A DNA stretch of 64,000 nt, taken from NCBI GenBank assembly GCA_903887775.1, contig CAISRB010000005.1:144773-208772 (forward strand), written 5' to 3'. The translations under genes and the position numbers were made by a program. Source of the stretch: an uncultured Bacteroidales bacterium (GTDB lineage Bacteria > Bacteroidota > Bacteroidia > Bacteroidales > FEN-979). Of this stretch, positions 1 through 64,000 are shown piece by piece. The notes beneath the pieces are model-generated. The model did not search any database. It had not been told where the DNA came from and saw only the letters and a list, made by a program, of their open reading frames with translations. Each line of letters begins with the position of its first letter. Position 1 is the stretch's first letter.

Positions 1-1
1 A

Positions 2-172
2 GCCTGCTCGGAAGTGGCGGCCACACTGCGCGAAAACCGTTCCATCGAGAATTTCAGGATCAACGGCTCGATCGATCGCCTCGACCCGGAGAAAATCCAG
101 ATTACGTCGGGATCGGTGAAGGCGTATTTTGTGCTTACCGGGAGGGTGAGGGTGGTGATGAATGTTGATTAG
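2..172 (+). CDS. C-terminal end of an unidentified protein (partial)
   Basis: An open frame enters from the left edge and ends at TAG 170-172, giving 56 residues. Its alternation of charged and hydrophobic residues (for example KAYFVLTGRVRVVMNV at the end) looks like beta-strands of a secreted or envelope domain. It weakly recalls the end of DUF4403-type repeat proteins, but this is not secure. The other two forward frames give less protein-like translations. No start, signal or catalytic motif lies inside the window, so the function is unknown. Confidence 0.5.
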   Translation, partial: ACSEVAATLRENRSIENFRINGSIDRLDPEKIQITSGSVKAYFVLTGRVRVVMNVD

Positions 173-183
173 AAGCAGCTGAC

Positions 184-240
184 AATTTACGTTCGGCGAA
201 GCCGTAATTAGCACCAATAAAAATTAACAATATTGCGAAT
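184..240 (+). repeat. Intergenic repeat core, copy 1
   Basis: This contains CGTTCGGCGAAGCCG, then AGCACC, then AATTAACAATATTGCGAAT. The same blocks, in the same order, occur on the minus strand at 9994-10100 and in degenerate form on the plus strand at 46046-46100. It lies between the partial first gene and the DUF1016 gene and is followed by a TTACGA-word tract. Confidence 0.7.
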
Positions 241-292
241 ATTTACGAGTGACGATTTACGAATGTATTTACGATTTACGAGGGACGATTCT
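241..292 (+). repeat. Degenerate TTTACGA word tract
   Basis: Short imperfect copies of TTTACGA/GACGA follow one another directly (TTTACGAGTGACGA, TTTACGAATG, TTTACGATTTACGAGGGACGA). The tract continues into the 3' end of the minus-strand DUF1016 gene. Related words appear at 1439-1472 and 20687-20740. I see no gene in it. Confidence 0.6.
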
Positions 293-1324
293 TGACCTGG
301 CCTGGTTAACTGCCTCATGCAGCTTCTTTTCCATAATTTCTTTTGGCAGGGCCGCGGTCCAGTATTGTGAAACTTTTATACCGCTCCGCTCGAGATCAAG
401 TAATTCTATCGTTTCATGTTTTTTCCCGGCACATAGGATCAAACCAAGTGGGGAATTTTCATTGGGTCCGCGTTCATATTTATCAAGCCATTTTAGATAC
501 AATTCCATCTGTCCCTTATGTTCTGGCTTGAATTCACCAAGTTTAAGCTCTATTACAACAAGTCGTTGCAAATGACGATGATAGAACAAAAGGTCAATAA
601 AATAGTCAATATCATCGAGTATAATACGCTTTTGTCGTTCCAGGAAAGCAAAGCCAACGCCTAATTCAAGAATGAACGATTCCATTTCTCGTAAAATCGC
701 CGACTCAAGATCCTTTTCGAGATAAGTGTCTTTTAATCCCAGAAAATCAAGGATGTATGGATCCCGAAAGACGAGGTCGGGAGACATTTTACCTTCATCA
801 TGTAAAATTTTCAACTCTTCCCGGATCAATTTTTTCGGCTTCATCGATAAGGCAGTCCGCTCATAAAGCATGGAATCAATCTTTTTTCTCAAGGTGCGGA
901 CACTCCAATTTTCGAGACAACACATCTCGGTATAAAACTCACGTGATAATGGTTCTTTAACCGATAAAATGATCACAAAATGACTCCATGTCAATTGTCG
1001 CGACACTGTCGCGACAATTTTATCATTTGAGAATAACAAAGCAAACTTGACCATTCTTCGTACATTTTTAACTGAAAAGCCCTGTCCAAACTCTTTTTCT
1101 AATTGCTTCCCAACATTCAACAGAATTGCAGCACCATATTCTGCCCTTGCTCCTTTAAGGATCTCGAGTTGAATCCTTCTGCCAATCATCCAATAAAGCA
1201 GCGTAAGTTCTGAGTTTACGGTAAAAGTTATTTTTTGCCTGCTTTCTTCAATGAGTAATCGGATATCTGCGACAAGGGCATAGGTCGCTTGCATCCCTGG
1301 ATTTGATTTTAATGAAACTTTCAT
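269..1324 (-). CDS. DUF1016 (YhcG-like) PD-(D/E)XK nuclease-domain protein
   Basis: This 351-residue protein matches the DUF1016 family. The N-terminal half (about 15-160) carries the WSH-containing winged/helical region (LTWSH at 111-115). The C-terminal half (about 180-340) is a PD-(D/E)XK nuclease fold, with D244 in YFIDLLFYH, the E259-L-K261 signature and Q272. The family is usually found as a stand-alone gene, often beside restriction-modification or other accessory genes, and its biological role is not settled. No restriction-modification partner is visible here; both sides are intergenic repeats, which suggests an accessory insertion. The gene contains a perfect 27-bp palindrome at 993-1019. 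The ATG at 1324 begins MKVSLKSNPG. Family assignment is firm; the cellular role is inference. Confidence 0.88.
   Translation of the reverse strand: MKVSLKSNPGMQATYALVADIRLLIEESRQKITFTVNSELTLLYWMIGRRIQLEILKGARAEYGAAILLNVGKQLEKEFGQGFSVKNVRRMVKFALLFSNDKIVATVSRQLTWSHFVIILSVKEPLSREFYTEMCCLENWSVRTLRKKIDSMLYERTALSMKPKKLIREELKILHDEGKMSPDLVFRDPYILDFLGLKDTYLEKDLESAILREMESFILELGVGFAFLERQKRIILDDIDYFIDLLFYHRHLQRLVVIELKLGEFKPEHKGQMELYLKWLDKYERGPNENSPLGLILCAGKKHETIELLDLERSGIKVSQYWTAALPKEIMEKKLHEAVNQARSRIVPRKS
993..1019. repeat. Perfect 27-bp inverted repeat inside the DUF1016 gene
   Basis: The arms AATTGTCGCGACA (993-1005) and TGTCGCGACAATT (1007-1019) are exact reverse complements separated by one base. 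Each arm itself contains the palindrome TGTCGCGACA or GTCGCGAC. It encodes KIVATVSRQL of the nuclease-domain protein (residues 102-111). Confidence 0.9.
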
Positions 1325-1438
1325 GTCTTTTTTGTATTATGACATATACTTAATCCATCATCAGGCGAAAAGTAATAGGCTGTTCAGGAAAAAAATACAA
1401 TTGTTCCCTCCCAGGCTACCAGGGTTGAGAAGGTGACT

Positions 1439-1472
1439 GTGGATGTACGATGGACGATGTACGATGTCCGAA
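1439..1472 (+). repeat. GTACGATG word tract
   Basis: Three tandem imperfect copies of (T)GTACGATG / GGACGATG lie between the DUF1016 start and the SBBP-repeat gene. The rest of 1325-1570 shows no open frame that looks like a gene, only a -7 box near 1536. Confidence 0.5.
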
Positions 1473-1535
1473 ACCGGCTTGGCGGATGTTTTTAGTGATT
1501 GACCGATTTGATTTCTTCTTGCCTTCCTGGCAGAC

Positions 1536-1543
1536 TAGCTTTG
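1536..1543 (+). promoter_or_regulatory. -7 box TAGCTTTG for the SBBP-repeat gene
   Basis: A perfect TAnnTTTG motif lies 27 bases before the ATG at 1571. No good TTG is found at the usual distance upstream. Its position argues for the 1571 start over the longer frame that opens at 1499. Confidence 0.45.
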
Positions 1544-1570
1544 TGGTTGTTTCATTTAATCTTTACTGCA

Positions 1571-2800
1571 ATGAGAGTGTTTGTCTTTTTACTGTTCGTA
1601 TGCCTGGCAAATTATCCGCAGGCGCAAACGAGCCTGGTCTACGGAAAACAATTTGGTTCGGATAAGGATGGCGTTGCCTATAACCCGGTATCCGATAAAT
1701 TTGGGAATGTATATATAGCGGGTGATACGAAAGGGGCCATCGGCGGCCAGTATTTTGGTAAAACAGATGGATTCGTGGCTAAGTTCGACAGCATTGGAAA
1801 TTCAATCTGGATAAAACAATTTGGAACCAGCGACGATGATAACATCAGTTGGTTAACCATTGACCAGCATGGAAATCTATATGTAACCGGTTGTACTAAA
1901 GGTGTGTTCGGCGAAAAGAATTTCGGGAAGGAAGATATCCTCGTGGCTAAGTTCGACACGGCCGGGAACATGGAATGGCAGAAACAATTCGGGAGCGACA
2001 GCACTGATGTCGGGAATATGGTCTATGTGGATATTCACGGGGATATTTATATATCTGGTGCAACAAAAGGAACAGTGGATAAAATGTCATTTGGCGGTGC
2101 GGATTGCCTGCTCCTGAAATTGGACAGTAAAGGCAATCTCCTATGGATGAGGCAGTTTGGCACGTCCAAGGGAGATGAGAGCCAGGGTATTACCGGGGAC
2201 AGCTCCAATATTTACATCTGCGGATATACCTTTGGGGACCTGGCAGCGAAAAATATGGGCAGCCTGGATGCATTTATCGGGAAATTCACATTTAACGGGG
2301 AAAAGGTAAAATTTTTCCAGTTCGGGACCAATAAATTTGATATGGCAAGCCATATCGCCCTTGACAAAGAGAAGAACATTTATATCGGGGGCAGCACAGG
2401 AGGGGATCTCAGCGATGCAAACCTGGGTGAAGGCGACAGCTTTTTATCAAAAATGAACAGCAACTTTGAAATTACCTGGACAAGGCAGTTTGGCACCAAC
2501 AAATGGGATGGGATCAATGGCATTGCTTTAAATGAAAAGATATCGGGAAATATTGTAGTCAGCGGATGCCAGCGCTGGCCTTCCTGCCAGTCGTTTATCC
2601 GCATGTATTCGAAAGATGGCAGTTTGCTGTGGTCAAATAATTTTTCAGCAGGCGGTAAAAACGGGGAGACCTGCGGTAAAGGGGTTTGCATAGATGATCA
2701 TGGAAATATATACCACAGCGGGAATACAGGAGGCAGCCTGTTTAAAAGTATCGATAAGCCTGAAGGCCATGATGTGATCTTAATAAAGCTCAGGATGTAG
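1571..2800 (+). CDS. Secreted SBBP-repeat beta-propeller protein
   Basis: A 409-residue protein. The ATG at 1571 gives a clean signal peptide (MRVFVFLLFVCLANYPQAQ); the upstream in-frame ATG at 1499 would put a long extension before it. The mature part is a series of roughly 48-residue repeats built on the pattern W-x-(R/K)-Q-F-G-(T/S)-x-x-x-D followed by G-N-(I/V)-Y-(I/V)-x-G-x-T-x-G. This is the SBBP (seven-bladed beta-propeller) repeat found in many secreted bacterial proteins. Repeats start near residues 25, 75, 125, 175, 225, 275 and 325. No T9SS sorting domain or catalytic motif is seen. It probably acts outside the inner membrane as a binding or scaffold protein; the ligand is unknown. 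Confidence 0.85.
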   Translation: MRVFVFLLFVCLANYPQAQTSLVYGKQFGSDKDGVAYNPVSDKFGNVYIAGDTKGAIGGQYFGKTDGFVAKFDSIGNSIWIKQFGTSDDDNISWLTIDQHGNLYVTGCTKGVFGEKNFGKEDILVAKFDTAGNMEWQKQFGSDSTDVGNMVYVDIHGDIYISGATKGTVDKMSFGGADCLLLKLDSKGNLLWMRQFGTSKGDESQGITGDSSNIYICGYTFGDLAAKNMGSLDAFIGKFTFNGEKVKFFQFGTNKFDMASHIALDKEKNIYIGGSTGGDLSDANLGEGDSFLSKMNSNFEITWTRQFGTNKWDGINGIALNEKISGNIVVSGCQRWPSCQSFIRMYSKDGSLLWSNNFSAGGKNGETCGKGVCIDDHGNIYHSGNTGGSLFKSIDKPEGHDVILIKLRM

Positions 2801-2870
2801 TTCCGCAGCTATGATGCCAGGAAAAGGGCAGGGGAGCTGATAATCCTGTTAAAAAGAAGAATAGGAGAAT

Positions 2871-3968
2871 TCAGGGTCTTTCTCCGGGATTCTCCACCGC
2901 CATATAATAAAAGATCAGCATGAAATCATCGAGGCTGATGTGAAAGATGCCGTGGTCGCGGGTGTAACCGTTCTCAGGCGAATCGGGGCCTTTGGGCTTC
3001 CAGCTGGTGCCCCAGGGGTTCCATACTGTGAGCATTTCGGTTTTAGGGTCAAAATCCATGATGGCGTACACATGATGGGAGGGAAGCTTGCCTTTGGGAT
3101 CCTTGGGGACCGAGGCCTGGGCCATCAGCCGGTGCTCCCTCATACGGATCAGGGCATCCCTTACCTCGCGTCGGCCTGCATTCACTCCGAATTTGTAGTC
3201 GATAACCTCGTGGCCGGTCCACAGTTTCACATCGGTGACCCCGCTTCCGCCCAGGTCGATACGGGCAGTGGGATCGGGAATCTCCCCGCGTTTTTGATTG
3301 GTCATTCCCTCGACAACGCCCAGGGCTTTCTCAAGCACCGGCATCCATATCCCGTCGGAGAGGGTTGAGGGGGAATCGTTATAAGCCATCTCGGCATCGG
3401 TAGGGGCTGTAACAATTACTGGCAACGACCCGGGAAATTTCACTGCAAACTTCTCCTTTCCAAAGGTTTTGATACAACGGCTTATCTCTTCAATACGGTA
3501 GGTTACGATCCACCCTGTGCCCGAAAAAAAATAACAGTCGCCGGCAGGCCCCTGCTGCATCAGGCTGAAAGTGGGGCTTCCGTTTGCAAAAAGCTCCCGT
3601 TTGATGCCATTGATCTTTTTAATGTTTTTGAGGTAGGCGGATGTCATTTTCCCCTTGCACCGGCTTATGGCCTCGTCAAGGCTGATATCGCCGATCTTAC
3701 CGGCTTTCATTGACTTGAGGAGGGCCACCAATGCTGCTGAAGGCTCCACTCCTAATGTTTCATCTTTCATGAAGGCGATGAGCCCGTCCTGGCTGATGCG
3801 TGAATGTCCCTTGCCCCAGGAATCCCAGTTTTGCCTGAACACTTCCTGTAGCGGGGCAGCCTTGATGCTGGTGGCTTCGGCTTCATTTGATTCGTCAAAC
3901 GGATCATCGATCTGCGCGAAGACCGGTATCCACAGAAACATAAAAATAAGGATGTAAAGGGTTTTCAT
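2871..3968 (-). CDS. Secreted calpain-like (C2 family) cysteine protease
   Basis: A 365-residue protein with an N-terminal signal peptide (about 1-18, ending PVFAQ). The calpain core is recognisable. QGPAGDCYFF places Q139 and Cys145 as oxyanion and nucleophile residues, SHHVYAI places His299, and VWNPWG places Asn317. These match the order and spacing of the C2 Cys-His-Asn triad. About 120 residues precede the protease core and may act as a pro-region or a binding domain. No C-terminal sorting signal is obvious, so it could be periplasmic or exported by another route. It stands alone, transcribed towards the SBBP gene. Substrate unknown. Confidence 0.82.
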   Translation of the reverse strand: MKTLYILIFMFLWIPVFAQIDDPFDESNEAEATSIKAAPLQEVFRQNWDSWGKGHSRISQDGLIAFMKDETLGVEPSAALVALLKSMKAGKIGDISLDEAISRCKGKMTSAYLKNIKKINGIKRELFANGSPTFSLMQQGPAGDCYFFSGTGWIVTYRIEEISRCIKTFGKEKFAVKFPGSLPVIVTAPTDAEMAYNDSPSTLSDGIWMPVLEKALGVVEGMTNQKRGEIPDPTARIDLGGSGVTDVKLWTGHEVIDYKFGVNAGRREVRDALIRMREHRLMAQASVPKDPKGKLPSHHVYAIMDFDPKTEMLTVWNPWGTSWKPKGPDSPENGYTRDHGIFHISLDDFMLIFYYMAVENPGERP

Positions 3969-4085
3969 GGCCTGCTGAGTTTGGTTTACCGAAAATAGGA
4001 AATATTATTCAAAAGAAGCAGGTGCAGAGGAGTATTAATATTATTTTTTTATTGCAACTTTACACTTTAATCTCTCCCGGTAAAT

Positions 4086-4130
4086 TCCCCGCAGCCTGCT
4101 GTGGAACCGGGGGGGCGGGGCTCGCCCCGG
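4086..4130. repeat. GC-rich palindromic (REP-like) element
   Basis: ATTCCCCGCAGCCTGCTG is followed by the hairpin CGGGGCTCGCCCCG (4116-4129). A similar ATTCCCCGCTGCTTG segment with a CCCCGC/GCGGGG stem is at 13211-13240. It lies in the 206-base divergent gap before the oligopeptidase gene. Confidence 0.45.
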
Positions 4131-4174
4131 AGCTTCAAACCATTGATTATTAAAGAATAAAATTGGATGTTCGT

Positions 4175-7418
<3,244 letters not shown>

Positions 7419-7453
7419 TCATTGTATCACAGATAATTACAGGAGATAAAACC

Positions 7454-8620
7454 ATGCTGAATTTTGAATTGTATAACCCTACCCGTATCATTTTCGGGAA
7501 GGACAGGCTCGACAGTATCGATAAATATGTACCTGCCGGTGCGCATATCCTCATTACCTACGGGGGCGGAAGCGCCGTGAAAAGCGGGCTCATCGCAAGG
7601 ATTAAAAAAGTTCTTCTAAACAGGAAGGTGGATGAATTCGGGGGCATAGAGCCCAATCCGCGCTATGTGACCCTGATGAAAGCCGCGGCAGTGGTAAGAA
7701 AGGAAAAGATAGATTTCATCCTTGCAGTAGGAGGGGGCTCGGTCATCGACGGAACCAAGTTCATCTGCCTGGCCTCCTGGTTCAGGGGAGATGCACTTGA
7801 AATCCTGAAAGCGGGATTCAGGCCGATCACCCCTGCTGAAGTTGAAAAAACCGTTCCCTTTGGCTCTGTCCTCACACTACCGGCCACCGGTTCGGAGATG
7901 AACAGCGGGGGAGTGATCAGTTACGCTCACGGAAAATTTCCATTCAAGAGTGATATGACATTCCCTGTATTTTCAATCCTGGATCCTTCACTTTCCTTTA
8001 CCCTTCCACAGGTACAGGTTGCCAACGGGGTCGTTGACGCATTCGTGCACACTACCGAACAGTACCTAACCTACCCTGTGGATGCAAGGTTGCAGGACCG
8101 CATGGCTGAAGGCATTCTTCAAACCCTGGTTGAGATAGGGGCAACAAACATTGCCGAACCTGAAAACTATGATGCCCGGGCTAACCTTTACTGGAATGCA
8201 ACTATGGCACTGAACGGCTTTATCGGGGCTGGTGTGCCCCAGGACTGGGCCACGCATATGATAGGGCATGAGCTTACCCATCTGTTCGGGATAGACCATG
8301 CACAGACTTTAGCCATCATCCTGCCGGCCCTGCTTGAAGTAAGGCGCAAAAGGAAACACACCAAGCTCCTTCAGTACGCTGAAAGGGTATGGAATATTAC
8401 TTCCGGCACAGAGGACGAAAAAATAACCCTGGCGATTAAAAAGACCCGTGACTTTTTTGAAAGCCTGGGTTTGAAAACACGACTTTCGGAGCATGGGATC
8501 AAGCCCGACCAGGTGGATGTTTTAGTAGAACATCTCAAGGCCCACGGGTTTACGGCCCTGGGCGAAGCCGGCGACCATGACCTGGAAACAAGCCGGGAGA
8601 TTCTTAAGAAAGCTCTGTAA
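7454..8620 (+). CDS. Iron-containing alcohol dehydrogenase (YqhD/butanol dehydrogenase type)
   Basis: A 388-residue group III (Fe/Zn) alcohol dehydrogenase. The NAD(P)-binding GGGS motif (AVGGGSVIDGTKF) lies near residues 93-105. The metal site is formed by the Asp/His set in VVDAFVHTTEQ and IGHELTHLFGIDH. The N-terminus FELYNPTRIIFGK is typical of YqhD and BdhA enzymes, which reduce short and medium aldehydes with NADPH. It is preceded by AGGAGA at a good distance from ATG 7454, a purine-rich ribosome site that is uncommon in this window. It likely forms an operon with the aldo/keto reductase, suggesting reductive aldehyde detoxification or fermentation. Confidence 0.93.
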   Translation: MLNFELYNPTRIIFGKDRLDSIDKYVPAGAHILITYGGGSAVKSGLIARIKKVLLNRKVDEFGGIEPNPRYVTLMKAAAVVRKEKIDFILAVGGGSVIDGTKFICLASWFRGDALEILKAGFRPITPAEVEKTVPFGSVLTLPATGSEMNSGGVISYAHGKFPFKSDMTFPVFSILDPSLSFTLPQVQVANGVVDAFVHTTEQYLTYPVDARLQDRMAEGILQTLVEIGATNIAEPENYDARANLYWNATMALNGFIGAGVPQDWATHMIGHELTHLFGIDHAQTLAIILPALLEVRRKRKHTKLLQYAERVWNITSGTEDEKITLAIKKTRDFFESLGLKTRLSEHGIKPDQVDVLVEHLKAHGFTALGEAGDHDLETSREILKKAL

Positions 8621-8646
8621 ACCGGAAATACGGACATCAGGCATTC

Positions 8647-9891
8647 TTATGGCCTCCCCAGGCAGTCATCGATCTGCCTGGCCATATTGTACAGCAGGTC
8701 CCCGTTGTATCCCCGCTGGAAATAGGCGATACGGCCATGGCGGTCGATCAGGAAAAAGTCGGGATAACCAAGGATACCCCAGGTCCTTTCTATATCGGTC
8801 GAATAATAAAAGGTGAACCCTTCCAGGCTTTGCTCCTTGTAATATTTTTCCACTTTTTCCCTGCTGTCGGCGCCTGATGAAAAAATGTTGATGAAGATGA
8901 CATCCTTCCTTTCGCCGTATTTTGTGTAGAGTTCTTTAATGACAGCTGCCCCTTCGGCATTGTGAAGGCAGGAGCTTGAAGTGAAATTCAAAACCAGTAC
9001 CCTGCCTGCCAGGCTGTCGGTTGATATATTCCGGCCTGTACCGGCCAGGGGCAAAGCCAGGGCCGGTGCATGGTCCCCTATCCTGAACGGCTCGGTCAAA
9101 AGCAGATGATCGGCAACCTCCACCTTTTTCGGCAGGCTTTTCTCACTCATCAGGTAATCGAAGCGGGGCAGGGATTTCTTTATTTTCGAATATCTCACGC
9201 TCGAATACTGGCCCAAAGCCATGGTCCCGTTCTTAATCGAAATATTGCCGCTTTTGAAATCCCTGATCATCGTAAGCGGGAGGAAATTATCCCGGTCCAC
9301 CAGGATCAGCTTGTGGGTGGCAAAGTTCTTTTTCGGCTTCGTGATCCTGAACCCATAACACTCCACATCATCTACAAGGGTATCTTTGATAATGCTGAGC
9401 ACGCTCCCGCTTTTCGGGCCAACGGCTGATATCTCATCGATCATCGAAGAGATCTCCTCTCCCGACCTGAGCAGATTGAAAGTGAAATAAACCTGGGAAG
9501 TCACCTCCGGCGGGGAGATCCCTCCGGGCACAACGGCTGCCCGGAACTTCCCGGGATTTTCTTTGGCCGAATACCTGATGACGAAGTCATAATACCCGGG
9601 AACATAGGAATAATAAGCTGTTCCATTGTACTTGCAAAACCCTCCGTTACCGGTTGAGAAATAATAATGCATCCCGGTGAGACTGTCCCGGGGCATCTTT
9701 TTTACCCAGCAATCGGCTTCATACCTGTTCGTGTCATTGGTTAGCAGGTTGGTTTGTACTATGCTGACATGATAACTTGCCTGTTCAAGATTTTTGACAG
9801 CCTGCAGGGATTTTCCCAGGATCTCTTTTGCGTCCTGTGCCCGCAGCAGCAGGGTAAAGAGGAGGGAGGCGGTGATGAGGAATGTTCTCAT
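8647..9891 (-). CDS. Exported thioredoxin-fold (TlpA/redoxin-like) protein with incomplete active site
   Basis: A 414-residue protein. The ATG at 9891 gives a signal peptide (MRTFLITASLLFTLLLRAQ); the upstream TTG at 9909 overlaps the promoter. Residues 20-270 form a lipoprotein-carrier-like or DUF-type N-terminal region. Residues 275-410 are a redoxin domain with the usual VLNFTSSSC motif, cis-Pro segment GYPDFFLID and thioredoxin beta-alpha pattern. The expected CxxC is CLHN (Cys308, Asn311), so the resolving cysteine is missing. This suggests a one-cysteine thiol chemistry or a purely structural role. Many Bacteroidota carry several such TlpA-domain proteins with different N-terminal parts; another with an intact WCGPC lies at 11207-13111. 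Confidence 0.82.
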   Translation of the reverse strand: MRTFLITASLLFTLLLRAQDAKEILGKSLQAVKNLEQASYHVSIVQTNLLTNDTNRYEADCWVKKMPRDSLTGMHYYFSTGNGGFCKYNGTAYYSYVPGYYDFVIRYSAKENPGKFRAAVVPGGISPPEVTSQVYFTFNLLRSGEEISSMIDEISAVGPKSGSVLSIIKDTLVDDVECYGFRITKPKKNFATHKLILVDRDNFLPLTMIRDFKSGNISIKNGTMALGQYSSVRYSKIKKSLPRFDYLMSEKSLPKKVEVADHLLLTEPFRIGDHAPALALPLAGTGRNISTDSLAGRVLVLNFTSSSCLHNAEGAAVIKELYTKYGERKDVIFINIFSSGADSREKVEKYYKEQSLEGFTFYYSTDIERTWGILGYPDFFLIDRHGRIAYFQRGYNGDLLYNMARQIDDCLGRP

Positions 9892-9906
9892 TGGAGAGTG
9901 GAATTT

Positions 9907-9936
9907 CAAAGGTCGAAATTACAACTATTTCGCCAA
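9907..9936 (-). promoter_or_regulatory. Promoter for the CLHN thioredoxin-like gene
   Basis: On the minus strand TTG (9936-9934) and GACCTTTG (9914-9907, one mismatch to TAnnTTTG) are 19 bases apart, as expected for a Bacteroidota housekeeping promoter. It sits just before the ATG at 9891, which also supports that start. Confidence 0.55.
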
Positions 9937-9993
9937 CCAGTCACCAGCCATTAGCCATGAGGCACCAGTCGGCAGTAGTATTAATTCGTAATT

Positions 9994-10100
9994 ATTCGCA
10001 ATATTGTTAATTTTATTTGGTGCTCATTTATTCATGTCGTCTTCCATTTTTTTCGGGTATTCATGATTACTTTGCAATACGGCTTCGCCGAACGTAATTT
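9994..10100 (-). repeat. Intergenic repeat core, copy 2 (with insert)
   Basis: Read on the minus strand this is the copy 1 element: CGTTCGGCGAAGCCG, about 50 extra bases, then GAGCACC and AATTAACAATATTGCGAAT. The flanks differ from copy 1. One side has ACCAG/TTAGCC-type words (9940-9985), the other GTACATTGTACATAGTACAT (10112-10135). The rest of the 9892-10198 gap holds two promoters and nothing gene-like. Confidence 0.7.
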
Positions 10101-10120
10101 GTACTTTTATACATTGTACA

Positions 10121-10151
10121 TTGTACATAGTACATCCTTTTTCTATCTTTG
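10121..10151 (+). promoter_or_regulatory. Promoter for ornithine carbamoyltransferase
   Basis: TTG (10121-10123), a 20-base spacer and a perfect TATCTTTG (10144-10151) form a canonical Bacteroidota promoter 48 bases before the ATG at 10199. The -33 element is inside the GTACAT repeat words. Confidence 0.75.
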
Positions 10152-10198
10152 CAGCTCGTTATCCGCAGACAACAAACATATTATAAAAACACAACACG

Positions 10199-11200
10199 AT
10201 GGCATTCAATCTCAGAAACAGGAATTTTTTAAAGGAGCTGGATTTTACTCCGCAGGAAATGGGCTTTTTGCTCAACCTGGCAATCGACCTCAAAAAGGCA
10301 AAATATGCAGGAACCGAACATCAGAAGCTCAAAGGAAAGAACATTGCGCTAATCTTCGAAAAGGCTTCGACCCGGACACGCTGCGCATTCGAAACTGCAG
10401 CTTACGACCAGGGAGCCAACGTAACTTACCTCGGCCCCGAAGGTTCACATATCGGGAAAAAGGAAACAATGAAGGATACAGCCCGGGTGCTCGGGCGTAT
10501 GTACGACGGGATAGAATACCGCGGCTTCGGGCAGAAGATCGTCGAGGAACTAGCCGAATATGCAGGCGTGCCGGTATGGAACGGGCTTACGAACGAATTC
10601 CACCCGACCCAGATCCTGGCCGATTTCATGACAATGATCGAGCATAGCGACAAGCCGCTGAACCAGGTGGCTTTCGTGTATTGCGGAGATGCGCGCAACA
10701 ACATGGGGAACTCGCTCATGGTGGGCGCTGCAAAAATGGGGATGGATTTCAGGGCCTTCGCGCCTAAGAAGTTCTGGCCCGAGGAAAACCTTGTTAAGAT
10801 CTGCAAAGAGATTGCGAAGTCAACCGGGGCTAAGATCACTCTCAGCGAGAAACTGAGCGAGGCTGTTAAGGGTGTTGATTTCGTATACACCGATGTCTGG
10901 GTTTCGATGGGCGAATCGAAAGAGGCATGGGACGAGCGTATCAAACTGATGCTGCCATACCAGGTGAACGCGAAGCTGATGAAAGCTACCGGCAACCCCG
11001 GGGTGAAATTCATGCACTGCCTGCCGGCTTTCCACAATAAGGATACCGAAGTGGGCCTCGATATTTATAAAAAGTATAAACTCGACGGGCTTGAAGTTAC
11101 CGAGGAAGTGTTTGAATCAGAAGCTTCCATCGTATTCGACGAAGCCGAAAACCGACTTCATACGATCAAGGCGGTGATGGTGGCTACGCTGGGGGCATGA
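10199..11200 (+). CDS. argF: Ornithine carbamoyltransferase
   Basis: A 333-residue enzyme that makes citrulline from ornithine and carbamoyl phosphate. Family residues are all present: the carbamoyl-phosphate motif STRTR (57-61), HPTQ (135-138), the ornithine loop SMG (236-238), and HCLP (273-276). It is the classical OTC type. The SMG loop and full length distinguish it from the acetyl- or succinylornithine carbamoyltransferases that many Bacteroidota use instead. It is monocistronic, with no other arg or arc gene nearby, so either an anabolic role or a catabolic (arcB-like) role remains possible. Its own promoter lies at 10121-10151. Confidence 0.95.
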
Positions 11201-11206
11201 TCCCTT

Positions 11207-13111
11207 TTATTGTTTCAGGCACATCCCTATCATCAGCTCGATTTCGCTCTGCAGCTTCTCTGCACTTTCGAAACCTACGCTTTTGAACCGGATCATCCCG
11301 TTTTTATCGATTATGAATTTGGTGGGGATCCCCTCGACTTTGTATTTGCCTATCACCTGGTCGTCATAATCCATGAGCACGCTGAAGTTGTATTTATTCC
11401 CGGTAATGAAATCTGAAGCTTTTTTCAGTTTTTCGGTCGCTTCGCCTTTTTCCCATGAGTCAATGAACAGGAACTGAACGTCTGGATTGCTGCTGAATTT
11501 ATTCACCTCTTTCTGCATGCTGGGAAGGGATGCTTTGCAGGGTCCGCACCAGGTGGCCCAGAAATCGATCACGACCACTTTCCCCCTGAGTTTTTCCAGA
11601 TCCACTTCTTCGCCCTGCATGGTCTTCAACTTAAATACAGGCGCGGTCTCACTGAGCATGCTCTTTTTGAGCCCTGCTTCGATCTTAAGCTGCGCTTCTT
11701 TCTCCAGAGCCTGGATGTATGCGTCAAACCCGGCATCGGATTTTTTCACGGCGACATAAAGCCTCTTCAGCACTTCCTTTACCGATGATCCTGCCTTGCC
11801 ATCCCTGACAAACTGCTCAAGCTGGGGTTTGCATTTGGCGACGGACAATGTTTTTTCGGCCAGAAGGGCCCAGGTATCGTTTAAACTTGCATCATTCCCT
11901 TTCGTGATAATAATGGCGGCTTCCTGGGTGTATGGGAATCCTTTTTTGTAATTTCCCAGTTTAAACAGCACCATGGCATAAGTGTCGGCATAGCTGGCAT
12001 AGGTCCTTTCCCTCTGTTTTGCCCAAACGCTGGTAGTGATGTAAACAGGCTTGGTGCCGGCGGGGGCGGTTACTTCTTTCTTTGCAGTTGCTGTCGCCCA
12101 GGCCGACATTTCTTCGGCCTTATCCATGTTTTCGCCGCTTTCCTGCATTTTCCAGGCAAGATCGTTGTATATGGACGCAAGGGTCATTTTGTCGCTGAAA
12201 CCGGTCTCCTGTTGCTTCAGAAGGTCCCATTGTTTATTTTCGGCATAGCCCTGGATGATGATGATGTCGCAATTCGATTTCAGGTCTTTGTACTCTTTCC
12301 ACTTTGGATCGGTTTCAATGTTGGAAATTATGGTTTTTGCAAGCTCCGTTCTTTTAACCTTGTCCTCAGTCGAGTAAAACTGTTTTAAGGTCTCCATGAT
12401 CTTCCAGGTTCCGTCGGGGAATTTTACTTTCTCAAGACTGTCGATGAAGGCTGACTGGGCAGGAAGTTTGGCCGTGCTGTAAAGCGCTTTAACCCTCGTG
12501 AAATCCTTTTCCTTTGTAAGCCCGGCTTTCATGGCCGATTCGATCTCCTTTTCTATAATACCCTGGAGCTGGTCTTTCTTCAGTTTCCCTATGAGGTAAT
12601 AATAGATCGATTCATTCGCCCTGGCGTTTTCGGGGTAAAGCGAGCGTTCTTTTTCGATTGCGGCCAGTGCTTTTTCAGGGTTGGCTGTAACTCCGGAATT
12701 CGTGCACTGGCTGATGAAATAATTGGCAAGGCTTGCATAGCTCCCCTTGCAGATCTTGCCGCCGCTCCATAACTGGATGGTATACCCGTCATTGAAATTG
12801 TTATCGAAGGTCTCACCGGTGAAAAAAGCAAGCTGGATGAAGTTCACTGAAGTATCGGTTGTGATAGTTGCAGTATAATCCTTACCCGAAAGTGTGAGGG
12901 GTAAATCGTCGGCTGTTGTTCCTGAACTTCTGTACAGGTAGAATGCAGCCTCGACTTTTTTGGAAGTATTCGCCAGGTCGCCTGCCGGGCGGTAAGTGAT
13001 GGTGATGACATCACCGGGTTTCGGGTTTGCCGGCTGGATCGTGATATTCTGCTGGCCTTTGGATGCAACGCCTGCAAATAAAGCAAGCATAAGGATCATT
13101 AACTTTTTCAT
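11207..13111 (-). CDS. TlpA-family thiol-disulfide oxidoreductase with large N-terminal extension
   Basis: A 634-residue exported protein with a signal peptide at about 1-19 (MKKLMILMLALFAGVASKG). Residues 20-480 form a helical, TPR-like region preceded by a beta domain. Residues 490-634 are a TlpA/ResA-type thioredoxin domain with an intact WCGPC (Trp521, Cys522, Cys525) and the cis-Pro loop VEGIPTKFII. It probably works in the periplasm or as an envelope reductase. The large N-terminal half is typical of Bacteroidota TlpA proteins of unknown partner. It converges on argF with only six bases between the stops. A perfect -7 box is at 13135-13142. Confidence 0.88.
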   Translation of the reverse strand: MKKLMILMLALFAGVASKGQQNITIQPANPKPGDVITITYRPAGDLANTSKKVEAAFYLYRSSGTTADDLPLTLSGKDYTATITTDTSVNFIQLAFFTGETFDNNFNDGYTIQLWSGGKICKGSYASLANYFISQCTNSGVTANPEKALAAIEKERSLYPENARANESIYYYLIGKLKKDQLQGIIEKEIESAMKAGLTKEKDFTRVKALYSTAKLPAQSAFIDSLEKVKFPDGTWKIMETLKQFYSTEDKVKRTELAKTIISNIETDPKWKEYKDLKSNCDIIIIQGYAENKQWDLLKQQETGFSDKMTLASIYNDLAWKMQESGENMDKAEEMSAWATATAKKEVTAPAGTKPVYITTSVWAKQRERTYASYADTYAMVLFKLGNYKKGFPYTQEAAIIITKGNDASLNDTWALLAEKTLSVAKCKPQLEQFVRDGKAGSSVKEVLKRLYVAVKKSDAGFDAYIQALEKEAQLKIEAGLKKSMLSETAPVFKLKTMQGEEVDLEKLRGKVVVIDFWATWCGPCKASLPSMQKEVNKFSSNPDVQFLFIDSWEKGEATEKLKKASDFITGNKYNFSVLMDYDDQVIGKYKVEGIPTKFIIDKNGMIRFKSVGFESAEKLQSEIELMIGMCLKQ

Positions 13112-13134
13112 GCAATCTTATTTTATGGATGTTT

Positions 13135-13142
13135 CAAAGGTA
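13135..13142 (-). promoter_or_regulatory. -7 box TACCTTTG for the TlpA gene
   Basis: A perfect TAnnTTTG on the minus strand 24 bases before the ATG at 13111. No clear -33 TTG is seen at 19-21 bases. Confidence 0.5.
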
Positions 13143-13210
13143 AGAAAGAATCATTTTCCGCCATACCGCTGGAAACTTCCATTTTTCTTTGCATATGAAT
13201 CCCCGCGAAG

Positions 13211-13240
13211 GCATTCCCCGCTGCTTGAGGCGGGGCTAGC
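13211..13240. repeat. GC-rich palindrome, REP-like
   Basis: ATTCCCCGCTGCTTGAGG carries the stem CCCCGC (13216-13221) and GCGGGG (13230-13235) with an 8-base loop. It resembles the element at 4086-4130. It lies between the Cys/Met-rich gene and the TlpA gene, and no T-run follows on either strand. Confidence 0.45.
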
Positions 13241-13255
13241 GAGCAAAAAATGAAA

Positions 13256-13921
13256 TCAGTCCTTGTCTTTTTTCCCTTCTTCCTTTTCTTTCTTCAAAGG
13301 CTGCTTATTCAGAATATCTCCTTTAGGGGAGATCTGCACTTCATAAGCTTCTTTGCCATTGTTGACGTCTATCTCGTAGCACAGTCCTTTTTCGGGTGTT
13401 TCAACTTTGGCAACTTCCGAGATCTTGTAACCGGGAAAGTTCTTTGCCACGGAAGCAGAAACTTCTTTTGGCAGATCGGATTCTTTTATATCAGTTTCAG
13501 ATCCCGGATGTTTAGACATTTTGCAACAAGCACCCTGCATTCCGCAGGCCTGACCTTTTCCCATCATTTCGGGGGGGCAGGCTCCACGGACTTTTCCCAT
13601 CATTTCGGGGGAGCAGGCTCCGGGGCCTTTTTCCATCATCTCAGGGGGGCAGCATCCGGGGCCTTTTCCCATCATTTGAGGGGGGCAGCATCCACGGCCT
13701 TTTTCCATCATCTCATACCGGCAACCCTGATGATGGTTAAAACAATGATGTTTCATCCTGCATATTCCGCCTGCAATAAATCCGAGGAAAAGGAGGAATC
13801 CGACTGCGATGAAGAACCAGGAAATAAAGGTAAAGAATTTACCTTGCATGTCTTTCTTGAATTTGGCCAGCAACAGGGTGCCTGCAAGGATGGCCAGCAA
13901 AGAAACAGCTAAAATATGCAT
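13256..13921 (-). CDS. Membrane protein with Cys/Met-rich 12-residue repeats and PepSY-like C-terminus
   Basis: A 221-residue protein in four parts. Residues 1-20 and about 30-52 are membrane segments. Residues 53-69 are rich in His and Cys (CRMKHHCFNHHQGC). Residues 70-129 are five tandem copies of a 12-residue unit, (E/Q)MM(E/G)KGxG(C/A)C(P/S)P. Residues 140-205 form a PepSY-like/BLIP-type alpha-beta domain (LPKEVSASVAKNFPGYKISE). The tail is a charged Lys/Glu run. The dense Met, Cys and His content suggests soft-metal (copper-type) binding at the membrane surface; that is inference, and no known metal-chaperone family matches. It stands between the TlpA gene and the methyltransferase pair, with its own start at ATG 13921. 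Confidence 0.75.
   Translation of the reverse strand: MHILAVSLLAILAGTLLLAKFKKDMQGKFFTFISWFFIAVGFLLFLGFIAGGICRMKHHCFNHHQGCRYEMMEKGRGCCPPQMMGKGPGCCPPEMMEKGPGACSPEMMGKVRGACPPEMMGKGQACGMQGACCKMSKHPGSETDIKESDLPKEVSASVAKNFPGYKISEVAKVETPEKGLCYEIDVNNGKEAYEVQISPKGDILNKQPLKKEKEEGKKDKD
13535..13714 (-). repeat. Five 36-bp tandem repeats in the Cys/Met-rich gene
   Basis: The 36-base units encode the 12-residue (E/Q)MMxKGxGxCPP copies at residues 70-129. At DNA level the copies are close to identical in the CCCATCATTTCGGGGG portion, so they are probably recent and liable to gain or lose units. Confidence 0.8.
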
Positions 13922-13980
13922 AATCTGAAATATTAATACTGACTACTCTTTGTTACGGTTTTCGTCTTTTCCGCTTTGTC

Positions 13981-14619
13981 TCAGGAACACAAAGTTACAA
14001 CTTCCCTGATATTTTTCCCGGTTTCCAATGAATCAAGTGCAAATTTAGCAACCCCGGCCCTGCTTATACTTCCGCCTGTTGGTTTTCCCGATACAGCCTT
14101 GTATGCGTTTGATTCCTTGTTTGTGAGCATTACGGGCCGTGCGATCGTCCAGTCGAGCTTTGAGCCCCTTATGAGTTGTTCATGTCGGTCGTGGTCCTGG
14201 TATGCCTTCCAGATGTTACTGTAACGCATCAGCAGACGGGCAAAAAGGATCATGTCTTTCCACGAATCACCTACCCCGGAGGCTGAAATGGTAATGATCC
14301 TTTTGACGTTGTTCTTCTCCATCGCAGGGATCAGCGCTTTCACGGAATCCGAAACGAGGGTCAGGGGTGATATGACTTTTGAGAACGGATTATCGGATGA
14401 ACGGTTTATATTCAGCGATACAAATACGGCATCGATACCTTTCAGCGAGTTTTCCAACAGCTGTTTATCAGTTGGTAAACCCTCGATGTAGCTTACGTTG
14501 GGAATGTCGCCACGGCTTTTATCTCTTACAATCGCAGTTACCTGGTGGTTCCTTTCGGAAGCGATTTTTGCGAATATTTTGCCGGTACGGCCTGTTGCTC
14601 CTAAAATTAATATGTTCAT
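13981..14619 (-). CDS. NAD(P)-binding (NmrA/SDR-like) protein
   Basis: A 212-residue protein with an N-terminal Rossmann motif GATGRTGKIFA (about residues 7-17) in MNILILGATGRTG, followed by the extended-SDR pattern ISASGVGD and ARPVMLTN. This is the NAD(P)H-binding family typified by small flavin or NADP reductases and NmrA-like sensors; no catalytic YxxxK is seen. Start chosen at ATG 14619, because the ATG overlaps the TGA of the upstream methyltransferase (ATGA), which indicates translational coupling. The longer frame from 14643 would extend into that gene. Substrate unknown. Confidence 0.83.
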   Translation of the reverse strand: MNILILGATGRTGKIFAKIASERNHQVTAIVRDKSRGDIPNVSYIEGLPTDKQLLENSLKGIDAVFVSLNINRSSDNPFSKVISPLTLVSDSVKALIPAMEKNNVKRIITISASGVGDSWKDMILFARLLMRYSNIWKAYQDHDRHEQLIRGSKLDWTIARPVMLTNKESNAYKAVSGKPTGGSISRAGVAKFALDSLETGKNIREVVTLCS

Positions 14620-15182
14620 ATTGTTTTTTTTAAGGGTTTGCATGTGATAAAGGATTTATTCCCGGCTGTAATCTCCCAGTATCCTGAACCAATTACTTTT
14701 TCTTTTGTCTGTTCCCTTGGCTGATGCCCGTCCTCAAGGATCAGGATCCCATCCGGCCTGGTAATGCTGAACAGTAATTGCAGGAAAGCCTTATGATCAC
14801 GAACCATATGGAACATATCCAGGGCATAGATCAGGTCTGCTGTGTGAAGAGGGATGTCTACAGTTTTCCCATCGGTGAGCAGGGGTGTGACATTTTTCAG
14901 ATGATGTTTCTCAATAATCCGCCTTGCTGATTCCACGGCCAGGGGATGTATGTCGACGCCATACACGATTCCCTTATCACCAACCCTCCCTGAAGCTGAT
15001 TTCAGGTACCTGCCGGTTCCGCAACCCCAGTCGACGACGGTCTGACCTTCCCTGATATTAAAAGGTTTAAGCCTGCTGTCGGGGGATTTGATGAAATCGC
15101 TTACATTGAACATGAATGCCATGATCCTGAAAGCCCAGTCTGGCATCCTGTCCATTTCATTGCCGCAAAGTACTTTTTTCAT
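14616..15182 (-). CDS. Class I SAM-dependent methyltransferase
   Basis: A 188-residue methyltransferase with SAM motif I VVDWGCGTG (49-57), an acidic motif II near GVDIHPLAVE, and motif IV around ALDMFHMV. The size and the sequence LKPFNIREGQTVVDWGCG suggest a UbiE/COQ5-like small-molecule methylase; the substrate cannot be told. Its TGA overlaps the next gene's ATG by an ATGA, so the two are one coupled unit. It follows the YCF48 gene by a 37-base gap and may share its transcript. Confidence 0.85.
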   Translation of the reverse strand: MKKVLCGNEMDRMPDWAFRIMAFMFNVSDFIKSPDSRLKPFNIREGQTVVDWGCGTGRYLKSASGRVGDKGIVYGVDIHPLAVESARRIIEKHHLKNVTPLLTDGKTVDIPLHTADLIYALDMFHMVRDHKAFLQLLFSITRPDGILILEDGHQPREQTKEKVIGSGYWEITAGNKSFITCKPLKKTI

Positions 15183-15219
15183 CTTAAACTCAGAATTAAT
15201 GTTTAATCATCAATTATTC

Positions 15220-17361
15220 TTACAGGCACCGCCTGATGACCTTTGCCGTCAGTGTTTCATTGCTGCCGGAAAACCTGATAATATACACCCCTGCGCCCAG
15301 GCCGCTGAGGCTGACCCGGGTACTGCGGCTCAGCACGGCTTGTTCGAACACAGTTCGGCCGTTAAGGTCGCAAATCGAGAGCCTGCCTTTTTTCAGGTTG
15401 ATGCGCTCCGGCAAAACGACCATGACATGGTCTGTGGCAGGGACAGGGTACACCAACATGTTATTCTCATTAAGGGGTATTTCGGGAACCTTTGTCCCTC
15501 CGTCGGAGGTTTTCAGGATCACGCCTCCGTAACCGGCGGCAAAACCTGTATTCAGACCGGTAAAACAGGCTGCATTCATCTTCCCGATATTCTGGGGATG
15601 CACGGGAACCCAGTTTGCACCCCCGTCGGTCGTTTTTACAATGATGCCTCCCGATCCGAGAGTGCCCCCGACAGCATACCCGGTATTCGTTCCGGTAAAA
15701 TACAACGACATGACATAGGCGGTTGGCACGCTGCTTACCGGGGCCCAGTTCCCGCCACCGTCGTATGTTTTAAGAACCACCCCATTTGTTCCTGCTGCGT
15801 AACCGGTCAGGGAATCGGGGAAATAAACCGTAAGCAGGTCCTCGAAAGTCCCTGAAGGTCTGCTGGTCCAGCTTAGTCCTGCATCCGTGGATCTCAAAAT
15901 GGTGCCTGAATCACCTGCAATCAAACCTGTATGCTTATCCGGGAAATCAACTGAATTCAGGTTCTTCTTTGACCCGGAAGCAACAAGGTCCCAGTGGCCT
16001 CCCTCGTCGGCAGTCAATATGATGGTTCCGTTCCACCCAACCGCAATCCCTTTGTACGAGCTCCCGTAAGGAAAACACCTGACCCCGTTCAGGATTTCAT
16101 ACGTTGCTGAATTGAGCTTCACCCAGCTTGTTCCATCGTTGGTGGTCTTAATGATGGTCCCGCTGTCTCCGACGGCAAAAACAGTGGTGAGGCCGGAGTT
16201 TTCGTAAAAACAGTCTGAAAATAAATTTTTATCGGTCCCTGTATTAAGAATTGTCCAGCCGTAGCCCCCGTCGGTGGTCTTCAGCACCGTGCCTGCTTCT
16301 CCCGAAATGTAAGCTGTTTGGGGTGCCGTAAAGCATATCGAGGTCAGCATGTTCTCAGTTCCTTTCACAAACTTCGACCATCTTGTCCCGCTGTCAGTGG
16401 TCTTCATTACCAGGCCCTCGCTGCCGGCTATATAGCCTGTACTGTTCTGCCCTTCCCGCATGAATACGATGTTGTTCAGGTCGAGGTTCGACGGCCTGTG
16501 CTGCCCGGTCCAGTTGGCTCCCCCGTCAACGGTTTTAAAGAATGAGCCCAGGGTTCCCGTGGCATAACCGGTATTGCTGTCGGTGAAGTATATCGATAAC
16601 AGGTCAAAATACTCGGGACCGATCTGTTTCTGTAAAACCCATGTTTCGCCTGCATCGGTGGTTTTATAAATGTAGCTCGTGTCGGCCGGGGGGCCCGGGC
16701 TGCGTTTATAAATTACTTCGTGGCCCACTGCATAACCCGTGTTCTGATCAGGGAAACAAACCGAGGTGAGTTCCACATCCGAGGCCGGACTTTTTGCAGC
16801 CCAGTTCAGTCCTGCATCGGTTGTTTTAAGGAAGGTGCCGTCCATTCCCACTACATAGCCGGTATTCGCATTCGTGAAACAGACGGAATACAGGGATTTG
16901 GTCACTCCCGTGTGCAGCGCAGTCCAGCTTGACCCTCCGTCGGTAGTCTTAAGGATGAGGCCGTACCAGCCTGAAATGTATCCCGTGGCGGCATCTGTGA
17001 AAAAGATTGAAGTCAGGTTATTGGTTACACCTGAATTCACCAAAGCCCAATTGCTCCCCCCGTTACCCGTCTTTACGATAACTCCGTCATCGCCAACGGC
17101 AATACCCGAAAGCAGGCTCCGAAAATAAACCGAGTTCAGTTGATTGAAGACGCCTGAAGACTGGCTCGTCCAATTCGTCCCGCCATCGATGGTGCTGAGT
17201 ATTGTGCCGTAACCACCTGCGATGAAACCATGATCGGCATCAGGAAAATTCACGCAGTTGAGATTCCAGCTGGGAGGGTAAGGGTTTACGCATTCCCAGT
17301 CCTGGGCCTGGATTCCGACCGATGAAATAATTGCCGTGAGCAGGAGGATCAATTTTTTCAT
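15220..17361 (-). CDS. Secreted YCF48/BNR-repeat beta-propeller protein with T9SS sorting domain
   Basis: A 713-residue protein. A signal peptide (1-19, ending VGIQAQ) is followed by about fourteen repeats of 40-45 residues with the pattern TxDGGxxW and FxDxxTGYxxGxxGxxLKT. These are YCF48/BNR-like propeller repeats, as in plant and cyanobacterial photosystem II stability factors and sialidase-like proteins. Residues about 635-713 form a type A T9SS C-terminal sorting domain (VYPVPATDHVMVVLP ... LSICDLNGRTVF). It is therefore probably carried over the outer membrane by the Por system and anchored or released outside. The ligand is unknown and no glycosidase residues were identified. Confidence 0.88.
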   Translation of the reverse strand: MKKLILLLTAIISSVGIQAQDWECVNPYPPSWNLNCVNFPDADHGFIAGGYGTILSTIDGGTNWTSQSSGVFNQLNSVYFRSLLSGIAVGDDGVIVKTGNGGSNWALVNSGVTNNLTSIFFTDAATGYISGWYGLILKTTDGGSSWTALHTGVTKSLYSVCFTNANTGYVVGMDGTFLKTTDAGLNWAAKSPASDVELTSVCFPDQNTGYAVGHEVIYKRSPGPPADTSYIYKTTDAGETWVLQKQIGPEYFDLLSIYFTDSNTGYATGTLGSFFKTVDGGANWTGQHRPSNLDLNNIVFMREGQNSTGYIAGSEGLVMKTTDSGTRWSKFVKGTENMLTSICFTAPQTAYISGEAGTVLKTTDGGYGWTILNTGTDKNLFSDCFYENSGLTTVFAVGDSGTIIKTTNDGTSWVKLNSATYEILNGVRCFPYGSSYKGIAVGWNGTIILTADEGGHWDLVASGSKKNLNSVDFPDKHTGLIAGDSGTILRSTDAGLSWTSRPSGTFEDLLTVYFPDSLTGYAAGTNGVVLKTYDGGGNWAPVSSVPTAYVMSLYFTGTNTGYAVGGTLGSGGIIVKTTDGGANWVPVHPQNIGKMNAACFTGLNTGFAAGYGGVILKTSDGGTKVPEIPLNENNMLVYPVPATDHVMVVLPERINLKKGRLSICDLNGRTVFEQAVLSRSTRVSLSGLGAGVYIIRFSGSNETLTAKVIRRCL

Positions 17362-17399
17362 AACCAGGGTTTTATCACTTCAAAAAATAACGCATCCGG

Positions 17400-18095
17400 C
17401 TAACCCGGCAAACTTGTCGCCGGGATCACCTTGCCGTTCTCACACATCAGCATACGGGCCGGGTATTTGTCGATAAGCCCGTAATTATGAGTTGCCACCA
17501 CAACAGCCCTTCCTGTTCTGCTTATGTCGGTGAGCAGGCTGATGATCCCCTCCGAACTTTCAGGGTCCAGGTTACCTGTGGGCTCATCAGCCAGTATGAT
17601 CTCGGGGTCATTGACCAGGGCCCGGGCGATCGCAACCCTCTGTTGCTCTCCTCCCGACAGCTGGTGGGGCATCTTGTTGCCCTTGTTCCCCAGGCTTGAT
17701 TTGGCAAGCACTTCCATCAGTCTTTTCTGCATCTGCCGTTTGTCTTTCCAGCCCGTGGCCCGCATTACGAACAGCAGGTTCTCGTTCACGGAACGGTCGG
17801 TCAGCAACTGAAAATCCTGGAATACTATGCCGAGTTTCCTCCTGAGAAACGGGACGTCGTCGTAGAGTATCCTTCTCAGGTCATATCCTACGACACGTGC
17901 GGTGCCGTTTCTCATCGGCAGTTCCGCATATATGGTCTTAAGCAGGCTGCTTTTGCCGCTCCCGGTGCGTCCTATCAGGTAAACGAACTCCCCCTTGCTT
18001 ACACTCAGGCTGACATTGGCAAGGATGAGGTTTTCGTTCTGGTAAACCGAAACCCGGTCAAGCTCTATAACACGTTCTGAAAATGGCTGATTCAT
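17400..18095 (-). CDS. ftsE: FtsE-like ABC transporter ATP-binding protein
   Basis: A 231-residue ABC ATPase. It has Walker [10 protein letters not shown] (about 42-50), Q-loop near FQDFQ, signature LSGGEQQR, Walker [12 protein letters not shown] and a switch His in VATHNYGL. Sequence and length fit FtsE, which with FtsX links septum constriction to peptidoglycan hydrolases. The partner ftsX is not adjacent; a LolC/E-type permease sits far away at 33719. It lies 11 bases after the polytopic gene upstream, in a run rlmB - glycosyltransferase-like - ftsE, followed 38 bases later by the YCF48 gene. Confidence 0.85.
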
Positions 18096-18106
18096 GAAGT
18101 TTTGAA

Positions 18107-19936
18107 TTAATGTGCCGGTAAAACGATTCCTTCTATTCTCCGATAATCTGTTATGTTTTTAAGGGAAATGTAATCCACCTTCATATCGTCAATAAATATC
18201 GGGAGGTATTTTGCCGGGTTAAAGAAATACACTTTGGCTATCGCGTCTTTCGGCAGGCCTGACGGGACGTAATAAGCAACCTCTACCTTCACCCATTCAT
18301 CGGGTTTTATAAATTTCAGAAGGTAGAAGGGGTTATAACTGATCCCCCTGCCCTTTAAGCTGAAATCCACGACCAGGGTGGCGTCGGTGCGTTCACGGGG
18401 CGACAGTACCATCGCCGTTACAAGGATTACACGGTTGGCTGTTGTGAAAAGACTGTCGGGCTTCACTTCCATGCCTGAACTGTAAGGCAGGCTGGTGTCG
18501 GCCCTGGATGACCAGCTTCCGCTGTAAGAAACAAGGTTGGTGCGGCTTTTATTGTTCATCCACGGCATCTCCTTCTCCATATCATTCGTGAAGGATCTTT
18601 CGGAAACGATGGCCTCCTTCGGAATATATGCTTTAGCCTTCTTTTCTGTGCTGAAAAATGAATCCCAGAAGATCCCGGAAGTGATGATGTATGGAGGGTA
18701 GATCCATTTCGTATGCTGGTAATACTGGAATATGTTAAGGGCCGAAAGGGCGATCAGCAATACAGTGATCGCCCTGCGCACTGTGACCGACCTGAAATTC
18801 CCGTACAGGAAAACGAGCAATAAGCCGACGACCGCATAAATGTCAATGAAAACCCTCTGCCCGCATTTTGATGCATAGTACCATACCCACCAGCTCGAGG
18901 CAAGATAGATGAAAAGAACCAGGAAAATGAACAGGACAACCGCATGGAACCAGCTTTTCCTGTACAGGCCAATAAATCCGAACATCGAAACAAAAGCGAC
19001 CGGCGTATAAATGAACCAGCCCCTGTTATAACTGCCCAGGATACTGAAAAAATACGGGTTCAGGAAGTAAAAACCCTCGTCCCCGTAAGAATATACGACC
19101 CAGCTGCCACTTTGCAATTTCCAGAGGAGAAAGGGAATGAACATCAGCAGTAAAAAAATAACAAGACCTGTTATCACGGATGACTTTGCGGCTAAAAGCC
19201 GGACAATAGTATTGGTAAGCCTCTGCCTGCTCCCCGTGACAAAAGGGATCAGCAGAATAACCAGGGCGTTGGTCGGGCGTATCAGGATGATCAGGGCCAG
19301 AATAAAAATGGATATCCCGAACCATTTCGTTTTTACGGTATGTGTAAGGTTATAAATCGCGAGAAGGAAGCTTGTGATCAGGGCGAACGAGTATACATGC
19401 GTCATGGATCCTTCCGTTATCGTGTAATAAACGAGGTTGGTGCCCAGGGCGATGACGGCTGAGATGAAAGCTGCATTTTTTTCTGAAGAGCCGAATTTAA
19501 TGAGCAGCCTCATCAGTGTCCTCGCCCCAAGCCAAAGGAAAAACAGGGAAGCCAGGGCAATCATATATTGGTAGGGCGGGGAATACCCGTCGGCCGGGTA
19601 CAATTCCAGGTAAGCAACGAAATGTGCGAATAAAAAGAAAGGTGCCCAGACCACTGCCATGCCGGGAAAAGTCTTGTTGACCACCCCGTCGCCGGCTTTC
19701 ATCCTGAACTCCTTGAAGGAGGATTTGTCGCGGGGGTAATAAACATATTCGTAGTTTTCCACGAAACGGTACTGCAGGTCCTGGTGTATGAAGATTGCCG
19801 GAAGATAGGCGTAGTAAGCTTTACCGTCGCTGTTGATGACCCTGTCCCAGGGTTTTTCAGGGCTCTTGAAGCCGAAAAACAGAAAGATATAAAGCAATAC
19901 TATGATCTCCGGTGTAAATCGGTATATTAACTTCAT
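18107..19936 (-). CDS. Polytopic membrane protein, glycosyltransferase family 39/87-like
   Basis: A 609-residue protein with about eleven hydrophobic segments in its first 420 residues and a C-terminal soluble beta-rich domain of about 190 residues. The first luminal loop contains SDGKAYYAYLPAIF, similar in layout to the acidic loop of GT-C enzymes that use polyprenol-phosphate sugars, but a clear DxD/ExD was not found. A role in transferring sugars to lipids or protein on the periplasmic face is inference. Its ATG overlaps the rlmB stop as ATGA, so it is translationally coupled to an rRNA methylase, an unlikely functional pair. Confidence 0.7.
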   Translation of the reverse strand: MKLIYRFTPEIIVLLYIFLFFGFKSPEKPWDRVINSDGKAYYAYLPAIFIHQDLQYRFVENYEYVYYPRDKSSFKEFRMKAGDGVVNKTFPGMAVVWAPFFLFAHFVAYLELYPADGYSPPYQYMIALASLFFLWLGARTLMRLLIKFGSSEKNAAFISAVIALGTNLVYYTITEGSMTHVYSFALITSFLLAIYNLTHTVKTKWFGISIFILALIILIRPTNALVILLIPFVTGSRQRLTNTIVRLLAAKSSVITGLVIFLLLMFIPFLLWKLQSGSWVVYSYGDEGFYFLNPYFFSILGSYNRGWFIYTPVAFVSMFGFIGLYRKSWFHAVVLFIFLVLFIYLASSWWVWYYASKCGQRVFIDIYAVVGLLLVFLYGNFRSVTVRRAITVLLIALSALNIFQYYQHTKWIYPPYIITSGIFWDSFFSTEKKAKAYIPKEAIVSERSFTNDMEKEMPWMNNKSRTNLVSYSGSWSSRADTSLPYSSGMEVKPDSLFTTANRVILVTAMVLSPRERTDATLVVDFSLKGRGISYNPFYLLKFIKPDEWVKVEVAYYVPSGLPKDAIAKVYFFNPAKYLPIFIDDMKVDYISLKNITDYRRIEGIVLPAH

Positions 19937-20679
19937 TCTGCTGTATTATTGCGTTGACGGATGACTTCATAGAGCAGGATGCCGCTTGCCACGCTCACAT
20001 TCAGTGATTCGATCTCGCCGAGGATGGGAATGCTGACCTGCTCATCGGCAAATTTGAGGTACTCCTCTGAAATGCCCTGGCCTTCCGAACCCATGATAAT
20101 CGCAAGGGGTCCGGTAAGTTTAGCCTCAGTATATGAACGGTCGGATTTTTCGGTTGCCGCGACGATCGACAACCCGCTGTCTTTCAGGAATTTCAGGCTG
20201 TCCTTGAGATTTGCCGGGCGGCAGACCGGAAGTGTATATAAAGCCCCTGCAGAAGTCTTTACGGCGTCGGAATTCAGCTGGGCCGATCCCCTCGATGGCA
20301 TCACCAGCGCATCCACCCCGGCACAGGCCGCAGTGCGGGCAATGGCGCCTACATTGCGAACATCGGTCACCTGGTCAAGGATCAGGATAAAGGGCGTCCG
20401 GCCGTTTTCATAAACAAAAGGAATGATCTCCTCGAGCTTCTGGTAAATGATCTCGGTAAGGTAGGCAATGACCCCCTGGTGGTTCTGTTTCGATAAGCGG
20501 TTCAGCTTCTCAACCGGTACGAACTGGTATGGGATCTCAACTTCCTTCACCAGGGCGAAAAGTTCATGGAACCCGGGCCCTTTAAGCCCTGCCTGTATAA
20601 GAAGTTTGTCAACCTGCTTGCCTGCCCTGATCGCTTCGATCGCGGGCCGTATCCCGTATATGTATTGTTCTTTTGGCAT
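19933..20679 (-). CDS. rlmB: 23S rRNA (guanosine-2'-O)-methyltransferase RlmB (TrmH family)
   Basis: A 248-residue SPOUT methyltransferase. An N-terminal RNA-binding segment (YGIRPAIEAI) precedes the SpoU/TrmH core with motifs LDQVTDVRNVGAIART, IMGSEGQGIS and the C-terminal knot motif SLNVSVASGILLYE. It is expected to methylate G2251 of 23S rRNA. Its 3' end overlaps the start of the following polytopic gene by four bases. Upstream is an inverted TTTACGA tract (20687-20740) rather than an obvious promoter. Confidence 0.93.
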   Translation of the reverse strand: MPKEQYIYGIRPAIEAIRAGKQVDKLLIQAGLKGPGFHELFALVKEVEIPYQFVPVEKLNRLSKQNHQGVIAYLTEIIYQKLEEIIPFVYENGRTPFILILDQVTDVRNVGAIARTAACAGVDALVMPSRGSAQLNSDAVKTSAGALYTLPVCRPANLKDSLKFLKDSGLSIVAATEKSDRSYTEAKLTGPLAIIMGSEGQGISEEYLKFADEQVSIPILGEIESLNVSVASGILLYEVIRQRNNTAE

Positions 20680-20686
20680 GTTTTTT

Positions 20687-20740
20687 AATTTACGATTGAC
20701 GATTTACGATAAAACGACTCATATTCGTAAATCGTAATTC
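20687..20740. repeat. Inverted TTTACGA word tract
   Basis: TTTACGATTGACGATTTACGA is followed after about ten bases by the inverse ATTCGTAAATCGTAA. It can form a stem of about ten pairs. It lies in the 70-base gap between rmuC and rlmB, and the same words occur at 241-292. Confidence 0.6.
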
Positions 20741-20749
20741 CTAAATGGC

Positions 20750-22105
20750 TTATTCTTTATCATCAATGTCTGATTTTTCCAACAGGTTCTTCGGTATTTC
20801 CTTTGCTGGTTTCGCTCCCAGCTCTTTTATTTTTTCAGCACGGCGGATGAGATTGCCCTTGCCGGTACTGAGTTTGTTCATTGATGCGTCGAAACTCTGC
20901 CTTGTCGATTCCAGTTTACGCCCCACATCCTCCAGGTCTTCAAGAAAACCTACGAATTTATCGAGCAGGTCGGCGCTCTGCCTGGCTATTTCGACAGCGT
21001 TCTTGTTCTGGTACTCCACCCTCCAGAGGTTAGAGATCATGCGAAGCACCGCGATAAGATTGGTCGGACTGATAAGCAGCACCCTGCGCTCGTAAGCATA
21101 AGACCAGAGATCAGGCTCAGCCTGCATCGCAATCAGATATGCGGGCTCTACCGGCATGAACAATATCACAAAATCCAGGCCTTTCAGCTGGTAAAGGTCC
21201 TGGTAATTCTTCGAGCTGAGCTCTGAGATATGGGTCCTCACCGAAAGCAGGTGGTCTTTCAGGGCCCTGTCCTGTTCTTCTTTTGTTTCGGCGGATGAAA
21301 ATCTTTCGTAAGCTAAAAGCGAAACCTTTGAATCCACGACCAGGCTTCGCTCCCCGGGATAAGCTATAATGACATCGGGTTGCAGTCTCTTCCCTTCAGT
21401 ATTCGTGTAGCTGGCCTGAACGGTATATTCCCTGTCCCTCACCAGCCCCGACTTTTCAAGTATGCTTTCAAGGATGATCTCACCCCAGTTCCCCTGGGTC
21501 TTCGTCTGTCCTTTGAGCGCATGGGTCAGGTTGTTGGCTTCCTTGCTGATCTGCTGGTTGAGCTCGGCCAGGTTTTTGATCTCTTTTTCGAGCGAGAACC
21601 TTTGCTTCGACTCCTTGTCGTAAGTGTCTTCGACCTTTTTTTCAAACTCCCTGATCTTTTCGCTCAGGGGCTTAAGGATCTCATCCAGCTTCGTCCTGTT
21701 CTGTTCTGTGAATTTTTTAGTTTTCTCCTCGAGGATGTCATTCGCGAGGTTCTTGAATTCGTTCCTGAAATTATCCTGGAGTTTTTCAATATCTTTTTTT
21801 AAGGTGGACAGCTTTTCGTTCAGGCCCTCATTTTCGGTTGTTTTGCGCGACAGTTGTGAATTGAGCCCGTTGATCAGGGCCTCCTTCTCTTTCAGCTGCT
21901 GCTGTATCGCATTATTCTGCTGCTCAAGCATCCTGCTGCGCTCCTCCGCTGTGATCTTTGCAGAATTCAATTCTTCTGCCTGTTTGCGGAGAGCCTCAGT
22001 GTCGGCAACAGATGTGTCCTGCGATCCGGGTTTAAGACGGAATATGATGATGCCAAACCCTGCAATTACAATCAGGCCGATGACGATTATTAATACTTCC
22101 AACAT
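20750..22105 (-). CDS. rmuC: DNA recombination protein RmuC
   Basis: A 451-residue RmuC-family protein: an N-terminal membrane helix (MLEVLIIVIGLIVIAGFGII), a long coiled coil (about 35-190) and the RmuC domain (about 195-430). The domain has the PD-(D/E)XK-like VVDSKVSL segment and the motif LDFVILFMPVE. Start taken as ATG 22105, because the longer frame begins in noncoding GCGAAAA words (22106-22140). The family limits inversion recombination by acting as a membrane-anchored nuclease. It transcribes towards rlmB. Confidence 0.92.
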   Translation of the reverse strand: MLEVLIIVIGLIVIAGFGIIIFRLKPGSQDTSVADTEALRKQAEELNSAKITAEERSRMLEQQNNAIQQQLKEKEALINGLNSQLSRKTTENEGLNEKLSTLKKDIEKLQDNFRNEFKNLANDILEEKTKKFTEQNRTKLDEILKPLSEKIREFEKKVEDTYDKESKQRFSLEKEIKNLAELNQQISKEANNLTHALKGQTKTQGNWGEIILESILEKSGLVRDREYTVQASYTNTEGKRLQPDVIIAYPGERSLVVDSKVSLLAYERFSSAETKEEQDRALKDHLLSVRTHISELSSKNYQDLYQLKGLDFVILFMPVEPAYLIAMQAEPDLWSYAYERRVLLISPTNLIAVLRMISNLWRVEYQNKNAVEIARQSADLLDKFVGFLEDLEDVGRKLESTRQSFDASMNKLSTGKGNLIRRAEKIKELGAKPAKEIPKNLLEKSDIDDKE

Positions 22106-22140
22106 AATTAAATAGCGAAAAAGCGAAAAAGTGAAAATGA
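22106..22140. repeat. GCGAAAA word tract upstream of rmuC
   Basis: AATAGCGAAAAAGCGAAAAAGTGAAAA is a tandem of the GCGAAA(A/T) unit. It is seen again at 32430-32500 (as reverse complement) and 46006-46045. It sits just upstream of the rmuC start in a 262-base divergent gap with no other gene. Confidence 0.5.
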
Positions 22141-22338
22141 ATCCTGCGAACATTTTACACAAGCCGCATCAGGTGCAAGGAGCCTCCAAAATGAGGGCGT
22201 TGCATACCGCAACATCGCTCCGCAGCAACCGTAGCGGCGGTGTAAAGATGTGAGCGGGATGAACTTCAAGATCGCGTGCAATTCATTTTTTATGTTGTAA
22301 AAGTAACAATTTTCGCTCTTATATTAATGTTGTAATTG

Positions 22339-22346
22339 TACTTTTG
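22339..22346 (+). promoter_or_regulatory. -7 box TACTTTTG for the phosphodiesterase gene
   Basis: A perfect TAnnTTTG 21 bases before the ATG at 22368. No TTG lies at the correct distance upstream, so this is a candidate only. Its position favours ATG 22368 over the TTG at 22344. Confidence 0.4.
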
Positions 22347-22367
22347 AGGAGCAGTTTTCAACAACCC

Positions 22368-22859
22368 ATGATAAGCATAGGCATAATCTCCGATACCCAC
22401 GGCAGGCTTCTCCCGAAAGTCTGTGATTTCCTTTCGTCAGTCGATGAGATCTGGCATGCAGGCGATATCGGCTCCGCTGAAGTCATCACTGCACTGAGGA
22501 GAATTGCAGCCTTAAGGGCGGTTTACGGCAATATCGACGGTACGGATGTCAGGATATTATGCCCCGAAACCCTTGTATTCGAAGTCGAAAACCTGAAGGT
22601 CCTTATGACACATGAAGGTGGATATCCGGGCAAATATCATCCGCAGTCAAAAAAACTGATAGAACTTGAAAAACCGGGGCTGTTCATTTGCGGCCATTCC
22701 CACATCCTGAAGGTGATCTATGATCATAAACATTCACTGCTTCATATCAACCCGGGAGCGGCAGGGAATTATGGCCTGCACCAGGCCATAACAGCAGTGA
22801 GACTCAGGATAGACGGGAAAGATATGAAAGACCTCGAGGTCCTGGATATTCGAAGATAA
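22368..22859 (+). CDS. YfcE/MJ0936-family metallophosphoesterase
   Basis: A 163-residue calcineurin-like phosphoesterase. It has the metal-ligand motifs DTHGR (D-x-H), AGDIG (GDxx), YGNIDG (GNxD), MTHEGG (H) and CGHSHI (GHTH-type), in the order of the YfcE/MJ0936 family. It is expected to hydrolyse phosphodiesters in the cytoplasm; the natural substrate is unknown. Start chosen at ATG 22368 (MISIGIISDTHGR). It converges on the DUF4293 gene with two bases between stops. Confidence 0.9.
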   Translation: MISIGIISDTHGRLLPKVCDFLSSVDEIWHAGDIGSAEVITALRRIAALRAVYGNIDGTDVRILCPETLVFEVENLKVLMTHEGGYPGKYHPQSKKLIELEKPGLFICGHSHILKVIYDHKHSLLHINPGAAGNYGLHQAITAVRLRIDGKDMKDLEVLDIRR

Positions 22860-22861
22860 AC

Positions 22862-23338
22862 TTAGCGGAGCCTGTCGGCTGACTTCACAAGGTTTTCATC
22901 TTTGCGGATGTAACGGTTGGCAAGAACCAGGAAGAGGAGGCTGATCAGGGGGCAGAAAGCACCGAACTGGTAAGCAGGGGCAATGCCTGTAAGTTTTTGC
23001 ACCGAGCTCATGTAAAACATCAGTGCAACGATTATCAGTACAATGGTTATCAGTATGTTGAATGCAAGTATCCTTATCTGCAGCAGTCGGTTCTTATAAA
23101 GGAACAAGGTGAGGATAGGGAGTATTATGCATATCGAGACAAGGGCTAAAAGAGGAAAGCCGAACCAGGTCGTGGTCTGGAATTTCGGGTTGGGATCCAT
23201 GCATTTCAGTCCGGAGGCCAGGAGTTTATAGTTTCCGAGCTCGGATCCGCTGAAAAAATCGGCGATAGGAAAGAAAAGCATCAGTACTGCTGCTGCAGCG
23301 GCTATTGCAAGAAACAGGCTTTGAATACGTTGGATCAT
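22862..23338 (-). CDS. DUF4293 family membrane protein
   Basis: A 158-residue protein with four predicted membrane segments (about 6-26, 65-85, 95-115, 125-145). It matches the DUF4293 family found in Bacteroidota. ATG 23338 (MIQRIQSLFL) is the family start; the longer frame from 23467 crosses the rho promoter. The gene is divergent from rho, a common Bacteroidota arrangement. Function unknown. Confidence 0.85.
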   Translation of the reverse strand: MIQRIQSLFLAIAAAAAVLMLFFPIADFFSGSELGNYKLLASGLKCMDPNPKFQTTTWFGFPLLALVSICIILPILTLFLYKNRLLQIRILAFNILITIVLIIVALMFYMSSVQKLTGIAPAYQFGAFCPLISLLFLVLANRYIRKDENLVKSADRLR

Positions 23339-23401
23339 AATGATATGAATTGTTTTTACCCTGCAAAGTTCGGTATTTTTTACAGAACCTGTGAAATATT
23401 T

Positions 23402-23430
23402 TTGAATTGAATATTTAATTCGTATATTTG
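23402..23430 (+). promoter_or_regulatory. Promoter for rho
   Basis: TTG (23402-23404, within TTTTTG), an 18-base spacer and a perfect TATATTTG (23423-23430). The implied leader before rho is about 110 bases, long enough for autoregulation, which is known for rho in other bacteria. Confidence 0.7.
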
Positions 23431-23547
23431 TGCCCGATAACGTTCCCATCAGATAAGCCCTATACATTTTTATTCACGGAACAATTCTTAAAATACAATT
23501 CCATTCATTTGATTTAATGGTAATTCTAAAACCAAACTCATCATTAC

Positions 23548-25413
<1,866 letters not shown>

Positions 25414-25433
25414 CCCTGATCACTTATATTTGG

Positions 25434-25465
25434 AGGCTGCCTGGATTAACCGGCAGCCTTTTTTA
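25434..25465. terminator. Terminator between rho and mpl
   Basis: AGGCTGCC (25434-25441), a 10-base loop and GGCAGCCT (25452-25459) form a perfect 8-bp stem followed by TTTTTT on the plus strand. The right arm and part of the loop overlap the last codons and stop of the convergent mpl gene, so it may serve both directions, though the T-run favours rho. Confidence 0.8.
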
Positions 25466-26816
25466 TGATCTCCCCCGAGAGGGCAGAAAGGTCCAGGCCG
25501 TCATAGTTCCCGCTGCTCATCAGTAAGAGCACCGAATTATTCCAGTTGATCCCGAGAAGCCTTTTACTGAGCTCCTTCGAATCGGTGAGAACTTCCAGGC
25601 GGGAATTGCCGAATCCTTCCTTTACCTGTTCTTTTGTTATTGGCGGAAGTCGTTTCAGTTCAATGGCATGAGGGTTGAAATATACCATGGGTAGATCCGC
25701 TTCATCGAGGCTGTGCAGGTAATGCGTCAGGAACTCTTTGCTCAGGCTGCTGTAAGTATGAAGCTCAAGGCAGGTCACAATGTGCTTTGAAGGATATTGT
25801 TCCTTTACTGCATGCAGGGTGGCTTTAACCTTTGAAGGAGCATGTGCAAAATCCTTAAACACGGTGACTGACGAATTCCCTGCTACAAACTCAAGCCTTT
25901 TTGAGGCGCCTTTGAAAGACCTGATTGATTCAAGAAACACTTCATCGGAGACCCCGAGTTCCCTGCATATCCATAATGCCCCGTTCAGGTTCATCAGGTT
26001 ATGCCTTCCGAAGACCATTAACGGGTATGCTTTCCCATTATTTATGAGAGAACTTATGCCATCCGAAATAAAATATTCCGGAGCTGAATAGGGGATAAGC
26101 TTGATATCATTGCGTGATCCGTGGCATATCTGCCTCAGGATTTCATCATCGGCACAGTAAATAAGGGTTCCGTTTGCGGTGATGAGCCTGATGAATTCCC
26201 TGAACTGTTCAACGTAATTGTCGAAGGTCGGGAATACGTTTATATGGTCCCAGGCAACCCCGCTTAAAAGGGCTATGTCGGGTTTGTATAGATGGAACTT
26301 AGGCCGTTTATCGATCGGGGAAGTAAGGTACTCGTCCCCTTCGATGATCATGATGCCGGCTTCTTTGCTTAGCCTCACCATCACTTCAAACCCCTCAAGC
26401 TGGGCGCCCACCATATAATCGCAATCCACATCCGCCATCCGCAGCACATGAAGGATCATAGCGGTAATGGTGGTCTTGCCATGGCTGCCGCCTATGACTA
26501 CGCGTTTTTTGTCTTTTGACTGTTCATAAAGGTATTCGGGATAGGAGAAAATCTTTAATCCCAATTCTTTTGCCCTGAGAAGTTCGGGATTGTCCGACTT
26601 GGCATGCATGCCGAGAATGACGGCATCAAGCCGGGAGGAAATCCTCGAAACATCCCAGCCAATCGTGCCGGGCAGCAATCCATACTTTTGCAGACGGCCC
26701 CTGGATGGTTCAAAAATCTCGTCATCCGAACCGCTGACCTCGTACCCCTTGTTATGCAGCGCAATAGCAAGATTATGCATTGCACTTCCGCCAATAGCAA
26801 TAAAATGAACCCTCAT
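25446..26816 (-). CDS. mpl: UDP-N-acetylmuramate:tripeptide ligase Mpl
   Basis: A 456-residue Mur ligase. It has the dinucleotide-like N-terminal fold (HFIAIGGSAMHNLA), P-loop GSHGKTT (110-116), the central Mur motif around EGDEYLTSP and a C-terminal substrate domain. Compared with MurC it has the Mpl features AKSDNPELL and the tail around GNYDGLDL. Mpl reattaches the recovered L-Ala-gamma-D-Glu-meso-DAP tripeptide to UDP-MurNAc, which belongs to peptidoglycan recycling. A -7 box lies at 26831-26838. The start at ATG 26816 is divergent from cysH. Confidence 0.93.
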   Translation of the reverse strand: MRVHFIAIGGSAMHNLAIALHNKGYEVSGSDDEIFEPSRGRLQKYGLLPGTIGWDVSRISSRLDAVILGMHAKSDNPELLRAKELGLKIFSYPEYLYEQSKDKKRVVIGGSHGKTTITAMILHVLRMADVDCDYMVGAQLEGFEVMVRLSKEAGIMIIEGDEYLTSPIDKRPKFHLYKPDIALLSGVAWDHINVFPTFDNYVEQFREFIRLITANGTLIYCADDEILRQICHGSRNDIKLIPYSAPEYFISDGISSLINNGKAYPLMVFGRHNLMNLNGALWICRELGVSDEVFLESIRSFKGASKRLEFVAGNSSVTVFKDFAHAPSKVKATLHAVKEQYPSKHIVTCLELHTYSSLSKEFLTHYLHSLDEADLPMVYFNPHAIELKRLPPITKEQVKEGFGNSRLEVLTDSKELSKRLLGINWNNSVLLLMSSGNYDGLDLSALSGEIIKKAAG

Positions 26817-26830
26817 GCACCAATTTTTCT

Positions 26831-26838
26831 CAAAATTA
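26831..26838 (-). promoter_or_regulatory. -7 box TAATTTTG for mpl
   Basis: A perfect TAnnTTTG on the minus strand 15 bases before the mpl start. No TTG is found at the usual distance. It shares the divergent gap with cysH. Confidence 0.45.
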
Positions 26839-26921
26839 CGTTTTATTATTATGTGAAAATTTGATTATGGCGGCGGATTTTGTTAATTTCACATTCTCAA
26901 ACCTACCTCCGGGCTGACACA

Positions 26922-27629
26922 ATGAAAGATAGCATCGTTCAATATAATAAAGAGTTATCAGGAACTGATCCGGACGGAGCGATAACGTATTTCAATACCC
27001 TTTTCCCGGGACGCTGTGTTTTTTCAACGAGTCTAGGGGCCGAAGACCAGGTCCTTACGGAGATTATTGCAGCTTCGGCCCCGTCGGTCCGCATAATTTC
27101 CCTTGATACAGGCAGGCTGTTTGAGGAAACATATGAACTTATCCGCATTACTGAACAGAAATACAATATTAAGATTGAAGTGTGTTTTCCTGATCATGTT
27201 TCTGTTGAAAGGATGGTTAATTCGAAAGGCATTAACCTGTTTTATGACAGTGTGGAAAACCGTAAGGAATGCTGCCATGTGCGTAAAATTGAACCATTGG
27301 GAAGGGCCCTGGATGGCATGAAAGCCTGGATCACAGGTTTGAGAAGAGAGCAGTCTTCCGACCGTGCCGGTATTGAAACAGTGAGTTGGGATGAAACACA
27401 TTCTGTATTAAAGCTGAACCCCCTGATCAACTGGACCGAACAGGAAGTCTGGTCAGTCATCAGGTCGAAAAAGATCCCGTACAACAGCCTTCATGACAAA
27501 GGATTTCCCAGCATCGGCTGCCTTCCATGCACAAGGGCCGTAATGCCGGGAGAGCATATCCGGGCAGGCCGTTGGTGGTGGGAAGACGGGTCGAAGAAAG
27601 AATGCGGACTTCATAACGATAAAAAATAA
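26922..27629 (+). CDS. cysH: Assimilatory adenylylsulfate (APS) reductase, CysH family
   Basis: A 235-residue reductase that turns activated sulfate into sulfite. PP-loop residues lie in STSLGAEDQV (35-44). It has two pairs of cysteines, Cys117-Cys118 (KECCHVRK) and Cys200-Cys203 (GCLPC), which is the [4Fe-4S] signature separating APS reductases from the cluster-free PAPS type. The catalytic Cys228 is in KKECGLH. Start chosen at ATG 26922, the family N-terminus being short. It is followed by six bases and then the ODP-type gene, so sulfate assimilation and the putative sensor are probably co-transcribed. No cysDN genes are in the window. Confidence 0.92.
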   Translation: MKDSIVQYNKELSGTDPDGAITYFNTLFPGRCVFSTSLGAEDQVLTEIIAASAPSVRIISLDTGRLFEETYELIRITEQKYNIKIEVCFPDHVSVERMVNSKGINLFYDSVENRKECCHVRKIEPLGRALDGMKAWITGLRREQSSDRAGIETVSWDETHSVLKLNPLINWTEQEVWSVIRSKKIPYNSLHDKGFPSIGCLPCTRAVMPGEHIRAGRWWWEDGSKKECGLHNDKK

Positions 27630-27635
27630 AGGACT

Positions 27636-28433
27636 ATGAGCAACACTGTCGACCTTGCTGAATTAAGCAGGACTTTTAATGAAAGGCTGGACTGCCCGAC
27701 ATTGCTGTACCATGAGGAACAACATGCCGTTTACTGGCTTGGCACTCCTGAAGATTCGGCATTCCGTTGCAACACTTACCTGATCACCGATGGTGACGAG
27801 ACAATTATTGTTGATCCGGGAGGAGCAGAGGTGTTTGATTTCATCAGGGGCAGGGTGGAGCAGATCACCGACCCCAAAACTGTTTCAGCCCAGATCCTTT
27901 GCCACCAGGATCCTGATGTTGCAGGGTCGATGGTAAAGTGGCTTGAAGTCAATCCCGGGATGAAAGTCATTACAAGTACCCGTACCAACGTACTCATTCC
28001 CCATTACGGAAGGGATAATTATGATTTCTTCAACATTACGGAATTTCCGCGCTATACGTTTTCTTCGGGACGCTGCCTGCGGTTCATTGAAGCCCCCTTC
28101 CTCCATTTTCCCGGTGCTTTTACCACTTATGATGAAACATCGGGATTCCTGTTCTCGGGCGACATCTGGGCGGCTATTGATATGGATTGGAACCTGGTAA
28201 TCAGCGACTTTCATGCACATGAATTTAAAATGAACCTTTTTCACCTTGATTATATGGCAGCTAATGCTGCTGCAAGGGGTTTTCTTGAACGTTTACACGG
28301 AATAACAATCAACGCAATTCTGCCCCAGCATGGATCAGTGATCCCTAAAGCCTTTATTGAAGATGCTTTCCGCTACCTCTACAATCTGCGTTGCGGGCTT
28401 GATATCCTTTATCCTGAGAAAAAGCGAAAATAA
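27636..28433 (+). CDS. ODP-type diiron metallo-beta-lactamase-fold protein
   Basis: A 265-residue soluble protein of the flavodiiron-like (ODP) branch of the metallo-beta-lactamase fold. The iron-ligand pattern is visible: His90-x-Asp92-x-Asp94 (CHQDPDVAG), His157 (LHFPG), Asp176 (FSGDIW) and His232 (LPQHGS). The normal Glu of HxExD is Asp here. There is no flavodoxin domain. Related ODPs bind oxygen at a diiron centre, and in Treponema one signals to a chemotaxis kinase. Here it is followed 25 bases later by a cytoplasmic hybrid kinase, so it is a strong candidate input sensor for oxygen, NO or a redox state. It could instead be an enzyme for reducing O2 or NO. Confidence 0.83.
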   Translation: MSNTVDLAELSRTFNERLDCPTLLYHEEQHAVYWLGTPEDSAFRCNTYLITDGDETIIVDPGGAEVFDFIRGRVEQITDPKTVSAQILCHQDPDVAGSMVKWLEVNPGMKVITSTRTNVLIPHYGRDNYDFFNITEFPRYTFSSGRCLRFIEAPFLHFPGAFTTYDETSGFLFSGDIWAAIDMDWNLVISDFHAHEFKMNLFHLDYMAANAAARGFLERLHGITINAILPQHGSVIPKAFIEDAFRYLYNLRCGLDILYPEKKRK

Positions 28434-28458
28434 TCAACATACTTAAAGCCCCAGCTCA

Positions 28459-30546
28459 ATGCAGGAAAATCTGAAAAAGCGAATACAGGCGCTTGAAGCC
28501 GAACTTAAAGTTGTCAGGCTTGCTTCGATGCAATGGGAAGAGATCCAGCGTATCTATCAGAAGTCAAATGATCGTCTTCAACAGATATACAGCCAGCTCA
28601 ATATGGTGAATGAACGCCTGACTCTTGCTTTTGAAGCGAGCCAGCTGAGCTGGTGGGACTGGGACTTCAAAAGCGGGAAACTGGAGTGCGGAGAGAATAT
28701 GGCATTACTGCTGGGACTCGATCAGGCAGCTTTACCTTTGTCTTTTTCTGCTTTTCTGGAATTTATCCACCCTGATGATGCAGTAGATGTAAAAGAAAAT
28801 CTTGACAAGCATCTCAATGGGAATACATCATTTTTTGAATCGGAATATCGTCTTAAAACCGGTTTGGGAGAATGGAAATGGGTGGTTAACAAAGGAAAGA
28901 TCGTCGAAAAAGATATTCTTGGCAAACCAACACGCCTTATTGGAGTGATAATGGATGTCGAAAGACGGAAAGTTCATGAGACAAACCTGCTTGCTGAATT
29001 TGAAAAAGCTGATGAGGCAAACAAGGCGAAAAGTTTCTTCCTGTCAAATATGGCACATGAGATATATACCCCTCTCTCGGGGGTAATAGGAATGGCTGAA
29101 ATTTTAAAGCAGTCCGAGCTTTCCCCGGAACAAAAGGAATTCCTTGAAATCATAGTGGATTCGTCTACAAACCTGCTTTCTGTATTCAATACCATCATGG
29201 ATTTCCTGAAGATCGAGGCGGATCAGATCGATTTATCAAACAACATTTTCAGCATTTTTGACCTGATGGAGGATTTGATTTCATCAATCATCCCTGAGGC
29301 GCAGGCAAAAGAACTGGAAGTGTCTTCTTTTATCGATCCGAATATACCGGTTCAGGTCAGGGGAGATGCTTCACGCTTGCAACAGGTGCTCAGGGTATTT
29401 GCTGACAACGGTATAAAATTCACCGAAAATGGCGGGATCACAATCTCGGCTTATTTTCTTTCCTGGGATGAGGATACTGTAAATCTGCAATTTAAAGTTA
29501 CCGATACAGGAATTGGCATATCTGATGAAGCCCTGAAACGCATCTTTACTTCGTTTACAAAGATAACCCCTTCCACGGGCAAATACGGAGGCAGCGGCCT
29601 GGGTCTTGCTATTGCGAAACATCTTATTTCAAAGATGAAAGGAGAAGTTCATGTGGAAAGCACTCCCGGAAAAGGGTCTTCATTTGTTTTTAATGTGCTG
29701 CTTGAAAAGGTTCCGGGTTCTGAACCCCTTGCCATTGATCCGAAGATCAGGGGACTTAAGGCAATAATCATTGATCCTTCCCCTGCCAGGGTAAGGATAA
29801 TGATGGATTATTTGAGCAGGATGGATTGTGAAGCCGAACATCTTGCCACCCTGACCGAAGGACTTCAGGAGATATCTCACCGGCATACCATTAACAGGCC
29901 GGCCGACCTCGTAATTGTCGAATATGAGGCTGCGAAACTGGCACAGGGATCATTTTCAACCAATGCGGCCTGGAAAGAGGTGCCCAGGATCCTGATGTAT
30001 TATCACGGAACGGATTTTCCCGACATGATAACCGGAATGGGATTCATCTACCTGTTGAAACGCCCCTTTCTCCCGTCTGAACTTTCAACAGCTATGCTGA
30101 ATGCAGTCACAAGAAAAGTACTCAAGCCTGTTACGGAAGGGGCCGGCCCGGTTCCGGGCAAGGCTGAAGGCAGGAAGCTCAGGATTTTACTTGCCGAGGA
30201 CAACCTTATCAGCCAGAAAGTTGCGAAGGTTACCCTGAGTAAGCTTGGTCACCAGACCGACATAGCTGAGAATGGTCAGATTGCAGTGGAAATGTTTAAA
30301 AATAACCAATATGACCTGATCCTGATGGACATCTTTATGCCGGAACAGGACGGGCTTGAAGCGACCAGGGAGATCAGGCGGGCTGAGCAGGCCAATCCTC
30401 AGGGAAAGGCTGTTCATATTTGCGCCATTACAGCCAATGCAGATGAAGAGGACGAGGAAAAATGCTACCAGGCAGGAGCTGACAGTTATATCACGAAACC
30501 ATTCAAGCTGGAAGAACTGATGGAAGTTCTTGACGGGATCCGTTAA
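28459..30546 (+). CDS. Cytosolic PAS hybrid histidine kinase with two receiver domains
   Basis: A 695-residue kinase without membrane helices. It has an N-terminal coiled coil (1-50), a PAS domain (about 55-170), HisKA with H-box MAHEIYTPL (phosphoacceptor His200; Tyr replaces the usual Arg), and HATPase_c with N-box DNGIKF and G-boxes DTGIGIS and GGSGLGLA. A degenerate receiver follows (about 430-550), in which the acceptor aspartate is Glu488, then an intact receiver (about 573-692) with the E580-D581 acidic pair, Asp624, Thr658 and Lys680. No DNA-binding output is fused, so a separate regulator or phosphotransfer protein must act downstream; none is adjacent. The upstream ODP gene probably supplies the signal. 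Confidence 0.9.
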   Translation: MQENLKKRIQALEAELKVVRLASMQWEEIQRIYQKSNDRLQQIYSQLNMVNERLTLAFEASQLSWWDWDFKSGKLECGENMALLLGLDQAALPLSFSAFLEFIHPDDAVDVKENLDKHLNGNTSFFESEYRLKTGLGEWKWVVNKGKIVEKDILGKPTRLIGVIMDVERRKVHETNLLAEFEKADEANKAKSFFLSNMAHEIYTPLSGVIGMAEILKQSELSPEQKEFLEIIVDSSTNLLSVFNTIMDFLKIEADQIDLSNNIFSIFDLMEDLISSIIPEAQAKELEVSSFIDPNIPVQVRGDASRLQQVLRVFADNGIKFTENGGITISAYFLSWDEDTVNLQFKVTDTGIGISDEALKRIFTSFTKITPSTGKYGGSGLGLAIAKHLISKMKGEVHVESTPGKGSSFVFNVLLEKVPGSEPLAIDPKIRGLKAIIIDPSPARVRIMMDYLSRMDCEAEHLATLTEGLQEISHRHTINRPADLVIVEYEAAKLAQGSFSTNAAWKEVPRILMYYHGTDFPDMITGMGFIYLLKRPFLPSELSTAMLNAVTRKVLKPVTEGAGPVPGKAEGRKLRILLAEDNLISQKVAKVTLSKLGHQTDIAENGQIAVEMFKNNQYDLILMDIFMPEQDGLEATREIRRAEQANPQGKAVHICAITANADEEDEEKCYQAGADSYITKPFKLEELMEVLDGIR

Positions 30547-30630
30547 CCTCTTTCGCAATACGCGCAATCTTCGGGCATATTGTCTTTATAAAATATTAAC
30601 GTTTTTAGCATTCAGGAACAATTTTTATTG

Positions 30631-30638
30631 TAATTTTG
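30631..30638 (+). promoter_or_regulatory. -7 box TAATTTTG for the DUF1573 gene
   Basis: A perfect TAnnTTTG 35 bases before the ATG at 30674, in an AT-rich stretch. The -33 region has T-rich sequence but no clean TTG. Confidence 0.5.
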
Positions 30639-30673
30639 TGTTCAATTTATAAAACCATACAAAATTATATTAT

Positions 30674-31138
30674 ATGCAGAAAATTTTGCTTTCAGTGCTT
30701 TTCCTGATGTTCGCCGCTTTTGCAGCAAATGCTCAGGTTGCAACTCAGCAGCAGCCGGTAAACCCGAATGCACCTGAAATTTCATTTGATAAACTGGTTC
30801 ATGACTATGGCACTATTGTCCAGGGTTCTGACGGTGGCTGCGAGTTTAAATTTACCAATACAGGGAAAGAGCCTCTCATCCTGTCAAAACCGATCACTTC
30901 CTGCGGATGTACTACTTCTTCCTGGCCACAGGAGCCTATACTCCCGGGAAAAAGCGATGTGATCAAGGTAAATTACAACACAAACAACATCGGTCCCGTC
31001 AATAAAACAGTTACAGTTAACTCAAACGGGAAAACTGCAACTGTAAGACTGACTATCAAGGGAACCGTGGTTGCAAAACCGGCTACTACGACACCAGAGA
31101 AACCGAATGAACAGGGAGCCACTCCGGTAAGTAAATAA
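30674..31138 (+). CDS. DUF1573 secreted protein
   Basis: A 154-residue protein with a signal peptide (MQKILLSVLFLMFAAFAANAQ). Its core is an immunoglobulin-like domain with the family signature FKFTNTGKEPLILSKPITSCGCT (two Cys in CGC) and NTNNIGPVNKTVTVNSN. It has a Pro/Thr-rich tail. DUF1573 proteins are common in Bacteroidota envelopes; their role is unknown. It has its own -7 box and a possible hairpin downstream at 31158-31190, so it looks monocistronic. Confidence 0.85.
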   Translation: MQKILLSVLFLMFAAFAANAQVATQQQPVNPNAPEISFDKLVHDYGTIVQGSDGGCEFKFTNTGKEPLILSKPITSCGCTTSSWPQEPILPGKSDVIKVNYNTNNIGPVNKTVTVNSNGKTATVRLTIKGTVVAKPATTTPEKPNEQGATPVSK

Positions 31139-31157
31139 ACCGGGAAAAAATTTTTAT

Positions 31158-31190
31158 GCAGCTGCCAGCCAAAAGCTGGCTTTGCTGCTT
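31158..31190 (+). terminator. Possible terminator after the DUF1573 gene
   Basis: GCCAGC, CAAAA, GCTGGC forms a perfect 6-bp stem, extended by GCAG and CTGC with a mismatch. The T-run after it is weak (CTTTAT), so this may be only a processing hairpin. Confidence 0.4.
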
Positions 31191-31208
31191 TATCTAAAAC
31201 CTTGAACA

Positions 31209-32405
31209 ATGCCAGCTATATCAATGCGTGGACAGGTTTGTCCTCCTTCACCAATCCGTAAACTCGTTCCTTTTTCAGATGAAGCCAAGAAAAGAGGCGT
31301 TAAAGTTTACCATCTGAATATCGGTCAACCCGATATCCCCACTCCGGAAAACGTGATGAACAAGATCCGGAATATCGACATGAAGGTGATTGAATACAGC
31401 CATTCGGCCGGAATACTTTCATACAGAAAAAAGCTGGCCGGATATTACCAGAGCTGCAATATCGAAGTCAGCCCGGAAGAAATGATAGTCACAACGGGTG
31501 GCAGTGAAGCCATTATGTTTGCCATGTTCAGTTGCCTTAACCCCGGTGACGAGATAATCATCCCCGAGCCTTTTTACGCAAATTATAACGGGTTCTCAGT
31601 TGCTGCAGGGGTTGTTGTAAAACCAATAGATTCATCGATAGAAAATGGTTTCGCTCTGCCTCCGATGTCGGCATTTGAAAAAGCCATTACCCCGAAGACA
31701 AAGGCAATCATGGTCTGCAACCCGAATAACCCCACCGGGTATTTATATTCCAGGGAGGAATTGGAACTGCTGAAGGATATCGTACTGAAACACGATTTAT
31801 TTTTGTTTGCAGACGAAGTATACCGTGAGTTTGTTTACGACGGCAAAAAGCATTATTCGGTAATGAACCTGAAAGGTATTGAGCAGAATGTAATTTTGCT
31901 CGACTCCATCTCGAAGCGTTACAGCGCCTGCGGAGCCAGGATAGGTGTGATGATTTCGAAGAACACTGAGGTCATGTTAACGGCCATGAAATTCGCCCAG
32001 GCAAGGTTGAGCCCTCCTACTTTCGGCCAGATCGTGGGAGAGGAAGCCATCAACACTCCGGATTCCTACATGAAGGACGTACTTGATGAATATGTGAAGC
32101 GCCGTAACCTCGTTGTGGAATCCATCAATAAAATGAAAGGCTGCTTCTGCCCGAACCCCGGAGGTGCTTTCTATGCCATGGCAAAATTGCCCGTTGATGA
32201 TTCGGATAAATTCTGCCAGTGGTTGTTACAGGAGTTCAGCTTTGAAGGAAAAACGGTGATGCTGGCACCGGCAACAGGATTTTATTCAACGAAAGGCCGG
32301 GGGATTGACGAGGTGCGCATAAGTTATGTCCTGAACGTAAATGACTTGCGCGAATCCATGAAATGCCTGGAAGAAGCTCTTAAAGTATATCCTGGAAGAA
32401 AATAG
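31209..32405 (+). CDS. Pyridoxal-phosphate aminotransferase (class I, aspartate-type)
   Basis: A 398-residue fold type I aminotransferase. The PLP lysine is Lys236 in SISKRYSACG. Other family marks are NPNNPTG (171-177), the ADEVYREF segment and the C-terminal Arg (DEVRISY). The N-terminal LNIGQPDIPTP fits the Iγ/AspAT-like subgroup widespread in Bacteroidota. It transfers the amino group between aspartate or another amino acid and 2-oxoglutarate; the substrate is not fixed by sequence alone. It follows DUF1573 after 70 bases, with a likely terminator between. It is convergent with namZ across a repeat tract. Confidence 0.88.
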   Translation: MPAISMRGQVCPPSPIRKLVPFSDEAKKRGVKVYHLNIGQPDIPTPENVMNKIRNIDMKVIEYSHSAGILSYRKKLAGYYQSCNIEVSPEEMIVTTGGSEAIMFAMFSCLNPGDEIIIPEPFYANYNGFSVAAGVVVKPIDSSIENGFALPPMSAFEKAITPKTKAIMVCNPNNPTGYLYSREELELLKDIVLKHDLFLFADEVYREFVYDGKKHYSVMNLKGIEQNVILLDSISKRYSACGARIGVMISKNTEVMLTAMKFAQARLSPPTFGQIVGEEAINTPDSYMKDVLDEYVKRRNLVVESINKMKGCFCPNPGGAFYAMAKLPVDDSDKFCQWLLQEFSFEGKTVMLAPATGFYSTKGRGIDEVRISYVLNVNDLRESMKCLEEALKVYPGRK

Positions 32406-32500
32406 GGATTAGGGGTTAGGGGTAAGGGGTTTCGCTTCTCGCCTTTCGCCTTTCACTTTTCGCTTTTCGCTTTTCACTTTTCGCTTTTCGCCTTTTGCTA
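32406..32500. repeat. TTAGGGG / CTTTTCGC word tract
   Basis: GGGATTAGGGGTTAGGGGTAAGGGG is followed by about nine copies of the heptad-octad (C/T)TTTTCGC or TTTCACTTTTCGC. It fills the 95-base convergent gap between the aminotransferase and namZ. It is too short-period and degenerate for a CRISPR array. Confidence 0.75.
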
Positions 32501-33676
32501 TTAGGGATACAGAAGGTATCTTTTCCTGATCTTTTTAAATGCCTCTATTCCGGCTTTCCAGCTGTTCCTTATATCTTCTTCTTTGGTTCCTTTGATGATC
32601 TGCTCCTGCAGTGATGCAGTGCCTGCAAGCTGATCAAAATAAGGATTGAAGAAATCTGGTTTGCTCCCCAGTGCATGAAAAGCACCGATCAGCCATGAAA
32701 GATTGATCTTTCCCTTGTCGGCCTGATGAAGGGAGTAATAATCCTGAAGATTTTCTCCGTAACAAACCTTGTCCTTATACATGGGCTTTGAATCCATTCC
32801 TTTTATCGCCTGGGGAATAAAACTGTAAGTAAAGCCCTGCAAACCAGGATGACCATATACTTCGAAGGGAGTGGAAGTCCCCCGGCCCACAGAGACCACT
32901 GTCCCTTCAAAGAAACACAATGAAGGGTACAAAAGTATCGAATTTGCATCGGGCAGGTTCGGAGATGGCCGGGCAGCAGGGAACCAGGCCGTTTGGTGAG
33001 TGTAATTCTCTAGTGGCAAGATACTTAAATCACAGCTTACCCCACCTTTCAGCCAGCCTTCACCGTTTACCATTTTTGCATATTCTCCGATTGTCATGCC
33101 GTAAACTGCAGGTACCGGATGCATGCCAACAAAGGATTTGTATTTCAGTTCCAGGACAGGCCCGTCAATATAAAAGGCATTTGGGTTTGGCCGGTCAAGT
33201 ACAAGTACAGGGATATGGCTTTCTGCGCAGGCTTCCATCACCAGGCTTAAAGTACTTATGTAAGTATAGAAGCGTGCACCAACATCCTGTATGTCAAATA
33301 CAACGATATCGAGGCCTGAGAGATCCATAGCCGCGGGCTTTTTCTTCAGGCCATAAAGTGAAACAACCCTTAAGCCTGTGTTCGGGTCAGTGTAGTCGGC
33401 AGAGGACTGGCCGGCCTCTTCATTTACTTTGTAACCATGTTCGGGTGAGAATACGACCTTTACGTCGATGCCTGAGTGAATAAGGGTATCAACGATATTC
33501 ACCTGCCCGACAAGAGAAGCTCCATTGGCGACTACACCTGTTTTTTTCCCATGCAGTATGTTGAAATATTTATGTGTCTGGTATGCTGCAGGCTTAACCT
33601 GGGCTGCAGTATAAAGACTGCAAATGGTTAAAAAAGACACGGTTACGATAAGTTGGAGTTTGATTCTGCTCAGCAT
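32501..33676 (-). CDS. namZ: DUF1343 exo-beta-N-acetylmuramidase (NamZ type)
   Basis: A 391-residue exported protein with a signal peptide (1-25) and the DUF1343 core. It shows the family motifs VVFSPEHGY, VVFDIQDVGARFYTY, LDRPNPN, RPSPNLP and GRGTSTPFE. NamZ enzymes remove MurNAc from peptidoglycan fragments, working with N-acetylglucosaminidases. The other half of that activity may be the GH3/beta-lactamase protein at 40639-43569. The start is at ATG 33676, divergent from the LolC/E-like gene with 42 bases between. Localisation is likely periplasmic. Confidence 0.85.
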   Translation of the reverse strand: MLSRIKLQLIVTVSFLTICSLYTAAQVKPAAYQTHKYFNILHGKKTGVVANGASLVGQVNIVDTLIHSGIDVKVVFSPEHGYKVNEEAGQSSADYTDPNTGLRVVSLYGLKKKPAAMDLSGLDIVVFDIQDVGARFYTYISTLSLVMEACAESHIPVLVLDRPNPNAFYIDGPVLELKYKSFVGMHPVPAVYGMTIGEYAKMVNGEGWLKGGVSCDLSILPLENYTHQTAWFPAARPSPNLPDANSILLYPSLCFFEGTVVSVGRGTSTPFEVYGHPGLQGFTYSFIPQAIKGMDSKPMYKDKVCYGENLQDYYSLHQADKGKINLSWLIGAFHALGSKPDFFNPYFDQLAGTASLQEQIIKGTKEEDIRNSWKAGIEAFKKIRKRYLLYP

Positions 33677-33689
33677 GAAATAAGTTTTC

Positions 33690-33697
33690 TATTTTTG
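33690..33697 (+). promoter_or_regulatory. -7 box TATTTTTG for the LolC/E-type gene
   Basis: A perfect TAnnTTTG 21 bases before the TTG start at 33719. Upstream lies the namZ start, so any -33 element would be inside that gene. Confidence 0.5.
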
Positions 33698-33718
33698 TAA
33701 AGATATATATATTTTTTC

Positions 33719-34939
33719 TTGAATACCGATCTCTTTATTGCCCGCAGGATGATAAAAGGAAGCAGGGGACACTACTCCCGCCCTGTGATCCGGATATCCA
33801 TCCTGGCTATCGCCCTGAGCCTGACCATCATGTTCGTTTCTATTGCTATCCTGACAGGCTTCCAGCAGGAGATCCGGGATAAAGTTATCGGGTTTACCGG
33901 GCATATCCAGATCACCCGGTTTTCGGGAAACACCAACCTTGTGCCTTTCGCAGTAGACAGGCAGCAGGCATTTCTTCCTGCACTGCGCGCTCATCCAAAG
34001 ATAAAGCACGTCCAGGTTTATGCCAGTAAAGCAGGAATTATCCGGACTTCAGACCAGATCCAGGGAGCGGTGCTGAAAGGAGTGGGAGCGGACTATGACT
34101 GGGATTTTTTCCGCAAGAGAATGTCCCAGGGGAATATCCCCGATTATTCTGACACGGCTCAGAAAAATAACGTGATCATTTCGAAAGCAATGGCCGACCA
34201 GATGAACCTGAAACTGAATGACCCCATACGTATGTATTTCATTGTCGGTGAGCATACCGTGGGCCGAAAATTCAAGGTTACAGGAATATTTGAAACAGGG
34301 CTTGAAGAGTTCGATAAACTTTTTGTGATCGGGAACCTGGTCCATATACAGAAAATAAACGGCTGGGACAGCGGACAGGTTGGCGGGTTTGAGGTTGTAC
34401 TCAAGGATTTCAGGGATGTGGTGGAAATGGGGAAATACGTCTATCACCAGATCGGATTTCAGCTTGATGCTTCGACAATTTATCAGTTATATCCCCAGAT
34501 CTTCGACTGGCTGGATTTACAGGATATGAATGTGGTGATCATACTATCACTGATGATTGCCGTTTCGGCGATCACGATGATTTCGACCCTGCTTATTCTG
34601 ATCCTTGAGAGGACTTCCATGATTGGAGTGCTGAAAGCACTTGGCCTTCCAAACCGGCGGATCCGCAAAATTTTTGTTTATCACGCTCTTTATATCCTCG
34701 GTTGGGGGATTGGGATTGGAAACCTTTCAGGGTTCACACTCTGCCTCGTTCAGCAGAAATGGGGGCTTGTGGGTTTACCCCAGGAATCCTATTACGTACC
34801 CGTTGTTCCCATCCATCTTGATCTTTTCAATATACTGCTGCTCAACCTGATATCTGTCACCGCCTGCTATCTTATGCTGATAATCCCTTCGCTTATAGTC
34901 GCAAGAATTAACCCGGTAAAAGCAATACGATTTTCTTAA
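33719..34939 (+). CDS. LolC/LolE-type lipoprotein-releasing ABC permease
   Basis: A 406-residue MacB/FtsX-type permease with one membrane segment at about 22-45, a large periplasmic loop (50-270) and three C-terminal segments. The sequence NTDLFIARRMI is the family N-terminus, but the codon at 33719 is TTG and the first in-frame ATG is at residue 11 (33749), inside the conserved start, so TTG initiation is favoured. LolC/E moves lipoproteins from the inner membrane to LolA; the ATPase LolD is not adjacent. Bacteroidota homologs of this type sit alone. Confidence 0.85.
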   Translation: MNTDLFIARRMIKGSRGHYSRPVIRISILAIALSLTIMFVSIAILTGFQQEIRDKVIGFTGHIQITRFSGNTNLVPFAVDRQQAFLPALRAHPKIKHVQVYASKAGIIRTSDQIQGAVLKGVGADYDWDFFRKRMSQGNIPDYSDTAQKNNVIISKAMADQMNLKLNDPIRMYFIVGEHTVGRKFKVTGIFETGLEEFDKLFVIGNLVHIQKINGWDSGQVGGFEVVLKDFRDVVEMGKYVYHQIGFQLDASTIYQLYPQIFDWLDLQDMNVVIILSLMIAVSAITMISTLLILILERTSMIGVLKALGLPNRRIRKIFVYHALYILGWGIGIGNLSGFTLCLVQQKWGLVGLPQESYYVPVVPIHLDLFNILLLNLISVTACYLMLIIPSLIVARINPVKAIRFS

Positions 34940-35007
34940 AAATTGTTAAATATGTCATTCATTGGCTGTAAATACTGAATGATAAAAATGGATTACTGCA
35001 ATTTGAT

Positions 35008-35015
35008 TACCTTTG
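35008..35015 (+). promoter_or_regulatory. -7 box TACCTTTG for the DAK2-DegV gene
   Basis: A perfect TAnnTTTG 24 bases before the TTG start at 35040. No -33 TTG at a normal distance was found. It supports an unusually short leader. Confidence 0.45.
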
Positions 35016-35039
35016 CAACTTATTTAAAAAATTCCGCTA

Positions 35040-36839
35040 TTGACTGAAGTTACTCAGAAAATAAAGGAACTGGACGGCAAGCAGCTTTATCACTCATTTC
35101 TTGCAGGAGCCCAAAGAATATTCGAGCAGCAGAAGCTGTTAAATAAAATCAATGTATTTCCTGTTGCCGATGCCGATACAGGCACGAACCTGGCTTCCAC
35201 TATGCGGTCTATCATAGATGCCATAATCCCGACCGATAATCTCAAACAAACGGCTGTTGCGATGGCCGATGCGGCTCTCAACGGAGCAAGAGGAAACTCG
35301 GGTATCATCTTTGCTCAGTTTTTATACGGTTTCGGCAACGAGCTCAGTTCGGAACAAACCCTTGATATTAAATCCTTTGCCGAAAGCATGAAAAAGGCCG
35401 TGGCTTATGCCTATGACGCCATTTCAAACCCTGTCGAAGGCACTATCCTGACGGTTATCAAGGAGTGGGCCGAATATCTTGACAAGATCAAAGACAGGAT
35501 AGATGATTTTATCAGGTTGCTTGTTGAAGCATATTATAAGGCGCTCGAATCTCTTGCAGGAACGACAAAAAAACTTGAAGTCCTGGCCAAATCGCATGTC
35601 GTTGATGCCGGAGCCAAAGGTTTTGTGTTTTTTCTTGAAGGGATCAAGGATTTTTTCACCCTTGGTCAGCCCCTGAGCCCCATTACCGCACATGCCGATC
35701 AGTCTTCCTCCGAGCAGGTTGAAGTTCAGCATGATGTGATAACTTTCCGCTACTGCACAGAAGCTCTTATCTGCGGACAGAACCTTGAACAGAAGAAGAT
35801 CCGTTCCTTCCTGGAACATTCTGGGGATTCATTGGTTGTTGCAGGTTCAAGAACCAAGTTAAGAGTCCATATTCATACCGACCATCCGATAGAAGTTATG
35901 TCACAGCTTCACAGGTTTGGTGAGATCACCTACCAGAAAGTCGACGACATGATCTTCCAGAATAATATTTTACTGGAACGCAAATCGGATATGGCGCTGA
36001 TGACCGATTCAACCTGCGACCTGCCCCAGGAGATGATCGACCGTTACCAGATCCATGTGGTACCCCTGAACCTGCATTTTGGGGAAACGTATTTTCTCGA
36101 CCGCCTTACGATTAACCCGGAAAAATTCTACCAGAGGCTTGAAGAATCCGAAAAAAGCCCTTCAACTTCACAACCTTCGGCAAAAGATTTCCAGAATAAA
36201 TTCGAATATCTCAGCACCCACTACAAGAATATTTTCGGGATCCATATTTCCAGTGGCCTTAGCGGGACTTTCGGGCATGCTGAAATTGCAGGAAGGGATG
36301 TTGCTGCACGTGAAGGTAAACCCATACAGGTGATTGATTCCAGGGTGATCACGGGCGCTCTTGGACTTCTGGTGATCCGTGCTGCACAGGCAATCGAAGA
36401 TGGTATTTCAGCTGATGAGCTTAATACCAGGATCAGGGAATGGATCCCGAAAGCAGGGATAAGGGTAAGCGTACAGACCCTGAAATATATTATCCGCAGC
36501 GGCCGTGTAAGCCCGATGAAAAGTTTTATCGCCAGGATGCTTGACCTCAAACCTGTAATCGCCCTGGATGAACACGGAAAAGCCCTTTTGCTCAGCAAGT
36601 CATTTACCGAGAAAGGATGCAGCAGGAAAGTGATCCGGAGTTTTGAACGAATGCTGCGCAAAAACAAGTTATGGGGCTATGCCATTACTCACGCTGGTAA
36701 CCCGGAAACAGCAGGTTTTTATGCACAGGAAATGGAACGGATTACAGGTATGAAACCACTATACCTCGATCACGCTTCACCGGTACTGGTAACACATACG
36801 GGCCCGGGCATTGTTTGTGTCTCCTACTTGCTCAAATAA
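35040..36839 (+). CDS. DAK2-DegV fusion (FakA-FakB-like fatty-acid kinase)
   Basis: A 599-residue protein with two parts. Residues 10-205 are a DAK2 (FakA-like) kinase domain with the nucleotide/Mg motif NVFPVADADTGTNL (Asp44, Asp46) and GARGNSG. Residues about 315-595 are a DegV (FakB-like) lipid-binding domain with ALMTDSTCDLP and the SGLSGT fatty-acid carboxylate loop. In Firmicutes the kinase and the fatty acid carrier are separate proteins; the fusion would phosphorylate exogenous fatty acids in one chain. A middle region (205-315) may be the FakA C-domain. Initiation appears to be TTG at 35040, since the first ATG lies well inside the DAK2 domain. Confidence 0.88.
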   Translation: MTEVTQKIKELDGKQLYHSFLAGAQRIFEQQKLLNKINVFPVADADTGTNLASTMRSIIDAIIPTDNLKQTAVAMADAALNGARGNSGIIFAQFLYGFGNELSSEQTLDIKSFAESMKKAVAYAYDAISNPVEGTILTVIKEWAEYLDKIKDRIDDFIRLLVEAYYKALESLAGTTKKLEVLAKSHVVDAGAKGFVFFLEGIKDFFTLGQPLSPITAHADQSSSEQVEVQHDVITFRYCTEALICGQNLEQKKIRSFLEHSGDSLVVAGSRTKLRVHIHTDHPIEVMSQLHRFGEITYQKVDDMIFQNNILLERKSDMALMTDSTCDLPQEMIDRYQIHVVPLNLHFGETYFLDRLTINPEKFYQRLEESEKSPSTSQPSAKDFQNKFEYLSTHYKNIFGIHISSGLSGTFGHAEIAGRDVAAREGKPIQVIDSRVITGALGLLVIRAAQAIEDGISADELNTRIREWIPKAGIRVSVQTLKYIIRSGRVSPMKSFIARMLDLKPVIALDEHGKALLLSKSFTEKGCSRKVIRSFERMLRKNKLWGYAITHAGNPETAGFYAQEMERITGMKPLYLDHASPVLVTHTGPGIVCVSYLLK

Positions 36840-36845
36840 TTTTCC

Positions 36846-36853
36846 TACCTTTG
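36846..36853 (+). promoter_or_regulatory. -7 box TACCTTTG for the DUF1295 gene
   Basis: A perfect TAnnTTTG 32 bases before the ATG at 36886. A TTG lies 15 bases upstream, which is short, so the promoter is uncertain. Confidence 0.4.
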
Positions 36854-36885
36854 GTTCTTTAAGGTTGATCCCGAAAAACCTCTTT

Positions 36886-37644
36886 ATGTTTACAGAAATC
36901 GCGCTGCTGATATTGATTTATATGACCCTGGTCTTCGTCCTGGCACAGATTGCGAGGGACAATTCGATTGTCGATATATTCTGGGGCCTGGGTTTCATCC
37001 TCATATCTGTTTACTCATTTATTCAGGATACTGAACCTGACCTGAGAAAGTGGATAGTCACTTCCCTTGTTGCTCTCTGGGGAGTAAGGCTGTCGGTGCA
37101 TGTATTTATACGGAACAGGGGCAGGGGAGAGGATTTTCGCTACAGGCACTGGCGGGAGACCTGGAAGTTTTTTGTCATCCGCAGCTATGCGCAGATCTTC
37201 CTGCTGCAGGGCATATTCATGTTCATTATAGCTTCCCCTGTTTACTATATTAATTTTTATTCAAAAGAACCCCTTGGCTTTTTTGATACACTGGGGCTTG
37301 TCGTATTCGGTACGGGATTTTTCTTTGAAGCAGTGTCAGACTTCCAGCTTTCGGATTTCAAAATGAAACCAGAAAATCAGGGGAAGATAATTACAACCGG
37401 TCTCTGGGCCATGAGCCGCCACCCGAATTATTTCGGGGAAGCCCTGGTATGGTGGGGAATCAGTTTTTATGCCCTAAACCTGCCAAATGGCTGGATGACC
37501 CTGGTCAGCCCTGTGATCATAACCCTGCTTCTTCGGTTTGTTTCCGGGGTTCCTATGCTTGAAAAGAAATATAAGGGGCGGTCCGACTGGGAAGAATACA
37601 AACGCAATACTTCTGCTTTTGTCCCCTTTGTGAAATTCTTATAA
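36886..37644 (+). CDS. DUF1295 (steroid 5-alpha-reductase-like) membrane protein
   Basis: A 252-residue integral membrane protein with about six hydrophobic segments. It has the family motifs VDIFWGLGF, RNRGRGEDFRY and TTGLWAMSRHPNYFGEALVWWG, the last being the NADPH-dependent reductase C-terminal motif. DUF1295 proteins resemble steroid 5-alpha-reductases and isoprenylcysteine methyltransferases; the bacterial substrate is unknown. Start at ATG 36886, the longer frame overlapping the DAK2-DegV 3' end. Confidence 0.85.
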   Translation: MFTEIALLILIYMTLVFVLAQIARDNSIVDIFWGLGFILISVYSFIQDTEPDLRKWIVTSLVALWGVRLSVHVFIRNRGRGEDFRYRHWRETWKFFVIRSYAQIFLLQGIFMFIIASPVYYINFYSKEPLGFFDTLGLVVFGTGFFFEAVSDFQLSDFKMKPENQGKIITTGLWAMSRHPNYFGEALVWWGISFYALNLPNGWMTLVSPVIITLLLRFVSGVPMLEKKYKGRSDWEEYKRNTSAFVPFVKFL

Positions 37645-37652
37645 TACTGCCT

Positions 37653-39722
37653 ATGCTGAACAAATCACTTCTGCACCCTGAAAGTATTGTTGTCGTTGGT
37701 GGCTCGAATGACACACAGAAACCCGGCGGGGCTATCCTCCGGAACCTCATCGAGAATAAGTTCAATGGCAGGCTTTACGTTACGAATCTTAAGGAATCAG
37801 AAGTACAGGGGATAAAGAGCTACCAGGACCCCGGCGAGCTTCCCGATGTTGATCTTGCCATACTTGCGATAGCAGCCAAATTCATTCCCGGCACTGTTGA
37901 AATGCTGTCACGCCGGAAAAATACCCGTGCATTTATCGTGCTTTCTGCCGGTTTCAGCGAGGAAAGCCCTGAAGGGAAAGAACTGGAGGAGAAACTCGTT
38001 TCGATAGTCAATGATGTAAACGGCACTCTCATCGGGCCAAACTGTATTGGAGTGCTCACCCCGGATTACGCCGGTGTGTTTACGAAACCTATCCCGAAAC
38101 TGGATCCCGGAGGTTGTGATTTTATTTCAGGTTCAGGAGCTACCGCATGCTTTATCATGGAGGCCGGGATCCCCAACGGACTGACCTTCGCAAATGTCTT
38201 CTCTGTTGGTAACAGCGCCCAGATCGGGGTCGAAGATATCCTGGCCTATCTCGATGCGAACTATGATCCACGGAATAGTTCAGCGGTGAAACTTCTGTAC
38301 CTTGAAAATATTTCAAAGCCGGAAATGCTTCTGAAACATGCTTCCTCCCTGATCAGGAAGGGTTGCCGTATAGCTGCTGTCAAGGCAGGATCTTCAGAAG
38401 CCGGAAGCAGGGCTGCATCATCTCATACCGGGGCCCTGGCCAGTCCGGATGCAGCGGTGGATGCCTTGTTCCGCAAAGCAGGCATCGTGCGCTGTTATGG
38501 AAGGGAAGACCTGATCAGCGTGGCATCGGTATTCATGTATCCTAAACTGAAAGGGAAAAATATAGCCGTTATTACTCATGCCGGCGGTCCGGCAGTAATG
38601 CTGACAGATGCTTTGTCGAATGGAGGAATGTCGGTCCCGCATATTGAAAGTCCTGCAGCAAAAGAATTGCTGGCCCTGCTTTTTCCCGGGTCTTCCGTAG
38701 GCAACCCGATAGACTTCCTGGCGACAGGTACTGCAGGGCAGCTGGAGACTATTATTGATTACTGTGATCTTAAATTTGATGAGATAGACGGGATGGCCGT
38801 TATTTTCGGCACTCCCGGGCTGACGAAAGTGTTCGATGTTTATAAGGTTTTAGATGAGAAGATGAGAACTTCAGGTAAACCGATCTTTCCCATCCTGCCT
38901 TCGGTAATGACGGCTCACGAGGAAATCACCGGGTTCATACAAAATGGGAGAACCTTCTTTCCCGATGAAGTAATATTCGGGAACGCTCTTTCGAAAACCT
39001 GGAATACACCGTCTCCTGCCTTGCTGAACCCGGAACTCCCGGCTGTAAACACTGAAACAATCCGCAAGGTCATTGATGAGTCTCCGGATGGCTATTTATT
39101 GCCCGGCCCCATGCAGCTGCTGATGGATGCCTGCGGTATTTCCAGAGTGGGCGAAGCCGTAGTAACAACACGGGAAGATGCCTCAAAGATGGCTGCCAAA
39201 CTTGGTTTCCCCGTGGTTATGAAAGTTGTAGGCCCTCTTCATAAATCGGATGTAGGCGGTGTAGCTCTGAATATCAGGGAGGGATCAGCCGTACTGGCTG
39301 AATTTGACCGTATGATCAAAATCAGGGATACTGTTGCTGTTCTTATCCAGCCAATGCTTTCAGGCACAGAACTCTTTGCAGGAGCCAAGTATGAACCCAA
39401 ATTCGGACATATGATACTTTGCGGCATGGGAGGTATATTTATTGAAGTTCTGAAAGATGTTGCCGCCGCCCTTTCCCCTGTCTCAGATGAAGAAGCGCTT
39501 GCAATGATACGCAGCCTTAAAAGCAATAAGATAATACAGGGCGTGAGAGGGCAGAAAGGGATCAGCGAACATGCTTTCGCTGATATTTTACTCCGGCTCT
39601 CGGCTCTGCTCAAAGTGGCTCCTGAAATTACCGAACTGGATTTCAACCCTCTCCTTGCAAAAGAAGAAAAGATATTCGCCGTGGACGCAAGGATCAGGAT
39701 AGAACGAAACCGAAGACCGTGA
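37653..39722 (+). CDS. ADP-forming acyl-CoA synthetase (acetate-CoA ligase type, alpha-beta fusion)
   Basis: A 689-residue enzyme. Residues 1-460 are the CoA-binding and ligase alpha part with GGSNDTQKPGG, IGPNCIGV and the catalytic His258 (SSHTGALA). Residues 475-689 are the ATP-grasp beta part with KVVGPLHKSDVGGVAL. It converts acyl-CoA, ADP and phosphate to acid, CoA and ATP, giving substrate-level ATP in fermenting organisms. It could use acetyl-, propionyl- or aryl-CoA. It lies eight bases after the DUF1295 stop. It converges on the next gene across the GTTATGGC tract. Confidence 0.9.
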   Translation: MLNKSLLHPESIVVVGGSNDTQKPGGAILRNLIENKFNGRLYVTNLKESEVQGIKSYQDPGELPDVDLAILAIAAKFIPGTVEMLSRRKNTRAFIVLSAGFSEESPEGKELEEKLVSIVNDVNGTLIGPNCIGVLTPDYAGVFTKPIPKLDPGGCDFISGSGATACFIMEAGIPNGLTFANVFSVGNSAQIGVEDILAYLDANYDPRNSSAVKLLYLENISKPEMLLKHASSLIRKGCRIAAVKAGSSEAGSRAASSHTGALASPDAAVDALFRKAGIVRCYGREDLISVASVFMYPKLKGKNIAVITHAGGPAVMLTDALSNGGMSVPHIESPAAKELLALLFPGSSVGNPIDFLATGTAGQLETIIDYCDLKFDEIDGMAVIFGTPGLTKVFDVYKVLDEKMRTSGKPIFPILPSVMTAHEEITGFIQNGRTFFPDEVIFGNALSKTWNTPSPALLNPELPAVNTETIRKVIDESPDGYLLPGPMQLLMDACGISRVGEAVVTTREDASKMAAKLGFPVVMKVVGPLHKSDVGGVALNIREGSAVLAEFDRMIKIRDTVAVLIQPMLSGTELFAGAKYEPKFGHMILCGMGGIFIEVLKDVAAALSPVSDEEALAMIRSLKSNKIIQGVRGQKGISEHAFADILLRLSALLKVAPEITELDFNPLLAKEEKIFAVDARIRIERNRRP

Positions 39723-39776
39723 TAGCGTTCTGCGTTATGGCGTTATGGCGTTATGGCGTTCAGCGTAAATTCTCTC
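39723..39776. repeat. GTTATGGC word tract
   Basis: TAGCGTTCTGCG is followed by three exact tandem copies of GTTATGGC and then GTTCAGCG. It occupies the whole convergent gap between the acyl-CoA synthetase and the membrane-protein gene. Confidence 0.75.
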
Positions 39777-40601
39777 CTACTTTCCCTGTTCTGACGGCAC
39801 CTTCTTTGTATAATCGATCTCTGAGCCGAGAGCGCTGTGAGGGATCAGGAATACCACGAGGAACACCACCCCTGCAATAATCGGCCATGAGCGGTTTCCG
39901 GGCTTGCGATACTGCACTATCAGCGCAATGACCCAGAAGACCAGCCCGACAAATGTCTTATTGTCGGTAAGGTCATGACCAAAAGGCCAGCCGGTCCAGA
40001 AAGCATCAAAAGCAAATTTTTGCACAACCGGCCCCAGGATCATTCCACCTGCAAAGAAAAGGACTACGGTAAGCCATATGTACTTCAGCACATTTTTTCC
40101 CTTGAAAATTGCCTCAAGACAGGTGACTGTTGAAAGCAGCATAGCCCCGAAAATTGTTATGATATGAAAAATCAGAACGATTAGAGGCACATGGCCCTTG
40201 AATCTTAAAACAACTTCATGGTCGTCGTTCAGGCTATATTTCTGCTGATTTTTCAGCAGGGTTACTTTATAGGAAACCTTACCGGCCGCTGGCTGCATGG
40301 GGATCATTGAGACCAGCTCATTTCCCTGGCGTATCATGGGTACGGTAGTCCATTCATCATTGCTTTTAAATCGTTTATACGTAAATTCACCATGAACAGC
40401 AGTGTCGGCGATACTTATCTTCACAGGCATGTCCTGGCCGCAGTCTGCTGAGCGCGGAAGTTTGTATTTGACAAGGCTGGATCCGAGCTGAATCTTATTT
40501 CGTATAGGATATGTGGGACCGGTCGTTCTCTGGTAAATTGCCAGGAATGCGGTGAAAAGAAAGGCAAATATCCAGATCAGGGCAGATTGGTATTTTTTCA
40601 T
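39777..40601 (-). CDS. Conserved hypothetical membrane protein
   Basis: A 274-residue protein that I do not recognise. An N-terminal membrane segment (about 6-24) is followed by a soluble beta-rich region (30-130) and four further membrane segments (about 135-160, 168-188, 215-235, 240-260). Notable conserved-looking stretches are FWTGWPFGHDLTDNKTF and PQ-type loops around QYRKPGNRSWP. Start at ATG 40601, supported by the promoter at 40630-40661. It sits beside the GH3/beta-lactamase gene on the same strand, 37 bases downstream of it. Confidence 0.6.
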   Translation of the reverse strand: MKKYQSALIWIFAFLFTAFLAIYQRTTGPTYPIRNKIQLGSSLVKYKLPRSADCGQDMPVKISIADTAVHGEFTYKRFKSNDEWTTVPMIRQGNELVSMIPMQPAAGKVSYKVTLLKNQQKYSLNDDHEVVLRFKGHVPLIVLIFHIITIFGAMLLSTVTCLEAIFKGKNVLKYIWLTVVLFFAGGMILGPVVQKFAFDAFWTGWPFGHDLTDNKTFVGLVFWVIALIVQYRKPGNRSWPIIAGVVFLVVFLIPHSALGSEIDYTKKVPSEQGK

Positions 40602-40629
40602 TGTTTGTTTTTGATTTTTTATTTGACCG

Positions 40630-40661
40630 CAAAGGTAATTATTTGACTCCAAATCTTTCAA
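40630..40661 (-). promoter_or_regulatory. Promoter for the membrane protein gene
   Basis: On the minus strand TTG (40661-40659), a 21-base spacer and a perfect TACCTTTG (40637-40630) precede the ATG at 40601. The -33 part lies in the 3' end of the GH3/beta-lactamase gene. Confidence 0.55.
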
Positions 40662-43569
40662 AGAGATCATATACAGCCTGCTGAATATTTGTACGGATGT
40701 TCAGATCCCTGAGTTTCTGGTTACCGGCAGATGGGCAGACCCGGTTGGAAAGGAAAATATAAAGCAGCCCGTTCACAGGGTCGGCCCAGGTATACGTTCC
40801 GGTGAAACCGCTGTGGCCGAAACTTTCCGCAGAGGCGCTTTTACAGGTCGGGCTTTCTGATTTGCTGTTCTGGGGAGGCTTGTCAAAACCCAATGCCCTG
40901 CGATTGCCGCTGCCGGGAAACTGGCAGCTTGTGAAGGTCTTTACAGTGGATGGCATGAAAAACTGTTTCCCTCCATAGCTGCCCTGGTTCAGGAGCATTT
41001 GCATCATCACTCCGAGCTCCAGCGAGTTCGTGAATAAACCGGCATGCCCCGAAATACCTCCCAGCATTGCAGCCCCGGGATCATGAACATAGCCCCTGAT
41101 CAATTGTTTGCGGAATTCAGTGTCGTTTTCAGTTGGCATGATCATCCCGACCGGGAATTTTTTATACGGGTTGAAACTTGTATGGTGAAGGCCCAGCGGA
41201 AGGTAGAAAGTTTCATCAAGGTACAGGTCAAATGGTTTTCCGCTGATCTTTTCCACCACCAGCCTGAGAAGGTAAAATCCCATGTCGCTGTAAAGGTATT
41301 TCCCTTTTTCGCCCAAAGGTAAACGGATGATCTGCTTATAAACTGAATCCTTATAAGAACTGCTTATAAATAAATTATCGGCGACTTTATTCGGGTAAAG
41401 CCTGCTGGAATCCCTTCTGAAAACATTAGTGTCAAAGCCATTGGCATTGATTACAGCCTTGTAAAAAGGGATCCATGCCTTAAGCCCCGCTCTGTGAGTC
41501 ATGACGTCGCGGATCTTCAGCGCCGACTTGTCGGAACCTGTCAAAGATGGCAGGAATTTCCCAAGACTGTCATCAGGATTCAGTTTACCCTGATCGTAAA
41601 GTTTCATGATGGCAAGGGTCGTGGCCGCGATCTTTGTCACCGATGCAATATCATACAGGTCAGTATTGGTCACTTTAACAGTATCATTATACTGCGGATG
41701 ACCGAATGCTTTTTGATAAAAAACTTTCCCGTCTTTCGCAAGCAATACCTGGCATCCGGGGTATGCGCCCTGTGCTATACCGTCAGAAGCAATGGAATCA
41801 ATTACTTTCAGCGAATTTTCAGTTAATCCTATCTCTTCAGGCATTGCAAAAGAGAGTCTGGTAATATCGGTTTCCTCTCCGGTACCGGAACGGAACTTTG
41901 ATGTGCTTACCGGTAAGTGGCCCCGGGAAGGGAGGCCCCCGAACAGAACTTCAGCGGAAAGCAGCTGGGTCACAGGGAAGTCCTGATAAGCAACCAGGAT
42001 GGATTCGTTGTCGGCTGACTTCGGGAGCAACCGCAGGGAGTATGGATTCCCGAATACGACGAGTGCAGTCCTTGCGACCTTCGAGAGGGTGTCGACCATA
42101 TGCAGGGCCTGTTTGGAAAGGCTGAAACTGTCGGCAGGGTAACCTGTCATTTTGTGAAGCCCGACAATAATGACATCGAACTTCTTCAGCATGCCTGTCA
42201 CGCTGTCCCCCTCAGTTTTGCTGAAATTTTTAGGCAGGTAAAAGGAGGGAACGACAGCATAGGTATTCATGACTTCCGAAAATGTGTTGCCTGCTTTATC
42301 CCCGATGCCCAGATAGGCTACATGCCTTTTGTCGGGGGAAATCAGCGGGATTAATCCGAGATCGTTTTTAACCAGTGTAAGGGCTGAGGCAAAGCCCTCT
42401 TTTTGTAAAACAAGAGATGAACGCGTATTCAGGTCGTCATGCAGATTGGCCGTACTGACTGGTGTTTTGCTGACTCCCAGGCCGCTTTTCAACATCAGTA
42501 TCCTGAAACATTTTTTATCTATCTCAGCCCATGAAACAAAGTTGCTGTCGGCGGCAGCTTTAATAACCTTAACAGCTTCCTCAATATGCTGCGGAAGAAG
42601 CAGGATGTCGTTGCCTGCCTGCAGGGCCTTAAGTTCAATCTCCCCTGCTTTGAAATATTTTGCAACACCCTGCATGTCGAGTGCATCGGTGATTACAAAA
42701 CCCTTAAAACCGAGTTCTCCTTTAAGCAGCCGGCTTACCACAGGCTGTGAAAGTGTGGCTGCGGTGTTTGAAGAGGAGTCGTAACAGGGCAGGTAAAGAT
42801 GGGCGATCATGATCCCCCTTACACCATTTTTAATAAGCGCTTTGAAGGGAAACAATTCAACTGAGTCCATCCTTTCCCTTGAATGCCTGATTATCGGCAA
42901 GGTGAGGTGGGAGTCGGAATCGGTATCTCCATGGCCTGGGAAATGCTTTGCAACGGCCATCACGTTGTTATCCTGCAGGCCTTTCATATAATAAAGGCTT
43001 TTCACAGTTACCTGAACTTTGTTCTCGCCGAACGACCTGAAATTGATCACCGGATTATCGGGATTGCAATTAATATCGGCCACAGGGGCGAAATTAATAT
43101 GAATGCCCAGTCGCCTGCAATCAGCCGCGATCCTTGATGCAATTTGATAGATCAGAGTGTCGTTTGAAATAGCTCCGAGAGTAATGGGCCTGGGAAATGC
43201 AATTGTACTGTCGAGCCTCATTCCAAGGCCCCATTCAGCATCGATGGCAACCAGCATGGGCACCTTACTCACCTGCTGCAGCCTGTTCGTGAAAGTGGCC
43301 TGGGAATATGGCATTCCCTTGAAGAAACAAATGCCGCCGGGCTGGTACCTTGATATTACGGAGGTCAGGCTGTCTTTATAAACTGAATCCCTGTATGAAT
43401 ATGCCCTTATCATGAACAGCTGGGCTATCCTTTGCTCAGGTGAGAGCTGCCTGAAAACGGAGTCAGCCCAGAGACTGTCAGCTCTTTCAATCCCCTGGGC
43501 CTTAAGCATAGAATTCGTCAGAAAAAAAACGGGGAATAAAAAGATCAGAAGTTTCACTCGATTGCTCAT
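40639..43569 (-). CDS. GH3 beta-N-acetylhexosaminidase fused to a class C beta-lactamase-type domain
   Basis: A 976-residue exported protein with a signal peptide near residues 1-24. Residues 45-560 are glycoside hydrolase family 3 with the NagZ-type loop AKHFPGHGDTDSDSH (207-221) and nucleophile Asp295 in ITDALDMQG. Residues 585-970 are a serine-hydrolase domain with Ser643-x-x-Lys646 (ASVTK), Tyr760-Ser-Asp762 and His919-Ser-Gly921, typical of class C beta-lactamase/esterase-like penicillin-binding proteins. The architecture suggests trimming of peptidoglycan by glycan and peptide hydrolysis. Such fusions occur in Bacteroidota. Start at ATG 43569, because the longer frame has no signal-like start. 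Confidence 0.92.
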   Translation of the reverse strand: MSNRVKLLIFLFPVFFLTNSMLKAQGIERADSLWADSVFRQLSPEQRIAQLFMIRAYSYRDSVYKDSLTSVISRYQPGGICFFKGMPYSQATFTNRLQQVSKVPMLVAIDAEWGLGMRLDSTIAFPRPITLGAISNDTLIYQIASRIAADCRRLGIHINFAPVADINCNPDNPVINFRSFGENKVQVTVKSLYYMKGLQDNNVMAVAKHFPGHGDTDSDSHLTLPIIRHSRERMDSVELFPFKALIKNGVRGIMIAHLYLPCYDSSSNTAATLSQPVVSRLLKGELGFKGFVITDALDMQGVAKYFKAGEIELKALQAGNDILLLPQHIEEAVKVIKAAADSNFVSWAEIDKKCFRILMLKSGLGVSKTPVSTANLHDDLNTRSSLVLQKEGFASALTLVKNDLGLIPLISPDKRHVAYLGIGDKAGNTFSEVMNTYAVVPSFYLPKNFSKTEGDSVTGMLKKFDVIIVGLHKMTGYPADSFSLSKQALHMVDTLSKVARTALVVFGNPYSLRLLPKSADNESILVAYQDFPVTQLLSAEVLFGGLPSRGHLPVSTSKFRSGTGEETDITRLSFAMPEEIGLTENSLKVIDSIASDGIAQGAYPGCQVLLAKDGKVFYQKAFGHPQYNDTVKVTNTDLYDIASVTKIAATTLAIMKLYDQGKLNPDDSLGKFLPSLTGSDKSALKIRDVMTHRAGLKAWIPFYKAVINANGFDTNVFRRDSSRLYPNKVADNLFISSSYKDSVYKQIIRLPLGEKGKYLYSDMGFYLLRLVVEKISGKPFDLYLDETFYLPLGLHHTSFNPYKKFPVGMIMPTENDTEFRKQLIRGYVHDPGAAMLGGISGHAGLFTNSLELGVMMQMLLNQGSYGGKQFFMPSTVKTFTSCQFPGSGNRRALGFDKPPQNSKSESPTCKSASAESFGHSGFTGTYTWADPVNGLLYIFLSNRVCPSAGNQKLRDLNIRTNIQQAVYDLFERFGVK

Positions 43570-43680
43570 GTTGAATGCCCTGTAAATCCGGCAAAACAAA
43601 AGAAGATAAAAATGCTGTGAGCCTGATGAAATCTTATCCAATTTTATTAACATCGTCCTGTCATGCAGAATGGATTCGCA

Positions 43681-43688
43681 TATCTTTG
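43681..43688 (+). promoter_or_regulatory. -7 box TATCTTTG for the transketolase N gene
   Basis: A perfect TAnnTTTG 28 bases before the ATG at 43717. No TTG lies 19-21 bases upstream. Confidence 0.5.
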
Positions 43689-43716
43689 ACCAGTATTAAG
43701 TAAATTATCTGATGAG

Positions 43717-44562
43717 ATGCCCACAATAGAAGAACTGCAGCGAATTTCAACGCAGGTCAGGCGAGATATAATCAGGATGATCAACGGCGCCGCCTCAGGG
43801 CATCCCGGCGGATCCCTCGGAGTTGCCGACTTCCTTACTGTGTTATATTTTGAAATAATGCGCCCTGATCCTGTAAATTTCAACATGAACGGGACAAACG
43901 AAGATGTCTTCTTCCTTTCAAACGGGCATGTATGTCCGGCATGGTATAGTGTACTTGCAAGATATGGTTTCTTCCCGTTACCTGAACTGGGCAGCTTACG
44001 CAAACTCGGCAGCCGCCTACAGGGCCATCCGTCAATATTCGAAAAACTTCCCGGGATCCGCATGGCCTCAGGCTCCCTCGGCCAGGGCCTGTCAGTTTCC
44101 ATCGGGGCTGCGATCGCAAAAAAAATGAATGGCGACAGCCACCTGGTTTTCACTCTATGCGGGGACGGGGAGCTCGAAGAAGGGCAAAACTGGGAAGCCA
44201 TGATGTTTGCCCCAGCAAAGAAGGTTGATAACCTGATCGCCATAGTGGATTATAACGGGAAACAGATCGATGGCCCGGTCGAAGAAGTGATGCCCCTGGG
44301 TAGCCTGAGGGCCAAATTTGAAGCCTTTGGATGGGAAGTGACCGAAATGAACGGGAATAACATCCCTGAGGTGCTAAGTGTTTTAAATACAGTGAAGTCT
44401 GAGACCGGCAAAGGAAAACCCAATATGATCATTATGCATACCTGTATGGGTTACGGTATCGATTTTATGATGGATAAGCATGAATGGCACGGGGTCCCTC
44501 CAACCTATGAACAGGCTGCAAAGGCCCTTCTGCAACTGCAGGAAACCCTGGGCGATTATTAG
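43717..44562 (+). CDS. Transketolase, N-terminal (thiamine diphosphate) subunit
   Basis: A 281-residue protein equal to the N-terminal third of transketolase. It has the motifs SGHPGGSLGVADFL, the glycine-rich GQGLSVSIGAAIA and the TPP/Mg motif GDGELEEGQNWEA. The pyrimidine-binding and C-terminal domains are absent and are encoded at 46145-47104. Split transketolases are known in archaea and many bacteria, normally side by side. Here a VWA-domain gene lies between, starting ten bases after this stop. It acts in the non-oxidative pentose phosphate pathway. Confidence 0.93.
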   Translation: MPTIEELQRISTQVRRDIIRMINGAASGHPGGSLGVADFLTVLYFEIMRPDPVNFNMNGTNEDVFFLSNGHVCPAWYSVLARYGFFPLPELGSLRKLGSRLQGHPSIFEKLPGIRMASGSLGQGLSVSIGAAIAKKMNGDSHLVFTLCGDGELEEGQNWEAMMFAPAKKVDNLIAIVDYNGKQIDGPVEEVMPLGSLRAKFEAFGWEVTEMNGNNIPEVLSVLNTVKSETGKGKPNMIIMHTCMGYGIDFMMDKHEWHGVPPTYEQAAKALLQLQETLGDY

Positions 44563-44571
44563 CTTCTGCCA

Positions 44572-46005
44572 ATGCGTTACAGCTTGAAAATAAGTGGCCG
44601 GATCATGCATGAATTGAGAAAAACATTAATTGTAATATTGTTTCTCTGGCTGATGCCAGCGATGCACCCGGTTTATGGTCAGGTCAGAAAAGATCCAGAG
44701 AAACCTAAAATCGTTACAAGGATCCTTTTTGTATTCGATGCATCCCAGAGCATGTACGGCCGGTGGCAGGTCGACACCAAATTCAATATTGCAACCCGGC
44801 TGTTGTCAGGTTTGCTCGACAGCCTGCGGAATGTCCAGGACCTTGAGCTGGCCCTGAGGGTTTACGGGCATCAGAAACCCTTCCCACCCCAGGATTGCAG
44901 CGATTCAAAGCTTGAAGTGCCCTTTGCAAAAGACAATACAGCAAAGATAAAGCATGTTCTGAGAATCATTAAACCAAACGGCACCACGCCGATTGCATAT
45001 TCTCTTTCCCTGGCGGCAAAAGATTTTCCTCCCTGTGACCATTGCAGGAATGTGATCATCCTCATTACCGACGGACTTGAGGAATGCGGAGGAGACCCAT
45101 GTGCAGCCTCAGCCGAACTCCAGAGCAAAGGAATAGTCCTCAAGCCGTTTATCATTGGCCTTGGAAAAAACTTCAAGGACCAGTTTGAATGTGTCGGAAC
45201 CTATTTTGATGCCAGTAACGAAAAGGAATTTACAAATGCCCTGAAAGTGATCATAAGCCGCACCCTGAATCCCACAACCATGCAGGTTAATTTGCTCGAT
45301 AAGGAACATAACCCTACCGAAACAAATGTAGCTATGACATTTTATGACAGCAGGAGCGGGCTCATCAAATACAATTTTATTCATTCCCTGAACGCCAGGG
45401 GTTTGCCCGACACACTGGATGTAGACCCTCTGGCCACTTACGATATTGTTGTTCATACGATACCGCCTGTAACAAAGGATTCCGTTAAACTGACACCCGG
45501 CAAACATACGGTCATAGGCATCGATGCACCCCAGGGATACCTCACGTTCAAGGCCTCAGGAAATGCCACGATGAAATATTTACCATGCATTATGAGGAAA
45601 TCAGGCCAGGACCAGACCCTGAATGTTCAGCAATTCGACCAGGTGGAAAAGTATATTGTAGGGAAATATGATATTGAAATCCTGTGTTTACCCAGGATAC
45701 TTGTAAAAGATGTTGAAGTTACCCAAAGCCATACCACGTTTGTGGAAATACCCGCACCGGGAATTGCCGTCATTCAAAGGTCGACGAACGGGTACGGAAG
45801 CCTTTATATCGAAGAAAAGAAAGGTCTGACATGGCTGTATAACCTTAAAGACAACCAGCAGCAGCAGGAAACCCTTTACCTTCAGCCGGGAAACTACAGG
45901 GTGGTCTTCAGGCCCAAGTATTCCAACTCTTCTTCTTATACCGAGGAAAAGTCGTTCAGGGTGGAGTCTGGGCAGACAACCAATGTGAAAATGTACACAA
46001 ATTAA
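44572..46005 (+). CDS. Exported von Willebrand A-domain protein
   Basis: A 477-residue protein. ATG 44572 gives a long n-region; ATG 44605 (MHELRKTLIVILFLWLMP) is an equally good start with a cleaner signal peptide. Residues about 48-215 form a VWA domain with an intact metal-ion site (Asp56-x-Ser58-x-Ser60, FDASQSM; Thr in NGTTPIA; ITDGLEECGGD). Residues 230-477 appear to be beta-sandwich modules of unknown type. The protein probably binds partners at the cell envelope. It lies between the two transketolase halves on the same strand, ten bases after the first and 139 bases before the second. No functional link to transketolase is evident. Confidence 0.85.
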   Translation: MRYSLKISGRIMHELRKTLIVILFLWLMPAMHPVYGQVRKDPEKPKIVTRILFVFDASQSMYGRWQVDTKFNIATRLLSGLLDSLRNVQDLELALRVYGHQKPFPPQDCSDSKLEVPFAKDNTAKIKHVLRIIKPNGTTPIAYSLSLAAKDFPPCDHCRNVIILITDGLEECGGDPCAASAELQSKGIVLKPFIIGLGKNFKDQFECVGTYFDASNEKEFTNALKVIISRTLNPTTMQVNLLDKEHNPTETNVAMTFYDSRSGLIKYNFIHSLNARGLPDTLDVDPLATYDIVVHTIPPVTKDSVKLTPGKHTVIGIDAPQGYLTFKASGNATMKYLPCIMRKSGQDQTLNVQQFDQVEKYIVGKYDIEILCLPRILVKDVEVTQSHTTFVEIPAPGIAVIQRSTNGYGSLYIEEKKGLTWLYNLKDNQQQQETLYLQPGNYRVVFRPKYSNSSSYTEEKSFRVESGQTTNVKMYTN

Positions 46006-46045
46006 ATAGCGAAAAGCGAAAAGCGAAATAAGAAAATAGAGAAAT
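46006..46045 (+). repeat. GCGAAAA word tract
   Basis: AATAGCGAAAAGCGAAAAGCG continues into AGAAATAGCG. It is the plus-strand counterpart of the tract at 32430-32500 and precedes repeat core copy 3. Confidence 0.55.
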
Positions 46046-46100
46046 AGCGTTTGGCGAAGCCACAATGAGCACACAAAAGAAATAAGAAATTGGTGCGAAT
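46046..46100 (+). repeat. Intergenic repeat core, copy 3 (degenerate)
   Basis: CGTTTGGCGAAGCC, then AATGAGCAC and ATTGGTGCGAAT, in the order seen in copies 1 and 2. GCGAAAA-type words continue on both sides up to 46141. The whole gap (46006-46144) holds no gene. Confidence 0.6.
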
Positions 46101-46144
46101 AAATAGCGAAAAAAATTATCAGGTAAGAATAATATAGCGAAAGA

Positions 46145-47104
46145 ATGAAAGAATATACCAATTCCGGCTCCAAAGACACCCGATCAGGATTCGGAGAAGC
46201 CATGCATGAACTCGGAAAGACAAATCCCGATGTGGTGGCTCTCTGTGCAGACCTCACACCTTCAATGAAACTTGACGCTTTCGCAAGGGATTTCCCTGAC
46301 AGATTTATTGAAGTCGGCATTGCTGAGGCAAATATGATCTGCATTGCCGCCGGGCTTACGATAGGAGGAAAAATTCCGTTCACCGGCACGTTTGCCAATT
46401 TTTCGACTGCAAGGGTGTATGACCAGATCAGGCAGTCAGTGGCGTATTCAAACAAGAACGTTAAAATATGTGCTTCGCATGCCGGTATAACACTCGGTGA
46501 GGACGGGGCGACTCACCAGAATATGGAGGACCTGGGAATGATGAAAATGCTTCAGAACATGACGGTCATCAATCCCTGTGATTTCAACCAGACTAAAGCA
46601 GCAACACTGGCGATAGCAAAGTATGTCGGCCCGGTTTACCTGAGGTTCGGACGTCCCAAGGTTCCAAATTTCACACCGCCCGACCAACAATTTGAGATAG
46701 GGAAAGCCCTGGTCCTCAATGAAGGAACCGATGTCAGCATTTTTGCCACGGGCCACCTGGTCTGGAAGGCGCTTGAAGCCTGCCGAATACTTGGGGAGGA
46801 AGGGATCTCATCCGAAGTCATCAACATACATACCATTAAACCCTTGGATGATGAGGCGATACTGGCTTCCGTAAGAAAGACCGGCTGTGTGGTTACTGCC
46901 GAGGAGCATGAGAGAAATGGCGGACTGGGCGACAGCATTGCACAACTGCTGGCCAGGAAATATCCTTTACCGGTGGAAATGGTCGCTGTTGACGACTCAT
47001 TTGGAGAAAGCGGAACACCTGAGGAACTCATGAAAAAATTTGGTCTCGACACTCCCGATGTGATCAGAGCTGTAAAGGCAGTCATGGCAAGGAAGAAATC
47101 CTGA
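46145..47104 (+). CDS. Transketolase, C-terminal subunit
   Basis: A 319-residue protein equal to the pyrimidine-binding and C-terminal domains of transketolase. Family motifs are RFIEVGIAEANMICIAAG and THQNMEDLGMMK (with the His and Asp used in donor binding), and a C-terminal domain begins near residue 185. With the product of 43717-44562 it forms the complete enzyme. ATG 46145 follows the repeat tract. The separation from its partner by a VWA gene and repeats is unusual; co-expression may still come from read-through. Confidence 0.93.
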   Translation: MKEYTNSGSKDTRSGFGEAMHELGKTNPDVVALCADLTPSMKLDAFARDFPDRFIEVGIAEANMICIAAGLTIGGKIPFTGTFANFSTARVYDQIRQSVAYSNKNVKICASHAGITLGEDGATHQNMEDLGMMKMLQNMTVINPCDFNQTKAATLAIAKYVGPVYLRFGRPKVPNFTPPDQQFEIGKALVLNEGTDVSIFATGHLVWKALEACRILGEEGISSEVINIHTIKPLDDEAILASVRKTGCVVTAEEHERNGGLGDSIAQLLARKYPLPVEMVAVDDSFGESGTPEELMKKFGLDTPDVIRAVKAVMARKKS

Positions 47105-47106
47105 GG

Positions 47107-47754
47107 CTAGGCGGTTTTTTTGAAAAGCCTTTGAGTAAAGGCGATGATCATCGGAAGCAGGGAAATAAAGATGATGCCGAGGATGGCCAGGGTGAAATTG
47201 TTTTTAATTACAGGAATATTCCCGAAGAAATATCCCCCCATAGTAAATAATATTACCCAAAGAACATTTCCGAAGATACTGAAGCTGATGAACCTGAGGT
47301 AAGTCATCCTCCCGACACCGGCAACGAAGGGCGCAAAAGTTCTGATTATGGGCATGAATCTTGCAATAATAAGGGTCTTCCCGCCATGCTTTTCATAAAA
47401 CGCATGTGTTTTATCGAGGTATTCTCTTTTGATCAATCTGTAATTCTTTTCGTAAACTTTGTGGCCCAGGAATCTGCCGATGAAATAATTGGTGTTATCG
47501 CCTGAGAAAGCGGCAATTATCAGCAGGATTACCAATGGCAGCATCTGCAGGGGTTCGCCGGGCATGGCAGCTATCGCTCCGGCAGCAAACAGAAGGGAAT
47601 CACCTGGCAGGAAAGGAGTGACCACCAGGCCGGTTTCCATAAAAATGATCACGAACAATATCAGGTAAGCCCAGGTCTGATAATCGCTCACTATTTGAAG
47701 CAAGTGCTTGTCAATGTGCAGAATGAAATCAATAATATAACGGATAAATTCCAT
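47107..47754 (-). CDS. DedA-family membrane protein
   Basis: A 215-residue polytopic protein with the DedA signatures FMETGLVVTPFLPGDSLLF (reentrant, acidic residue), GDNTNYFIGRFLG and ARFMPIIRTFAPFVAGVGRM. DedA proteins act in membrane lipid (undecaprenyl phosphate or phospholipid) flipping and homeostasis. It converges on transketolase C with two bases between stops. A perfect -7 box lies at 47776-47783. Confidence 0.9.
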   Translation of the reverse strand: MEFIRYIIDFILHIDKHLLQIVSDYQTWAYLILFVIIFMETGLVVTPFLPGDSLLFAAGAIAAMPGEPLQMLPLVILLIIAAFSGDNTNYFIGRFLGHKVYEKNYRLIKREYLDKTHAFYEKHGGKTLIIARFMPIIRTFAPFVAGVGRMTYLRFISFSIFGNVLWVILFTMGGYFFGNIPVIKNNFTLAILGIIFISLLPMIIAFTQRLFKKTA

Positions 47755-47775
47755 GAGGGAGTTTTATAGGGAGGA

Positions 47776-47783
47776 CAAAGGTA
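47776..47783 (-). promoter_or_regulatory. -7 box TACCTTTG for dedA
   Basis: A perfect TAnnTTTG on the minus strand 22 bases before the ATG at 47754, in the 45-base gap after the antiporter stop. No TTG was found at 19-21 bases. Confidence 0.5.
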
Positions 47784-47799
47784 GCCGTTTTTTATTTCT

Positions 47800-49035
47800 T
47801 TATGGACTTTCACTTCCCTCGATGCGGATAAAGGCATCTTTCAGAAGGAAGGGTGTGATGAGGGTGGTAAGAAGGGCCATCACGACCAGAATTGAAAAAA
47901 CAGGTACGTCAATAAATCCTTTTTGAAGTGCGATGTTTGCAATAACCAGTTCCATGATCCCCCTTGCGTTCAGGCCCAAACCAATAGTGATCGATTTCAG
48001 GTTGTTAAATCCCGCAAGCCTTGAACCGAAATACCCGCCAAGGATTTTACTCAGGAAGGATGCTATAAGGACCACCGTAAGCAAAAGGCCGTTGGTCAGA
48101 GCCCCCGCATTAAACTGCACGCCCAGTATTGCAAAGAAAATGGGAGCCAGGAAACCCATCGTAAAACTTGCGGTTGAATGCTTAACCTGATCAAACTCGG
48201 ATTTCTCGAACAGGGTTCTCGGAAACAGCATGGCACCGAAAAACGCCCCGACAATAAAATGAAGGCCCAGTAATTCAGCAATGCTTGAAAAGATCAGAAC
48301 GAACAGGATGACCAGGGCAAATAAAGATTCCTTCCCTTTCAGATAATGCAGAAAGCGTTCCATCTTCGGATTCAGCGTGCTGACCCTGGCTTTCGAGATG
48401 CTGATCAGCCTGTACGCAATGACCAGGAATACAATGAACAGGATTACTTTTGCACTCGTAAACAGTATTGAAAAAGTCACATCTTCAAGTTTGCCTGAGC
48501 CCCCGTTGTAATCAAGAACGATACCCAATATCATCAGGGATACGATGTCGTTGAAAATGGCTGCAGAGATTATTCTCTGACCGACATCCGATTGCAGTTT
48601 CCCCAGGTCCATCAGTATCCTGATACTTACCGGTAACGCTGTGATGGCAATGCAAAGCCCGAGGAAGATCGTAAAAATATTGCTGAAATGAAAAAGATGT
48701 CCTATCAGGAGACCGCTCCCCAATGGAATTATAAAACCCAGAAGCGCGATCCAGAGATTCTTTCCCCTTATCGAATTCCTGATCTCTTCAGCCTCAATCT
48801 CCATACCGGCCATTAGTATCAGCAGGAATACACCCAGGTCGGCAATAGGCTTTATGTCTCCGACAACCGGAATTATGTTAAAGAGTGATGGACCAAGGAT
48901 CACACCGGCAAGCACTTCTCCTATCATCGCAGGCTGGCCAAGCCGTTCAGCAATTTCGCCTAAAATCTTAGCAGACAGCAAAAGGATCAGAAGGTTAACT
49001 ATGAATGGCAGCTGGGTGTGAAAAAGATGGAACAT
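47800..49035 (-). CDS. Cation:proton antiporter (CPA2/Kef type)
   Basis: A 411-residue protein with about twelve membrane segments and the Na_H_exchanger family pattern. It has GEVLAGVILGPS near the start, an ND-type motif AIFNDIVSLMIL in the middle, and GLNARGIMELVIANIAL. The C-terminal RCK/TrkA-N domain of full Kef proteins is absent, as in many CPA2 members of this length. It probably exchanges K+ or Na+ for H+ across the inner membrane. It is divergent from pnuC, with a -7 box at 49061-49068. Confidence 0.9.
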   Translation of the reverse strand: MFHLFHTQLPFIVNLLILLLSAKILGEIAERLGQPAMIGEVLAGVILGPSLFNIIPVVGDIKPIADLGVFLLILMAGMEIEAEEIRNSIRGKNLWIALLGFIIPLGSGLLIGHLFHFSNIFTIFLGLCIAITALPVSIRILMDLGKLQSDVGQRIISAAIFNDIVSLMILGIVLDYNGGSGKLEDVTFSILFTSAKVILFIVFLVIAYRLISISKARVSTLNPKMERFLHYLKGKESLFALVILFVLIFSSIAELLGLHFIVGAFFGAMLFPRTLFEKSEFDQVKHSTASFTMGFLAPIFFAILGVQFNAGALTNGLLLTVVLIASFLSKILGGYFGSRLAGFNNLKSITIGLGLNARGIMELVIANIALQKGFIDVPVFSILVVMALLTTLITPFLLKDAFIRIEGSESP

Positions 49036-49060
49036 AGTTTGACATGATCCTTTCGGGATG

Positions 49061-49068
49061 CAAAATTA
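49061..49068 (-). promoter_or_regulatory. -7 box TAATTTTG for the antiporter gene
   Basis: A perfect TAnnTTTG on the minus strand 25 bases before the ATG at 49035. It forms a back-to-back pair with the pnuC promoter. Confidence 0.5.
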
Positions 49069-49079
49069 GTCTTTTATCA

Positions 49080-49109
49080 TTTGCAAACCGTTGTATTAAT
49101 TTACCTTTG
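49080..49109 (+). promoter_or_regulatory. Promoter for pnuC-nadR
   Basis: TTTG (49080-49083), an 18-base spacer and a perfect TACCTTTG (49102-49109). It ends five bases before the GTG at 49114, so the transcript may be almost leaderless. There is no room for a riboswitch. Confidence 0.65.
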
Positions 49110-49113
49110 CCCG

Positions 49114-49722
49114 GTGAATCAGGACTTTTTAATCAATTTCGGTTTTTTTCAGACTTCTGTTGTTGAACTTTCTGCTGTTTTATCCGGCCTGGTCAGTGTA
49201 TGGCTTGTCAAGAAAGAAAATGTATGGGCTTTCCCCATCGGAGGAGTCAGTGTACTTCTGTCGGCATACATTTATTTCAAAGGCAATATATATGCCAATG
49301 CAGGGATCAACCTTTTTTACTTCATCATGAATATTTATGGCTGGTATAACTGGCTCAGGAAAACTGACGGGGATAAACATATTATGATCACTGCATGCAG
49401 CCGGAAGGAAATGCAGTTCTATGTAGTCCTCATCATCGTTATATTCTTCAGCCTGTGGTACCTCCTGAATAAGATGCCTTATAATCAATATGCCGTTTAT
49501 GATGCATTTACATCTTCTCTGTACGTAATTGCCATGTGGCTCATGGCGAGGAAGAAAATTCAGCACTGGCCTCTCTGGATCATCGGGGATGCGGTCATGA
49601 TCATGCTCTGCATTTTTCTGAAGTGGTATTTTCTGGGCTTCCAGTACCTTGTGTATACTGTAATTGCTTCTCTGGGCTGGATGGAATGGAAATATAAAGT
49701 AAAGGGTACACAAACTTATTAA
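49114..49722 (+). CDS. pnuC: PnuC-type nicotinamide riboside transporter
   Basis: A 202-residue membrane protein of the PnuC family. It has about seven hydrophobic segments, the motif VWLVKKENVWAFPIGGVSVLL and the pore-type loop FYFIMNIYGWYNW. The GTG at 49114 is the best start, since the upstream frame from 49081 overlaps the promoter. PnuC takes up nicotinamide riboside. It is followed two bases later by a kinase gene, giving a complete salvage pair. A PnuT-type thiamine transporter is a possible alternative, but the kinase argues for the vitamin B3 role. Confidence 0.85.
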   Translation: MNQDFLINFGFFQTSVVELSAVLSGLVSVWLVKKENVWAFPIGGVSVLLSAYIYFKGNIYANAGINLFYFIMNIYGWYNWLRKTDGDKHIMITACSRKEMQFYVVLIIVIFFSLWYLLNKMPYNQYAVYDAFTSSLYVIAMWLMARKKIQHWPLWIIGDAVMIMLCIFLKWYFLGFQYLVYTVIASLGWMEWKYKVKGTQTY

Positions 49723-49724
49723 AT

Positions 49725-50252
49725 TTGGATAAACTCCGGAAAATAGCGATCACAGGTCCCGAATCAACAGGAAAATCAATGCTTGCCGCTGACCTGGCGA
49801 AGTTTTACGGGACCAGCTGGGTGCCTGAATATGCCCGTGAATACCTTGAACAGAAGGGACCGGTTTATGTGGAAGAGGATATTCTTAAAATAGCCAGGGG
49901 TCAGCTTGAAAGAGAATCGGAAGCAGCAGCAAAAGCAAGTCAATTTCTTTTTTGCGACACGGAATTTATTGTCACCAAAATCTGGAGCGAGTTCAAATAC
50001 CATCGTTGCCATCCATGGATAACCCGTCAGGTCGAACACCATGCCTATGATCTTTATTTGCTGTGTGATATTGATCTGCCATGGCAGTCTGATCCGTTAA
50101 GGGAGCATCCTGGCTTGAGAAAAGAGCTTTTTAAACTGTTTTACGATGAGTTAAGCTCGAGAGGTTTCCCGTTTTTTGTGATTGATGGTTTGAACCACGA
50201 CAGGCTGAACAATGCGGTCAGAAATATCACTGACTATTTTAAAATTAAATAA
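49725..50252 (+). CDS. NadR-type nicotinamide riboside kinase
   Basis: A 175-residue protein that matches the kinase domain of NadR, with P-loop GPESTGKS (9-16), EYAREYLE, and ITDYF at the end. It lacks the NMN adenylyltransferase and repressor parts of enterobacterial NadR. It would phosphorylate imported nicotinamide riboside to NMN. Initiation looks like TTG 49725 (KLRKIAITGPESTGKS); no ATG precedes the P-loop. It is the second gene after PnuC. Confidence 0.88.
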   Translation: MDKLRKIAITGPESTGKSMLAADLAKFYGTSWVPEYAREYLEQKGPVYVEEDILKIARGQLERESEAAAKASQFLFCDTEFIVTKIWSEFKYHRCHPWITRQVEHHAYDLYLLCDIDLPWQSDPLREHPGLRKELFKLFYDELSSRGFPFFVIDGLNHDRLNNAVRNITDYFKIK

Positions 50253-50256
50253 ATTT

Positions 50257-50283
50257 ATGGCTGCGAAAGATTGTAACTCTTGA
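50257..50283 (+). CDS. Possible 8-codon leader ORF before the glycosyltransferase
   Basis: ATG GCT GCG AAA GAT TGT AAC TCT TGA reads MAAKDCNS. Its TGA overlaps the TTG start of the next gene (TTGA), so ribosomes could re-initiate. No SD sequence is visible. Expression is unproven, and this could be chance. Confidence 0.2.
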   Translation: MAAKDCNS

Positions 50284-51461
50284 ATCCTGCATTGAAAATA
50301 CTTTTTGTGCCCCGATGGTACCCCTGCCTCACTGATCCCATGCCGGGTCTGTTTATTCAGCGACAGGCTGAAGCCCTGGCAAAAAAATATTCAGTTCAGG
50401 TTATTTCAGTTCATCCTGATCCTGCCTGCACAAAAAAATATGAAATTGTTAATTCCATCGAAAAATCAGTGAAGGTATGTCGTGTTTATTACAGGACTAT
50501 TCAGAACCTCCCTGCTTTTTCGAAGCTGGTCAACTTTTTCCATTACGTAAAGGCACATCATCTGGGGTACATGAGCCTTGAACCTTTTTCTGCGGATATC
50601 ATTAACGGGCATATCCTTACCCGTGAAATTTTCTTTGCATGGTACATGGCTGGGAAACAAAATCGTCCTTATGTCATTTCCGAGCACTGGTCCAGGTATT
50701 TTCCTGCGAACGGAACATATCATGGCCTGTTCAGGAAGTGGCTGACAGGTTTTCTGATCAAAAAATCCTCAGGGCTTATTGCTGTAAGTGATTCCCTGGC
50801 AATGGCCATGAAAGCTGTTAACCTTGTTCATCGAAACACAGTAGTTGTCCCTAATCTTGTTGATGTCTCCGTATTTATCCCGCCAATTAATAAACCTGCT
50901 CAGGAAAAGGCCGTGATAATGCATGTTTCCTGCTTTGAAGACAAATCCAAAAATATTTCAGGCTTTCTTGAGGCCATTGCCGGCTTGTATAAACAACGTT
51001 CAGATTTTCGTGTGATCCTGGTTGGCGACGGGCCCGATTACCTTGCAATGCGAAAATTTGCCTTCAGCCTGGGGCTGAATGACGCCCAGGTTGAATTTAC
51101 AGGGTTAAAACAACACTCTGAACTTATCATGCTCTACCAGACAGCCTCTTTTGTTGTGCAGACAAGCAGGTACGAGACTTTTGGCACAGTAGTCATCGAA
51201 GCCCTGTCCTGCGGCCTCCCGGTTGTTTCCACCAATACAGGTGTCGCAGCATCGGTCATTAACGACAGTAACGGAATTATTATTCAACAATCGTCGGTTA
51301 ATGAAATTGTTATGGCGATTAAACATATGCTGAATATTTATTCTACCTTTGACAGTCGGAAACTACATGAATCTGTTGCCGGTAATTTTTCTGAGGATGC
51401 CATATCAGAACAACTTACCGGTATATACCTTGAAATTATCAATACATGGCGAAAGGATTGA
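50280..51461 (+). CDS. Glycosyltransferase family 4
   Basis: A 393-residue GT-B glycosyltransferase. N-terminal LFVPRWYPCLTDPMPGLFIQRQAEAL fits GT4 capsule and exopolysaccharide enzymes. The C-terminal half has the donor-site pattern SRYETFGTVVIEALSCGLPVV, containing the conserved E-x7-E. The start appears to be TTG 50280, since the next in-frame ATG is at residue 21. It opens a glycan cluster with the formyltransferase/propeller protein (16-base overlap) and the flippase. Sugar and acceptor are unknown. Confidence 0.87.
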   Translation: MNPALKILFVPRWYPCLTDPMPGLFIQRQAEALAKKYSVQVISVHPDPACTKKYEIVNSIEKSVKVCRVYYRTIQNLPAFSKLVNFFHYVKAHHLGYMSLEPFSADIINGHILTREIFFAWYMAGKQNRPYVISEHWSRYFPANGTYHGLFRKWLTGFLIKKSSGLIAVSDSLAMAMKAVNLVHRNTVVVPNLVDVSVFIPPINKPAQEKAVIMHVSCFEDKSKNISGFLEAIAGLYKQRSDFRVILVGDGPDYLAMRKFAFSLGLNDAQVEFTGLKQHSELIMLYQTASFVVQTSRYETFGTVVIEALSCGLPVVSTNTGVAASVINDSNGIIIQQSSVNEIVMAIKHMLNIYSTFDSRKLHESVAGNFSEDAISEQLTGIYLEIINTWRKD

Positions 51462-53116
51462 AATTCGGGGTGATGTGCTCGGGTACTGCTTTTCAGAAAT
51501 GGCAGGCTGAAGCAATTCATCTTCTCCGGGAAAATGATCATGAGCTGTCTCTCCTTATTATTGATGGACGGGTTTCTCAGGCTCAGGAAGATGAAAAACC
51601 TGGCAGGGCAAGGCATAAATACTCATTTCTCTGGAGACTGGCAAACAGATTCTTGTTCAAGCATGAACAGAAAGCGATCGTGGAAATGGAACCCGAACTC
51701 CATAATATCACACGCAGAGTTTGTTGGGTAACTGAACAAAATTTTTCTGAATACTTCCATGAGGATGACCTTAAGGCAATCAAATCAGCCAACCTTGATT
51801 TTATTCTTCGTTTCGGATTCAATATTATTCGCGGTGAAATACTAAATGCCGCGACATATGGTGTTTGGTCTTTTCATCATGATGATGAAAATAAATACCG
51901 TGGAGGCCCTCCCGGGTTCTGGCCAATTATGAAGAATGACTCTGTCAGCGGCGCAGTTATGCAGCGTCTTACCGACAGACTTGATGCAGGCATCATTCTG
52001 AAAAAAGCATGGCTTAAGACCCTCCTGCATTCATACAGGACAAACCTGGATGTATTATTGTTCGTGTCTTCAGCATGGCCGTCAGATATTGCAAATCAGA
52101 TAATTGCAAAAGGATACGATGCAGTGCGTCCTTCAGGGACATCGGCTCCGATTTATAAAGTTCCGGGCAATTTTACCATGTTTATCTTCCTTCTCAAACT
52201 GTTCAGGAACAGAATAGTTTTTTACTGGAACGATCTCTTCCGGGCCGAGAGATGGAATATCGGCATTATTAACCGATCCGTGCAGGAACTTGTTTTTTCG
52301 AATACTGAAGTCCGTCGAGAAGATGTATTGTGGATGAGGGAAAGAAGTTCCCGTAACTATTTTGCTGACCCGGCCGGATTTATTGAGGAAAATAAGGTCC
52401 ATATCCTGATGGAGGACTATTCATACTCTAAGAACAAGGCCCATATCTCAGAGGCAGTTTATGATCCGTACTCGAACAGTTTCTCAGTGCCGCTTAAATC
52501 GATCGAAAGCAAAGAACATCTGTCTTATCCGTTTATCTTCGTCCACGGAGAGAACATCTACTGTCTGCCGGAGTCTTACAGGTATGGTTATATAGGTTTA
52601 TACAAACGAAATTATTCGGAAGGAATTTTTGTTGAGGACCATGTTCTGCTGGATCATATTGATGCGGTTGATCCCACATTGATAAATCATCACGACAAAT
52701 GGTGGCTGTTCCTTACCCTTAGGAAATATTCCAATACCCATCTTTATATTTATTATGCGGATGAACTTGATGGGGAATACAAACCTCATCCGGCCAACCC
52801 GGTCAAAATAGATATCCGGTCTGCAAGACCTGCCGGCTTGCCTTTTATTCATGAAGGACAGCTTTACAGGCCGGCGCAGGATTGTTCGGAATCCTATGGA
52901 AAAAGGGTTGCAATCAACAGGATCGTCAAACTCACGGAGACGGAATTTGATGAAGAATTTGTGAAATATATCGGGCCTTTGAAGAATTCCAGATATACTA
53001 AAGGCTTTCATACGGTATTTGGCCTTGGCCGGTTTACACTGATCGATGCCAAACGCAGCAAATTCAATTTCTCCCATTTCGGCCGCCAGGCCCGTCATAA
53101 ATTCAGGAAACACTAA
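51446..53116 (+). CDS. Formyltransferase-like / five-bladed beta-propeller glycan fusion
   Basis: A 556-residue protein. Residues 5-235 have the formyl-transferase fold with a variant active-site loop SFHHDDENKYRGG (142-154): His144 is kept, the usual Asn before it is Ser142, and Asp180 lies in TDRLDAG. Residues about 290-540 resemble the five-bladed propeller found in glucosamine inositolphosphorylceramide transferase-like bacterial proteins (NYFADPAGFIEE, YPFIFVHGENIYC, DPTLINHHDKWWLF). The fusion likely modifies an amino sugar, or transfers one, in the glycan made by this cluster; that is inference. It overlaps the GT4 gene by 16 bases. Confidence 0.78.
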   Translation: MAKGLKFGVMCSGTAFQKWQAEAIHLLRENDHELSLLIIDGRVSQAQEDEKPGRARHKYSFLWRLANRFLFKHEQKAIVEMEPELHNITRRVCWVTEQNFSEYFHEDDLKAIKSANLDFILRFGFNIIRGEILNAATYGVWSFHHDDENKYRGGPPGFWPIMKNDSVSGAVMQRLTDRLDAGIILKKAWLKTLLHSYRTNLDVLLFVSSAWPSDIANQIIAKGYDAVRPSGTSAPIYKVPGNFTMFIFLLKLFRNRIVFYWNDLFRAERWNIGIINRSVQELVFSNTEVRREDVLWMRERSSRNYFADPAGFIEENKVHILMEDYSYSKNKAHISEAVYDPYSNSFSVPLKSIESKEHLSYPFIFVHGENIYCLPESYRYGYIGLYKRNYSEGIFVEDHVLLDHIDAVDPTLINHHDKWWLFLTLRKYSNTHLYIYYADELDGEYKPHPANPVKIDIRSARPAGLPFIHEGQLYRPAQDCSESYGKRVAINRIVKLTETEFDEEFVKYIGPLKNSRYTKGFHTVFGLGRFTLIDAKRSKFNFSHFGRQARHKFRKH

Positions 53117-53124
53117 GGATCCGG

Positions 53125-54456
53125 ATGTTCAGAAACATCATTGGCACTATCGGGACCCGTGTGATCAGCGCATTCCTGACATTGCTGATCAGCGTTCTTA
53201 ATGCCCGTTTACTTGGTACAGCCAATGTTGGAACGATCTCGCTTATTGTTCTCTCGGTAACATTTATTCAGTTGTTCAACAACTTTATCGGAGGGGGTGC
53301 CCTGGTCTACATGACCCCGAGGGCAGGGTTTTTAAAACTGTTTGTCCTAAGCTATGCCTGGATATTGGGTGTTACCATTCTGGCGACATTCTTCTTTGAA
53401 ATTATAGGCACCTTGGCAAAGCAGCTCGGGGTAATTCCACAGCTCGAAGTAATTCCACAGGGGTACTTTGTTGAGGTCCTTTTTCTCGCTTTGGTGATGT
53501 CATTTACATCGGCAAACTACATGCTGCTTCTTGGCAAGGAAAAAGTCAAAACCTTCAATATCTTAACCCTTGTTCAGATCATTGTTCTTATTGCCTGCCT
53601 GCTTGCAGCTGTCTACCTGTTTCATGTCAGGACCGTGATGGCTTATTACTGGGCCATACTGATCTCATTCCTGTTTTCTTATTTTTTCAGCCTGTTGCCC
53701 TTGCTGAAATACTTTAAGGCGGAACCATTGAAAGACCTGAAACCGATTTTTCATGCAATGATGCAATTTGGGACATATGCCCAGTTTGGCAACATCTTCC
53801 AGCTCTTGAATTACCGTATTGGTTATTATATGGTCGAAGTATGGTTCGGCAGGGCTGCCCTGGGCGTTATGTCAACCGGTTTCCAGATTGCCGAAGGCCT
53901 CTGGATCATCAGCCGAAGCCTGGCCCTGGTACAGTTCACCCGCATATCCAATGCCATGGATTTCAACTACAGTGTGCGACTTACCCTGATACTGTCAAAG
54001 ATAACTCTTGTCGTGACAACAATTGCATTACTTTGCCTGCTGGCTTTGCCTGAATCTTTTTACAGGCTGATATACTTCCATCATGAATTCGGAATGGTCA
54101 GGATCGTTATCGCCTGTCTTGGAATTGGCATTGTCACCCTGAGTTTCTCAATGATTTTAAGCCATTTCTTCTCAGGTATCAACAAACCATATCATAATAT
54201 GATCAGCTCTGCAATAGGCCTGGTTTTTACAGTGGGGCTCGGTTTGCTGATCGTTCCCCGCTACGGAATACTGGGTGCAGCCGCCACAGCATCCGTATCA
54301 TACACCATTTCAACAATTTACCAGCTTATTGTATTCATCCGGATGACTAACCTGAAAGCCAGGGATTTTCTTCTGACCGGTGCAGAGATTAAATTGCTTA
54401 TAGGAGAGGTAAGGAAACTGTCATTGAAAAGTGAAATACAGAAGATCATTCAATAA
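53125..54456 (+). CDS. Polysaccharide flippase (Wzx/MATE-like)
   Basis: A 443-residue polytopic protein with about twelve hydrophobic segments in the layout of oligosaccharide flippases. Notable stretches are GTRVISAFLTLLISVLNARLLGT at the start and LGAAATASVSYTISTIYQL near the end. It would move lipid-linked glycan repeat units across the inner membrane. It follows the formyltransferase/propeller gene by eight bases. Its stop overlaps the convergent beta-helix gene by eleven bases. An 18-base tandem repeat (53425-53460) encodes LGVIPQ-LEVIPQ. Confidence 0.87.
   Translation: MFRNIIGTIGTRVISAFLTLLISVLNARLLGTANVGTISLIVLSVTFIQLFNNFIGGGALVYMTPRAGFLKLFVLSYAWILGVTILATFFFEIIGTLAKQLGVIPQLEVIPQGYFVEVLFLALVMSFTSANYMLLLGKEKVKTFNILTLVQIIVLIACLLAAVYLFHVRTVMAYYWAILISFLFSYFFSLLPLLKYFKAEPLKDLKPIFHAMMQFGTYAQFGNIFQLLNYRIGYYMVEVWFGRAALGVMSTGFQIAEGLWIISRSLALVQFTRISNAMDFNYSVRLTLILSKITLVVTTIALLCLLALPESFYRLIYFHHEFGMVRIVIACLGIGIVTLSFSMILSHFFSGINKPYHNMISSAIGLVFTVGLGLLIVPRYGILGAAATASVSYTISTIYQLIVFIRMTNLKARDFLLTGAEIKLLIGEVRKLSLKSEIQKIIQ
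53425..53460 (+). repeat. 18-bp tandem duplication inside the flippase
   Basis: CTCGGGGTAATTCCACAG and CTCGAAGTAATTCCACAG are adjacent copies differing at two bases. In-frame, they encode LGVIPQ and LEVIPQ in a periplasmic or cytoplasmic loop, so the duplication is recent and tolerated. Confidence 0.85.
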
Positions 54457-55876
54457 CCAGTGTTTTTCTTGCAAGGATATCCCTGTCAGAAATCAGCACC
54501 AGCAGATAATTCCCGGCCGACAGACTGTTTCTTGAGAATCTTATTCTGTAGTCTCCTCCTGCAGATGCAGAGGCTTGCAGATGTCTGACATTCCGGCCAT
54601 TCAAATCGATAAGTTCGGTGTTGAATGAACTTTCTTTACCCATATGCATTACAATATCAGCCTCATCTTTGACAGGGTTTGGAATGATCAGTATCTCAGG
54701 GGCCGGTCCGAGGTTTACAGAAGGGCCTGAACTCGTCCAGATCGTACTCAGGGATGATAACAGGCTGCAATATGGTCCTCCGTATGCGCCCATATCGTTC
54801 CTCAGGTCTCCTTTCGATGGAAACTTTCCCGATGTTGGGTTTGAGGGATCAGGCAGATCATTGTATGTTGCAGTGGAATCCCCCTTGTCGATACAGGGAG
54901 AAATATCGGATAAGTAATAGTTCATCGCATCGAAACCAGGATCTGCGTTGATATTGCCAGTTCCAGTATAACCGTCCTGCACATCATTGTATTTCACAGT
55001 GACCGGTGTGTCGGCAAAGATCTGCTTACCTGAGCTGGCTGTATTTCCCCAGATTATGTTGTTGATTATCGTCATCGTAGTACTCCAACCCCTGATACCT
55101 CCACCCTGACGGGTCGAATAGTTGTAGATAATAGTATTATTGATTACCCAACGGGGAGAACCCAGGGAATTTGTTCCGAGTATCCATAACCCGCTTCCGC
55201 CAAAATCCTGCCCCCCGGTATTATGGGCAATAAGGTTGTTCCTGATGATCCCCCCGCAGTAGTTAAACACAATCCCGGCTCCGTACTTGCCATGGTTATT
55301 GTCTATGACATTGTTCTGGATGAGCGGATTGCTGTCGCCGCAGCGGATACCTCCACCCCCTGCGCTGGTCATCCCGCCACTTATATCAGTGGCCGAATTA
55401 TATGTTATGTGATTGTGAAGTATCCTGGGTGACAAATACTGCACAAGAATCCCTCCGCCCTCGCGGTAAATTGATCCGGGATTATGTTCATCATTCCATT
55501 TTGTGCCGGTACCTCCTGTTATTTTAAAACCAGTGATCATTGCATTGGTGTCGCTTGCAGTCGAAGAAACCTTGCTGGCAATGATCACACAACTTGCAGA
55601 ATCAGGATTAGCGGGCTGGCTCCCGTTAATAACAGTAGCTTCGATAGTTGCAGTGTCATGCGTGAGAATAAATGTACTTGCAACAATAATACCCTTGGCT
55701 CTGAAATTGATATTTTCATAATAAGTCCCGGGTGAGACAATAACAGTGTCGTGGGTCGAAGCAGCGTCGATGGCGCTTTGAATGCTCGTGTATTGCAAAG
55801 GAACAAGCAGCCTCGCAGCACTTACAAACTGTAAAACTCCGAGTATAAAAAAACTTGACAGTAAGGTTTTTTTCAT
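54446..55876 (-). CDS. Right-handed beta-helix protein with T9SS sorting domain
   Basis: A 476-residue secreted protein. A signal peptide (to about residue 20) is followed by an Asn/Gly-rich right-handed parallel beta-helix (40-330), with repeats such as NNVIDNNHG and NNIIWGNTAS. A short linker leads to a type A T9SS C-terminal sorting domain (about 395-476: IIPNPVKDEADIVMHM ... ELIDLNGRNVRHLQ). Helix proteins of this kind bind or cleave polysaccharides; no catalytic residues were identified. It is convergent with the flippase. Confidence 0.88.
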   Translation of the reverse strand: MKKTLLSSFFILGVLQFVSAARLLVPLQYTSIQSAIDAASTHDTVIVSPGTYYENINFRAKGIIVASTFILTHDTATIEATVINGSQPANPDSASCVIIASKVSSTASDTNAMITGFKITGGTGTKWNDEHNPGSIYREGGGILVQYLSPRILHNHITYNSATDISGGMTSAGGGGIRCGDSNPLIQNNVIDNNHGKYGAGIVFNYCGGIIRNNLIAHNTGGQDFGGSGLWILGTNSLGSPRWVINNTIIYNYSTRQGGGIRGWSTTMTIINNIIWGNTASSGKQIFADTPVTVKYNDVQDGYTGTGNINADPGFDAMNYYLSDISPCIDKGDSTATYNDLPDPSNPTSGKFPSKGDLRNDMGAYGGPYCSLLSSLSTIWTSSGPSVNLGPAPEILIIPNPVKDEADIVMHMGKESSFNTELIDLNGRNVRHLQASASAGGDYRIRFSRNSLSAGNYLLVLISDRDILARKTLVIE

Positions 55877-56005
55877 GGCTTATGGTTTTTAAAATTCAGG
55901 ATTTTGATTGCGCATATCCATAAGATACTTCAAAATGAAAATACCCTATAAAATTTTACTACTTTCTGCAAACCATCAATTATGTTAAAATTTTAAAACA
56001 ATCTT

Positions 56006-56785
56006 TCACTCTCCTATAAAGACCGGCTTCCTCTTTTCATAAAAAGACCTTATGCCTTCGATATAGTCGGTACTTGTTCCGGCTTTCCCTCTCAGCATAT
56101 CGATATGTTCAAATACAGAAGGTGAGATTGGCAGGGAATTCCCTAAAATATTCAGCTGCTCCTTAATGACCTGGATACTGAGAGGGGAATTTGCAATGAT
56201 GCGGTTGGCAAGGTTAACAGTAAAATTCTCAAGTTCTTCCGGCTCGACTATATGATTGATGATCCCCAGGCTGTGCGCCTTTTCCGCCGATATCGGGTCG
56301 GCAGTAAAGAACATCTCTTTTGCAATGTGGGAACCCATGATGTCAAGAAATTGCAGAATACCGGAAGTGTTGTAGGGTACACCGATCTTCGCAGGAGTTA
56401 TTGCAAGGCAGGTATCTTTGGTCCCGATGACCATATCGCAGATAATCGCAACATTGCAAGCCCCTCCCCAGATGCTTCCTTCCGCCATTGCAATTACCGG
56501 GACAGGGATCTTCATGATAGCCCTTATTACTTTTTGCAGGGGATTGTCATAGGCCAGGGGGTCGCTCCCGTCACGGGGCAGTTCGTCGATGTTAAATCCC
56601 GAGGACCATACTTTGGCTCCTTTGTTCGCCCTGAGTATGATGACCCTGACCTTTTGTTCATGCATCCCATCAAAAGCCTCAAGTAATTCATTCAGCAGGG
56701 CACGGCTTAGGGCATTTCGTTTTGCGTCGTGATTGAGTGTGATCCACCCGATCATTCCTTTAATTTCCTGTTTTACGAGTTCCAT
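56006..56785 (-). CDS. scpB: Methylmalonyl-CoA decarboxylase-like enoyl-CoA hydratase family protein
   Basis: A 259-residue crotonase-fold protein. It closely follows E. coli ScpB/YgfG, with NALSRALLNEL, the oxyanion segment SSGFNIDELPRDGSDPLAYDNPL, EGSIWGGACNVAI and the C-terminus YEKRKPVFIGE. ScpB decarboxylates methylmalonyl-CoA to propionyl-CoA. Start at ATG 56785; the longer frame from 56815 lacks support. No mutase or CoA transferase is adjacent, so a propionate role depends on genes elsewhere. A general enoyl-CoA hydratase is the alternative. Confidence 0.85.
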   Translation of the reverse strand: MELVKQEIKGMIGWITLNHDAKRNALSRALLNELLEAFDGMHEQKVRVIILRANKGAKVWSSGFNIDELPRDGSDPLAYDNPLQKVIRAIMKIPVPVIAMAEGSIWGGACNVAIICDMVIGTKDTCLAITPAKIGVPYNTSGILQFLDIMGSHIAKEMFFTADPISAEKAHSLGIINHIVEPEELENFTVNLANRIIANSPLSIQVIKEQLNILGNSLPISPSVFEHIDMLRGKAGTSTDYIEGIRSFYEKRKPVFIGE

Positions 56786-56899
56786 CTTGATAAAAATCAG
56801 ATAATAAATACTCATGCAAAATAAGGGAAATACTTGCTTCTGTGAATAACTTTCCCATAATATTTTGCAAATCCGGCAAAGCCTGCCTTGAGATTACTT

Positions 56900-56907
56900 T
56901 ATATTTG
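56900..56907 (+). promoter_or_regulatory. -7 box TATATTTG for parE
   Basis: A perfect TAnnTTTG 22 bases before ATG 56930. No TTG lies at the normal distance. It also argues against the upstream start at 56888. Confidence 0.5.
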
Positions 56908-56929
56908 CGGCGGTCTGGAAAAAATCAAA

Positions 56930-58786
56930 ATGTTCAAGGAAGAAGTCTATAATGAAGATAGTATACGATCCCTGGAATGGAAAGAGCACATCCGCCTCCG
57001 TCCCGGGATGTATATCGGCAAACTGGGCGACGGTTCTTCCCCCGACGACGGGATTTATGTACTGATCAAGGAAATCGTCGATAATGCCATCGATGAGTAT
57101 GTGATGGGGTATGGTAAAACAATTGAGATAACGATTAAAGACCAGCAGGTTTGTGTTCGTGACTACGGGCGGGGCATACCGCTTGGAAAACTGGTCGAAT
57201 GTGTTTCAAAGATCAATACCGGCGCAAAATATGATTCGAAGGTTTTTAAAAAAGCCGTAGGGCTTAACGGGGTGGGGGCAAAGGCTGTCAATGGCCTTTC
57301 CTCTTTCTTTAAAGTGCAGTCGGTCCGTGACGGCCTTACAAGGATCATTGAATTCAGCAGGGGCGATCTTATTCACGATGAAAAAGAAAAGCCCTGTGAT
57401 CTCAGACCGGGTACCATTGTGACCTTTACCCCTGACGAAGATTTATTCGGGAAGTATCATTTTATACCGGACTATATTCAGAAAATGCTCTGGAACAATG
57501 TCTTCCTGAACAACGGACTTACTATGATCTTCAACGGGGACCGCTATTATTCGCAGAACGGCCTCCTCGACCTTCTTAATTCTTATATCGACACTCCAAA
57601 AGTGTATCCCGCTGTTCACCTTAAGGAAGGAGATTTTGAGTTTGCCTTTACACATTGCGAAATGTACGGCGAAGAGTATTATTCTTTTGTAAACGGACAG
57701 CATACGACACAGGGAGGCACGCATCAAAGCGCTTTCCGCGAAGCGCTGGTCAGAACAATACGGGAATTTTATAAAAAGGACTTTGACACGAACGATATTA
57801 AAGCCTCTCTCATTGTCGCATTAAGTATTAAGGTCCAGGACCCCGTCTTCGAATCCCAGACAAAGACGAAACTCGGGTCGATCTACATTGAGCCCGATGG
57901 TCAGACCATCCGTAATTATATCATGGATATTGTCAAAAAGCATCTCGACAATTACCTGTATATGAACCCGGAAACTGCCGAAGCTTTGCTGAAAAAGATC
58001 CTGCAGTCGGAGAAAGAACGGAAGGAATGGGCTAACATTAAAAAGATCGCGAAAGAAAGTGTTAAAAAAGTCAGCCTGCATAATAAGAAGTTAAGGGATT
58101 GCCGCATTCACTATAATAATCACGATGACCGCCGTTACGAGTCCACTATTTTCATCACCGAAGGTGATTCCGCAAGCGGCTCAATTACAAAGGCCAGGGA
58201 CGTGAACACTCAGGCTGTTTTCAGCCTCAAGGGAAAACCGCTGAACTGTTTCGGACTCAGCAAAAGAGTAGTATATGAGAACGAAGAATTCAACCTGCTT
58301 CAATCGGCGCTGAATATTGAGGAAGGCCTTGAAAACCTTCGTTATAATTATGTTGTGATAGCAACTGATGCCGATGTTGACGGCATGCATATAAGGCTTT
58401 TGCTGCTTACTTTCTTCCTGCAATTTTACCCTGACCTGGTAAGGAACAACCATCTTTTCATTCTGCAAACGCCTCTCTTCAGGGTCAGGAACAAGCAGAA
58501 AACAGTTTACTGTTATTCGGAAGAAGAAAGAAATGCTGCTATCGAAAAGCTTGGCGGTAATCCGGAAATAACCAGGTTTAAAGGCCTGGGCGAGATATCT
58601 CCCGATGAGTTTAAATATTTTATCGGGGCTAATATGCGCCTTGATCCCGTGATTCTTACAAAAGACTCTGCGTTCCAGGAAGTGTTGAATTTTTATATGG
58701 GAAAAAACACCCCGGAACGCCAGAATTTTATCATTGATAACCTGAAAGTTGAGGAGGATGTCCTCCAGCCGGTTGCCCTTGTTTAA
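56930..58786 (+). CDS. parE: DNA topoisomerase IV subunit B (ParE)
   Basis: A 618-residue type IIA topoisomerase ATPase subunit. It has the GHKL ATPase motifs DNAIDEY and [19 protein letters not shown], and the TOPRIM motifs [10 protein letters not shown] and [12 protein letters not shown]. It is of the shorter ParE length (no gyrase insertion), in line with Bacteroidota ParE rather than GyrB. It unlinks daughter chromosomes with ParC, which is not in the window. ATG 56930 begins [17 protein letters not shown]. Its stop overlaps the convergent HD gene by four bases. Confidence 0.92.
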
Positions 58787-59364
58787 TCATGTTTTCTCTG
58801 GAACGGCCAGATCGTTGCCGTGAATTTCAGGAGGGCTTCTCTCCGGTGAAGGAGGTCCTGTAATTCATACAGCATATTCCTGTTTACTTCTTCAGCCATT
58901 GGGATCACCCATTTCTTTGTTTCATCAAGATACCTGCGGATAAATTCTTTATTGAAAATGTCGGGATGCAGGTCGGTGAGGTTGCTGATTCGGTCGGCAC
59001 ATTTCAGAGTCTTCGCATTCTCACTGCCTTTTTCAAGCAACCGTTGAAGATACTGGTCTTTGCTTTCTTCCTTCTTCCTTGTGACCTCAAGTACCAGCAG
59101 CAAAACAGCAGCCCCGTCCTTATCGAGATTTCTGATCTCATCGTATGAAACACATTTCACATCCTCAAAAAGGTCATGGATCACCGATGCTTTGAGGAGC
59201 ACCTGATCCACATAATGATAATCAATCAGAATAGCATAAGTACTCAAGGCATGGCGAAACTGGTTGCCTCCGACATGACGTTTAATGCCCCGAAGTGCAG
59301 TCGCTTTCTGTACATAGGGTGCGATGACCATGTTCACTAATTCTTCTCTCTCAAAATTTTCCAT
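58783..59364 (-). CDS. SpoT-type HD-domain hydrolase (small alarmone hydrolase-like)
   Basis: A 193-residue single-domain HD protein. His38 ([10 protein letters not shown]), His63-Asp64 within HDLFED (the HDxxED motif of RelA/SpoT hydrolases), and [13 protein letters not shown] with Asp124 and Asn128 match the (p)ppGpp hydrolase signature. No synthetase or TGS domain follows. It resembles small alarmone hydrolases (MESH1-like) in length. Substrate (p)ppGpp or another nucleotide is inference. ATG 59364 overlaps the 3' end of nnr by 14 bases, so the two are linked. Confidence 0.75.
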
Positions 59365-60871
59365 ACAAAGTTTGAAATGCTTTACCAATATTTTTAATAA
59401 TATCCCCTGCTACCAGGGCTTCCTCTCCGGTTTCACTGCAAGCCAGGTCACCTGCCCGGCCAAGGAGAAACACTCCAAGGATGCAGGCATCCAAAGAGGT
59501 ATATCCCTGGGCTTTTAAACCAGTTATCATCCCTGTGAGCACATCTCCGCTGCCTCCTGTTGCCATCCCCGGGTTGCCTGTGGAATTGAAATAACACTCT
59601 CCTTCAGGAGTGGTTATTGCAGTATTCGCGCCTTTCAGGACGACATAGGCCTGATGGCGGAAAGAAAATTCGCGCTGCAACTGGACCCGGTGATAATCAT
59701 CCCTGTGTTTGCCTGTCAACCTTTGAAATTCCCCGGGATGAGGCGTGAAAATACAATGTTTTGGTAAAAAACCGAGCCATGTTTTATTTTCAGCAATAAT
59801 ATTAATGGCATCGGCATCAAATACGATTGGCTGCCGGGCTTCCTGGATCAGGAGTTTGATGGCTTTTTGGGTTTGTTCTCCCATACCCAGGCCACAGCCA
59901 GTCCCAATCGCAGTATATGGTGAAAGATCAGGGATCATGCTTATGACCTTTTCATTGCTGTCAATACTCATCATGGCCTCGGGGACGGACGATTGCAGAA
60001 CAGTCATACCTATAGATGGAGCATGCACTGTAACCAGGCCGGCGCCGGATCGCAATGCGGCACGAGAGGAAAGGACGGCAGCGCCCATTTTTCCATAACC
60101 GCCGCAGATAAGCAAGGCATGCCCGAACGTACCCTTATGATCAAACTTGTTCCGCTTTATTATTCTGGTGGCAAGCATCTGGCTCTCAAGCAAATAATTT
60201 TTAACAGAGGTCATGTCAATGAACTCCCGGGATAGGCCTATATCAAGCAACTTCCACTTGCCCAGGTAAACATCATTTTCGGGAAAAAATAAAGCCAGTT
60301 TGGGGGGCGAAAACGAAAGAGTGTAGTCAGCCGCAATGATTGCCGGGTTTTCAGCAGTTTTATATGAACTGTCGCAAAACAAACCAGAAGGGATGTCAAT
60401 CGAAATTGTCAGGGCATGGCAATCGTTGATATATCGTATAACACCCGCTGCGAAACCACCGGCTGAACGGCTGAGCCCGCTGCCGAACAGGCTGTCTATC
60501 ACAACATCTCCCGGGTGGATCACCGGCATAGGATCCCCTTCTTTAAGAAACCTGAAGTTTTTTCGGGCAATGTTCCTGAACCGGTCTAAATTTGTACGGC
60601 AGGAAGGCGTAAGAGTTTCTTCAGACCCGATCAGGTAAACCTCAACCGGGAAGTGCTTCTGCTGCAACATTCTGGCGATTGCCAGACCGTCGCCTCCGTT
60701 ATTTCCGCTTCCAGCGAAAACATAAACTTTTCTTTTCTCATTCAGGTTCTCTGCTATCCAGGAAAAACATGCCGTTGCGGCACGTTCCATCAGGTCGATG
60801 CCGGCAATAGGTTCGTGTGCGATAGTGTACGCGTCGGCCTCACGTATCTTTTCAACGGGCAGTATCTTCAT
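59351..60871 (-). CDS. nnr: Bifunctional NAD(P)H-hydrate epimerase / dehydratase Nnr
   Basis: A 506-residue metabolite-repair enzyme. Residues 1-215 are the YjeF_N epimerase domain with GSGNNGGDG (54-62). Residues 225-500 are the ADP-dependent NAD(P)HX dehydratase (carbohydrate-kinase-like) with HKGTFGHALLICGG, FDADAINI and NPGMATGGSGDVLTG. Together they restore NAD(P)H damaged by hydration. It is downstream of the CCC-motif gene by three bases and upstream of the HD-hydrolase gene. Confidence 0.94.
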   Translation of the reverse strand: MKILPVEKIREADAYTIAHEPIAGIDLMERAATACFSWIAENLNEKRKVYVFAGSGNNGGDGLAIARMLQQKHFPVEVYLIGSEETLTPSCRTNLDRFRNIARKNFRFLKEGDPMPVIHPGDVVIDSLFGSGLSRSAGGFAAGVIRYINDCHALTISIDIPSGLFCDSSYKTAENPAIIAADYTLSFSPPKLALFFPENDVYLGKWKLLDIGLSREFIDMTSVKNYLLESQMLATRIIKRNKFDHKGTFGHALLICGGYGKMGAAVLSSRAALRSGAGLVTVHAPSIGMTVLQSSVPEAMMSIDSNEKVISMIPDLSPYTAIGTGCGLGMGEQTQKAIKLLIQEARQPIVFDADAINIIAENKTWLGFLPKHCIFTPHPGEFQRLTGKHRDDYHRVQLQREFSFRHQAYVVLKGANTAITTPEGECYFNSTGNPGMATGGSGDVLTGMITGLKAQGYTSLDACILGVFLLGRAGDLACSETGEEALVAGDIIKNIGKAFQTLYGKF

Positions 60872-60874
60872 AGG

Positions 60875-61243
60875 TTATCTGATCATACCCCAGAATGGAA
60901 GTGTTGCCAGAAGCCCGATCAGAAACAAGGTCACCAGGAAAAAAACCACAACCGAAATAATCAGTCCTATTATAGCACAGGTCCTGCCGGTCTTCACATT
61001 GTTCAGGGAACTGATAGTAAATTTCTGCGGGGCTGCATAATAAACAGCTTTCTCTTTCTTTGACAGGATAAGGGTGGTTATTCCCAGCACGATTCCAACG
61101 AAAGAAACCAGATGCCACCAGCAGAAGACAATCGAAAGAATACCTAAAACCAGGATGGTGTTCGAATTCGGAAGATTTTGCTGAAGGAATGTGTTGTTTA
61201 ACGGATCACTTCCCGGTTTTGAAGTAAAGGCTTGTTCTTCCAT
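60875..61243 (-). CDS. CCC-motif/DUF4190-like small membrane protein
   Basis: A 122-residue protein with an N-terminal soluble tail, two membrane segments (about 30-60) and a further one (85-115), with FCWWHLVSFVGIVLG in the first. It resembles the CCC-motif/DUF4190 group of small Bacteroidota membrane proteins of unknown function. ATG 61243 (MEEQAFTSKP) is preferred over the frame from 61261. It is followed three bases later by nnr. Confidence 0.72.
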   Translation of the reverse strand: MEEQAFTSKPGSDPLNNTFLQQNLPNSNTILVLGILSIVFCWWHLVSFVGIVLGITTLILSKKEKAVYYAAPQKFTISSLNNVKTGRTCAIIGLIISVVVFFLVTLFLIGLLATLPFWGMIR

Positions 61244-61286
61244 AAAGATGAGGTTTATCAAAGAGTAAAATTACGAAATAATGCAA

Positions 61287-62201
61287 TTAATAGTACAAAG
61301 GATAAAATCTGAAATTTCCGAGTGTATTATATTCGATGGCAGGAGCAGGGATCTTTATGAAACTCAGGACGGTGAAAACAGCCTTAAGGACTTTTGAATG
61401 CGTTGGGATTCTGGTAAGGTCCACATCCACTGATAACATGAAACGGCGGTATCTTTCCTGGTAAGGACCTGAAGGATTGACAATATTGCTGCTTGCCCCG
61501 GTCATACCCCCGGCTCCATAACCGAAGGCAATATTCAGCCATTTTGGGAAACGGCTGGTTTTGGGCAGGAAAGCGCTTATGTTTCCCGAAAGCCAATAAC
61601 TTTGCCCGTTATAATCTTTTAAAATCTGGCTTATCAGGTTCGATCCCAGAAGGTCAGGCCTGTAATCAGGGTATGAAGTCTCGTGAAATGAAAATTTCAA
61701 CCTGAACCTTTGCTCATTCCAGAGCAGTTGCTGGCTCACGAATATTGCCGCACCCAGTGTATTCGCAGTAAAATCGCCGATCGAAAATCCCCATTCGGAG
61801 GAGAACCCGTCGAGGATCTCAATGTTCAGCATATATGCTTCTGCAAGCAAGCCCCCGTACCATGCCGATTTTTTCCTGCTCAGTCCTGCCCACCGGTATG
61901 ACCAGTTGCCGATCATACTGATATAATAGGAAGTTGTGGCATGGCCGCATTTGTCCATCTGAAGCCATTCATTGTCATCATTAAAAAAATGAAAACCTGA
62001 CTGAGGGTAATCCTTGTACCATAAAAAATATAAGCCGCTCAGACTTCCAAGGTAAAGCGCCCCCTGCACCGACAAAACCCCGATAAGCCTGCCTTTGTGA
62101 ACAGAGGTCGTGTCCGTTCTGAGACTATGGTATGATGTACTGTCCTGGCTGTAAACAGCCAGGGATACAACCAGCGCTATGTACAACAAGAGGGACCGCA
62201 T
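61287..62201 (-). CDS. DUF2279 family exported protein
   Basis: A 304-residue protein with a signal peptide (1-19). The N-terminal region holds the DUF2279 pattern MDKCGHATTSYYISMIGN and the loop SSEWGFSIGDFTANTLGA; C-terminal beta strands suggest an outer-membrane or periplasmic barrel-like part. The family's function is unknown. It lies 23 bases after mltG and shares its strand. Confidence 0.83.
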   Translation of the reverse strand: MRSLLLYIALVVSLAVYSQDSTSYHSLRTDTTSVHKGRLIGVLSVQGALYLGSLSGLYFLWYKDYPQSGFHFFNDDNEWLQMDKCGHATTSYYISMIGNWSYRWAGLSRKKSAWYGGLLAEAYMLNIEILDGFSSEWGFSIGDFTANTLGAAIFVSQQLLWNEQRFRLKFSFHETSYPDYRPDLLGSNLISQILKDYNGQSYWLSGNISAFLPKTSRFPKWLNIAFGYGAGGMTGASSNIVNPSGPYQERYRRFMLSVDVDLTRIPTHSKVLKAVFTVLSFIKIPAPAIEYNTLGNFRFYPLYY

Positions 62202-62224
62202 GGTTGTGAACTTAAACGCACCAA

Positions 62225-63295
62225 TTATTTGATATTCAGTTGGTCAATGGCTTTCTGATAATTCCTTGCATTTCTTCCGTGTTCGGCAAGGCTTACAGCA
62301 AAATTATGAAACCCGGAAAGATCCTCCCTTGCGCAGAAATACATGTAATTGTGATTTCTGAAATTCAGCACTGCATCAATCGAGCTTCTGGAAGGGATAC
62401 AGATCGGACCGGGTGGAAGCCCTTTATGGGTGTATGTATTATATTTTGAGTCAATTTTCAGATGTTTTATTGTAATCCGTCTGATCGTATAATCCTGCCA
62501 TGCATAAATGATTGTCGGATCGGCCTGCAATGGCCAGTTTTTACGGAGCCTGTTGATGTAAACCCCTGCAATATCAGGCTTTTCTGAATCTTTGTTCGAT
62601 TCTTTCTCTACGATTGAAGCAAGTGTCACAACCTGCTGAATGTTCATACAGCAGATACCAAGCTCCATTCTGCGTTTTGCGTTCCAAAAGGCTTTTTGCT
62701 CCCTGCTCATTTTCGCAATAAGTTGTGCCGCAGTTGTGTTCCAGAAAATTTCGTAAGTATTTGGAATAAACAGCACAAACACATTATCAGGATTAATGTC
62801 ATATTTCTTCAGGTACGACGGGTCAAGAAATAACTTCATCAGGCTCGCAGAATCCGCTTCAACCTGACGCCCAAGTTTCCCGGCAAGTTCAGAAACGGTA
62901 TGGACTGTCTGAAAACTGAGCCTGACCGGCTCCTGAAGCCCTGACCGTAATTGGTTTACAAGGTCATTATTGCTCCTCCCGTTCCGTATCCTGTATTTTC
63001 CGGCTTTAACTCTTTTTTCGTAATGTTTTCTTACCGCAACAAAAGCAAAGCTGTTTTCATTTTTCAGGATGGCATTGTCTTTCATTATCTTCAGCAGTCC
63101 TTTGAAGTCAGTCCCGGTCGGAATATACAAATAGGTAAAACTCTTTCCTTTAAGGTCAACATTGGGTGATTTTACCAGATAGTAAAATTTTGCAAAAAAC
63201 ACGCCCAGGAGCAGTATTGAGGTGAAAGAAACAACGAAAGGAGCAATATAGCTCAGCCTTCTGAGGCAATATGGTCCATGGATTGCAGGATTCAT
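62225..63295 (-). CDS. mltG: Endolytic murein transglycosylase MltG
   Basis: A 356-residue protein with one N-terminal membrane helix (about 15-38), a LysM-like periplasmic part and the YceG/MltG domain. The catalytic Glu is Glu230 in ASIVEKES, and family motifs FIPNTYEIFWNT and NTYTHKGLPPGPI are present. MltG ends growing glycan strands. The ATG at 63295 is used; the preceding TTG at 63298 would add one residue. It sits between the GNAT and DUF2279 genes. Confidence 0.93.
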   Translation of the reverse strand: MNPAIHGPYCLRRLSYIAPFVVSFTSILLLGVFFAKFYYLVKSPNVDLKGKSFTYLYIPTGTDFKGLLKIMKDNAILKNENSFAFVAVRKHYEKRVKAGKYRIRNGRSNNDLVNQLRSGLQEPVRLSFQTVHTVSELAGKLGRQVEADSASLMKLFLDPSYLKKYDINPDNVFVLFIPNTYEIFWNTTAAQLIAKMSREQKAFWNAKRRMELGICCMNIQQVVTLASIVEKESNKDSEKPDIAGVYINRLRKNWPLQADPTIIYAWQDYTIRRITIKHLKIDSKYNTYTHKGLPPGPICIPSRSSIDAVLNFRNHNYMYFCAREDLSGFHNFAVSLAEHGRNARNYQKAIDQLNIK

Positions 63296-63320
63296 CAATT
63301 AAACGGTGTGTATGAAATTA

Positions 63321-63863
63321 TTAAGAACGTCGGATCAACTGGAACATCCATTCTTCCATCCAGCCATTATCAAGCCTGATCCAGTCTTGTTTAATGCCGC
63401 AGCGTTCAAAACCAACTTTCTCAAACAACGAAACACTAATTGTGTTCACTGGGGTGATATTGCAATATAGTTGCCTCAGATTCAGTACCTCAAAAGCATA
63501 TTGAATAAGAATTTCAAGGGCTTCAGAAGCATAACCTTTCCCTCTGAATTCCTGCCCGACCAGGATCCCGGCCCCGGCCCTGAGATTCAAGGGGTCGAAA
63601 TCAAAAAGATCTATTGCTCCGATTGCTTTACCTTTTATATTCCCTCTGAGGCCAACGATCATCAGCCTCAGCTGCCTGTTCAAATAGATATCGTTCCGGG
63701 CACTCATCACATATTCTTCGATCTGAAAACGGGAATAAGGGCTTAACGTGTTGCTTACTCTCCATACAGCAGGATCATTTTCCCACTTGTAGAGAAGATC
63801 TATGTCAGAAGGTTCTACGGCTCTGAGCTGCAACCTTTTGCTTTTAAGTATCTCAGTTTGCAT
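63321..63863 (-). CDS. GNAT acetyltransferase (RimJ/RimL type)
   Basis: A 180-residue acetyltransferase. It has the acetyl-CoA loop VGQEFRGKGYASEAL (Q/R-x-x-G-x-G/A pattern) and the C-terminal SVSLFEKVGFERCG. The start at ATG 63863 lies four bases from the dapF stop, so it is co-transcribed with dapF. Members acetylate ribosomal proteins, polyamines or other amines; the substrate here is unknown. Confidence 0.85.
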   Translation of the reverse strand: MQTEILKSKRLQLRAVEPSDIDLLYKWENDPAVWRVSNTLSPYSRFQIEEYVMSARNDIYLNRQLRLMIVGLRGNIKGKAIGAIDLFDFDPLNLRAGAGILVGQEFRGKGYASEALEILIQYAFEVLNLRQLYCNITPVNTISVSLFEKVGFERCGIKQDWIRLDNGWMEEWMFQLIRRS

Positions 63864-63867
63864 TGCT

Positions 63868-64000
63868 TTAATTAATGAGTATCTCCCCTTTGTATACAAA
63901 TACAGCCGGCCCTTCAAGATAAACTTCTGTAAATTCCTGCCCTGACCGGCGAAAATGAACTTTAAACTCTCCTCCTGTGGTATTTACGGAATAACAACCT
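63868..64000 (-). CDS. dapF: Diaminopimelate epimerase DapF, C-terminal fragment
   Basis: An open frame enters from the right edge and ends at TAA 63870-63868 with 43 visible residues. The sequence VNTTGGEFKVHFRR, then YLEGPAVFVYKGEI, is the standard C-terminus of DapF, which converts LL- to meso-diaminopimelate for cell wall and lysine. It is the first gene of a dapF - GNAT - mltG group. The active-site part lies outside the window. Confidence 0.75.
   Translation of the reverse strand, partial: GCYSVNTTGGEFKVHFRRSGQEFTEVYLEGPAVFVYKGEILIN

Follow-up and report, generated by a model that had tools for sequence, protein, structure and literature searches.

An ODP-family diiron protein and a soluble hybrid histidine kinase form a two-gene cassette beside cysH in Bacteroidales, with a candidate docking helix common to c-di-GMP enzymes of Campylobacterota

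In a 64,000-nt stretch of DNA from an uncultured Bacteroidales bacterium (hereafter the window), a stand-alone diiron protein of the ODP family and a soluble hybrid histidine kinase are encoded as a two-gene cassette, acquired or lost next to a resident cysH gene. The two proteins probably act as one cytosolic sensory pair, in which ODP would sense O2 (or NO, or iron state), dock on a helix at the start of its partner and switch an output that varies between lineages. A first-pass annotation had joined all three genes in a cytosolic O2/NO/redox sensing unit. As a sensing unit this is still the best reading of the locus, because the ODP-kinase pair is conserved and co-inherited and its ODP is a genuine one, but the phosphorelay linked to sulfur assimilation that had been attached to it finds no support.

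The three open reading frames lie in tandem on the + strand, separated by 6 and 25 bases exactly as annotated. The first, cysH (26922-27629), encodes a thioredoxin-dependent APS/PAPS reductase with [4Fe-4S] cysteines. It is followed by ODP (27636-28433), which encodes a 265-aa stand-alone sensor protein of metallo-beta-lactamase fold, and by the gene for the 695-aa kinase (28459-30546), which was characterized by Pfam and orthologue alignment and co-occurs with ODP only. A divergent gene for an Mpl/MurC-like Mur ligase stands upstream of cysH, and a gene for a DUF1573 protein downstream of the kinase. The cysH-ODP-kinase order is not a product of chance, because it recurs in about two dozen related genomes in which identity in the N-terminal region of the kinase goes down to 36-48%. 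No known RNA elements were found in the 64,000-nt window, and the count of sigma-70 promoters and terminators near cysH, ODP and the kinase gene did not exceed that in shuffled sequence.

Profile, ligands and fold all mark the window protein as a true ODP. It matches PF19583 with 202 bits (cut-off 27.2), and Pfam gives no flavodoxin or any further domain, in agreement with the earlier claim that the flavin domain is missing. The flavodiiron-like ligands that had been proposed (H90, D92, D94, H157, D176, and H232) were all recovered, the first three in the HxDxD motif (HQDPD; 27903-27917, + strand). H90, Q91, D92, and D94 are invariant in 36 ODPs, as is Q231, the Gln of a PQHG motif, and the ligand set HDDHDH is retained in nearly all members. 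Two ODPs have lost ligands (H157P in G185; H90G and H157P in G174), and both of these genomes retain the kinase. Sequence matches in the PDB are 6qrq and 6qnm. The AlphaFold model (mean pLDDT 92) finds its best folds among solved ODPs (6qwo, 6r9n, and 6qrq; Z 31-33), with Z 33.3 against 6qwo_A and Z 31.7 against the peroxo-diiron ODP 6r9n_A (2.2 Å over 232 residues), so that its nearest neighbors comprise peroxo, zinc and apo ODP structures. PF19583 also matches flavodiiron proteins above cut-off and on its own over-calls ODP; therefore, the ODP protein itself served as query for counts.

The kinase is built, from its N terminus and all on the + strand, of a helical module (residues 1-55; 28459-28623), a PAS_3 domain (28681-28950), HisKA (29026-29220), HATPase_c (29362-29703), a pseudo-receiver (approximately 29746-30093) and a C-terminal Response_reg receiver (30184-30531), PAS_3, HisKA, HATPase_c and Response_reg being Pfam matches. 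It had been described as soluble with a PAS domain, which is consistent with the PAS_3 match and with the sequence, where no transmembrane stretch is evident by eye. The claim of two receivers was right for the C-terminal one, which is canonical, with Asp624 (30328-30330) as acceptor. The first is degenerate: it gives a weak receiver profile match only, retains one of two N-terminal acidic residues and carries Glu488 at the phospho-acceptor position, occupied by either D or E in 19 orthologues. Since Glu488 precludes the usual phosphorylation in the window kinase, the role of this domain would be structural or regulatory. The phospho-acceptor His200 (29056-29058; H box HEIYTP), the N and G boxes, and Asp624 are conserved in 19 orthologues, and with a HisKA His, both boxes and one canonical receiver the protein is a hybrid histidine kinase. 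The genome holds three Hpt-family matches, one of them within a 116-aa stand-alone frame.

We surveyed the family in 43 genomes, in which the relatives carrying names are metagenome-assembled genomes. ODP is present in 28 of them and the kinase orthologue in 25, each time beside ODP, giving 25/28 of ODP genomes versus 0/15 of ODP-less ones (Fisher p 5e-9, uncorrected for phylogeny). The condition named earlier as refuting the unit, that ODP and kinase be rarely adjacent in relatives, does not hold, and cysH recurs too, whether the pair is there or not. In nearly every pair measured, 9-39 bases separate ODP from the kinase gene; the exceptions have 78 (L068) and 143 bases (L058). Both genes are missing in G163, G173, G184, and G186, which belong to genera otherwise carrying them. 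Moreover, nine ODP-less relatives read at the locus have cysH at the same place and the pair missing; gene order there is Rho - Mur ligase - cysH - FtsX-like permease (Rho and the permease named by reading the sequences), with no gene between cysH and the permease. It is because of these nine empty sites and of the joint absence within genera that we describe ODP and kinase as a cassette. In three genomes (G165, G169, and G171) ODP is intact and the kinase is missing. The ODPs of all three fall in a single clade, so the kinase was probably lost in one event, and ODP may act alone in these genomes. Together with the two ligand-lost ODPs, they show that the pair is not under the same constraint everywhere. 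In the wider order, a stand-alone ODP close to that of the window was found in 1 of 149 genomes, the window's own, and the other matches are mainly flavodiiron proteins of ~400 aa. Spread by plasmid was considered and rejected: plasmid records contain only distant ODPs (about 28-32% identity).

The place of cysH in the locus could mean that the diiron protein and the kinase regulate CysH or are co-regulated with it, an oxygen-sensitive APS reductase being tuned to O2 or NO. CysH itself is what it was said to be, an enzyme of the [4Fe-4S] type: it matches PF01507 (E 6.7e-50) and scores 267.6 bits against TIGR02055, thioredoxin-dependent APS reductase (cut-off 235.3), and its Cys117/118 and Cys200/203 fit the CC...CxxC pattern of [4Fe-4S] APS reductase, with Cys228 as the C-terminal Cys. 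Wherever the contig extends far enough in the family's ODP genomes, cysH is directly upstream of ODP, with a gap that is mostly 3-17 bases at the measured loci, and one clade retains cysH-ODP without the kinase. These short gaps, and those between ODP and kinase, make co-transcription likely, though they say little about function. Against such a circuit, cysH is found in 42 of the 43 genomes, with or without ODP-kinase, and stands alone at the nine empty sites; ODPs of the sister clade in Campylobacterota have no cysH neighbor; cysD/cysN are encoded elsewhere, on a different contig; and in G168 the cysH frame is broken (possibly an assembly error) while ODP and kinase are intact. The proposed link to sulfur assimilation draws on adjacency only, and we disfavor it, to the point of considering it very improbable, because cysH is resident, the sister-clade ODPs do without it, and cysD/cysN lie apart. 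Most likely, cysH is only a resident neighbor gene of the ODP-kinase pair.

Outside the family, close ODPs come from Campylobacterota (Sulfuricurvum, Sulfurimonas, and others), at 53-60% identity to the window ODP. There, ODP is directly followed by the gene of a GGDEF, GAF-HD-GYP-GGDEF or PAS-GGDEF-EAL protein, and no cysH was found beside the ODPs of this clade. In a maximum-likelihood tree, 26 Bacteroidales and 6 Campylobacterota ODPs form one clade (98/98), within which those of Bacteroidales are a single group (98/99). Among more distant ODPs, some are fused to a GGDEF, kinase or receiver domain and others have receivers or an MCP-like helical protein as neighbors, suggesting that ODP is a broad plug-in sensor for signaling proteins. 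In other Bacteroidota, ODP has an upstream partner of 260 aa, for which Pfam gave no match and the PDB no significant sequence match.

This breadth also bears on whether ODP might be an enzyme rather than a sensor, shielding the oxygen-sensitive CysH as a hydrolase or as a scavenger of O2 or NO that works without flavin, with a kinase that senses through its own PAS domain and shares only the operon. The window ODP does have the fold and ligands of flavodiiron reductases (ROO, FprA, flavorubredoxin; Z 25-29), it adjoins the gene of a [4Fe-4S] enzyme, and one clade keeps it without the kinase. Yet it differs from flavodiiron proteins in having no flavodoxin domain, in an Asp that replaces Glu in the first motif and in its length (~265 versus ~400 aa), and the genome already encodes a true flavodiiron homologue of 414 aa. 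Furthermore, the kinase is never seen without ODP in the 43 family genomes, its N-terminal module is common to other ODP-adjacent signaling proteins, and fusions of ODP with GGDEF, receiver or kinase domains exist elsewhere. We therefore hold an enzymatic role to be improbable and keep to the sensory pair.

The N-terminal module ties the kinase to the Campylobacterota partners. In both, the first ~55 residues are alike and follow the pattern M[SA]E[ED]L..[KR]I..LE....K......A..Q.......Y..S...L. When a profile built from the six Campylobacterota partners only was run over the 43 whole Bacteroidales genomes, the top 20 places (E from 5e-7 to 0.013) were without exception the first codons of kinases linked to ODP, the best other site in the 43 genomes had E 0.019, and 23 of the 25 kinases were recovered at E up to 10. 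Profile-profile alignment of the kinase and Campylobacterota modules (hhalign) gave 96.7% probability. A profile made from GGDEF and HD-GYP partners only recovered the GGDEF-EAL partners among 4103 open frames (E 3e-8 to 2e-5); the kinase loci came next, all of them ODP partners, and the first other sequence had E 0.34. The reverse search, with the Bacteroidales helix profile against ten Campylobacterota genomes, found two of the six partners, both GGDEF-EAL (E 8e-8 and 8e-6), so that it is these two that connect the kinase with the GGDEF and HD-GYP partners.

The kinase N terminus is predicted as one helix (residues 2-60) that continues into the PAS domain, and one can suspect a plain dimerization coiled-coil without any docking function, which came along as the first part of the downstream gene during transfer of ODP. 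Its composition is coiled-coil-like, and it sits at the 5' end of the ODP-adjacent gene, where recombination after transfer would leave such sequence. Specific positions are nevertheless invariant (E3, L12, E13, Q25, W26, and L40 in the kinases, of which L12 and Q25 hold throughout the 13 sequences compared), mean conservation of the helix (0.69) exceeds that of PAS (0.63) as well as of the linkers (0.61 and 0.58), and 20 ODP-linked kinases outscore every other coiled-coil in 43 genomes. A coiled-coil and nothing more is thus unlikely, if less so than an enzymatic ODP. On sequence grounds we lean, with some reserve, toward the ~55-residue helix being a portable ODP-docking module, through which one clade of diiron oxygen sensors would be wired, across Bacteroidota and Campylobacterota, to at least four outputs: hybrid histidine kinase, diguanylate cyclase, GAF-HD-GYP-GGDEF, and PAS-GGDEF-EAL.

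How such a pair might work can be sketched from its relatives. In Treponema chemotaxis, ODP binds iron and O2 and works with cognate receptors (PMC7666581, PMC6978683). By analogy with the T. denticola protein, the non-heme diiron site of the window ODP would bind O2, or possibly NO, or report iron loading, and ODP would dock on the N-terminal helix of a dimeric kinase. A change at the diiron site could then alter the contact between ODP and helix, shifting helix register or packing, and the signal would travel along the helix and the PAS domain as far as the HisKA dimer. Autophosphorylation of His200 would be set in this way, and phosphate would probably move from His200 to Asp624 of the last receiver. 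Onward transfer to a regulator encoded elsewhere would require a separate Hpt protein. The ODP-helix unit of Campylobacterota would be the same, with c-di-GMP enzymes attached in place of the kinase. The kinase-less clade, the ligand losses and the two-of-six reverse search count against the sensory pair, as does the chance that the coiled-coil is a dimerization helix making no contact with ODP.

The 2019 work of Muok and colleagues is said to present the ODP of Treponema denticola and Thermotoga maritima as a chemotaxis oxygen sensor (PDB 6qnm, 6r9n, 6qrq, and 6qwo). The window ODP belongs with these proteins to PF19583, is ~30% identical to them along its full length and has the same fold and HxDxD...H...D...H ligands; like them, it is a stand-alone protein encoded beside a signaling gene. 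The partner is different: instead of a cytoplasmic chemoreceptor acting on CheA, it is a soluble PAS hybrid histidine kinase (c-di-GMP enzymes in Campylobacterota), and it bears the conserved N-terminal helix. The window ODP is flanked by cysH and the hybrid kinase, with no chemoreceptor gene beside it, which sets it outside the chemotaxis subgroup. ODPs that share an operon with another signal-transduction gene, or are fused to a domain of that kind, have been described as a class (PMC7319448); the window ODP resembles that class in lying beside a non-chemotaxis signaling gene, and the system is a variant within it. The text available to us, a second-hand account of earlier claims on ODP neighborhoods, does not describe this Bacteroidales cassette, its empty site beside cysH or the helix common to kinase and c-di-GMP partners.

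In the portion of the literature available to us, biochemical study of ODP sensing is so far limited to the chemotaxis branch. The locus offers a sensor-kinase pair that is small and soluble, lies outside chemotaxis and has an explicit candidate interface, so that control of a kinase or a c-di-GMP enzyme by a separate diiron subunit becomes testable through short peptides and point mutations. It also shows that one sensor clade has exchanged its output between two phyla, and it frees the reading of ODP and kinase from a misleading link to sulfur. Among hybrid kinases, the window protein has the HisKA-HATPase-receiver core of BarA, TorS, and ArcB, but it falls far under the cut-offs of these families, is soluble and without Hpt, places a pseudo-receiver first, and carries an ODP-linked helix at its N terminus.

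The kinase paired with the ODP differs from usual histidine kinases in its H box (29056-29073): where the latter carry HExRTP, the sequences of all 19 aligned orthologues read HEIYTP or HEIFTP (or HDIYTP). The kinase still adjoins ODPs in which diiron ligands have been lost, one of them bearing H157P (L094:4083-4868, minus strand) and the other both H90G and H157P (L095:1685-2560, plus strand).

Phosphorelay parts are coupled to ODPs in further ways, as two fusions (ODP-HisKA-HATPase, L172:1040-2596, minus strand; receiver-ODP, L101:5254-7014, plus strand) and as one gene run of receiver protein, ODP and PAS kinase (L149:2304-6012, plus strand). In another Bacteroidota family, stand-alone ODPs are preceded by a conserved helical protein of 258-260 aa (L098:6637-7413, minus strand; L099:4913-5692, plus strand; L100:6440-7213, minus strand), for which a Pfam search returned no match and a PDB sequence search nothing significant. 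The stretch ISLDLKLLAINGIVQAAKIG..QG of this protein looks like a chemoreceptor signalling tip.

Upstream of an intact ODP and kinase in one family genome (G168), a frameshift splits cysH (L058, about 640-1470, plus strand), possibly through an assembly error. Finally, contig L012 is titled Alphaproteobacteria, yet its gene order and proteins are those of Bacteroidales, and therefore the record or bin is probably mislabelled.
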